Shown: positions 1 to 36,408 of the stretch, piece after piece
Numbering within the stretch: the stretch's first letter is position 1
Layout of the letters: the number at the start of each line of letters is the position of its first letter
DNA from: Candidatus Methanovirga australis
GTDB lineage: Archaea; Methanobacteriota; Methanobacteria; Methanobacteriales; Methanobacteriaceae
Reading direction: 5' to 3'
Assembly (NCBI GenBank): GCA_031272765.1
Contig: JAISTD010000224.1
Coordinates: 1-36,408 of the forward strand
DNA length: 36,408 nucleotides
The notes under the pieces: model-generated
Seen by the model: the letters and a program-made list of their open reading frames with translations, nothing else
What the model was told of the DNA's origin: nothing
Databases searched by the model: none
Position numbers and translations under genes: made by a program

Positions 1-1
1 T

Positions 2-106
2 GAAGAACACATTAAAAATGAATTTGAGGAAAAATTTTATCAAGAAGTTTATAAAGAATCTTATTTTGAAGAATGGGTGGACGAATATATTTATGCAAAA
101 AGTTAG
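2..106 (+). CDS. 3' end of a truncated CDS (…EEHIKNEFEEKFYQEVYKESYFEEWVDEYIYAKS*), product unknown
   Basis: Open frame from the window edge to TAG at 104-106; charged, protein-like composition. Confidence 0.4.
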   Translation, partial: EEHIKNEFEEKFYQEVYKESYFEEWVDEYIYAKS

Positions 107-178
107 GTAAAAAACTATAAACGTGGATCTGATTAGGAAATATATGAAAATAATGTTTTTGAAATATTGCGTATTTTA

Positions 179-868
179 TTATAATTGACTTAAGTTTTTA
201 ACAAAGTAATCTAACACTAAACAATCATTAAGAAAATAACTATTTTTTATTTTAAGTTGAACACTATTTTCCATAAATTCAAATCCCTCGCCATCCACTA
301 AAGTTTTGGATTGACTACCACCTACGATCATTGGACCTATACAAACGCTTACTTCATCAATTAACTTTTCTTTAAACATTGAAAAATTAAGTGTTGAACC
401 ACCTTCCAACAAGAGAGTTTTAATGCCTTTAATATATAAATATTCCATTAGTTTTTTTAAATCAACATATTCTTCTCCACAAATGAAAACATCAGCTTTT
501 TCTCTAAGTGATGAAAGAGTTTTCTTGTCTTCCAATATCTTATTAGATGTAGCTATTATTGTTTCGCTGTCAGAATTTAATACATTGGAATCAAGTGGTG
601 TTCTCCCATTACTATCAACAACAATCCTAATAGGATTTATTTTTTTCATATCACCAATAGATTTGTCTTTTTCAGGTAATTTATGGGCTGTTAACTTAGG
701 ATCATCAATTAAGACTGTATTTATGCCAACCATAATTCCATCCAGCTCTTTTCTAAGTTTATGGACTCTTTCAATATCTTTCTCATTGGATATTTTTGAA
801 CTTCCATTTTTTGTAGCTATTTTACCATCTAAAGTCATGGCTGCATTTAATATTGTGTAAGGTCTCAT
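179..868 (-). CDS. 2,5-diamino-6-(ribosylamino)-4(3H)-pyrimidinone 5'-phosphate reductase (RibD C-terminal domain family, archaeal riboflavin pathway)
   Basis: MRPYTILNAAMTLDGKIAT…MVGINTVLIDDPKLTAH…LLLEGGSTLNFSMF: RibD reductase-domain motifs. Confidence 0.9.
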   Translation of the reverse strand: MRPYTILNAAMTLDGKIATKNGSSKISNEKDIERVHKLRKELDGIMVGINTVLIDDPKLTAHKLPEKDKSIGDMKKINPIRIVVDSNGRTPLDSNVLNSDSETIIATSNKILEDKKTLSSLREKADVFICGEEYVDLKKLMEYLYIKGIKTLLLEGGSTLNFSMFKEKLIDEVSVCIGPMIVGGSQSKTLVDGEGFEFMENSVQLKIKNSYFLNDCLVLDYFVKNLSQL

Positions 869-1009
869 AATAACACTTTATTTTCCCATATTTTGGCTTG
901 ATGAACTTTCACTGAACTAAGTGAGAAACTTAGGAACTGAAGGTTTTGGTTTATTTGAATAGAGTTGAACAGAGTGAGAAATTTAGGAATGAAATTCTTG
1001 TTAAAGTCT

Positions 1010-1233
1010 AATTCCATTCCTTTTTCTTGAAAAATTAATAGCTATTTCTAACTTACATTCTATTTTACTCTTTAATTCTCATTCTTTCATTCATTCTTCC
1101 GTGCTGTGGATTAATTCTCTTTCAAATTCCATTTTGGCCAATTATCTCACTTGATAATCGTGAAAATCCTCTTCATCAGAAAGTAGTTCATTAGATTTTT
1201 CATCTGCTAATCTTATATTTTCATCCATTCAAT
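1010..1233 (-). pseudogene. Degraded C-terminal remnant of an Rpn-family/PD-(D/E)XK nuclease transposase-like gene
   Basis: Minus-strand translation MNENIRLADEKSNELLSDEEDFHDYQVR*LAKMEFERELIHS…KLEIAINFSRKRNGIRL aligns with residues of the intact ORF 31730-32701 (MDKDIKAADEKFNELLSDEKAFHDYQMRQLAKMEFESEINHS…KLEIAINLLRKGMELDL); contains stops. Confidence 0.85.
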
Positions 1234-1348
1234 CACTTTACTAAAAGAGATGCTGATGAAAAATTATCAAAACATTATATAAAGAATTTATACAGAAAAA
1301 CATTCATGTCGCGACAGTAGTTATTTTCAATTATATAAATAATATGTA

Positions 1349-2173
1349 TTAAACTCTAATATTCAGACCTTTCTTATTTAAATAACTCTTAACAACTGGA
1401 ACTGGATATTCATTAAAATGAAAAATGCTTGCAGCCAACGCAGCATTAACATCAGTTTTTTTAAAAACTTCATAAATATCTTCAGGACTTCCTCCACCAC
1501 CAGATGCTATAACTGGAATATCTACTGCTTCATTAATAGCTTTCGTAAGTTCTATATCATATCCTTCTTTTGTTCCATCCTTATCCATTGAAGTTAAAAG
1601 AATCTCACCAGCACCTCTTTCCTGACATTCCAATGCCCAACTTATTGCATCCATTCCTGTAAACTCTCTTCCACCGTAGATACTACAATCAAACCAACAA
1701 TATCCATTTTCTGTCTCAACAATATTTTTATCATTATTTTCCTTAGGATTCTCAAGATATCTTCTTTTAGCATCAATTCCAACGACACATGCTTGTGAAC
1801 CAACAACTTGAGATGCTTCATTTATCAGGTCAGGATTATGAATTGCTGCTGTGTTAGTAGAACATTTATCAGCTCCAGATTTAAGCATATTAATATAGTC
1901 CTCAACTTTCCTTATCCCCCCACCAACACAAATAGGTGTGAAGACTTCTTCAGTGACTTTTTCAATAACATTAGCCATTGTGCCTCTTCTCTCATAGGAA
2001 GCCGTAATATCTAAAAAAATAATTTCATCAGCACCATCTTCATAATACTTCTGTGCAAGTTCAGACGGCTCACCAGCATACTTTACTTCTTTAAATTCAA
2101 CACCTTTAACAACTCTTCCTTGTGGAACTCCTAAATCACAGTCAAGACAAGGTATAATCCTTTTAGTTAACAT
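1349..2173 (-). CDS. hisF: Imidazole glycerol phosphate synthase cyclase subunit HisF
   Basis: [28 protein letters not shown]…CVGGGIR…VVGIDAKRR…[20 protein letters not shown]…[12 protein letters not shown]. Confidence 0.97.
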
Positions 2174-2296
2174 AGTACACCATTAAATAATGAGAGAAAA
2201 TAATGATTTATATTAAATTTAAATAAATCTTATTAAAAATTTATAGCATAAGACAAATTTTTTACATTTTATTAATTTTTTTTATTAATTTTAGTA

Positions 2297-3160
2297 TCAA
2301 TTAAGTATTCCATCAAAAACTAACTGAGCATCTCCTTTCATAAAAGCACCGAAACTATCATCTTTTTTATAGACTTCAATCTCCAAATCTCCACCTGGAA
2401 GATGAACAAGAACCTTACTATCTAATTTAGATAATTTATAACCTGTTAAAACAGATGATGTAGCTCCAGTACCACAGGCATGAGTATATCCAGCACCTCT
2501 CTCCCATGTTAACATTTTAATCTCTTTATCAGATAGTATCTCAACAAAATGAACATTAATTCTCTCAGGAAATACTTTATGATTTTCAATAGCTGGACCA
2601 AATCTATCTAAGTCAATATTATCAACATTATCTACAAATATAATTGCATGAGGGTTTCCAACACTAGCAACAGATAAAGATATATCCTCACCATCAACAA
2701 CCAAACTATCTTCTAAAAATTCATCATTCTCAGATATCATAGGAATATCAGAAGTATTAAATGTAGATAAACCCATATCCACCCTAAATAATTTAGAAAT
2801 TCCATTTTCACTTGTCACTTCAACTGTTTTAATCCCACCTAAAGTTTCAACATCAATTAAATCTTTTTTTATTATATTATTATCATATATAAATTTAGAG
2901 AAACATCTAATACCATTTCCACACATTTCTGCTTCACTACCATCGGCATTGAATATTCTAAAACAAATTTCGCCCTTCCCATCAGCCTTAGTCACAAATA
3001 TAACTCCATCAGCCCCTATTGAAAATCCTCTTCTACAAACTTCAATAGAAAACTCAGTTTTATTCTCTTCAGCTATTTTTATTTCTTGACTTTCATCTAT
3101 AACAATATAATCATTACCAAGACCATGCATCTTAGAAAATTCTAATCCTTTTAAATCCAT
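2297..3160 (-). CDS. dapF: Diaminopimelate epimerase
   Basis: [15 protein letters not shown]…[11 protein letters not shown]…[11 protein letters not shown]…[17 protein letters not shown]: DapF signature cysteines. Confidence 0.97.
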
Positions 3161-3277
3161 TAACTATCCATCCTATTTTTCTAATCAAAGTCATTGAAAT
3201 AAGAAATAATATATTTGTCTAACTTTATTAAGATCATATCTTAAAATATTAGAAGTATATTATACTAGAAATCCTTA

Positions 3278-3934
3278 TTAACTGCCACCAGCAATTAATT
3301 TTGCAAGAAACATTAAAATTTTATTCAATGAAGTCATAGAAATGTAAACTAATCCACCAGCTGCTGCTGCTGTAATAAACCATATTATTGGATCCCATCT
3401 GAAAACTTTAACACCATCTAAAATAGCGAAAGGTATTAAATTAAAAAGTGCTAACCAAGCATTAACAGAAAAACCTAAAATACACATATTTATTAAGAGT
3501 CCATTACCAAAGTTTAACAATGTTGAGTCAGTTAAAATATACGCTCCAGAGATTAAAAACATTAAACTTAATAAGATGTTAGTTATAGGTCCAACTATGG
3601 ATATTATTCCATTTATCCTATCACTTATATAATTTCCATATATATGAACCGCTCCTGGAGCCGCAAACATGAATCCTATCATTGGACTTACTAATGATAA
3701 AATTAAACCTGGAATCCATTTTTTAAACTCTGCTTGGTAGTTGTAATGCAAAGCTGCAAACTTATGTGCTAATTCGTGGAAAATAAATCCTAAACCAGCA
3801 CCCACCATAACAATAGGAAGAATACTGATCGTCTGATTCATATCAGCTCGTGTATATAACATAGAAAATGCAATTGAAATCACAAAGAAAGATAATGTAA
3901 TATCTGCTATTTCATCAAAACTAAATCTAAACAT
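3278..3934 (-). CDS. Site-2 protease-like membrane metalloprotease (M50 family)
   Basis: HELAHKFAALHY zinc motif, multiple TM segments, NxxPxxxLDG-like (NLIPFAILDG) motif. Confidence 0.85.
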   Translation of the reverse strand: MFRFSFDEIADITLSFFVISIAFSMLYTRADMNQTISILPIVMVGAGLGFIFHELAHKFAALHYNYQAEFKKWIPGLILSLVSPMIGFMFAAPGAVHIYGNYISDRINGIISIVGPITNILLSLMFLISGAYILTDSTLLNFGNGLLINMCILGFSVNAWLALFNLIPFAILDGVKVFRWDPIIWFITAAAAGGLVYISMTSLNKILMFLAKLIAGGS

Positions 3935-4196
3935 GAATGTACTTTTGTTTTTTTTAATTAATAAATCTTATTATAATATGTTACTAATTAAATTAAAAAA
4001 ACTGGATTATTATAATAATAAACTTATTATTAGTGTTTTGCAAAATTAATTATTTTGAACTTAACTAAAAAATGGAATTTTTTTTAATTTTTTTTAACTT
4101 GATTAAAATTCTTAAATTTCATTTTAAATTATTAAAATTACATTATTTTTTTATAAATAATCTTATAAAAATTAATTTAATAAAATAAACTTATTA

Positions 4197-5267
4197 TTTA
4201 TAAAATCTCTGATTTTATAAATATTAAAAATCTTCGATTTTGTAATATTAATGTTTAATTTATATTTTATAGATTAATTATTAAACTTTTTTATATTATT
4301 AAATTCCAAAAGTTTATTTAAAAAATAATTGAATATCCAGAAATAAATATACAAAACACTATAAAAAAGAATAAAAAAGAAGTTTTTAATAAAGCTTCAC
4401 AAAAAAATTACTTAAAAAAGAGGAATCATCAAATTGAACATTCACGATAAGATGCAGAATTACTATCAAATATCTAAAATATTTTAAAGTTTAAATTTAA
4501 TCTTTTTAAACAAGGTGTCTGATTTTCATGAAAATTTCATCAGATTTTTGAAAGTATTTCCACATAAAGGATCATTAAATTCAAAATAAAAAAAAATTTT
4601 GAATTAAAGAAAATAAAAAATTTTCTAAGTTAAAACAAGTTTTAACTAAAGAAAAACTTCGCTTTTCTAAATTACAAAATCAGAGATTTTATAATTAAAG
4701 AAAACCATGAAAATTGAAAAACCTCCACAACTTCAGTTTCCGTTTGTTTTGAAGGTCGTGGGAAACTTAGGAGACGAAGTCTCCGTTGTTGAAGACAACT
4801 TAGAAACTGAAGGTTCCTTTTGTTTCGAATGAAATGAGAAACTTAGGAGAATCTTTGATTCTCTGTTTATTCTCAAGCGAAGCATGAGAATTTAGATAAT
4901 CTTTGATTTCGAACAGAGCGAGAAATTTAGGATAGAGTTTCCGTTAGTTTTGAATGAAATGAAAAACTTAGGAAAATCCCTGATTTTTCGTTGTTCCGAA
5001 CAAAGTGAGGAACTTAGTAAACGAAGTTTACATTATTTTCGTTTATATAAAAACATGATTTTCATGAAAACCTCCACACTTTTTGACATATCTCATACTA
5101 TATAACAACATTTATATACTATCACAAACTATGTTAATATGTGAGTTTCATAAATTACCAAAAATTTTTAATTTTTGTAATTATGAAAATCCAAAGGATT
5201 TTCAGTATTTATAACTTTTATCAAAATATGCTATTTTTTCTGAAAGAAAATTAGAAGACAAAGTCTT
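4197..5267. repeat. Array of short variable-stem hairpins with 2-3-nt loops
   Basis: E.g. TTTATAAAATC-TCT-GATTTTATAAA (4197-4221), AGTTAAAAC-AA-GTTTTAACT (4628-4647), GGAGAC-GAA-GTCTCC (4770-4784), GAGAATC-TTT-GATTCTC (4847-4863), GTAAAC-GAA-GTTTAC (5017-5031), TGAAAATCC-AAA-GGATTTTCA (5184-5204), AAGAC-AAA-GTCTT (5255-5267). Confidence 0.8.
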
Positions 5268-5335
5268 TGTTTTTGATAGGTTAATAGAAACTCTCATTAG
5301 TAAATATTTGTCAATGTATGCCCCCAATTCAAATC

Positions 5336-5573
5336 ATTAAAAGAGAAATTATTTGTTTTACGGTCTAAATGGAAGGATTTCAGATGGACAAGGTGGAAAA
5401 TTGAAGAATTTTTCAAATTCTTGAAGAATGAATTTGGATTTAAAGAATATTCTCATCTTTACAAAGAGATCTGTTTATAAGTATGTGTATTTAAATGTAT
5501 TTTTAATAGGGATAATCATTTTTAGAGATTACAAGGAAATTAGAGAGATTACCGAGCTTGTTGATTATCAATA
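5336..5573 (+). pseudogene. C-terminal fragment of a DDE-type transposase, frameshifted
   Basis: …SLKEKLFVLRSKWKDFRWTRWKIEEFFKFLKNEFGFKEYSHLYKE then frameshift into YKYVYLNVFLIGIIIFRDYKEIREITELVDYQ*; RW-KIEEFFKFLK resembles the end of IS4-type DDE domains. Confidence 0.6.
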
Positions 5574-5609
5574 AATCAGACACATCGTTTTTAAAGTTTA
5601 AATTTACAA

Positions 5610-6584
5610 TTACATTAATTTATACACATTTTCAACAATATAATCTAAGTTTTCCTTATTTAAAGATCTTGGACTTAGATTTTTAATTTCAATATCTATT
5701 CCTTTTTCTTTCACTCGATTATAATTTGGGCATCTCGTTATAAATGAACTTTTATCTATTTTAAACTCTTTTTTTAGTTCAATAGCTATTTTCTTTGGGT
5801 TATCTGTTGACAATATAACATTTATTCCTCTTTCATCCTTATGGATAACATTTTCCAAATTTTTTTTCAAATATTTGCATGTTTTAATAGCTATTTTAAA
5901 GAATTTTTCACCATTATCTATTTCATTTATTAACCCTTTAGCTATTTGATTATTTAATGAGAGTGTTTTAATTAATAGATTAGATTTTTCAAGTATTTCT
6001 TGATTATTTGTTGATATAAAGCCACCATATCCAAGATTTATTATTTTTGGAGAGCCTGTTGAAGAAATAATAATATCAGAATATTTTCCGTTCCCTAATT
6101 TTTTTTCATTGTCTAATATTCCTCCTGAGGCATCTTCAATAAGTATTAAATCATTTTCATTTGCAAATTTAGATATTTCCTTAATTGGTTGTTCAGCTGT
6201 GTATCCTGCAAAACTCGTTAATAGTATTGCTCCTTTAGGATAATCACTTTCATTTAGATTTGTAATAGCTTTATCAATTTCTTCTGTATTAATTAAGCCT
6301 TTATTGGTTTTTATTTCTACAACATCTTTACTTAAAAATTTAGCTATTTGTTTGAATCCATGCCATCCTCCTTGATCTGGAATTAAGATAGGGGAATTTA
6401 TTGAATTTAAACTGGCTAAAATAGCTGAATTTCCAGTGTTAACTAATTTAACATGTTTATGATTAGTTTTAGATTTGATTTTATCCTCTGCTTTTCTAAT
6501 ATAATTTTCATCTCCATAATTTTTATAAGCATTAGAAATAGCTATTCTGGCTTCCTTTGATGGTTTTCTAAATTCAAAATTCAT
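5610..6584 (-). CDS. PLP-dependent aminotransferase-like protein (DegT/DnrJ/EryC1-like fold-type I)
   Basis: HVKLVNTGNSAILASLNSI…LIPDQGGWHGF…LILIEDASGGIL…DIIISSTGSPKIINLGYGGFIST. Confidence 0.7.
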   Translation of the reverse strand: MNFEFRKPSKEARIAISNAYKNYGDENYIRKAEDKIKSKTNHKHVKLVNTGNSAILASLNSINSPILIPDQGGWHGFKQIAKFLSKDVVEIKTNKGLINTEEIDKAITNLNESDYPKGAILLTSFAGYTAEQPIKEISKFANENDLILIEDASGGILDNEKKLGNGKYSDIIISSTGSPKIINLGYGGFISTNNQEILEKSNLLIKTLSLNNQIAKGLINEIDNGEKFFKIAIKTCKYLKKNLENVIHKDERGINVILSTDNPKKIAIELKKEFKIDKSSFITRCPNYNRVKEKGIDIEIKNLSPRSLNKENLDYIVENVYKLM

Positions 6585-6638
6585 GAATAAAACCTCAACT
6601 TAAAAACATGGAATAAAAACTTCAAATTAAACCTTAAC

Positions 6639-7307
6639 TTATTTAAGAAAGGTTTTATAATCTTTATATTTGTTAATGTTTATTAGTTCTGATTCATGTT
6701 TTTCTTTAATTGCGAAGAATTTAAAATCATCTTCAAACATTTCTCTCAGTATTGGGTTTAAATCACTGTTTTTATTTTCTAAAAAGCTTATGAGTTGTTT
6801 TTTATCTGTGGCAAATGGCATTCCAAGACCTTCAGCTGAATTCAGTTCTCCAATCTCTCTTCTTCTAAGAACTGTTAATATTTTATTTTGTTTGTTGTCC
6901 TTAATCTTACTGAAATAGGTGTTAATAAGATTTTGATATGTTTCAGTGCTTATGTTTGATTGGTCACCAGCAACAGCTAATATGTATTTTGATTTTGAAT
7001 TTATTAAAGCATTGTATAATGAGACAGAAAGATCTATTCCTATAGGATCATTATACACTATTTTTATTCTATCATCGTTTATTTTTAAGATTTCTTTTTT
7101 TATTTCCTCTTTAAAGTGGCCAAGTACTATAATACATTCATCAACATCTGCATTTAAAACATTGTTTATTGTTGTTTCAATGATTGTTTTACCTTTATTA
7201 AAATTAAGAGTTAGTTTAGTGGTAAGTGGAAGACCCATATTTTTCATATCATCAATCATTCTTGAGCTTTTTCCAGCAGCAGTTATAATTCCAGTGAAAT
7301 TAACCAT
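6639..7307 (-). CDS. NTP-transferase (MobA-like/nucleotidyltransferase) domain protein
   Basis: GIITAAGKSSRM…LPLTTKLTLNFNKGKTIIETTINNVLNADVDECIIVLGH…ILAVAGDQSN. Confidence 0.85.
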   Translation of the reverse strand: MVNFTGIITAAGKSSRMIDDMKNMGLPLTTKLTLNFNKGKTIIETTINNVLNADVDECIIVLGHFKEEIKKEILKINDDRIKIVYNDPIGIDLSVSLYNALINSKSKYILAVAGDQSNISTETYQNLINTYFSKIKDNKQNKILTVLRRREIGELNSAEGLGMPFATDKKQLISFLENKNSDLNPILREMFEDDFKFFAIKEKHESELININKYKDYKTFLK

Positions 7308-7414
7308 TTAATCACATTTTTACAAAATTTAAAAATATGTTCAAATTTTTTTAAAAGATTTAATAGAGATACTACTTTTAAAAAAAATTGAAAAAATAAT
7401 GATTGACATTAAAT

Positions 7415-7675
7415 CTAATCATCATCTAAGTCTACACCTAATTTTCCTAATGTTCTTCCTAAAAAAACAGTTACTAAAACAGATATTATTGTCACGATAA
7501 TTGCATAAGATACCAATCCTGTTATTGCAGAGTCAGATTTGAAAAACTCTTTTATCACTGCTTGAATAGCTGAATTCCATGCTAAACCTGCAACTAAAGC
7601 AAAAGCTGTTGTAATTAATGTTGCTATTGTTTTTAACATCTGTATTTTTATATCATTGTCTTTTTTATTCACCAT
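7415..7675 (-). CDS. Small DUF5654-like membrane protein
   Basis: 86 aa, two hydrophobic segments, TLITTAFALVAGLAWNSAIQ motif. Confidence 0.65.
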   Translation of the reverse strand: MVNKKDNDIKIQMLKTIATLITTAFALVAGLAWNSAIQAVIKEFFKSDSAITGLVSYAIIVTIISVLVTVFLGRTLGKLGVDLDDD

Positions 7676-7702
7676 AGCTTAACCTCAATATTTTTTATTT
7701 AA

Positions 7703-8359
7703 CTATTTAATTGAATCAATAATATTTTTAATAGCTATTTCTGGGTCTGGAGCTTCATAAATTGACCTTCCAATAATTAAAGCATCAGCATATTTTAATG
7801 TTTCTTTAGGATCTCCTCCTTGAGTTCCAACACCAGGAGATATAATAAAAGAATCTTCTCCTACCAAATCCCTAATTTTTGATAACTTATCTATCTTTGT
7901 AGATGGAGCAACATAATTTTTAATCCCTAAACTTAAACCTATTTTAGTTATTTCCTCTGAAACAGGTTTAAAAAACATGTCTGCTCCTGGATGAGACATC
8001 TGCGAAAGTAGAAAAATATCTTTATCATAAGATTTTGCAACATCTAAACAAGCTTTTACACTATCTGGTCCCACAAATCCATGAACAATTATATAATCTG
8101 CACCTTCATCATAAGATAATTTAGCTATTTTTTCATTGGTGGCTGGAATATCTGCAAGTTTATAATCACATATAACTGTGAAATCAAAGTTTTCTTTAAG
8201 GACTTCTATGGAATTCAATCCTTCAGATAATGTTAATGGATAACCAATTTTTATAGTGTCTATGTATTTATAGGTAGCTTCACATAGATCATAGGACTTC
8301 AATATATCGATTAAATCTACTGCCAAAACTACATTATTTTTTACTTTGTTCATTTCCAT
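7703..8359 (-). CDS. pyrF: Orotidine 5'-phosphate decarboxylase
   Basis: VVLAVDLID…VICDYKLADIPATNEKIA…GADYIIVHGFVG…ISPGVGTQGGDP…ADALIIGRSIYEAPDP. Confidence 0.95.
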   Translation of the reverse strand: MEMNKVKNNVVLAVDLIDILKSYDLCEATYKYIDTIKIGYPLTLSEGLNSIEVLKENFDFTVICDYKLADIPATNEKIAKLSYDEGADYIIVHGFVGPDSVKACLDVAKSYDKDIFLLSQMSHPGADMFFKPVSEEITKIGLSLGIKNYVAPSTKIDKLSKIRDLVGEDSFIISPGVGTQGGDPKETLKYADALIIGRSIYEAPDPEIAIKNIIDSIK

Positions 8360-8387
8360 TCTCCATAGTTACATATTAATCAATTAA

Positions 8388-8684
8388 TTAAGAATTGCTT
8401 GTTTCATTTAATTCCTCTTTTGATTTTTTCACAAGTTCATTTAATGAAGTGGTAATGTTCCTTGGTAGTGAATTATCATCATTTTCTCTAATTAGCTTAG
8501 AAATTATGGAGGATAATAAAAATATCGCATATTTATGTTCTGATTTTGTTTTATGAATGTGATGAGGTCGTATATTCAATAATATGTATTCACTACATGT
8601 TTTTTGTAGTTCATCTTCATCTTCTAAATATTTCAAAACATATAACAAAAATTGGTGTATTTGAATCATTTCATCTTTATACAT
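8388..8684 (-). CDS. UPF0058 family protein (archaeal conserved)
   Basis: MYKDEMIQIHQFLLYVLKYLED…YILLNIRPHHIHKTKSEHKYAIFLLSSIIS; start chosen at internal MYKDE. Confidence 0.8.
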   Translation of the reverse strand: MYKDEMIQIHQFLLYVLKYLEDEDELQKTCSEYILLNIRPHHIHKTKSEHKYAIFLLSSIISKLIRENDDNSLPRNITTSLNELVKKSKEELNETSNS

Positions 8685-9087
8685 TAAAAACCCCACCTTA
8701 TAGATTTTTATTACAATTTTTATTAATTATCGTAAATTATTAAATAATATACTTTAATTAAATTATATTAAATTATTTTATTATATAATTTGTAATTGAA
8801 TTAATTAATTGTTTATAATTATTTTTTTCAGAATTAAAATCATTTTTAGAATTTAATAAAATATTATAAAATTTAATATAATAATTATAGAATTTAATAT
8901 ATAAAAAAATTTAATATTTGAAATACAATGACTTTATTAAATGAATAAAAAATTACTCTTTTAACCTTAATTTAATTATAATCTTCATTTAATATTATTT
9001 AAAATTGTTGATTAAAATTTTTTTAAAGGATTCTTCTGATAACTTAAAAACTTGGGTTATAAGTTAAAGACTATGATTTTTTTAAAT

Positions 9088-11484
9088 TTAATAACTATTT
9101 AAATAATGATTATAACTTGATTCAACATAATTTTTTGATCGCCATCTACAATCAATTGCAAAATTACTAATAAAATTTGCTCTTAACGATTGAATATCAT
9201 CAAATAGGATATTATTCTTATTACTTAAAAGGATAGTTGGATTTCCTAAAATATTTCTTTTAATAGGATATAGATTACCTTTTAAATCATCTAAAAATAA
9301 ATTTTGAGACGAATTCGTGAGAGTAATATTAATTTTAGTTCTTAAAAGTTCAGTATTCCCACCAATTATTATTTCAGCCTCGGGTAAATTTTCATATTTG
9401 GATAAAACCATGTATTTATTCATGAAATCAACTATATCATCTTTTAAAAGCTTTGAAGATAAAGTTAAAACAGAATAATCTCTTAAATTTGAAAAAGCCA
9501 TTATATTACAAATATTCAAGGCTTTTGATCCTAAAATAGATATATTATACCTCTCTCTTAAATAATTATCTAAACCCAAAAATCCAGTCATTATACCAAG
9601 TCTAATGTTCAGCTTATTTAAAATGCCTAATGTTTTAAAGAAACCATTTTTAATTTCTTCACTGGTAATATCCTCCCATTTCCAAATAAGTTCATAATTT
9701 CCATTCTTTGAAATATCTGCTGCGGCCTTCATAAAGTTTACAATATAATTGATATTAATCCTATTTTTTTTACTATTACTCTTATTTTCATAAGGAACTT
9801 CTAAATAAACTCTTTTAAAATTAAAATTATTTTCAGTTACGAACTTAAGAATATCCAAATCATTTATATAAATTGACAAATTAAAATCATTAATTTCATA
9901 TTTTTTAGATATTTGAGTGGTATAGTTTGAATAAAATCTTTCAAACCTTTTATCAACATAATCTACATCCTTAGGTAAATAGTCATTAACAATCAAATCA
10001 ATAATTTCATTATAAAAATCTCTTCTAAAATTATTAATTTGACTTATAGGTGCAAAAAGATTTTCATCATACTTGAATTTAATATCTGTCACAATAAAAG
10101 GAAGTTTTCCGATCTTTAACAAACTGTTTTTAAGATTATGAATAGTAAGAGGTTTATTGTGAGCGATTTGTAAAGGTTCCTTACCTTTTTTTCTTATAGA
10201 TAATTTTTTTCCATTTGCTAAACTAATAAAGCCTTTTAAAATAGGAAAGTTATTTTTATCAACATTAAAACTGATGGCAAGCTTTGATTTTTTTATTCTC
10301 CAAAGAGTTTCATTATTGATTAAATCCTTACTAAATTGTGACATGACACTACTTTTAACAATATAAACCTTAGAACCTTCAGATACTTTAAATTTCTTAT
10401 CTCTATTAATCTTTTTTATAAATAATTTTCTCCCTTTTAAAACAGGTTTATTTGAAACCTCAAAAGTGAAAAAATCATCTCCATCTTCAACAGCTAAAAC
10501 ATCACCTAAACCAACTGAAGTCAAAAGTTCATGTTTTAATTTAATTGTTAGACCCTTAAAATCAACTTTTTCTGTCATTCCAATAAATAGACCAGAACCC
10601 ATATTTTTCATATCAATTAGATTATTATCAAAGATATGACCAAAAGACTGTTTTCTATTAAAACCCAAACTTAATTTTTCAATAGCTATTGGGTCTCTCC
10701 AATTCTTTTTAAATTTTATTTTATTTAAAGCCACCCTATAGCTATTTATAACTATCGCAAGATAATTTTTATCTTCAATACATTCAAACTTAAAACAATC
10801 AATATTCAACTTCAATAATTCATTTAACTTAGAATACAAAGAAATATCCTTTGTTGAAAGCAAAAAAGAACCTACTTCATCAGATTTTCCATCACTTATC
10901 CTAAACTTAGCTCTACAGAATTGATTACATATCCTTTTATCTTCATCAGTGAATGAACACTGCCCAGAATAAGCAAAACATAAACCTCCATGAACGAAAA
11001 TTCCAAGTTCAAGGTTTAATAAATGACCCAAGCTCACAAGATAATCTAATTCTTTATAATCTAACTCACAAGCCAAAAAAATTCTTTTAATATCAAGATC
11101 TTTAACCCAACTCAAACCTAAACTATTAATTATATTTAACTTATTAGAAATAAATATCTTAAATTTAGGCAATATATCATTAATAACCTTAATCAAACCC
11201 AAATCCTGCACTAACACTCCATCAATGCCAATCTTATAAAGATTGACGATGAATTCTACAAGCTCAACAAAATCATCTTCCCTTACTAAATCATCAACAT
11301 TTAAATATATATCAACATTATAAAGATGAGCTGTTTCAACAGCCATTTTAATTTTTTCAATACTTAAAGTATCATCAAGCCAAAATGATTCTTTTTCAAA
11401 TAAACAAACAGAACTTGCTCCAGCAAAAATAGCTATTTCAATATTTTCAATAAAAACAGGAACGAATAATTCAGGTAATTTCAA
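9088..11484 (-). CDS. Large U32-family peptidase/hydroxylase-like protein (798 aa)
   Basis: GASSVCLFEKESF…IDGVLVQDLGLIKVI…LELGIFVHGGLCFAYSGQCSFTDEDKRICNQFCR: U32 cysteine motif. Confidence 0.85.
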   Translation of the reverse strand: MKLPELFVPVFIENIEIAIFAGASSVCLFEKESFWLDDTLSIEKIKMAVETAHLYNVDIYLNVDDLVREDDFVELVEFIVNLYKIGIDGVLVQDLGLIKVINDILPKFKIFISNKLNIINSLGLSWVKDLDIKRIFLACELDYKELDYLVSLGHLLNLELGIFVHGGLCFAYSGQCSFTDEDKRICNQFCRAKFRISDGKSDEVGSFLLSTKDISLYSKLNELLKLNIDCFKFECIEDKNYLAIVINSYRVALNKIKFKKNWRDPIAIEKLSLGFNRKQSFGHIFDNNLIDMKNMGSGLFIGMTEKVDFKGLTIKLKHELLTSVGLGDVLAVEDGDDFFTFEVSNKPVLKGRKLFIKKINRDKKFKVSEGSKVYIVKSSVMSQFSKDLINNETLWRIKKSKLAISFNVDKNNFPILKGFISLANGKKLSIRKKGKEPLQIAHNKPLTIHNLKNSLLKIGKLPFIVTDIKFKYDENLFAPISQINNFRRDFYNEIIDLIVNDYLPKDVDYVDKRFERFYSNYTTQISKKYEINDFNLSIYINDLDILKFVTENNFNFKRVYLEVPYENKSNSKKNRININYIVNFMKAAADISKNGNYELIWKWEDITSEEIKNGFFKTLGILNKLNIRLGIMTGFLGLDNYLRERYNISILGSKALNICNIMAFSNLRDYSVLTLSSKLLKDDIVDFMNKYMVLSKYENLPEAEIIIGGNTELLRTKINITLTNSSQNLFLDDLKGNLYPIKRNILGNPTILLSNKNNILFDDIQSLRANFISNFAIDCRWRSKNYVESSYNHYLNSY

Positions 11485-11486
11485 AT

Positions 11487-11918
11487 CTACAACTCCAAGT
11501 ACATAGACACTCCATTAGAACCATCTTCATAATAATTTTCTAAAAGATTTTTCTTCTTAAAACCAAGTTTACTGTAGAAACTTATTGCCATATTTTTAGA
11601 AGATTCAACTTCTAAACAGACAACATTAGCATCAAAACTTTTTAATACATTAATAGCTGTTTTAAGAAGAGCCGAACCCACATTTTGATTTCTAAATTCC
11701 TTACTAACAGCTATTGATATGATATGTCCTTGATTCTCATTTTTAAAGGAAAATATTATATAACCCACTATTAAATTTTTATCCTCAGCAACTAAAAACC
11801 CTGTTCCAATATCATATAGCCATTGTAACATGTTTTTTTCATAAGAATTAGAAAATGTTTCTTTTTCAATCTCATAAACTCTAATTAAATCTATGGTTTG
11901 AAATTCTCGTATTATCAT
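11487..11918 (-). CDS. RimI-like GNAT N-acetyltransferase
   Basis: IREFQTIDLIRVYEIEKETFSNSYEKN…ISIAVSKEFRNQNVGSALLKTAI…LEVESSKNMAISFYSKLGFKKKNLLENYY. Confidence 0.92.
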   Translation of the reverse strand: MIIREFQTIDLIRVYEIEKETFSNSYEKNMLQWLYDIGTGFLVAEDKNLIVGYIIFSFKNENQGHIISIAVSKEFRNQNVGSALLKTAINVLKSFDANVVCLEVESSKNMAISFYSKLGFKKKNLLENYYEDGSNGVSMYLEL

Positions 11919-12028
11919 TAATATAATATTATGAATTTTTTAATATATAACTATTATTATATTATTTTAAGAATAATTATGATACTATTTTAAGAATCCC
12001 ATTTAGACGAATAAATAACTTCATATCC

Positions 12029-12159
12029 CAATGCTGTCAACTTAAAGCAATGAAACTCTAAGTCTTAAAATATTTAATTAATATTTTTATAATTTAAGTA
12101 CTTCAAATCAATTAATAACAACAAATTTTTAATAAAATTTATTATCTTGACAGCATTGC
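12029..12159. repeat. Inverted repeat pair CAATGCTGTCAA … TTGACAGCATTG bounding a ~131-bp element (MITE-like candidate)
   Basis: Perfect 12-bp inverted repeats at 12029-12040 and 12148-12159; no ORF inside. Confidence 0.55.
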
Positions 12160-12225
12160 ATGATACCCAAAAAAATAATCTCAATAGCCATATTCAGCCA
12201 AAACTTTTAGAAACAGAAAACAGCA

Positions 12226-12285
12226 GAAACCTCGTTTCATAAATTTCTCAATTCCTTTGAAATCAAAGATTTTCCTAAATTGTTC
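12226..12285 (-). repeat. Outlying, inverted copies of the variable-stem hairpin unit
   Basis: GAAAC-CTC-GTTTC (12226-12238) and GAAATC-AAA-GATTTTC (12259-12274), each with AAATTTCTC/CCTAAATT lead-in on the opposite strand. Confidence 0.6.
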
Positions 12286-12433
12286 ATTTTGTTCACAACA
12301 AAAGTTTGATCAAAAACATTTTATAGATAGAATATAGAATTAAATTTTACTCAATTTTTTCTAAAAAAAATTGGACTTAAATTTTATAAAGAAAAAATAT
12401 ATAAACCTAACTATGAAATATTAAATACAAATG

Positions 12434-13321
12434 TCATATTTTCCAGGGTTTCATCGGTTTAAAACCCTGTTTAGCTATTTTTTCCTGAGAATTTAGAACA
12501 TAATCTATAAATTCATTAACTCCTTCTTTGTCTTTATTCAAAGGCACTAAACTGATAATATGTTCTGTTTCTCTTTTTAATATATCGTTTCCTTTAAAAA
12601 AACTACCATTTAAAAAAGTGTATGCTGATTTGGAATTTTTAACAAATTTAAAAGCATCATATTGGGAATTAAGGGTTTTAATAATGTTAAAATTTATGTC
12701 ATTATCATCTAAAGTTTGCCAAGCTAACCTTTGAGCTGTACCATTCACTGACACGAATTTAAGATCATTCAAATCATCAAGATATTTTATATTCTCATTT
12801 TTAAGATTTTTATCGTTTGTTATTAAAACCAAATTGTCATGAGCTATTGGAACAAATTCTAAATCTTTTTTAAATCCTATTAATGGATCATCTAAAGCTA
12901 AAATGTCGACTAAACCTCTTTCTCCTAAACTATAAGAATTCTCATCACTACAACTATAAAGTCCAAGATCCATTGAAAAATCTGTGTTTAGATATTCTAA
13001 AAGCCCAATTGTTATTGGACCACCATATATCATGATTTTTTCTACTTCATTAATCTTATCTTGGTATTGAAGATATTTTTTTAGTAGTTCGTTTCCTTTT
13101 ATTGTTAGTTCTGTTCCAGATTTATTTGATTGGACTAATTGAAAACCTAACTTATCTTCAGCATTTTTAATTCTGCGATTAAGAACACTATGTGATATAC
13201 TTAATTTATTTGCTGCTTTTCTTTGGGAAAAAGTTTCAGTTATTGTTTCTAATGTTTTAAATAGATTATAATCATATTTTTTTCCATCGACATTCATTCC
13301 AATTTCAGCTTTAAATTTCAT
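12434..13321 (-). CDS. LysR/ModE-like winged-HTH regulator with periplasmic-binding-like effector domain
   Basis: TFSQRKAANKLSISHSVLNRRIKNAEDKLGFQLVQSNKSGTELTIKGNELLKKY (LysR-type HTH) plus C-terminal substrate-binding-like domain. Confidence 0.8.
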   Translation of the reverse strand: MKFKAEIGMNVDGKKYDYNLFKTLETITETFSQRKAANKLSISHSVLNRRIKNAEDKLGFQLVQSNKSGTELTIKGNELLKKYLQYQDKINEVEKIMIYGGPITIGLLEYLNTDFSMDLGLYSCSDENSYSLGERGLVDILALDDPLIGFKKDLEFVPIAHDNLVLITNDKNLKNENIKYLDDLNDLKFVSVNGTAQRLAWQTLDDNDINFNIIKTLNSQYDAFKFVKNSKSAYTFLNGSFFKGNDILKRETEHIISLVPLNKDKEGVNEFIDYVLNSQEKIAKQGFKPMKPWKI

Positions 13322-13453
13322 ATTTTTTCATCTTTAAATTATTTATATCTTAAACTATCTAATAATTTATTATATAAATAGATACTGAAAATAGAATAAG
13401 TGCTAAAAATTAGAATTAAATAAGAATATAACTAATATAAAATAATATCTAAG

Positions 13454-13552
13454 TTATATTCCCAAGGATATTCCAATACTTGATCCAATTCCAAATGATA
13501 TTAAAAGAAGAATTAGAATTAGCATAACTTTTCCTTGACTATACACAACCAT
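13454..13552 (-). CDS. Un-annotated 32-aa single-TM small protein (MVVYSQGKVMLILILLLISFGIGSSIGISLGI)
   Basis: Complete ORF missed by the ORF track; GGAG Shine-Dalgarno-like motif 7 nt before ATG; strongly hydrophobic with a GxGxxxG-like tail. Confidence 0.6.
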   Translation of the reverse strand: MVVYSQGKVMLILILLLISFGIGSSIGISLGI

Positions 13553-13997
13553 ATTAACACTCCATTTCACTTATTTTTTTATTCATTTATCGAATTTTGT
13601 ATTGAATTCCATTTTTGTGTCTAAATTTATTATAGTTATTAATGATTTAAATTCCAAATTGATTATTTATATGAGTAGTGTTTCATTTTTAGAATGAAAT
13701 TTGAGGGTAATTTTTTATTTAGGTTAATATTTAGTAATTAATTTTTATTAGAGTTTATTAATTCAAATAAATATCCGCACTAAAATTTATATATTCATTC
13801 TATTTTTCATTGTTTTACATTCATACAGATTATTGGGAATCATCATATAATTAATAGACTATATCTTTTATTCAAAGTAATCATATATATTATCAACAAT
13901 AAAAGAATATTATTTGAAGTCAAAATACCTTTTTTACATAATTTATATATGATTAAATTAATATATTATTGTAGTTTTATATATACTTTATTCTTTG

Positions 13998-14020
13998 TGT
14001 AAGTGTGTACACACATACAC
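13998..14020. promoter_or_regulatory. Palindrome GTGTGTACACAC within TGTGTAAGTGTGTACACACATACACA
   Basis: Perfect 12-bp palindrome; related palindrome at 14189-14216. Confidence 0.55.
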
Positions 14021-14188
14021 ATAAATTTTTATTTAAAAATCTTTAATTTAGTTTTATTAGAATATTTCATGAATATTCAGATTTTAAATAGCTAAATATT
14101 AATTTATAAATTTTATTTTTTTATTATAATTATTTAAATAACTTATCTTACTAAATAATTAATTTTAAATCAAAAAGAAAAAAGTAAT

Positions 14189-14216
14189 AAGTGTGTATGT
14201 ACACACTTACACACAA
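14189..14216. promoter_or_regulatory. Palindrome AAGTGTGTA-TG-TACACACTT followed by ACACACA
   Basis: Two 9-bp inverted arms; upstream of the RHH gene at 14370. Confidence 0.6.
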
Positions 14217-14369
14217 AAATATTTATCTTCATATAAAATATAAATAAATAAGAAATCAAATAAATAAAATTTAAAACATTTAATAATTTATAAAAATATA
14301 TAAATAATGGATTACATAATTCCACTAATAGAAAATAAATATATATAATCAAAAACAAAGTTAAAATTC

Positions 14370-14567
14370 ATGGTTGAAAAAGATGAAGTTGATAAAATTT
14401 GGAAACTATCTGAAAAGTCGAGAATGAACATATCATTACCAGAAGAGTTAGCTAACTGGTTAGATGAAAGAGCATCAGATAATTGGAGATTAGACAAAGG
14501 TGCAAGGTCTAAAGAAGTAACAAAAATATTATTAGAAGCTAAAAGAACAAGTGATGAAAAAATTTAA
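14370..14567 (+). CDS. Small ribbon-helix-helix-like DNA-binding protein (65 aa)
   Basis: RMNISLPEELANWLDERASDNWRLDKGARSKEVTKILLEA matches the RHH pattern; immediately upstream of iorA. Confidence 0.65.
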   Translation: MVEKDEVDKIWKLSEKSRMNISLPEELANWLDERASDNWRLDKGARSKEVTKILLEAKRTSDEKI

Positions 14568-14602
14568 TAGCTATTTCAAATCAATGATGATAGGTGTATT
14601 AA

Positions 14603-16606
14603 GTGCCATTAGAAGACCTTTTAATTAACAAACCTAAGAAAAAATTATTTTTACTTGGAAATGAAGCTGCAGTCCGAGGAGCCATTGAAGCAGGAGTTTC
14701 AATTGCAGCCACTTACCCTGGAACTCCATCATCTGAAATAGGAGATGTACTACATTACTTAGCAAAAGATGCTAACATCTACTTTGAATTTTCTGTCAAT
14801 GAAAAAGTAGCTATGGAAGTTGCAGCAACCGCAGCAGTGTCAGGACTTAGATCATTTACTTTTATGAAACATGTTGGTTTAAATGTTGCCTCTGACTCAT
14901 TTATGACAACGGCTTACAATGGAGTCAACGGTGGAATGGTAATATTAACTGCAGATGACCCTTCGATGTTTTCATCCCAAAATGAACAAGATAACAGACA
15001 TTATGGGAGATTAGCTAAAATACCAATCTTAGAACCTTCCAATCCACAAGAAATAAAAGATATGATGGTTTATGGATTTGAACTTTCTGAAAAATTCAAA
15101 ACTCCAGTTATAATCCGTACAAGCACCCGAATATCTCATATGAGAGGAATTGTAGAATTAAATGAAATAAAAGCTTCAAATAATATTAATGAAAATATTC
15201 ATTGGAAAAAAGGGTTTTTTAAGAAAAATCCAAAGCAATGGGTTCCTGTTCCTGGAAATGCAGCTGAAATGCATAAAAATTTAGCTCTAAAGTTTGAAAA
15301 TATTAAAAAAATAAATACAAAATTAAACAAGATCTATTCTGCTCCAAAGGCCACAAAAAATAAAAATTCCAAATTCAAACTAGGGATTGTTTCAAGTGGA
15401 AGTAGCTTTAACTATGCTTACGATACAATAAATAAATATGATTTAGGAATTGATATTCTCAAACTTGGATTCACCTATCCATTTCCTGAAAAAGAAGTTT
15501 TAAACTTCATTAAAGACTTAGATGGGGTTTTTATAGTTGAAGAAGTAGATCCTATAGTAGAAAAAGAAATCTTATCAATAATAGGAAAAAATCAGCTGAA
15601 AATATCTGTTTTTGGAAAATTAAACAATGTATTCCCTATGATTTACGAATTTAATCCAGATATTTTATTAAACTCATTTAAAAAATTCTATAAAATAGCC
15701 AAAAAAGAAAATGAAAAAGTAAATGGGGGAAAAAATAATATAAACGATATTTATGATGAATTTTCTAAAGAAGAGATTAACATTAATGAATACAATCAAA
15801 ACACAAAATTAGAAAATACTCAACTTAACAACTTAATTGAAAGCCTTCCAAATAGACATCCAACCTTATGTCCTGGTTGTCCACATAGAACCTCATATTT
15901 TGCAGTTAAAAAGTCTATAGAAGAACTTGAAATCTCCGAGGATAATGTGATATTTGCATCAGATATTGGATGCTATACATTAGGTATCAGTCCACCATAT
16001 CAAACAGCTGATTATCTATTATCCATGGGTTCAAGCATAGGGAATGGGGGAGGATTCTCAAAAGCAACAAATCAAACTGTCATGAGTTTTATTGGTGATT
16101 CTACATTCTTCCATAGTGGAATATCCCCACTAATAAACTGTATACATAATAAAAACAAATTTGTTCTTACAATATTGGATAATAGAACAACTGCAATGAC
16201 TGGAGGTCAATCAAATCCAGGGCTTAATGTAGATGGTATGGGTGATCCTGCACCAGAAATATCTATTGAAAAAATAGCTATTAGCTTAGGAATCAAATTT
16301 GTAAAGACAATAAATCCATTGAATTTAAAAAAAACAATTGAAACTTATAAAGAAGCCATCAAATATGATGGTATATCAGTTATAATAGCTAAATCTCCAT
16401 GTATATTAATAAAAGGATTGAAAAAGAGAAAACCTATGGAAATTGATTATAATAAATGTAATAAATGTTTAGAATGTCTTAAATTTCTTGCATGTCCAGC
16501 TATTTCAATGAAAAATGATGAAATAATAATAGATTCACTTAGTTGTAAAGGATGTACAACTTGCAGGCAAATGTGTAAAGAGAAAGCTATTAAAATTAAA
16601 AGATAA
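14603..16606 (+). CDS. iorA: Indolepyruvate:ferredoxin oxidoreductase alpha subunit
   Basis: LLGNEAAVRGAIEAGVSIAATYPGTPSSEIGD…RHPTLCPGCPHRTSYFAVKK…ASDIGCYTLG…GDSTFFHSGI; C-terminal 4Fe-4S Cys clusters; GTG start. Confidence 0.95.
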   Translation: MPLEDLLINKPKKKLFLLGNEAAVRGAIEAGVSIAATYPGTPSSEIGDVLHYLAKDANIYFEFSVNEKVAMEVAATAAVSGLRSFTFMKHVGLNVASDSFMTTAYNGVNGGMVILTADDPSMFSSQNEQDNRHYGRLAKIPILEPSNPQEIKDMMVYGFELSEKFKTPVIIRTSTRISHMRGIVELNEIKASNNINENIHWKKGFFKKNPKQWVPVPGNAAEMHKNLALKFENIKKINTKLNKIYSAPKATKNKNSKFKLGIVSSGSSFNYAYDTINKYDLGIDILKLGFTYPFPEKEVLNFIKDLDGVFIVEEVDPIVEKEILSIIGKNQLKISVFGKLNNVFPMIYEFNPDILLNSFKKFYKIAKKENEKVNGGKNNINDIYDEFSKEEININEYNQNTKLENTQLNNLIESLPNRHPTLCPGCPHRTSYFAVKKSIEELEISEDNVIFASDIGCYTLGISPPYQTADYLLSMGSSIGNGGGFSKATNQTVMSFIGDSTFFHSGISPLINCIHNKNKFVLTILDNRTTAMTGGQSNPGLNVDGMGDPAPEISIEKIAISLGIKFVKTINPLNLKKTIETYKEAIKYDGISVIIAKSPCILIKGLKKRKPMEIDYNKCNKCLECLKFLACPAISMKNDEIIIDSLSCKGCTTCRQMCKEKAIKIKR

Positions 16607-16621
16607 TTAACAGAATAGAAA

Positions 16622-17266
16622 ATGATTAATATGATAGAAGATATATTCTCAAAAAATCCTGAATTTTGTAAAGACTCATACACCATATATATATGCGGTG
16701 TTGGAGGACAAGGAATAATAAAAACATCAACAATCATCGGAAACGGAGCTATAAATGAAGAAAAAAATGTGGTAATGAGTGAAGTACACGGAATGTCTCA
16801 AAGAGGAGGAATTGTATCTACGGAACTTAAAATTGGAAACTATAAGAGTTCACTTATTGAAGAATTTAGTTCAGATATGATTATCGGTTTTGAACCGATT
16901 GAAGTTGTTAGAAACTTAAATAAAGCAAACAAGGACACTAAAATAATAATCAATACACAGCCAATAATTCCTTCTAACATTAGCTCTCAAAAAAATAGCT
17001 ATCCTGATATTAATGAAGTAATAGCCATTCTAAGAGAAAATTATAATTATGTGTATCCTATAGATGGTAGTCAATTAGCTAAAGAATCTGGGAATATACT
17101 AACTTTAAATATGGTTTTATTAGGTGCTGCAACTGCAGATGAAACCTTTCCAATATCTAAAGACAATATTATAATAGCTATGCAAAATAATCTAAAAGCA
17201 AATTTCTATGATATAAATGCTGAAGCTATTGAAAAAGGATATGAAAAAGTTAAATCACTTCAATAG
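16622..17266 (+). CDS. iorB: Indolepyruvate:ferredoxin oxidoreductase beta subunit
   Basis: YICGVGGQGIIKTSTIIGNGAI…SEVHGMSQRGGIVSTELKIG…FEPIEVVRNL. Confidence 0.95.
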   Translation: MINMIEDIFSKNPEFCKDSYTIYICGVGGQGIIKTSTIIGNGAINEEKNVVMSEVHGMSQRGGIVSTELKIGNYKSSLIEEFSSDMIIGFEPIEVVRNLNKANKDTKIIINTQPIIPSNISSQKNSYPDINEVIAILRENYNYVYPIDGSQLAKESGNILTLNMVLLGAATADETFPISKDNIIIAMQNNLKANFYDINAEAIEKGYEKVKSLQ

Positions 17267-17409
17267 ATTTATCTTTACTTTAATTTTATTTAATTTAACT
17301 TTATTTGATAATAATATTTATATCTTATTTAATTATATTAATTATTAATCTTGTTTGATTTTAATATTTTACTTAATTAATACATTATATTGAAGTTGGA
17401 ATTGGAATT

Positions 17410-17691
17410 ATGGGATTTAAATTAAGACATAGTATACTTAAAAGAGACAGCATAGATGAAAGTTTTGAAGTTGTGGGTTCTGAAAATCATTTCGAAAATG
17501 AAGAATATATTATAGGAATAGATAGTGATACATTAATTGGAGTAGAATTAATTATAACAACTATTTTAAATAACGATTTTAAAAATTGGAATATGATTAA
17601 AGAAAATGATGAAATTAATTCATTTTCAAGCCTACTTTTAAAATTAGGTTATAAAAAAGAAGAAATAGAGTATATTTTAAATGAAATGTGA
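17410..17691 (+). CDS. Hypothetical protein (93 aa)
   Basis: Acidic small ORF with good start context. Confidence 0.45.
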   Translation: MGFKLRHSILKRDSIDESFEVVGSENHFENEEYIIGIDSDTLIGVELIITTILNNDFKNWNMIKENDEINSFSSLLLKLGYKKEEIEYILNEM

Positions 17692-18001
17692 CTAAATATC
17701 TTCATAAATTAAAATGGGGTATTATTCTAAATTTTATAAGTTAAAATATCTTTTATTATATTTTTTATTAAAAAAATTAATTTAAATAAATAATCCCTAA
17801 TTTTGAATTAAATTAAGATCCTAATGATAAAAATCTCTATTTTAAATTCATAAATTTTAACACATATTATAAACAAAAAACTAATATTAGATTAAAATTA
17901 TATAAAACACTTTACAATATTGCATTATTTATCTAAATTATGAAAACATAAAATTAACCAAAAGTCAGTTTAATATAAATAAGTTTTAAACAAGTGAAAT
18001 T

Positions 18002-18874
18002 ATGGAGTCTACAAATCATTCCAATGATGAACAATCTGAGATTGAAAAAAAATATGAAAGATACTTAGATGATTTATACTATGATGAAGATGATGAAAAT
18101 ATTGAAAGAAGTAAAAAGATTAAGAGAAATAAAAGACATGACCCTTCTCTAAAAGATCAATTATTATCTTATGAACGAGATCACGGTTCAATATCATCCA
18201 TTCCAATACCAAAATCAAATTTAAAAAATCCAGATAGAAGTTTAACATTTGAAAAGAAAGACAATAAAAATTATAACAACAAAAATAATAATAATAAGTT
18301 AAATAAGCAAAATACAAATACAATGAGTGAATATGGCACTAATAAAACACATGATACTTATAATTATACAATGAACAATGATAACGAAGAGGATAAATAT
18401 TATATTAAAACTGAATCCAATCCTTTTCCTAATTTATCAACAATTAATAAGTCATTGAATAGTGATATAAACAATAATGACTCCCATATTGAGGCATATA
18501 TCAATGACAAGATATCAAAAAGAGATATAAATAAAATAAATCCAAAGGATAATAGTAATAATAGAAATAATAATCAATTAAACAATACAAACAGGAAATC
18601 TTCCAATAAAGATCACAATTATATTAAAAATGAAAAAAGAAAAATGGAAAATAAAATAATGAACAAAAAAGCTGAGTATACTAATAGAATACCACTTCAT
18701 AAAAAATCTGTCTTTAACCATGATAACTCTAAACCAAACAAAACCAATGAAAATAACGACTCACAATTCATCACCACTATTTTTATTATACTAATCATTT
18801 TTATAATCTTAATGATAGTCTATGGATTTCATTTAATAACAGAACAATCAATCTTTGATTATCTGAAACTATAA
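18002..18874 (+). CDS. Asn/Lys-rich low-complexity protein with single C-terminal TM segment
   Basis: Long N-rich region then FITTIFIILIIFIILMIVYGFHL tail anchor. Confidence 0.6.
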   Translation: MESTNHSNDEQSEIEKKYERYLDDLYYDEDDENIERSKKIKRNKRHDPSLKDQLLSYERDHGSISSIPIPKSNLKNPDRSLTFEKKDNKNYNNKNNNNKLNKQNTNTMSEYGTNKTHDTYNYTMNNDNEEDKYYIKTESNPFPNLSTINKSLNSDINNNDSHIEAYINDKISKRDINKINPKDNSNNRNNNQLNNTNRKSSNKDHNYIKNEKRKMENKIMNKKAEYTNRIPLHKKSVFNHDNSKPNKTNENNDSQFITTIFIILIIFIILMIVYGFHLITEQSIFDYLKL

Positions 18875-19225
18875 TCCTTTGGATTCTATCCTAAAAATAA
18901 GATTAATGTTATCACTTTCCATCAAACCAATACAATATATTAAAATAATATAATATAACTTATATATGCGAATATTATTGAAATTATTATTGTAAACCAG
19001 TTAAAAATAGAAAAAGTTGTTAAAAGGATACATAAAATATTTTTAATGTTTTAAGATTAAATGTTAAAAATAAGATAAAAATGTTTAAACTGAAAATATT
19101 TTCACAATAACTTATTGCAACCACTATTAAATGGTAACAACATTTTTCCTTGGAGATATATTTATTTAAAATTTAGAGTGAAAATTTTAGGTCTCTATAG
19201 TATTTTTTCATTCATTAATTGTTTA

Positions 19226-19417
19226 TTATTTTTGTAAACATCTGAAATGAATATACCAACGAATATCTTCACTCATACTTCTACCTTTACCAGCACAATA
19301 ACTTTTGAATTTATTCTTTAGTTCATCACTAATATGAACATTCACGACAGAAATTTTATCCATCATATCATCCTCCACATTAACACTCAAATCATTAAAA
19401 ACATCACATAAAAGCAT
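19226..19417 (-). CDS. Small RHH (CopG/Arc-like) protein
   Basis: MDKISVVNVHISDELKNKFKSYCAGKGRSMSEDIRWYIHF. Confidence 0.5.
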   Translation of the reverse strand: MLLCDVFNDLSVNVEDDMMDKISVVNVHISDELKNKFKSYCAGKGRSMSEDIRWYIHFRCLQK

Positions 19418-19686
19418 TTTTAGATTTAGATATTTCTTTATAAAAAGAATACAATTGTTACATAAACCAATGATATTTATTTATAACATTCATTAGTATA
19501 TAAATGTATCGACATAAAAATGATAAAACTAAAAAATACAGTTTTATCACTAATCTCTTAAATATGAAAGAAAGTATGCTAAATATTAAATAGCTATTGT
19601 CAAGACAACTTAATTTAGTAAGATTTTAAAAATGAATTTTCAGATAAATCATAGAAAATATTCATATTTAGATAGATTTTCATTGA

Positions 19687-20153
19687 GAGGCTGTTGCACA
19701 ATTATTTTTTTAATCCTGTTTAGAATAGTTAGATTTATATGTGAGTAAATATAATACTATAATATAAGAAACCGAAAATAGTTTTAGGTGTAAATTATGA
19801 CTACCAAAGAGTACAATAAAAATATAGAGTTTTTACTACCGATGAAACTAAATTATGCTGAACCATCGGATAATTGTCTTTTAGTGGAAAAAGTCATAGA
19901 CTCCATGAAAGGCACAAAAAGGTATAAAAAAGAGTTAAAAAAGTACAAAAAAGCTCATAAGTTTAAGCCTGGTCCATCTGCTTATAGTATGGAAATGATG
20001 TTAACTATAATAATGGTTGGTGTTGTTGATGGTATTTTCAGTTCGTAGGTTAGCCAAAGCTGTTAAAAGAGATGTTGCCTATATGTATTTATCTGGCTGT
20101 CAAATGCCAGACCACTCCACATATCAGTCGATTTAAAAAAGAACACAAAAACT
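19687..20153 (+). pseudogene. 5' portion of an IS1182-like element: left terminus GAGGCTGTTGCACAATTATT plus frameshifted transposase N-terminus
   Basis: ORF 19797-20048 (…KFKPGPSAYSMEMMLTIIMVGVVDGIFS) continues after a frameshift as RRLAKAVKRDVAYMYLSGCQMPDHST then HISRFKKEHKNY, the typical N-terminal domain of IS1182/IS5-type transposases; truncated at 20153. Confidence 0.75.
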
Positions 20154-21530
20154 ATAATCAGTAGTTCGTAAAGTGTTTTTGTATTTTGTGTTTTTTGTTT
20201 TTTATTCTTTTTTTATCAATTGTTTTTATTCTGTGCTTGTAATTGTTTTAGATTGTTGTGTATTTTAAGTTTGTTAGTTTGAAATTTCATGATTTTATGG
20301 CATTTTTTAGGAAATTTTTCATGGAGCTGTTAATTTTATAAAATTGTTATGCTGTTATTAAATCCTAATTTTTCTTCTGTTATTCTGTTGATCTGTTTTA
20401 ACATTGTTTTGAATGTCCATGTTACTGGTTGGCGACCACCTTGTCGTGGCATGCTGAGATATGTCCATTGGATGTAAATCCAAATATTAACTAACAGAAA
20501 ACTTAATCCCACATATAATAGTCTCAATACTGGATTTTTTGTGCTTGTGCGTATTCGTGCTTGGTTCATTAGTCGGTAGCTGGATTCTATTCCAAAACAT
20601 TTTCTATATTCTTTAAATGTATATTTTCACTGAAATATCCATATTATACACTGCATATGCAAAATATTCTACTCCATTTCGACCATATTTACCCTTAGAA
20701 TATTTAACCACTACATTAACTTGAAAAATAACTTCTTTTTCTTTTGAATACATAGTGTAGTTGGTAGAGTAGCTTCTCCTACCTTTGAAAAGTTTTCGTA
20801 TCCCTCCAGCAGATCCTCTCTTCACACAAGGCATAATATAAGGTATATTCTCTATCCTGAAGATAATCTATAAACTTCTACTGTGTAAAACTCCCTATCA
20901 AGGTAAAGCCCCTTAACTTTAAACCCATTATTCTGAATTTCACTTATTAAGAAGTCTACAGTTGTACTCTTAAACTATCTCCTTTTCTGATAGGTTTCGC
21001 GGCTAAAGTATAACGTTTATTCCTTAATATCATATATATGGAAGCATAAGCAAAAAATCGACCAGTTCCTTGCTTAGGTTTAGTTTTTATAGTGTCACCA
21101 TCATTTTTTTTCCTCACCATAATATGGGATGTTGACAAAATCAATAGCAAAAGTATTACTTTTTCTGTGTATGGTTTTACTCGCATGAATTTTCAATTGA
21201 TCATTCAAACTCTGTTGAAATTGATTTGAATCCAGGTTACGAAGCCTATATCTAATTGTTCCTTCCGAAGGAGCATCAATAGAAAGGTTACTGACCTGAT
21301 TAATACTAGTTTGAGATGCAGCAGCATTAAAAAGGTGATAAATAATAGTTTTATCACTATATATTGAATTAGGAGCTGAATTCAAATTTAACAAATCTTT
21401 AATCACATGTACCGAAAAGTTTAATACATCATTATTCAATAATACTTTATGTGGGTTGTTTTTTTTTGGCATAAACTTAAATATTACAACCCACAACATA
21501 TAATTTTCTACTTTGCGAACTACTGATTAT
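20154..21530 (-). mobile_element. Insertion sequence (ISH3-like) with 21-bp terminal inverted repeats and a decayed transposase
   Basis: TIR ATAATCAGTAGTTCGTAAAGT (20154-20174) and ACTTTGCGAACTACTGATTAT (21510-21530), 20/21 match; transposase in pieces (21101-21499, 20956-21186, 20613-20834, 20336-20569: …AIDFVNIPYYGEEKK / GRFFAYASIYMILRNKRYTLAAKPI / MNQARIRTSTKNPVLRLLYVG). Confidence 0.8.
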
Positions 21531-22029
21531 GTTTAATTTAGAATTTCGCACGGAATCTATTTTTTTCACATGAATTATATTATGTTTTTAATAGTATATT
21601 ATGTTCAGCATTTTGCTTTAGAAATCCAATGTTTTTTCTACTCTTTAAATAGCAAATTTATCCCCCGTTCCTAAAACTTATACTATATTCTAAACCCCCT
21701 TTTTTTTGTACAATAAATTTACCTGGTTTTACACTATATTATCATACATTGATTCATCTAAATGAGCCTAAATATTTCTTCGTTTATATTCACTTCCTTT
21801 TTTTTAAGGATTCTTCTGCATTCTCATGGTCTTATACCAAGAATTTTTGCCAAGGTTTACGATAATATATAATCTAAGCTTTTACAAATATAGTTTCACA
21901 TTTTTGATTGAATTATTCAACACCATAATACTCTTATTCTATAATTTTTCGAGCTCTATTCAAGAGTTAAATACTACTTCATTTTCCAATATTTTGTCTA
22001 TATTCATCTTTCTCATCATCAGTTAAATA

Positions 22030-22130
22030 TTCGAAGGTCCTCCCAAGTATTTATAATGTTTGGGATTCATAACCCTTCTAATCCTTTCTTCTATTATACT
22101 ATATCCACCCACCTGGTGACCTGTAGGTTC
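22030..22130 (-). pseudogene. Coding remnant of unknown family
   Basis: Minus translation EPTGHQVGGYSIIEERIRRVMNPKHYKYLGGPS then frameshift; protein-like but broken. Confidence 0.3.
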
Positions 22131-22398
22131 ACTTATAATTTAAAAATTCAGAAAGCCATCAGGCGATTTTTCACCATATTTTTAACAGCTTTTTATGAAA
22201 GTTTAGCTTTTGAAACATATTTGCAATCTTTCTTCTTGGTTTTTATAAAGAACATTTAACTCTATCATCCAATAGATGATTTTCAATTTTCTTTTGAATC
22301 ATATTAACCGTAAATAACCATCCATATACTAAATAAGTATATAAAAATCATTACTCATAAAATTTTCGTCAAGGACTATAATATGAAAAAATAAAATA

Positions 22399-22638
22399 TG
22401 GAGAAAATTGCAATAGAATTTTGTGTATTTAAACAAAGAAATATTGGAACAAGGGAGAAAATTGCAAAAAAAGTAGGAATCAAAGAAAATGATGCATTAC
22501 ATACATCTTGTGCAATATTTAGTAATTGTTCTTATTTTTTAACAGCAGATTATAAACTAACTATAAAAATTTAGATAATAGAATAATCAATCCAATTGAA
22601 TTTATTAAAGTAATGGATGGAGAAATATGGAAATTATA
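22399..22638 (+). pseudogene. C-terminal remnant of a PIN-domain (VapC-like) toxin
   Basis: KIAKKVGIKENDALHTSCAIFSNCSYFLTADYKLT… frameshift …NLDNRIINPIEFIKVMDGEIWKL. Confidence 0.65.
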
Positions 22639-22749
22639 ATAAGAAATGAAGCTATTGAGATTTTAGTTAAGAAATTAGGATTAGTTGATACTGAAAGATT
22701 CATTGATTCAATAAAGAAAATTAATTATTATTTTCTAAAACAAACATAG
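22627..22749 (+). pseudogene. Truncated antitoxin-like ORF (40 aa)
   Basis: MEIIIRNEAIEILVKKLGLVDTERFIDSIKKI… directly overlapping the PIN remnant end; runs into the gatA 3' end. Confidence 0.45.
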
Positions 22750-24091
22750 TTTCAAGGATTTTATAATCATCTTGATGTTTAGATTGAATTTGCAATCCAA
22801 CAGGGATCCCATTAGATTCTCCTGCCTTAATACTTCCTGCAGGTATCCCAGTTAAATTAGCAATAACAGTTAAAATATCATAAGCATACATTTCCATTGG
22901 ATCTAACTTATCTCCTATTTTGTGTGGTAGTTTAGGAACAGTTGGACCAGTAATTAAGTCAACATCACTCAATAATTTATTTATTTCATTTCTAATAAGT
23001 GATCTTGCTTGTAATGCTTTTTTATAATATTTTTCACTGAATTCCTGCTGTGAAATATAAGAACCTAAGCCAATTCTTCTTAGAACTTCTTCTCCACAAA
23101 CATCCTCAATTTTATGACCATACTTTCTTCCATCATATTTTCTTGTGGCTGAAAAGAACTCAACATAATTGATTAAATAATATGTTGGAAGAGCTAAATC
23201 AATGTAGTTAAAGTCTAATTCAACAATTTCAGCTCCAAGATCCTCAATTTTAGAAATAGAATTATTAACTACCTTATTAACCTTTTCATCACTAACCTCA
23301 TGGAATTGTTTTATTGTAGCTATTTTTTTTCCTTTTAAATCCGCAGTATCTTTAGCATCTAAAAAATTAGGAGTATTCCATTTTAGACTTGTACAATCAT
23401 AAGGATCATTAGCTATTAAATTATTTAGTGCAATAGCTATTCCATAGCTATCATTTGCTAATGGACCAATTTGATCCAAACTCATTGATAAATCTAAGAG
23501 TCCTTGTCTTGAAACTCCACCATAACTTGGTTTAAATCCTATAACTCCACAATGAGAAGCAGGATTCCTAATTGAACCACCCGTATCTGATCCAATAGCT
23601 ATATCACACATTTCACCAGCTATAGCAGCAGCACTTCCTCCACTTGAACCACCAGGTATTCTTCCAGGTGCAGAAGGGTTCTCAGTTACCCCATAATATG
23701 AACTCTCAGTTGAACTTCCTGCTGCAAATTCATCCAAGTTTGTCATTCCAATTATTATTCCATCTTCTTGTTTAATTTTTTTTATTACTGTTGCATCATA
23801 ACTACCAATATAATTTTCCAATGTTTTTGATGCTGCAGATATTGTAAAGTCCTCTACATTAATATTTGCTTTTATACCAAAAACTAAACCTGCTAAACTA
23901 CCAGTTTTTTCTTTATTTTTAATTTTATTACTAATTTCTTTGGACTTCTCAAGAGCATAGTCAGTATTAATTTCTAAGAATGCATTTATAGATTTGTTAC
24001 TTTTGTTAATATTATTAATGAAGTTTTCTACATTATTCTCTACTGTCATTTCTTGATTTTTAATTAGTTCTCTTTTCTCCAAAATATTCAT
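22721..24091 (-). CDS. gatA: Aspartyl/glutamyl-tRNA amidotransferase subunit A
   Basis: amidase signature GGSSGGSAAAIAGEMCDIAIGSDTGGSIRNPASHCGVIGFKPSYG. Confidence 0.95.
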   Translation of the reverse strand: MNILEKRELIKNQEMTVENNVENFINNINKSNKSINAFLEINTDYALEKSKEISNKIKNKEKTGSLAGLVFGIKANINVEDFTISAASKTLENYIGSYDATVIKKIKQEDGIIIGMTNLDEFAAGSSTESSYYGVTENPSAPGRIPGGSSGGSAAAIAGEMCDIAIGSDTGGSIRNPASHCGVIGFKPSYGGVSRQGLLDLSMSLDQIGPLANDSYGIAIALNNLIANDPYDCTSLKWNTPNFLDAKDTADLKGKKIATIKQFHEVSDEKVNKVVNNSISKIEDLGAEIVELDFNYIDLALPTYYLINYVEFFSATRKYDGRKYGHKIEDVCGEEVLRRIGLGSYISQQEFSEKYYKKALQARSLIRNEINKLLSDVDLITGPTVPKLPHKIGDKLDPMEMYAYDILTVIANLTGIPAGSIKAGESNGIPVGLQIQSKHQDDYKILETMFVLENNN

Positions 24092-24247
24092 TGAAAAAAC
24101 CATCCGTTAATAAAATAATTTGTTAATAAAAATATAAGTTTAAATAGTTGTAATATCAGTATATTGTCTAATTTAGTCAAAATATATCTCTAATTCAACT
24201 ATATATTACATCATATATTCTAATTTAAGCACATCTTTAATTTAAAC

Positions 24248-24697
24248 TCAATAAAATTGTGCTTTAATCTCTTCAGCAGTGATCAGTCTATCACAATAGT
24301 AACATCGAAGAAGCACAGGTGTTTCCTTTACAAATTTAAACTTTGGTTTAATAGGTTCGTTAGTGTTTGTAACACATTTTTGATTTGTGCATTTAATTAT
24401 AGAGTTTAATTCATTTCTAAATTTGATTTTTTCTTTAGTAACTATCTCATAGTTCCGTATAATATTAATAGTAGCATTCGGAGCTATTAATGCAACTTGA
24501 TCAAGTTCAGTTGGCTTAAGTTCTCTACTTTCAATTTTTACAATATCTTTAAATTCAATAGCATCTGACGGAACATTCATAGCTATTGTTAAGCTTGTAT
24601 TCTTTTTTGGAAGCCCTAAAACATTTAAAACATGCAATGATTTATTAGCAGTTATATGATCAATAACTGTGCCATTTTCAATCTGTTTAACCTTCAT
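24248..24697 (-). CDS. pyrI: Aspartate carbamoyltransferase regulatory subunit
   Basis: MKVKQIENGTVIDHITANKSLHVLNVLG…CTNQKCVTNTNEPIKPKF…LRCYYCDR zinc cysteines; start set at MKVKQ. Confidence 0.95.
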   Translation of the reverse strand: MKVKQIENGTVIDHITANKSLHVLNVLGLPKKNTSLTIAMNVPSDAIEFKDIVKIESRELKPTELDQVALIAPNATINIIRNYEIVTKEKIKFRNELNSIIKCTNQKCVTNTNEPIKPKFKFVKETPVLLRCYYCDRLITAEEIKAQFY

Positions 24698-24842
24698 TTC
24701 ACGATTTTTTTTCATCGAACACTTCCAAACAAATATTATAATAGACAATACAACAAATTATAACACAATAATAAGATTTAGGATAATAAATCATATAATA
24801 ATAATGTTATATTAATTAGAGAAGTTAAAAATTATTAATTCT

Positions 24843-26090
24843 CTAATCAAAGAATAATTCAACGAATTTAGCATAAACTGGTCTTGTAATGAAAATACCA
24901 ACTAAAACACCAAGTATTGTTGTAAATGCAAACCCAGCTAAAACACCAATACCACTTGCACCTCTTGAAAATCCTACATATACCAATGGTAACATTGCTG
25001 CAATTAATGTTCCAGCTGATGCAAAAATGATAAATAATGCATTTTTAACATTTGTTCTTGTTCTTGCTTTTCTTCGTCTTTCGGCTTTTTTGCTTTTAGT
25101 AGAATCATCGTGATGAAGAACTTCATCAGTGATGATGATCTGGTCATCCACACCTGTTCCTATTGATGCAATAAGACCCACAATAGCTGCAAGGTCTATG
25201 TTCCATTTAATTGCTGATGCTATTCCCATAACTATTAAAACCTCAGATATACTTGTAATTACTATAGGGATAGCAAGGAAAGGTTTTCTATATCTAATAA
25301 AAATCACTGCAGATATTGCTAAAATAGCTAACAGTCCTGCAAAAATAGCTCCACTAAAGAACTTATCTCCTAATTCTGGAGAAATAGTACTTGAACCTAT
25401 AACTTTAACTTTCACAGGCATTGAACCAGATTTAAGAACTGTAAAAAGTTCTTTTGCCTTAGCTTCAGCTTCAGCAGGACTATTAGCTGTTCCTTGTACT
25501 TGAACTGTTTTAGCTGCTTCCCCATTTGCTAACTCTTCACTAAGTTCAGGAGCATTTTGATCAGTTAAATTACCATCTAAGTACATATAAACCTTAGAAC
25601 CTGCCTTACCTTTCACATTAGCAGCAAATTTTTTAGAACCTTCTGTGGTAACAGTGAAAGGTACATTCCAACTGTTACCTTGTGCTTTATAATCGTCAAC
25701 CTTTTCAATATCAGTTCCAGACAAAACTGTCACATTATCAACTTTTGCTTCAAAAACACCAGGATTACCAACTAATTTCTCTATTTCTGCTGCTGTCACA
25801 CCAGCCATTTCAATGATAACCAATTGGTCTCCACTTGATCTAACTTTAACATCTTTTACTCCAAATGTATTTAAACGTTTGTCTATAACATTTGTAACAA
25901 TGCCCATCGTATCTTTATCTACAGGATGTTCTAATTGTAGTTGGACTAAAGAACCTCCCTTCAAGTCAAGACCTTGAGATATTCCATGGAAGGAAATTAA
26001 TAGAATACTTCCTAAAACCAAAATTATCATTAATATTGTTTGTTTATCTTTAAGGAATTCAGATAAGTTTCGAGATCTTTTAGATTTCAT
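24843..26090 (-). CDS. secD: Protein translocase subunit SecD
   Basis: [18 protein letters not shown]…[17 protein letters not shown]…[19 protein letters not shown]. Confidence 0.95.
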
Positions 26091-26935
26091 ACATTATCAA
26101 CTCCTTTGTCTCCTAAGTACCATCTTATAATTCCAAGGTTCATTAACCATGTAGCTATTATATCTCCAAGTAAACCAAATATTAAAACTATTGCAATATT
26201 ACTTAAAGTACTTGCTTCAGGTATGTAAATAATAGTGACCATATATAAAACTGCCATTGCAACAATAGCTGCAATAGACATTGTAAGGCCAGTTTTCATA
26301 GCATTTAAAGCTCTTTGAGAAACTGTGCCATCTTTTCTTTTTAAAAGTCTTGTTGTAAGTAAAATATCACTATCTACACTATAACCAATTAACATCAATA
26401 TTGCTCCAACAGACGCAATTGATAAATTTATATGGAATATTGACATTCCTCCAACAGCCACTACAATATCACTAACAGCAGCTAAAATAATCGCAATGGA
26501 AGGAACAAATTCTCTAAATATTATAAAAACAGTTATTGACATAAATATAAATGCAAAAGCTATTGCCCAGTAAATCTGCACCATTGCCTCAGCACTTAAA
26601 ACAGGTCCAATTGCATTGTATGAAATTATTTTACCTGTATCACCAAGTGCATCAATAAAATGGGTTTCATTTATCTCAGTTCCTATTTCAATACTTGTTT
26701 TTGAACCAGTTCTACTTAAAACTTCAACATCAGTACCATTTAATTTAGTTGATAGTAGATTTTTCAATTCTGGAGAAGATATATCCTTATTTAATTCTAA
26801 ATTAGCGATTGATCCACCCTTTAATTCAATTCCTTCTTCAAGACCATTTGCAAGTACAACTCCAAGCATTATCACCGTGACAATAACAGGTATGGCAATT
26901 AATAGCTTATAATTCTTCATCATTTTCTCAATCAT
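26087..26935 (-). CDS. secF: Protein translocase subunit SecF
   Basis: [18 protein letters not shown]…[27 protein letters not shown]; 4-bp overlap with secD. Confidence 0.95.
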
Positions 26936-27478
26936 TAAACTACACCTAAATATTTCATATTTTTAATTTTTATATGCTTAAATTTTTATATACTTAATAA
27001 ACATTATTAAACTTTTGTCTATTATTAATTAAGTAACATTTTAAATTATTATTACTATTATTTTAAATATTATTATTAAAATTTAAATTATTATTAAAAT
27101 CCATTTTTAGAAATTTATATTTAAATTAAATTTTTAGAATTAAGAAATTAATTAAAAAATTAAATTCATTTATCAAATTCAGTTTAATATTAGTTAGATT
27201 AATTATTTAATTTGATAATTTAAACATGATTTTATATATTCAAAATAATTTCATGAAATAATTTAGAATTATAATAATAATCTATATAATTATTAAATTT
27301 ATATCATATATAAGTTTAATTTTAGTTATTTATAAATTTTTATTAGCAAAAATTTTTTTTATTAACAAAAATGAAATTTAGTAAACAAATGAAAAATAAT
27401 TACAATAAAAAAAAACAATGCAAAATTAGAATAATATAAGCTTTTTAAGATAAGAAGTCAACTATTAAAATGATATAA

Positions 27479-28567
27479 TTAAAGTTCATACTTCTTTTTT
27501 AAATTTAATAAAACAATCTCACTGTGGGTTCCTAATCTTAATGGGGGGCTCCCTGTTCCAACGCCATCGCTAACAGATAAATAGCTATTTCCACTTTTAA
27601 AAATTCCTCTTATATATGGAAACATTCTTTTAAAAATTAAATTTATTGGATAAAATTGCCCCCCGTGTGTATGACCTGAAAGCTGAATATCAAAACCAAT
27701 TGAACTAAAATATTCCCAATTGACTGGAACATGGTAAACTAAAATATTTACCTGTTTTGGATTAATTACTTCTTCTATTTTTTTAATTGTCTCTAATTGT
27801 TCATCTTGATTTCCAAAAGAATAAGCTAATCCAAAGATATTTAATCCTTTAAATTCAAGTTTTTCATTTATAATGCTTGTAATACCTGCATTTTCAGTTG
27901 CTTTTAAAAGTTCATCCATTTCCCTATAATAATCATGATTTCCAAATACAAAGAATATTGGTATATTAGAATTCTTTAAAGTAATAAACATATCTTCTTT
28001 AATTGGTGAGTATCCATCAGCCAAATCTCCTGAGATTATTATTATATCTGCAGTTATAGAGTTAAGTTTATTAACCAAATCTTTCAACATTTTCTTATTT
28101 CTTATTGAACCTATATGTAAATCTGAGATATGTATAATTCTAAGTTCTTCACCTAAGTTAACAATCTCAAGGTTATGCTCATTTATGACAATTCTATGAG
28201 CATTAATATACCCATAAATTCCAATTGAAACAACAACTAAATATAATCCAACGATTATATTTTTTGGAAGAGAAATAGCTATTTCAACAATATAAATTCC
28301 AAAGGTCAGTATTCCACACATTAATACGAACCATTTAAGTATTTCAGATAATGTGATTGAAAATCTTGTAATTGGATTTGAATAGGAATACTCAACTGTA
28401 AAAGACATTAAATCAATGAAGACAATAGCTATTGTAAGAGCAATAACATTAACCTCTTCCACAAAAATAAGACTCATAAAATATATAAGAAAATAAAGAT
28501 AAAAACCATAAAATAATGATTTTACAGGACCCATCATCAAAAATCTCATGTTTAACTTCATAATCAA
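27479..28567 (-). CDS. Membrane-anchored calcineurin-like metallophosphoesterase
   Basis: IIHISDLHIGSI…IIISGDLADG…FFVFGNHDYY…QLSGHTHGGQFYP. Confidence 0.93.
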   Translation of the reverse strand: MIMKLNMRFLMMGPVKSLFYGFYLYFLIYFMSLIFVEEVNVIALTIAIVFIDLMSFTVEYSYSNPITRFSITLSEILKWFVLMCGILTFGIYIVEIAISLPKNIIVGLYLVVVSIGIYGYINAHRIVINEHNLEIVNLGEELRIIHISDLHIGSIRNKKMLKDLVNKLNSITADIIIISGDLADGYSPIKEDMFITLKNSNIPIFFVFGNHDYYREMDELLKATENAGITSIINEKLEFKGLNIFGLAYSFGNQDEQLETIKKIEEVINPKQVNILVYHVPVNWEYFSSIGFDIQLSGHTHGGQFYPINLIFKRMFPYIRGIFKSGNSYLSVSDGVGTGSPPLRLGTHSEIVLLNLKKKYEL

Positions 28568-28603
28568 TCACAAAAACATTATAAACTATTAATTTTAGTA
28601 AGA

Positions 28604-29524
28604 TTATGAATCAGGGATTATTGAGCTTTCACTTAACAAACTCACCCAAATATAGTCATACATATGAGATTTTCTAATATCTGCAATATCTTTAAGTAAT
28701 TTATCCTCAATTAAAACATTTTCAACATCCTCATGATATTTATCATAATTAAGTTTTATTCTAACACCACTTAATTGGCTTGTTACAGGAGTTGGAGAAT
28801 TAACATATTTAATAGCTTCAACCTGATTTTCAATTGCATTTTTAACAAAAATAGATGGAGCTATTGGAGGATCAGAAATCATTTCCTTTCTTTTCTCATC
28901 TAAAATCTCTTCAACTGTTTTAACTAACTCTCTTAAAGCTCTGATGTTTTCTCCTCTTTTTAATCTTCTTGGAATTCTACCTAAACCAGGAACATATCTA
29001 TCAACACCGTTCAAATCTTTCACATCAATATCAGGAGCACCAGTAACAATAACAGGAATATCAATATTGTTATATAAGAAAAATTTATCTATTATACATT
29101 GTTTAAAGCTGCCTAAAGCAAAAACAGCCACATCATGTTCTTCAATTAAAGCTATTTCCTTTTGAGTTATTCCAGCTATTCCCTTCCCAGCCCCTCTTGC
29201 CAAACCAATCATATTATCCTTAGCACCAAAACGGCGAAGATATTCTGAAATATCACAAGCTGCATGAGGAAGATGATGCCTTGCAAGAGTTGGTGAGACA
29301 ATAGCTATTTCAGTTCCAGCCATAGGTGCAACAGAAACTTCTCCTAAAAGTTCTTTAGCCTTTTCTTTAATTCTATCAACATCTTCAATAGGAATAGCCA
29401 TATTTAAAACTAAATCCATCTGTATAATGTTTTCTTGAAGTATGAATCCACCCAAATCATCGATAAGTTCTTTCATTTCCTCACTTTTATGAATTCCACC
29501 AGAATATGTTAAAGTTTCATACAT
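28604..29524 (-). CDS. Methanogenesis marker protein 7
   Basis: [27 protein letters not shown]…[51 protein letters not shown]; start set internal to the ORF. Confidence 0.9.
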
Positions 29525-29995
29525 TAACCAAATAACTCCTTTAAAATCCTTTTTATAGACTTTTAACTTTTTATAGTCTTTTAAATCATTATAAACTTTA
29601 AATATTTTTAATAATATTTTATCATAAGGTATTTTGTTTATTGAAAGCAGAATTGTACAAGTTATTAGAAATATATTATTCAAAGTATTGGTTATTTTTG
29701 TAACCAATCATATATATACTATTGGCTATTTTCAAATTCAAATATTTATATTGTGAATTGTACATATTCTTTTTTTTATATTAAAAAAAATCATTGCATA
29801 ATAAAGAATATCTATAACTGATAATATAAATTTAAGAAAATTATATAAAAGAAATTATATAAATTTAAGAAAATTCATTTTTAATAATAACATTATCACT
29901 TACTATGAATTTAATAATTAATTTTATAAAAAATGTGCCATAAACTATAATAACAAACATAGAATATAATGATTTATAGCTATTTGTGTGATTTT

Positions 29996-30820
29996 ATGAA
30001 GAGGTTTGCATTAAAAATTGCATATATTGGATCTAATTTTTATGGATTCCAAAGACAACCAAATCATAGGACTGTTGAAGGAGAAATCATAGATGCTTTA
30101 ACTGATTTAAAATTAATAACTAATGCAACGAATTCTAAATTTTCCATTGCTGGGAGGACAGATAAAGGTGTTCATAGTTTAGGGAATGTTATAGCATTTA
30201 ATTCAGGAAAAGAACCAATACTAAATCAAATAAACGATTTTTTAAGTGATGAAGTCCAATTAATAGCTAAAACCTCTGTTCATTTTGGATTTAAACCCAG
30301 ATATGCGATAATGAGACATTACAGATATTTTTTAGAGAATTTTTATGATGATGAATTAGATATTTCATTGATGAGAAGGTTAGCTAAACTTTTTGAAGGA
30401 GTCCATGATTTTGCAAATTTCACAAAGAGAAATCAAAGAGTGTCTATTCGTAAAATTGATAAGATAAATATTAATCAGATTGATGGTGACAACGGAACTT
30501 ACCAGATTTATATTGATGTCTTTGGTGAGAGCTTTCTTTGGAATATGGTTAGGAAAATGATGGCTGTGTTCTGTAATGTAGGGAAAGGTAAGTTAAATAT
30601 AGAAGATGTAACCGATTATTTTAATCCTTCTTTTAAAGCTAATATTAAAGCATTACCTTCAAGAAATTTGATTTTGGTTGATGTTCATTATAAAAATATT
30701 ATATTTCAGTATGATGATTATGCAATGGAAAGATTTCAAAGAGTTTTAAAAAGAAAGATGTTTGAATATGAGAAAAACTACTCTTCAACTAAGAATATCT
30801 TATTCAGCCTTCCTGATTAA
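29996..30820 (+). CDS. truA: tRNA pseudouridine(38-40) synthase TruA
   Basis: MKRFALKIAYIGSNFYGFQRQPNHRTVEGEI…SIAGRTDKGVHSLGNVIAF…ESFLWNMVRKMMA. Confidence 0.95.
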   Translation: MKRFALKIAYIGSNFYGFQRQPNHRTVEGEIIDALTDLKLITNATNSKFSIAGRTDKGVHSLGNVIAFNSGKEPILNQINDFLSDEVQLIAKTSVHFGFKPRYAIMRHYRYFLENFYDDELDISLMRRLAKLFEGVHDFANFTKRNQRVSIRKIDKININQIDGDNGTYQIYIDVFGESFLWNMVRKMMAVFCNVGKGKLNIEDVTDYFNPSFKANIKALPSRNLILVDVHYKNIIFQYDDYAMERFQRVLKRKMFEYEKNYSSTKNILFSLPD

Positions 30821-31559
30821 ATAATGAAGATTACTATTCATATTAAAATTTTTTACCTTAGATATTCATCAATATCATCCACTGATCTCATTATCCACAT
30901 ATTTTTGCAAGAGTATTAATATCTCCTGTAACACATTTTCCAGTTTTTTCTTTGGATCTTATTTATCTAATTTTTCACTAAGTTCTTTATAATTAAAAGG
31001 TATTTCTTTTATTTTTAATTCTATTCTACCATCTTCTTTAGTTTGCTATTTTATTATTTTTGAGGATGGATGAGGTTAATGTTTTTTTTGATTTTTTAAT
31101 ACTTTTTCTGTATCTGTCTAAAATTATGGTGATAGATCTATAATGTAAAAATATTTTGACTTATTGAATACTATACTTTTCATTGATTTTGGGGTTTCTT
31201 ATCAACTCTTAATTAAAATATTTTTTAGTGCATAACAATTGTTATCACCAATATTTTTGGCAGAGTCCTTAAATAAAATGGTTTTTATGATAAATCAACA
31301 GTTATAGATAATTTTTTATTATTCAGTACATTATCTTATTTTTTACTTTTTTTTTAATTTTAATAACCTTTACAAGTTTCTAATTGTTTAATTTTTAGGC
31401 ACTGTACCTTTTATGTGCTGATGTTTTTATGATATGAGAAAGTTAGTATCTCTTTTAAAGTCCACATATTTGTATGTTAACCCTGTTGACATCATAGAAC
31501 TTAGTTTATCATATTTTTTCAAAAACATTATCTCTTAATCTTTTTTAAATTAAGTTTCT

Positions 31560-31700
31560 TCAAAAAAAATGCACTTGTGCAAAGTTCATGATCGGTTATT
31601 TGTAAAAGTAAGATGGTGTTGCAACCATTCATCTTCTTTTAGAATATACTAAGGTTTTTCGTGCCAATTTTTTTTGTTCTATTGCCTTAAATTTATTTTT
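31560..31700 (-). pseudogene. Possible IS1-like transposase C-terminal remnant
   Basis: Minus translation in two frames LARKTLVYSKRR* / EWLQHHLTFTNN…; similar layout to IS1 InsB C-termini. Confidence 0.35.
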
Positions 31701-31729
31701 TATCCCTCAAAAAATTCATTATCCTAAAA

Positions 31730-32701
31730 TCAGTATTTTAGGCTTTTAAGTTTTGAAATTGGGAGATTGGTGACTTCACTGACTAAGTCTAATTCCATTC
31801 CTTTTCTTAAAAGATTGATGGCTATTTCCAACTTACCATCATTCATTCCTTTTTGCTCTCCTTTTATTATTCCTTCTTTCATCCCTTCTATTTTACCTTC
31901 TTTTATTCCTTCTATTTTTCCTTTTTTTATTCCTTTTAATTCTCCTTGTTTTCTGCTGTGGTTTATTTCACTTTCAAATTCCATTTTTGCTAATTGTCTC
32001 ATTTGATAGTCGTGAAAAGCTTTTTCATCTGAGAGTAGTTCATTGAATTTTTCATCTGCTGCTTTTATGTCTTTATCCATCTTAATCACCTCATCTATAA
32101 GTTTTTTTGGGCTTTTTTTATCAAAGAATATCATCCATCTATGTAACGGGTTATTCAAGTCTTTTTGTTTTAGTTTTCTGAATGCTGGAATGTTTATATT
32201 GTATATTGTCAGATAGTCTGAGTATAGACATTGATCTTTATTTCCAAGTATATTAAACTTTTGGTTAGTGAGATTATTCTGACAAAATTTAAAATCCAAG
32301 ATATTGATTAATGTATGTGGTTTTAAATCATTTAATTCACCTTTTTTCACTGAATTGGAATATTCCCTCGCTAAATACAGTAAACTTCTTTTTTTGAAGT
32401 GGTGCTGATTTTGTCTTTGCACTTCTATTATGAAGTGTCTTCCATCTGATGAAACTGATCTTAAATCAAGTATGCAATTTTTTTTGCCTTTAATTTCGGC
32501 TGAAATTAGTTTATTTTCAATAATCTCTATAAATTCAATTGAGTCATTGTTTTCTTTAAGCACTGCATTGATGAACGATTTTAGTTGTCTTTCCATGCCC
32601 TCACTTGCCATATACTGAGAAAACAAAAAGTCATCCAACGGATCAAAATACCTTGTAGTAATAATAATATTACCTCCATAAAAAAATTTCTTAATCAACA
32701 A
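31730..32701 (-). CDS. Rpn family recombination-promoting nuclease / putative PD-(D/E)XK transposase
   Basis: TTRYFDPLDDFLFSQYMASEGMERQLKSFINAVL…ILDLRSVSSDGRHFIIEVQRQNQHHFKKRSLLYLAREYS…; C-terminal GxxxGKIEGIKEG repeats. Confidence 0.85.
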   Translation of the reverse strand: MLIKKFFYGGNIIITTRYFDPLDDFLFSQYMASEGMERQLKSFINAVLKENNDSIEFIEIIENKLISAEIKGKKNCILDLRSVSSDGRHFIIEVQRQNQHHFKKRSLLYLAREYSNSVKKGELNDLKPHTLINILDFKFCQNNLTNQKFNILGNKDQCLYSDYLTIYNINIPAFRKLKQKDLNNPLHRWMIFFDKKSPKKLIDEVIKMDKDIKAADEKFNELLSDEKAFHDYQMRQLAKMEFESEINHSRKQGELKGIKKGKIEGIKEGKIEGMKEGIIKGEQKGMNDGKLEIAINLLRKGMELDLVSEVTNLPISKLKSLKY

Positions 32702-33033
32702 GTATCATTTAGTAATATTTTATTTTGTATTGATTCATATATTAATAATACTTTTAACTAAATTAATATTTATAAGTGATGTTAATTTTTAGGAGTATGT
32801 ATTGATATTTTCAAGTTAATAATTAAATATAAATTAGAATATTATTTTACTGAAATTTTACAATTATGATCAATTTTTTTAAGAATTAAGACTGTTTTTT
32901 TTATTTGGTGGGCTTTTTCTATTATATTGAAATATTCGATATGTTTATATGGTATGAAAATATAATATTCTATGTTCTAATTAAATGGAATTATAAGTAT
33001 AAAAAAAATAATGATGATGGAGTGTATAAATGT

Positions 33034-33948
33034 ATGTATAAGAAGAGTAGAAAGATGGTATTAATGATGTTAGGCATTGCATTGTTTATGGTTTGTGGTT
33101 TGACTGTGGCTCATGTTTTCACAAGTTCCCAAAATATCAATACAGGTCAAACTAGTGGTGGTTGGGGGGGTGATGTTTATGGTAGTTATGATGGATACAC
33201 TCACCAATTAACTTTAACCCCACAAATCACTCCTGGACCAAGTGGTAGTATGCCAGCAGCTAATTTAATGTATTGGTTTGAGATTTTCAATAATGGTACT
33301 CCATTACCTATGAGCACTTATCTTGGGTCTACTCCAGCTATTGTGGATGGTACTGTTCCAAGTTTCAGCACGAATTTACTGGGTTTTGGAGATATTCCAA
33401 GTGGAAATATTAGTATTAATGTTGCTTTTGGTGGAACATCTTACACTTCAAGATTTAACTATTTTGATCAAACTATTTTTTTGAGCGTGACTGGTAATGA
33501 CAAGCCTGATTTGAATACAAGTATTCTTGGTGAAAATATAACTGTTAATAGTGGTGATTCTTTAGATTATAAGGTTAGATTGGTTGATAGTAATGGTAAT
33601 CCTGTAACTGGTGCTCCTGTTACTTTAACCGCAAATGGTGAGGATCATACTGTCACTACTGATGTTGATGGTTATGCATCCTATGAATTCACTAATATTA
33701 AAGAGGATATGACTGTTACCGCTGCTTTTAATGGTGTGGAAGGAGCTAATGTTTATTATCTTTCTTCAACAGGTAGTTTTATGATTACTGTGAATCCTGC
33801 ACCTAACCCTGATAATAATGGTACAGGTGGTAATGGTGGTGGTGATTGGTTTGATAGTTTCTGTGATGGTTTGCCTTGGACTGGTATTCCTTTATTGGTT
33901 TTAGTGTTTGCTATTGTTGGTGGAGTTTATTACTACAAGAAAAAATAA
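33034..33948 (+). CDS. Secreted surface protein with Ig-like (Big_1-type) domain and C-terminal membrane anchor
   Basis: Signal MYKKSRKMVLMMLGIALFMVCGLTVAHV; DYKVRLVDSNGNPVTGAPVTLTANGEDHTVTTDVDGYASYEF; C-terminal TM + KKK. Confidence 0.75.
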   Translation: MYKKSRKMVLMMLGIALFMVCGLTVAHVFTSSQNINTGQTSGGWGGDVYGSYDGYTHQLTLTPQITPGPSGSMPAANLMYWFEIFNNGTPLPMSTYLGSTPAIVDGTVPSFSTNLLGFGDIPSGNISINVAFGGTSYTSRFNYFDQTIFLSVTGNDKPDLNTSILGENITVNSGDSLDYKVRLVDSNGNPVTGAPVTLTANGEDHTVTTDVDGYASYEFTNIKEDMTVTAAFNGVEGANVYYLSSTGSFMITVNPAPNPDNNGTGGNGGGDWFDSFCDGLPWTGIPLLVLVFAIVGGVYYYKKK

Positions 33949-34025
33949 GTTTAAACCCATTTTTTTTAGGGGAAAAGATTGGGGTTTTCAAACACTTTAA
34001 AATATTCTTTTTTCTTTTATGAGGA

Positions 34026-34186
34026 TTGGGATATGGTTAAAATATACCTATTTCAGTATGGATAGTTGGTTGTTTGTAATAAGTTTCGACAGTGAGGGAA
34101 GCGACATAATAGCTATTAACAAGTATGGATAGTTGGTTGTTTGTAATAAGTTAATGGCTTGGGATATGGTTAAAATATGCCTATTA
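34026..34186 (+). repeat. Mirror-ordered pair of direct repeats (R1-R2-spacer-R2-R1)
   Basis: AGTATGGATAGTTGGTTGTTTGTAATAAGTT at 34055-34085 and 34122-34152; TTGGGATATGGTTAAAATATRCCTATT at 34026-34052 and ~34159-34185. Confidence 0.85.
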
Positions 34187-34430
34187 TTCAGTGGAAATTC
34201 AATGTTTTTAAATTTGATTTAAAGATAAATTTAGCTTTTAAATCTAAAATTTTAATTTATAGCACTTGAAATAATTTTCTTAAGTTGTGGACTTTCTAAA
34301 TAAATATTGTTTTATTTTAAGTTTTTTGCTTAATTGAATAAAGATGTTTTTTAATATAATTAATTTTAATATTATTTAATAAGGAAATAAATTATATTTG
34401 AATGATGTTTTTAAACAGAGAATAAATTCT

Positions 34431-34663
34431 TCTAAAATAAATTTTTAACAATGAAGAATAAATCCTTCTGCTGATTTTATGGTGATGAACAGGAAAATAA
34501 GGAAATAGTTGTAACAATAAAGAATAGGTCCTTCTTCTGATTGAAAATAATTTTTTAATATAGTCATTTTGTAAGATTTTTATAAAATTATAAATCTTAA
34601 TACTTAATATATATTATTTAAATTTAATTTAAAGATATTATAAGATATAATTAATATTAATAG
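34431..34663 (+). repeat. ~233-bp direct repeat, copy A
   Basis: TCTAAAATAAATTTTTAACAATGAAGAATA…GATATAATTAATATTAATAG; near-identical to 36065-36298. Confidence 0.95.
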
Positions 34664-34687
34664 TTGATAAACATGACCATAATGACT

Positions 34688-35030
34688 ATAGAGGCTGTCC
34701 AACAATTATTTTTGTTCAACCTATATATAGTGAATTGCATACTTATTTCTGGATATTCAATTATTTTTAAATAAACTTTTGGAATTTAATGATATATAAT
34801 AGTATAAGAAAATTTAATGATTAATCTTAAAATATAAATTAAACATTAAAAATGACTTTATTTTATCAATTAATTTTAATAAAGATTGTTTATAAAAAAA
34901 TAATATAATTTTAATAATATTAAAATGAAATTTAACAATTTTAATCAATTTAAAATAATTTAAATAATTTTCAATAAAAATCAATAGATTAAACTTTTGT
35001 TGTGAGTCAGAATTGTTAGACAGAGCCTAT
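34688..35030. mobile_element. MITE-like element 1 (~343 bp)
   Basis: Termini ATAGAGGCTGTCCAACAATT (34688-34707) / AATTGTTAGACAGAGCCTAT (35011-35030) inverted 16/20; no ORF; left terminus resembles the IS1182-like end at 19687. Confidence 0.7.
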
Positions 35031-35148
35031 GATTTGTAATTAAAAAAGTTTAATATAAATGAGTATCAAACATAGTATAATAAAAAAGGAGAAATATAAC
35101 TCTACCAACTGTAAATATAAAAAAAATTTATATATGGGGCTGGTACTA

Positions 35149-35457
35149 ATGACAACAGTTGAAATAGAACCAAAATTATTAAAAAAAATCACTAAAATAG
35201 CTAAAAAAGAAAATAAAACAGAAAACAGTATTATAAACGATGTACTGAAAAAAGGATTGGAAAACAGGGAAAGTAAAGAAGTTGCTTTTGCAAGAATGGA
35301 ACGATTAACTAATGGAAAAATAAAAATACTTAATAAAGACACTTATAACCCTAATCCTACTGATGAGGAATTAAATTCAATAGTTGGAATAGTTAAAGCA
35401 CCAAAAGGAATAGATCCTGTTAAAGCATTGCTTGATTTAAGAATGGGAAAGGATTAA
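35149..35457 (+). CDS. VapB-like antitoxin
   Basis: MTTVEIEPKLLKKITKIAKKENKTENSIINDVLKKGLEN…; RHH-like N-terminus, 4 nt upstream of the PIN gene. Confidence 0.75.
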   Translation: MTTVEIEPKLLKKITKIAKKENKTENSIINDVLKKGLENRESKEVAFARMERLTNGKIKILNKDTYNPNPTDEELNSIVGIVKAPKGIDPVKALLDLRMGKD

Positions 35458-35461
35458 AACT

Positions 35462-35857
35462 ATGATATTTGTAGATGCGAGCTTTTTAGTAAGTTTAATC
35501 ACTAAAGAACCAGGATCTTATGATAGAGCTATCGAATTATGGGAGAAAAATAAGCATGAAGACAAGCTAATTACTCCTTCTGTTATTAGTGAAGTCATCA
35601 ACACTTTAAATGTTAGATTAAAAGTGGATATAGAATTAATTGATTATGCTTGTGAATTTATGCATGATAATTTAGTAATAACCGATGATTATGAATATCA
35701 TGTTGGTGCTGTAAAGAATATTAAATCGTTCCAGCCTTCAAGAGTACCTTTTTTTGATTGTTTATATATGAATGTAATGGAAGAGTTGGGAATAAAAGAA
35801 ATATTATGTTTTGATAAACATTTCGACTTAAACAAAAACATAAAAAGAATATACTAA
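35462..35857 (+). CDS. VapC-like PIN-domain toxin
   Basis: MIFVDASFLVSLI…ITPSVISEVINTLNVRL…FFDCLYMNVMEELGIKEILCFDKHFD. Confidence 0.88.
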   Translation: MIFVDASFLVSLITKEPGSYDRAIELWEKNKHEDKLITPSVISEVINTLNVRLKVDIELIDYACEFMHDNLVITDDYEYHVGAVKNIKSFQPSRVPFFDCLYMNVMEELGIKEILCFDKHFDLNKNIKRIY

Positions 35858-35960
35858 CATTATAATAATTATTTTTTCTAATTTTTTTTACATAATTTTA
35901 TTGAAAAGTCATCTGAAATACAAAATAAATTACTAACTTTAAAGATATTTTTTTATTCTT

Positions 35961-36065
35961 GAGGTTGCCCAACAATACAGGGTCATGAAAAATGATTTGC
36001 TCTATTTTCAATTTAAATACTTGTACGGTCTTACACCGCACGAAAATAATTGTTAGACAACCTCT
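35961..36065. mobile_element. MITE-like element 2 (~105 bp)
   Basis: GAGGTTGCCCAACAATA (35961-) / ATAATTGTTAGACAACCTC (36046-36064) inverted termini, same family as element 1. Confidence 0.75.
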
Positions 36066-36298
36066 CTAAAATAAATTTTTAACAATGAAGAATAGGTCCT
36101 TCTGCTGATTTTATGGTGATGAACAGGAAAATAAGGAAATAGTTGTAACAATGAAGAATAGGTCCTTCTTCTGATTGAAAATAATTTTTTAATATAGTCA
36201 TTTTGTAGGATTTTTATAAAATTATAAATCTTAATATTTAATATATATTATTTAAATTTAATTTAAAGATATTTTATAAGATATAATTAATATTATAG
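36065..36298 (+). repeat. ~234-bp direct repeat, copy B
   Basis: Near-identical to 34431-34663; begins at the outer end of MITE-like element 2. Confidence 0.95.
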
Positions 36299-36408
36299 TC
36301 TTTTTGGTATATTTTATAATTTTTAATTTATTGAAGTCCAATGTTCGTAAATCCATTTTTCAGCACACTTTGTATATTTTAAAAAATTTTCAAATCCATT
36401 TACAACTT

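Follow-up and report, generated by a model that had tools for sequence, protein, structure and literature searches.

The window, that is, the whole stretch of 36,408 nucleotides analysed here, belongs to Candidatus Methanovirga, a termite-gut relative of Methanobrevibacter; the first-pass annotation had proposed a search in Methanobrevibacter genomes, a genus to which the host does not belong in the strict sense. Methanovirga comprises uncultured archaea of lower-termite guts, some of them living inside flagellates, according to passages in PMC10684969, PMC13135261 and PMC11287868; keyword searches of these three papers returned no mention of repeats such as those described below. The genome of origin (G000; 2.44 Mb in 236 contigs) was searched with patterns and models, and the stretches around the matches were compared. 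Genome G002 was taken as the sister species, Ca. M. procula, and G020, a relative rich in the elements, probably comes from a cultured isolate. The assemblies are for the most part fragmented MAGs.

At 35059-35857 the window encodes a 132-aa antitoxin-like protein (weak RelB-like match) and, after it, a 131-aa protein to which no NCBIfam family matched; the two are probably a toxin-antitoxin pair. The segment 19797-22259, which contains several short ORFs and in part resembles locus L108 of G002 (89% along about 1.2 kb), looks like a decayed transposase region.

The ten mini-hairpins reported at first reading between 4197 and 5267 are all present in the sequence, with small shifts for two: the frame of the one at 4221-4250 is about 1 base off, and the perfect core of the one at 4972-4989 is AAAATC-CCT-GATTTT, at 4973-4987. 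The non-coding gap in which they lie does not hold a single array, as had been proposed, but several elements in both orientations, and the same family is found elsewhere in the window, at 895-1005 and, on the minus strand, at 12200-12316. No Rfam 15 family matches the window above its gathering score. The features are as follows.

895..1005, plus strand: second, two-unit element, TTGATGAACTTT ...; units at 906-950 and 961-1002 (R1 E=9e-5 and 0.0024; R2 895-956, E=0.003)
4195..4250, plus strand: two adjoining hairpins with 3-nt loops, TTTATAAAATC-TCT-GATTTTATAAA and ATTAAAAATC-TTC-GATTTTGTAAT (sequence)
4500..4735, minus strand: array of the same grammar (sequence; weak R1 matches at 4649-4683 and 4606-4639 on the minus strand)
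4735..5085, plus strand: main mosaic array of hairpin-TTAG-hairpin-GTT units with the terminal outer-arm motif CATGATTTTCATGAAAACCTCCACA (repeats, sequence, fold)
4743..4787, plus strand: unit 1, GTTTT-(GAAGGTCGTGG)-GAAAC TTAG GAGAC-GAA-GTCTC (R1 E=2.4e-8)
4819..4867, plus strand: unit, GTTTC-(GAATGAAATGA)-GAAAC TTAG GAGAATC-TTT-GATTCTC (R1 E=7e-9)
4903..4945, plus strand: unit, ATTTC-(GAACAGAGCGA)-GAAAT TTAG GATAGAGTTTCC, with the second hairpin decayed (R1 E=5e-7)
4944..4989, plus strand: unit, GTTTT-(GAATGAAATGA)-AAAAC TTAG GAAAATC-CCT-GATTTTTC (repeat family D1; sequence)
4990..5034, plus strand: unit, the best copy, GTTCC-(GAACAAAGTGA)-GGAAC TTAG TAAAC-GAA-GTTTAC (R1 E=2.9e-12)
5184..5204, no strand assigned: TGAAAATCC-AAA-GGATTTTCA, a separate second dispersed hairpin family (by counts)
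5219..5283, plus strand: further unit, TTTTCT-GAA-AGAAAA TTAG AAGAC-AAA-GTCTT TGTTTTTGATAGG (R2 E=2.3e-5; R1 E=2e-5)
12200..12316, minus strand: two-unit element with both outer-hairpin arms, TTTTTGATCAAACTTTT ... CTAAAAGTTTTGG (R2 E=1.5e-10; sequence)

The first hairpin at 4195..4250 is a recurrent module, since TTATAAAATC-N3-GATTTTATAA occurs 14 times among the loci examined in the own genome. The minus-strand array consists of a GTGGAGG..CATGG outer arm, then TTATAAAATC-TCT-GATTTTGTAA TTAG AAAAGC-GAA-GTTTTT, and GTTAAAAC-TT-GTTTTAAC TTAG .... For the main array, the two strands have fold z-scores against shuffles of -5.3 and -5.7 when folded as DNA, and of -5.1 and -4.4 when folded as RNA. 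The hairpin at 5184..5204 was counted 4 times in loci of the own genome and 14 times in loci of G002, in a scan of both strands in which each site is possibly counted twice; three tandem copies of it, with the flank ATTTTTAATTTTTGTAATTA, lie in an insertion found only in G002 (L214:940-1030).

Hairpin excess and the repeating unit

The stems far exceed what local dinucleotide shuffles produce: 4197-5267 contains 12 perfect stems of at least 6 bp with a 3-nt loop (1.83 expected), and 4700-5290 contains 8 (0.58 expected); limited to stems with at least two G/C, the same test gives 4 against 0.2. When perfect stems of at least 5 bp are counted over 4601-5290, 3-nt loops are found 11 times against 1.6 in dinucleotide shuffles, 11-nt loops show a weaker excess (5 against 1.56 in shuffles), and 2-nt (1 against 2.0) and 4-nt loops (0 against 1.6) are not enriched; of the loop range of 2-4 nt given at first reading, only 3 nt stands. 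The other non-coding gaps of the window that were tested have little or no excess of hairpins. Dinucleotide shuffling, which the first-pass annotation had named as the null, falls far short of the observed number of stems; the hairpin cluster is therefore real.

The repeating unit is P2-TTA(G)-P3-GTT, about 42-48 nt long and organised in mosaic tandem arrays. P2, as defined by the alignment of copies, is GTTTC/GTTCC/ATTTC/GTTTT-(GAACAAAGTGA)-GAAAC/GGAAC/GAAAT/AAAAC, with an 11-nt loop inside which two covarying pairs can close (AC-AAA-GT, AT-GAA-AT, GC-AGA-GC), adjoining opposed GA/GA dinucleotides. P3 is the second hairpin, following the TTAG linker, and has a 3-nt loop, mostly GAA or AAA, and also TTT or GGA. 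The shared lead-in GARAAAYTTAG noticed at first reading corresponds to the 3′ arm of the hairpin with the 11-nt loop plus the linker TTAG; it precedes about half of the listed hairpins, and not all of them.

An alignment of 94 units (A1) bears out the proposal of variable stems in a constant layout, with the linker TTAG in nearly all units. Standard pairs occupy 95.6% of the pair cells, a percentage raised by the choice of units with at least 3 of 5 pairs per stem. Both sides are changed in 150 cells, against 40±5 in shuffled alignments, where the cells are copies rather than independent events and many come from recurrent subfamilies; double changes involve 10 of the 13 pairs, and sliding of the partner columns abolishes the signal. 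The covariation between copies, as had been suspected, is thus strong. Units of the same array are barely more alike (64.8%) than units of different arrays (60.2%), which agrees with shuffling of the arrays better than with simple tandem duplication.

The outer hairpin

An outer hairpin, P1, of the form TTTTGAT-CAAACTTTT...AAAAGTTTG, encloses the arrays in its loop; TTTTGAT is a conserved unpaired motif on its 5′ side. Versions of P1 covary (CAAACTTTT/AAAAGTTTG, GAAACTTTT/AAAAGTTTC, GAACCTTTT/AAAAGGTTC, CCAACTTT/AAAGTTGG), and other loci have a second type of outer stem, GTGGAGTTTTTC...CATGAAAAACTCCAC, which the window contains as half-sites. A naive comparison of flank against flank gave no signal for an outer stem (own 18.9, against 18.2), being swamped by AT-rich noise; the stem was established by motif-anchored listing, by a covariance model and by the pair of loci L087 and L073. 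An alignment of 12 one-module, three-helix elements (A3), which come from the own species, from two further Methanovirga and from two further genera, contains 27 doubly changed cells against 8.8±2.6 in shuffles, and the pair closing P1 is GC in six elements and CG in five.

P1 is also found bare, without modules (TTTTGATCAAACTTTTTCTAAAAGTTTG), in 30 of the 141 family genomes, belonging to nine genera, with one control match. Bare P1 forms tandem arrays with periods of about 39-45 nt at L240, L255 (1300-1530) and L263; at L255 the repeats stop immediately upstream of an ATG and are possibly read as coding, which recalls the Rickettsia-type palindromes found in proteins.

Two loci of the own genome provide a nearly clean comparison of the two states: L087 (three modules) and L073 (none) have flanks about 90% identical, and L087 equals L073 plus 133 nt, the three modules, placed exactly at the P1 loop; L076, a third copy of this locus, has a bare P1. 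Given the wide occurrence of bare P1 and the restricted occurrence of modules, insertion would be the more economical direction, but precise deletion of modules could be the source of some of the array/bare pairs.

Dispersal and differences between sister species

A genome-wide search for the lead-in gave 158 matches in the own genome against 23 for a reversed control. With at most 2 mismatches, the own genome has 115 copies of the lead-in and G002 has 205, but 98 further relatives stay at background or close to it. Among the GTDB representatives, an exact scan gave matches in Candidatus Methanovirga procula and otherwise in a single Clostridium contig (L096), taken as chance; viral contigs gave no lead-in match. 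A strict pattern combining the lead-in with CGAAG was too narrow, with 9 matches, near the control level.

In the own genome the element family numbers some 100 copies or more. In a strict search, a three-helix covariance model recovered module-bearing elements in 10 of the 141 family genomes, distributed over five genera. A larger covariance-model census, in which 150 candidates per genome were scored so that the high counts are lower bounds, found at least 106 in the own genome, at least 135 in G002, at least 95 in G020, 25 in G023, 12 in G027 and 15-30 each in several other Methanovirga; the weak matches of G004 and G007 are possibly bare P1. Elements about 65 nt long, nearly identical and with a common 5′ leader (TAAAAATTTCTAYYTGATTTGGTTTTARTTTTGATAGAACTT), were seen at L187, L197, L204 and L212 of G027 and at L188 of G023; their occurrence in two genera suggests recent transfer or activity.

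At about six loci orthologous between the own genome and G002, one species has a whole element that the other lacks (L007/L158, L063/L224, L004/L228, L032/L214, L057/L222, L072/L218). What is inserted extends beyond P1 into an AT-rich leader; the orthologous empty sites showed no clear target-site duplication, the outer boundaries of the element being ill-defined. TTTTGAT, conserved in the element, is missing at L158, the one empty site inspected for it. IS200/IS605-derived miniature elements, with which the family was compared here, have subterminal hairpins and insert beside a fixed target of 4-5 nt that they do not duplicate. Arrays that both species share can differ by whole modules, of 42-90 nt (L021/L099, L025/L152, L052/L140); one breakpoint, at L021/L099, falls inside a loop and leaves a mismatched stem. 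In the near-identical arrays L010/L110, L039/L217, L061/L230 and L053/L215 the differences are mainly single changes that break or weaken pairs.

Individual alignments of orthologous copies thus reveal mostly one-sided stem changes, a statement that rests on these alignments and not on automatic totals, which were discarded since they include many chance hairpins in coding DNA. Paired substitutions between strains, which had been expected if structure were selected in place, are not the rule among orthologues: paired differences occur between copies and at exchanged modules, and the one-sided changes, together with gain or loss of whole modules, speak against selection of that kind. For the gap of the window itself, the G002 orthologues of the flanking genes are split over two contigs.

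Origin of the elements and likeness to known systems

The elements are probably a lineage-specific family of non-autonomous, nested palindromic mobile ("selfish") DNA and not an RNA gene, a reading in which we have considerable confidence. It builds on what was observed directly: how the elements are constructed and dispersed, how their copies covary, how L087 and L073 differ at the P1 loop, the presence or absence between sister species, the gain and loss of modules and the decay of settled copies. P1 would be the carrier of the modules: double hairpins of about 42-48 nt would enter its T-rich loop and, once inside, multiply, be deleted and be shuffled, giving tandem mosaics with n = 0 to 6. 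The elements would spread as DNA, and single-stranded hairpins, exposed for example in replication, may be the structure that is recognised or that promotes template switching; every round of copying would then require, or select for, the ability to fold, while copies that have settled decay.

An intact Y1/RAYT-type transposase was not found. The own genome and G002 contain Y1_Tnp only as interrupted relics with stops, and G020, G023 and G027, all element-bearing assemblies, gave no Y1 match; the assemblies are 67-94% complete, so a Y1 gene has possibly been missed. One relic of an IS200-type Y1 transposase in the own genome (L163, G000:C75:7398-7769) has eight in-frame stops. That Y1 is seen only as relics or not at all would leave another enzyme, an enzyme lost or missed, or host replication and repair as the agent of mobility. 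The last of these can be taken further: hairpin loops would serve as insertion sites for other hairpins, arms would be recopied from their partners, and P1 would pass to P1 with modules and then to arrays by host replication and repair, with no dedicated transposase. We regard this scheme as unlikely.

It is improbable that the family consists of REP/REPIN sequences proper, mobilised in trans by a RAYT or an IS200/IS605-type Y1 (HUH) transposase, with TTAG as the foot tetranucleotide. The first-pass annotation had named REP/BIME-like repeats, and as a kind this is supported: like the bacterial REP/REPIN/BIME with RAYT, the Methanovirga family consists of high-copy short palindromic repeats in extragenic DNA, with a conserved foot tetranucleotide, clusters or mosaic arrays and compensatory changes, which REPINs undergo too (PMC3116915, PMC3733652); moreover, target duplication is not seen, and a past enzyme could have been lost or its gene missed. 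However, the tag is TTAG and not GTAG or CGTC, and the units are tandem double hairpins of the same orientation, within the loop of a larger hairpin, rather than inverted doublets; the family is also archaeal, has 3-nt and 11-nt loops, and is accompanied by Y1_Tnp in the form of stop-bearing relics (own genome and G002) or by no Y1 match (G020, G023, G027). It is not filed as REP because of the tag and the orientation of the units; Y1 is known here from relics, in incomplete assemblies.

The small structured RNAs considered at first reading would require that the arrays be transcribed and that a multi-helix junction be under RNA-structure selection, in a regulatory or architectural role. Strong covariation in the three-helix junction agrees with this, as does the tolerance of G.T somewhat above C.A on one strand: G.T mismatches are 1.46-fold over C.A on the element strand (95% 1.09-2.05, linker G pair excluded), a weak hint of strand-specific single-stranded folding, of RNA or of DNA. 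A minimal one-module element folds as the junction in RNA too, yet the z-scores of such elements against shuffles lean to DNA (-3.9, -3.4 and -2.1, against -2.5, -1.2 and -1.9 as RNA). The arrays are mostly intergenic, and the neighbours of 82 of them, a count that leaves out 30 arrays overlapping predicted ORFs of at least 70 aa and 46 near a locus end, fall into the four orientation classes as 23/22/20/17, with no preference; such even classes argue against terminators, leaders and 3′ UTR elements, and a role of this type was rejected for that reason. The hundreds of copies, mosaic in composition and variable in n, elements wholly missing at orthologous loci, one-sided changes in orthologous copies and the lack of an Rfam match further weigh against an RNA, which we consider very improbable. 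Neutral replication errors alone, with template switching or snap-back synthesis perfecting and extending quasi-palindromes, unequal recombination amplifying them and no dedicated mobility, would account for perfect arms despite differing sequences, for the break and re-joining inside loops (L021/L099) and for growth at hairpin loops (L087/L073), but they leave unexplained the consensus loops (GAACAAAGTGA), the constant TTTTGAT and TTAG, the transfer to more than 100 unrelated loci and the presence in several genera, and are hardly credible.

Nested palindromic mobile DNA thus remains our preferred reading, and it finds counterparts in several known systems. REP dimers located in larger palindromes, such as GTAG-15 of Anabaena variabilis, likewise place a hairpin repeat at the centre of a longer conserved palindrome (PMC3733652); in the Methanovirga family, by contrast, the outer palindrome occurs bare across many genera, the arrays are multi-unit and there is no GTAG tag. 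The mitochondrial double-hairpin elements (DHE) of Allomyces and the RHE of sponges are tandem hairpin pairs, sometimes multiple, which are intergenic and vary between close genomes (PMC2800124); for Allomyces DHE, target duplication was not reported (PMC2800124). The Methanovirga family has the same constant two-hairpin layout with differing but paired stems, and the same presence or absence between relatives; unlike DHE/RHE, it lies on an archaeal chromosome, is nested in an outer hairpin and has hundreds of copies with many stems. This likeness, drawn by description, is one of kind and not of descent.

The palindromes of the Volvox carteri organelles are short and short-looped, are often inserted within one another and were judged selfish (PMC2670323); a palindrome within a palindrome is precisely what distinguishes L087 from L073. 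Their loops are TAAA/TTTA, whereas GAA/AAA triloops prevail in the Methanovirga family, and a grammar of double hairpin plus TTAG was not described for Volvox (PMC2670323). The RPE of Rickettsia, as cited in PMC3733652, are palindromic repeats dispersed through the genome of a prokaryote that lives inside cells; according to the same citation they have a CGTC tag and many are in frame in genes, whereas the Methanovirga family is mostly intergenic.

Short hairpin repeats are well known in bacteria, as REPs, and in organelles; in line with the statement made at first reading, no archaeal family of such a layout was found in Rfam or in the open-access papers searched, so that an earlier description has possibly been missed. 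The Methanovirga elements apparently represent a previously undescribed family of nested palindromic mobile DNA in archaea. Living genomes preserve its intermediate states, from the bare outer hairpin to one module and to arrays, together with a near-clean pair of before and after. The amplification peaks in a genus found in part within the flagellates of termite guts, in parallel with the hairpin repeats of organelles and of Rickettsia, and through this parallel the question of how such elements are copied while their stems stay paired could become testable.

What the first reader, a model, noticed from the sequence alone, without database searches (positions are those of the whole stretch)
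34431..36298. VapBC toxin-antitoxin island bracketed by MITEs and ~233-bp direct repeats
Order: direct repeat A (34431-34663), MITE-like 1 (34688-35030), vapBC (35149-35857), MITE-like 2 (35961-36065), direct repeat B (36065-36298). The outer MITE ends (GAGGCTGTCCAACAATTATTTTTGT at 34691 and, reverse-complemented, GAGGTTGTCTAACAATTATTTTCGT ending at 36064) form an inverted pair that could act as composite ends mobilising the TA cargo. Recombination between A and B could also excise a ~1.6-kb vapBC circle. A TA module with MITE ends would be a non-autonomous, self-stabilising 'addiction transposon' (inference).
Basis: partly seen in the sequence, partly recalled or inferred. Interest (0 to 1): 0.8.

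Follow-up and report, generated by a model that had tools for sequence, protein, structure and literature searches.

The report
Toxin-antitoxin genes between two miniature transposons
In a methanogenic archaeon whose closest relatives live in termite guts, a two-gene toxin-antitoxin unit sits between two tiny transposons without genes that together interrupt a third one, leaving a 260-bp repeat on each side; a second, unrelated toxin-antitoxin pair in the same genome sits between members of the same tiny transposon family with a clean 4-bp target duplication, so these elements may carry such genes as passengers.

Summary
The layout is real, with corrections. The direct repeat is 260 bp (34431-34690): the 3' part of one TA-target MITE (R1) with a second one (R2) nested in it; 'MITE 1' is a ~143-bp element with a ~205-bp nested insertion missing in the sister species. 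Both MITEs belong to one family (TIR GAGGYTGTCYAACAAT, about 45 copies) that normally duplicates 4 bp. The two repeat copies abut the outermost TIR bases of MITE1 and MITE2, and the interrupted R1 continues on both outer sides (its right end is on another contig, across an IS). So MITE1-vapBC-MITE2 (1374 bp) interrupts one R1::R2 element, with a 260-bp duplication instead of 4 bp. The sister species (Candidatus Methanovirga procula) has the same unit (vapBC 99.3% identical; core about 95%) at the same right-hand locus, but its left flank changes exactly at the MITE1 end. A second MITE pair here brackets a HEPN/nucleotidyltransferase TA pair with a perfect outer 4-bp duplication (AGAT). The composite-ends idea is partly supported; excision, transposition and 'addiction' remain inference. 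Transposons built from miniature elements are known; the long duplication is unusual and its cause undetermined.

The parts
34257..34430 (+). 5' part (X) of an R1 MITE (TAGTCCTTGA-type TIR, TA target), contiguous with the left direct repeat
   Evidence: R1 alignment; R1 family 210-293 bp with TA/TA flanks in 12 of 14 copies
34431..34690 (+). left copy of the 260-bp direct repeat (R1 3' part plus nested R2)
34561..34688 (+). R2 MITE (TAGTCATTTTG...CATAATGACTA) nested in R1, flanked by TA
   Evidence: sharp 3' end in dispersed copies; TA flanks
34691..35027 (+). MITE1, ~145-bp class of the GAGGYTGTCYAACAAT family, enlarged by a nested repeat
34728..34933 (+). approximate nested dispersed-repeat insertion inside MITE1, absent in G004
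   Evidence: alignment break; repeat copies
35149..35457 (+). vapB-like antitoxin gene (102 aa from the ATG at 35149)
   Evidence: vapBC 99.3% identical in G004
35462..35857 (+). vapC toxin gene, PIN domain (131 aa)
35961..36064 (+). MITE2, ~105-bp class of the same family
36065..36295 (+). right copy of the 260-bp direct repeat, interrupted; its last ~30 bp lie at the end of contig C133
36296..36408 (-). end of an IS inserted at TA in the right repeat's R2 (transposase C-terminus ...KWIYEHWTSIN*, minus strand); it breaks the contig
   Evidence: both contig ends and their translations

Best explanation
The island 34691-36064 is a MITE-bounded composite element: two members of one 4-bp-duplicating MITE family enclose a vapBC toxin-antitoxin operon, and the unit inserted by its outer ends into a single R1 element that already carried a nested R2. 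The insertion duplicated 260 bp of target rather than 4 bp. Movement would need a transposase acting in trans; none was found. Shown: the family, its copy number and 4-bp duplications, exact abutment of the repeats on the outer TIRs, R1 halves on both sides, and a second TA pair bracketed by the family with a perfect outer duplication. Inferred: that the outer ends worked together, that the unit can still move or be popped out by A/B recombination, and any addiction effect.
For: Repeats abut the MITE ends to the base and continue outward into R1 5' (left) and R1 3' (right) (R1 3' end against the right flank scores 63, shuffles at most 41). No R1 remnant lies between the MITEs and vapBC, against two separately interrupted R1 copies. 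The family duplicates 4 bp. Second case: C113:32187-33334, HEPN E 1.7e-19 and nucleotidyltransferase E 7.6e-12, outer flanks AGAT/AGAT, own flanks of the intact MITE TATT/AGAT. vapBC at more than 90% identity is found only in this genome and G004 among 141 family genomes, so it is a recent acquisition or a recently exchanged segment.
Against: The outer 4 bp differ (TATA/TCTA), no better than either MITE alone (3 of 4 each). A 260-bp duplication is atypical of this family. G004 keeps only one repeat copy and its left flank differs. The parent transposase was not found: the IS4-type elements seen have other ends. The right repeat is joined across a contig gap. Two MITE pairs within 1.5 kb is about what random placement gives (my estimate, about 1.2 expected for 45 elements in 2.44 Mb), and only two TA cases exist.
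Confidence: 0.5

Rival explanations
1. Recombination between MITE copies built the island: MITEs inserted separately (TATA at the R2 end, TCTA 260 bp upstream) in different chromosome copies, and unequal crossing-over or integration of a MITE-bearing cassette joined them around vapBC, duplicating the 260 bp. The MITEs are landing pads, not transposon ends.
For: Gives a long direct repeat with exact MITE borders without an aberrant transposition; each outer flank would be half of an ordinary 4-bp duplication. At the HEPN locus the sister species keeps the same left MITE end but carries an Eco57I-type restriction-methylase gene instead, as expected of cargo exchange at a resident MITE.
Against: Needs two insertions plus recombination within short (about 100-145 bp) homologies; the perfect AGAT outer duplication of the HEPN island is explained equally well by composite transposition.
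Confidence: 0.33
2. Chance accumulation: vapBC was resident near cofG in a repeat-rich region, and MITEs and R1/R2 copies landed around it independently.
For: The genome is crowded with these repeats; solitary MITEs near other genes, including a VapC paralogue at C127, are common.
Against: Requires both MITEs to land within a few bases of both repeat borders; A and B share the same nested R2 and a middle stretch not seen elsewhere in this genome or in G004, so they are copies of one duplicated element.
Confidence: 0.12
3. The long duplication is a property of the parent IS, as for IS1549 and IS1634, which make variable direct repeats of 8-514 bp.
For: Published precedent with no mechanism proposed (PMC2266710).
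Against: Solitary copies of this family show 4 bp, not long repeats; IS1634-family ends begin with C, not GAG; no such transposase was found.
Confidence: 0.05

Closest known systems
TIME-COMP elements (Tn3-derived miniature elements of Pseudomonas, 2014, PMC4133298)
   Same: two miniature non-autonomous elements flank and mobilise cargo with no transposition genes of its own
   Different: Tn3 family, 5-bp duplications, transposition demonstrated; here another family, 4-bp duplications, a 260-bp repeat, no transposition shown
vapBC loci flanked by degenerate IS copies in Sulfolobus islandicus (PMC3718332)
   Same: archaeal vapBC with transposon remnants on the flanks, proposed to have moved vapBC
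   Different: no defined composite ends or target duplications in the passages read; here the borders are defined to the base
IS1549 / IS1634 long direct repeats (reviewed in PMC2266710)
   Same: long direct repeats (8-514 bp) directly at the element ends
   Different: autonomous IS with a transposase; different terminal sequence; typical family duplication 5-6 bp
Ordinary archaeal VapBC type II toxin-antitoxin system
   Same: small antitoxin gene followed 4 bp later by a PIN-domain gene
   Different: nothing unusual in the genes themselves

Membership tests
MITE (MITE1/MITE2 family) | short, no gene, terminal inverted repeats | tested here: met
   104-106-bp and 142-146-bp classes with GAGGYTGTCYAACAAT ends
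MITE (MITE1/MITE2 family) | multi-copy with target duplication | tested here: met
   about 45 elements; perfect 4-bp duplications in 8 of 9 and about half in G000
MITE (MITE1/MITE2 family) | parent autonomous IS with matching ends | tested here: inconclusive
   PF01609 search and inspection of unpaired ends found none with these ends, but only one transposase family was searched and the genome is a draft
Composite (TIME-COMP-like) transposon, vapBC island | cargo between two related elements with outer ends as borders | tested here: met
Composite (TIME-COMP-like) transposon, vapBC island | family-length target duplication at the outer ends | tested here: not met
   TATA/TCTA, with a 260-bp repeat instead
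Composite (TIME-COMP-like) transposon, HEPN island C113 | family-length target duplication at the outer ends | tested here: met
   AGAT/AGAT
Composite transposon | demonstrated movement or empty site | not testable with these tools
   no empty site found in the 7 genus genomes held; no experiment
VapBC | PIN-domain toxin gene preceded by a small antitoxin gene | tested here: met
   PIN E 1.4e-8; upstream 102-aa ORF with only a weak RelB-like hit
VapBC | toxicity neutralised by antitoxin | not testable with these tools
   needs an expression assay

The most novel reading that the evidence does not exclude
A 4-bp-duplicating MITE family in termite-gut methanogens repeatedly captures toxin-antitoxin and defence genes as composite, addiction-stabilised elements, and can insert with a 260-bp target duplication by a mechanism not yet described for MITEs.
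Probability: 0.15. Interest if true: 0.72.

Novelty: new variant of a known kind. Interest (0 to 1): 0.45.

Why it matters
It gives base-precise borders for an archaeal TA module that appears to have entered as MITE-bounded cargo, and a second case in the same genome. If such composites move, they explain how TA genes spread without a transposase of their own and offer a setting in which to test whether TA cargo stabilises transposons. The 260-bp duplication bears on an unexplained observation in the IS literature (long direct repeats of IS1549 and IS1634).

Tried and rejected
Different location in the sister species: at first both flanks of the unit seemed to differ between the two genomes, but an IS in each (TA target in this genome, TGTA duplication in G004) hides that the right flank is the same cofG locus. 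R1 remnants inside the MITEs: none above shuffles. Parent IS: the IS4-type transposases at C64 and C162 do not have these ends (C64 has CTCTGTCAACTTAAGGA ends). MITEs near other VapC paralogues: only C127. Further composites in a 611-kb part of G004: none. Possible empty sites for solitary MITEs were only partial matches of 76-86% identity, probably other repeat copies, so not counted. Polarising the left rearrangement by gene order in other species failed because neighbours are not conserved. No solved structure matches VapC or VapB by sequence.

Full report
What is there. The window is contig C77 (complete, 36408 bp) of a draft genome of 2.44 Mb. A same-genus genome, G004, contains a contig (JAITGU010000108, 7915 bp) titled as a MAG of Candidatus Methanovirga procula; that genus is reported only from lower termites (PMC10684969).

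Repeat families. Four families overlap here. The MITE1/MITE2 family ends in GAGGYTGTCYAACAAT, occurs in 104-106-bp and 142-146-bp classes and duplicates 4 bp (8 of 9 intact copies in the held part of G004). R1 (TAGTCCTTGA...TCAAGGACTA, 210-293 bp) and R2 (TAGTCATT...AATGACTA, 118-132 bp) are flanked by TA on both sides in 12 of 14 and 5 of 7 copies. A further AT-rich dispersed repeat is nested in MITE1 and is absent from the G004 copy.

The island interrupts one element. Left of MITE1 lies the R1 5' part, then 260 bp ending in R2 and its TA. Right of MITE2 lies the same 260 bp, starting at TCTAAAATAAAT directly after the TIR. In the window this copy stops at 36295, where an IS begins; the other end of what appears to be that IS, the remaining ~30 bp of R2 and then the R1 3' end are at the end of contig C133, with a TA duplication at the IS. 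G004 shows the same stretch (about 250 bp there, with a small deletion) uninterrupted and followed by the same R1 3' end. The match of the right flank to the R1 3' end is well above shuffles. Thus the order is X-DR-[MITE1-vapBC-MITE2]-DR-Y, where X-DR-Y is one R1::R2 element. Neither gap between a MITE and vapBC resembles the missing R1 halves. The A, B and G004 copies of DR differ from each other by similar small amounts, so the duplication is about as old as the split of the two copies of this locus (inference).

Comparison with the sister species. MITE1 (without its nested insertion), vapBC, MITE2 and the repeat are 98.4% identical in G004; vapBC 99.3% and cofG 96.6%, against 94.7% for 7.1 kb of core genes (709-bp windows at most 98.3%). 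The right flank is the cofG 3' side in both species: in G004 an IS with GAGAATTTCT ends and a TGTA duplication separates it into two contigs. The left flank in G004 changes at the first base of MITE1 to the region after a chorismate lyase gene, which in this genome lies elsewhere. A deletion or rearrangement adjacent to the MITE end is the simplest reading (inference). No other species held for the genus, nor any of 141 family genomes, has a vapBC this close.

A second case. At C113:32187-33334 a HEPN gene and a nucleotidyltransferase gene, a known archaeal TA combination (PMC3718332), lie between a truncated and an intact member of the same MITE family. The outer flanks are AGAT and AGAT; the intact MITE alone has TATT and AGAT. 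A chance 4-bp match at this base composition is about 1% (my estimate). G004 has the same left end but different cargo, an Eco57I-type restriction-methylase gene, with its right end off the contig. This fits composite transposition, or exchange of cargo at a resident MITE.

Mechanism. I favour insertion by the outer ends (0.5), with recombination between MITE copies as the main rival (0.33). The 260-bp repeat is unusual: solitary copies give 4 bp. IS1549 and IS1634 give 8-514 bp with no mechanism proposed (PMC2266710). Transposons formed by two miniature elements are demonstrated in Pseudomonas (PMC4133298), and IS remnants beside vapBC were noted in Sulfolobus islandicus (PMC3718332). Recombination between A and B would restore R1 and release a vapBC circle carrying both MITEs and one repeat (1634 bp start to start in the window). 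That is possible in this genome and not in G004, which has one repeat; it was not observed.

Limits. The genomes compared are fragmented drafts; the right repeat is joined across a contig gap; the parent transposase was not found; no experiment bears on toxin activity, mobility or addiction. With about 45 elements in 2.44 Mb, roughly one pair within 1.5 kb is expected by chance, so the case rests on the exact borders and the duplications, not on proximity.

Noticed in passing
L286 3188-4335 (G000 C113:32187-33334): HEPN/nucleotidyltransferase TA pair between two members of the same MITE family with a perfect outer 4-bp duplication AGAT; in G004 the same left end precedes an Eco57I-type restriction-methylase gene.
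   Followed up: yes
window 36296-36408 and end of L196 (G000 C133): An IS with TAGTC ends and a TA duplication sits in the right repeat and breaks the assembly; C77 and C133 can be joined across it.
   Followed up: partly
L157 1-117 and end of L233 (G004 C66, C88): A high-copy IS with GAGAATTTCT ends and a 4-bp duplication (TGTA) separates the island from cofG in G004; several G004 contigs end in it.
   Followed up: partly
L197 (G004 C74) and L157: G004 has a second, 5'-truncated copy of the chorismate lyase gene beside an MFS transporter, while the copy next to vapBC is followed by a remnant of that transporter: a duplication with deletion.
   Followed up: no
window 31730-32701: PD-(D/E)XK family (PDDEXK_2) gene left of the island, and an Ig-like adhesin gene at 32905-33948; the PDDEXK_2 region has many relatives in G004.
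   Followed up: no
L283 1175-1908 (G000 C127): A solitary MITE of this family (duplication AAAA) lies about 200 bp from another PIN-domain gene.
   Followed up: partly
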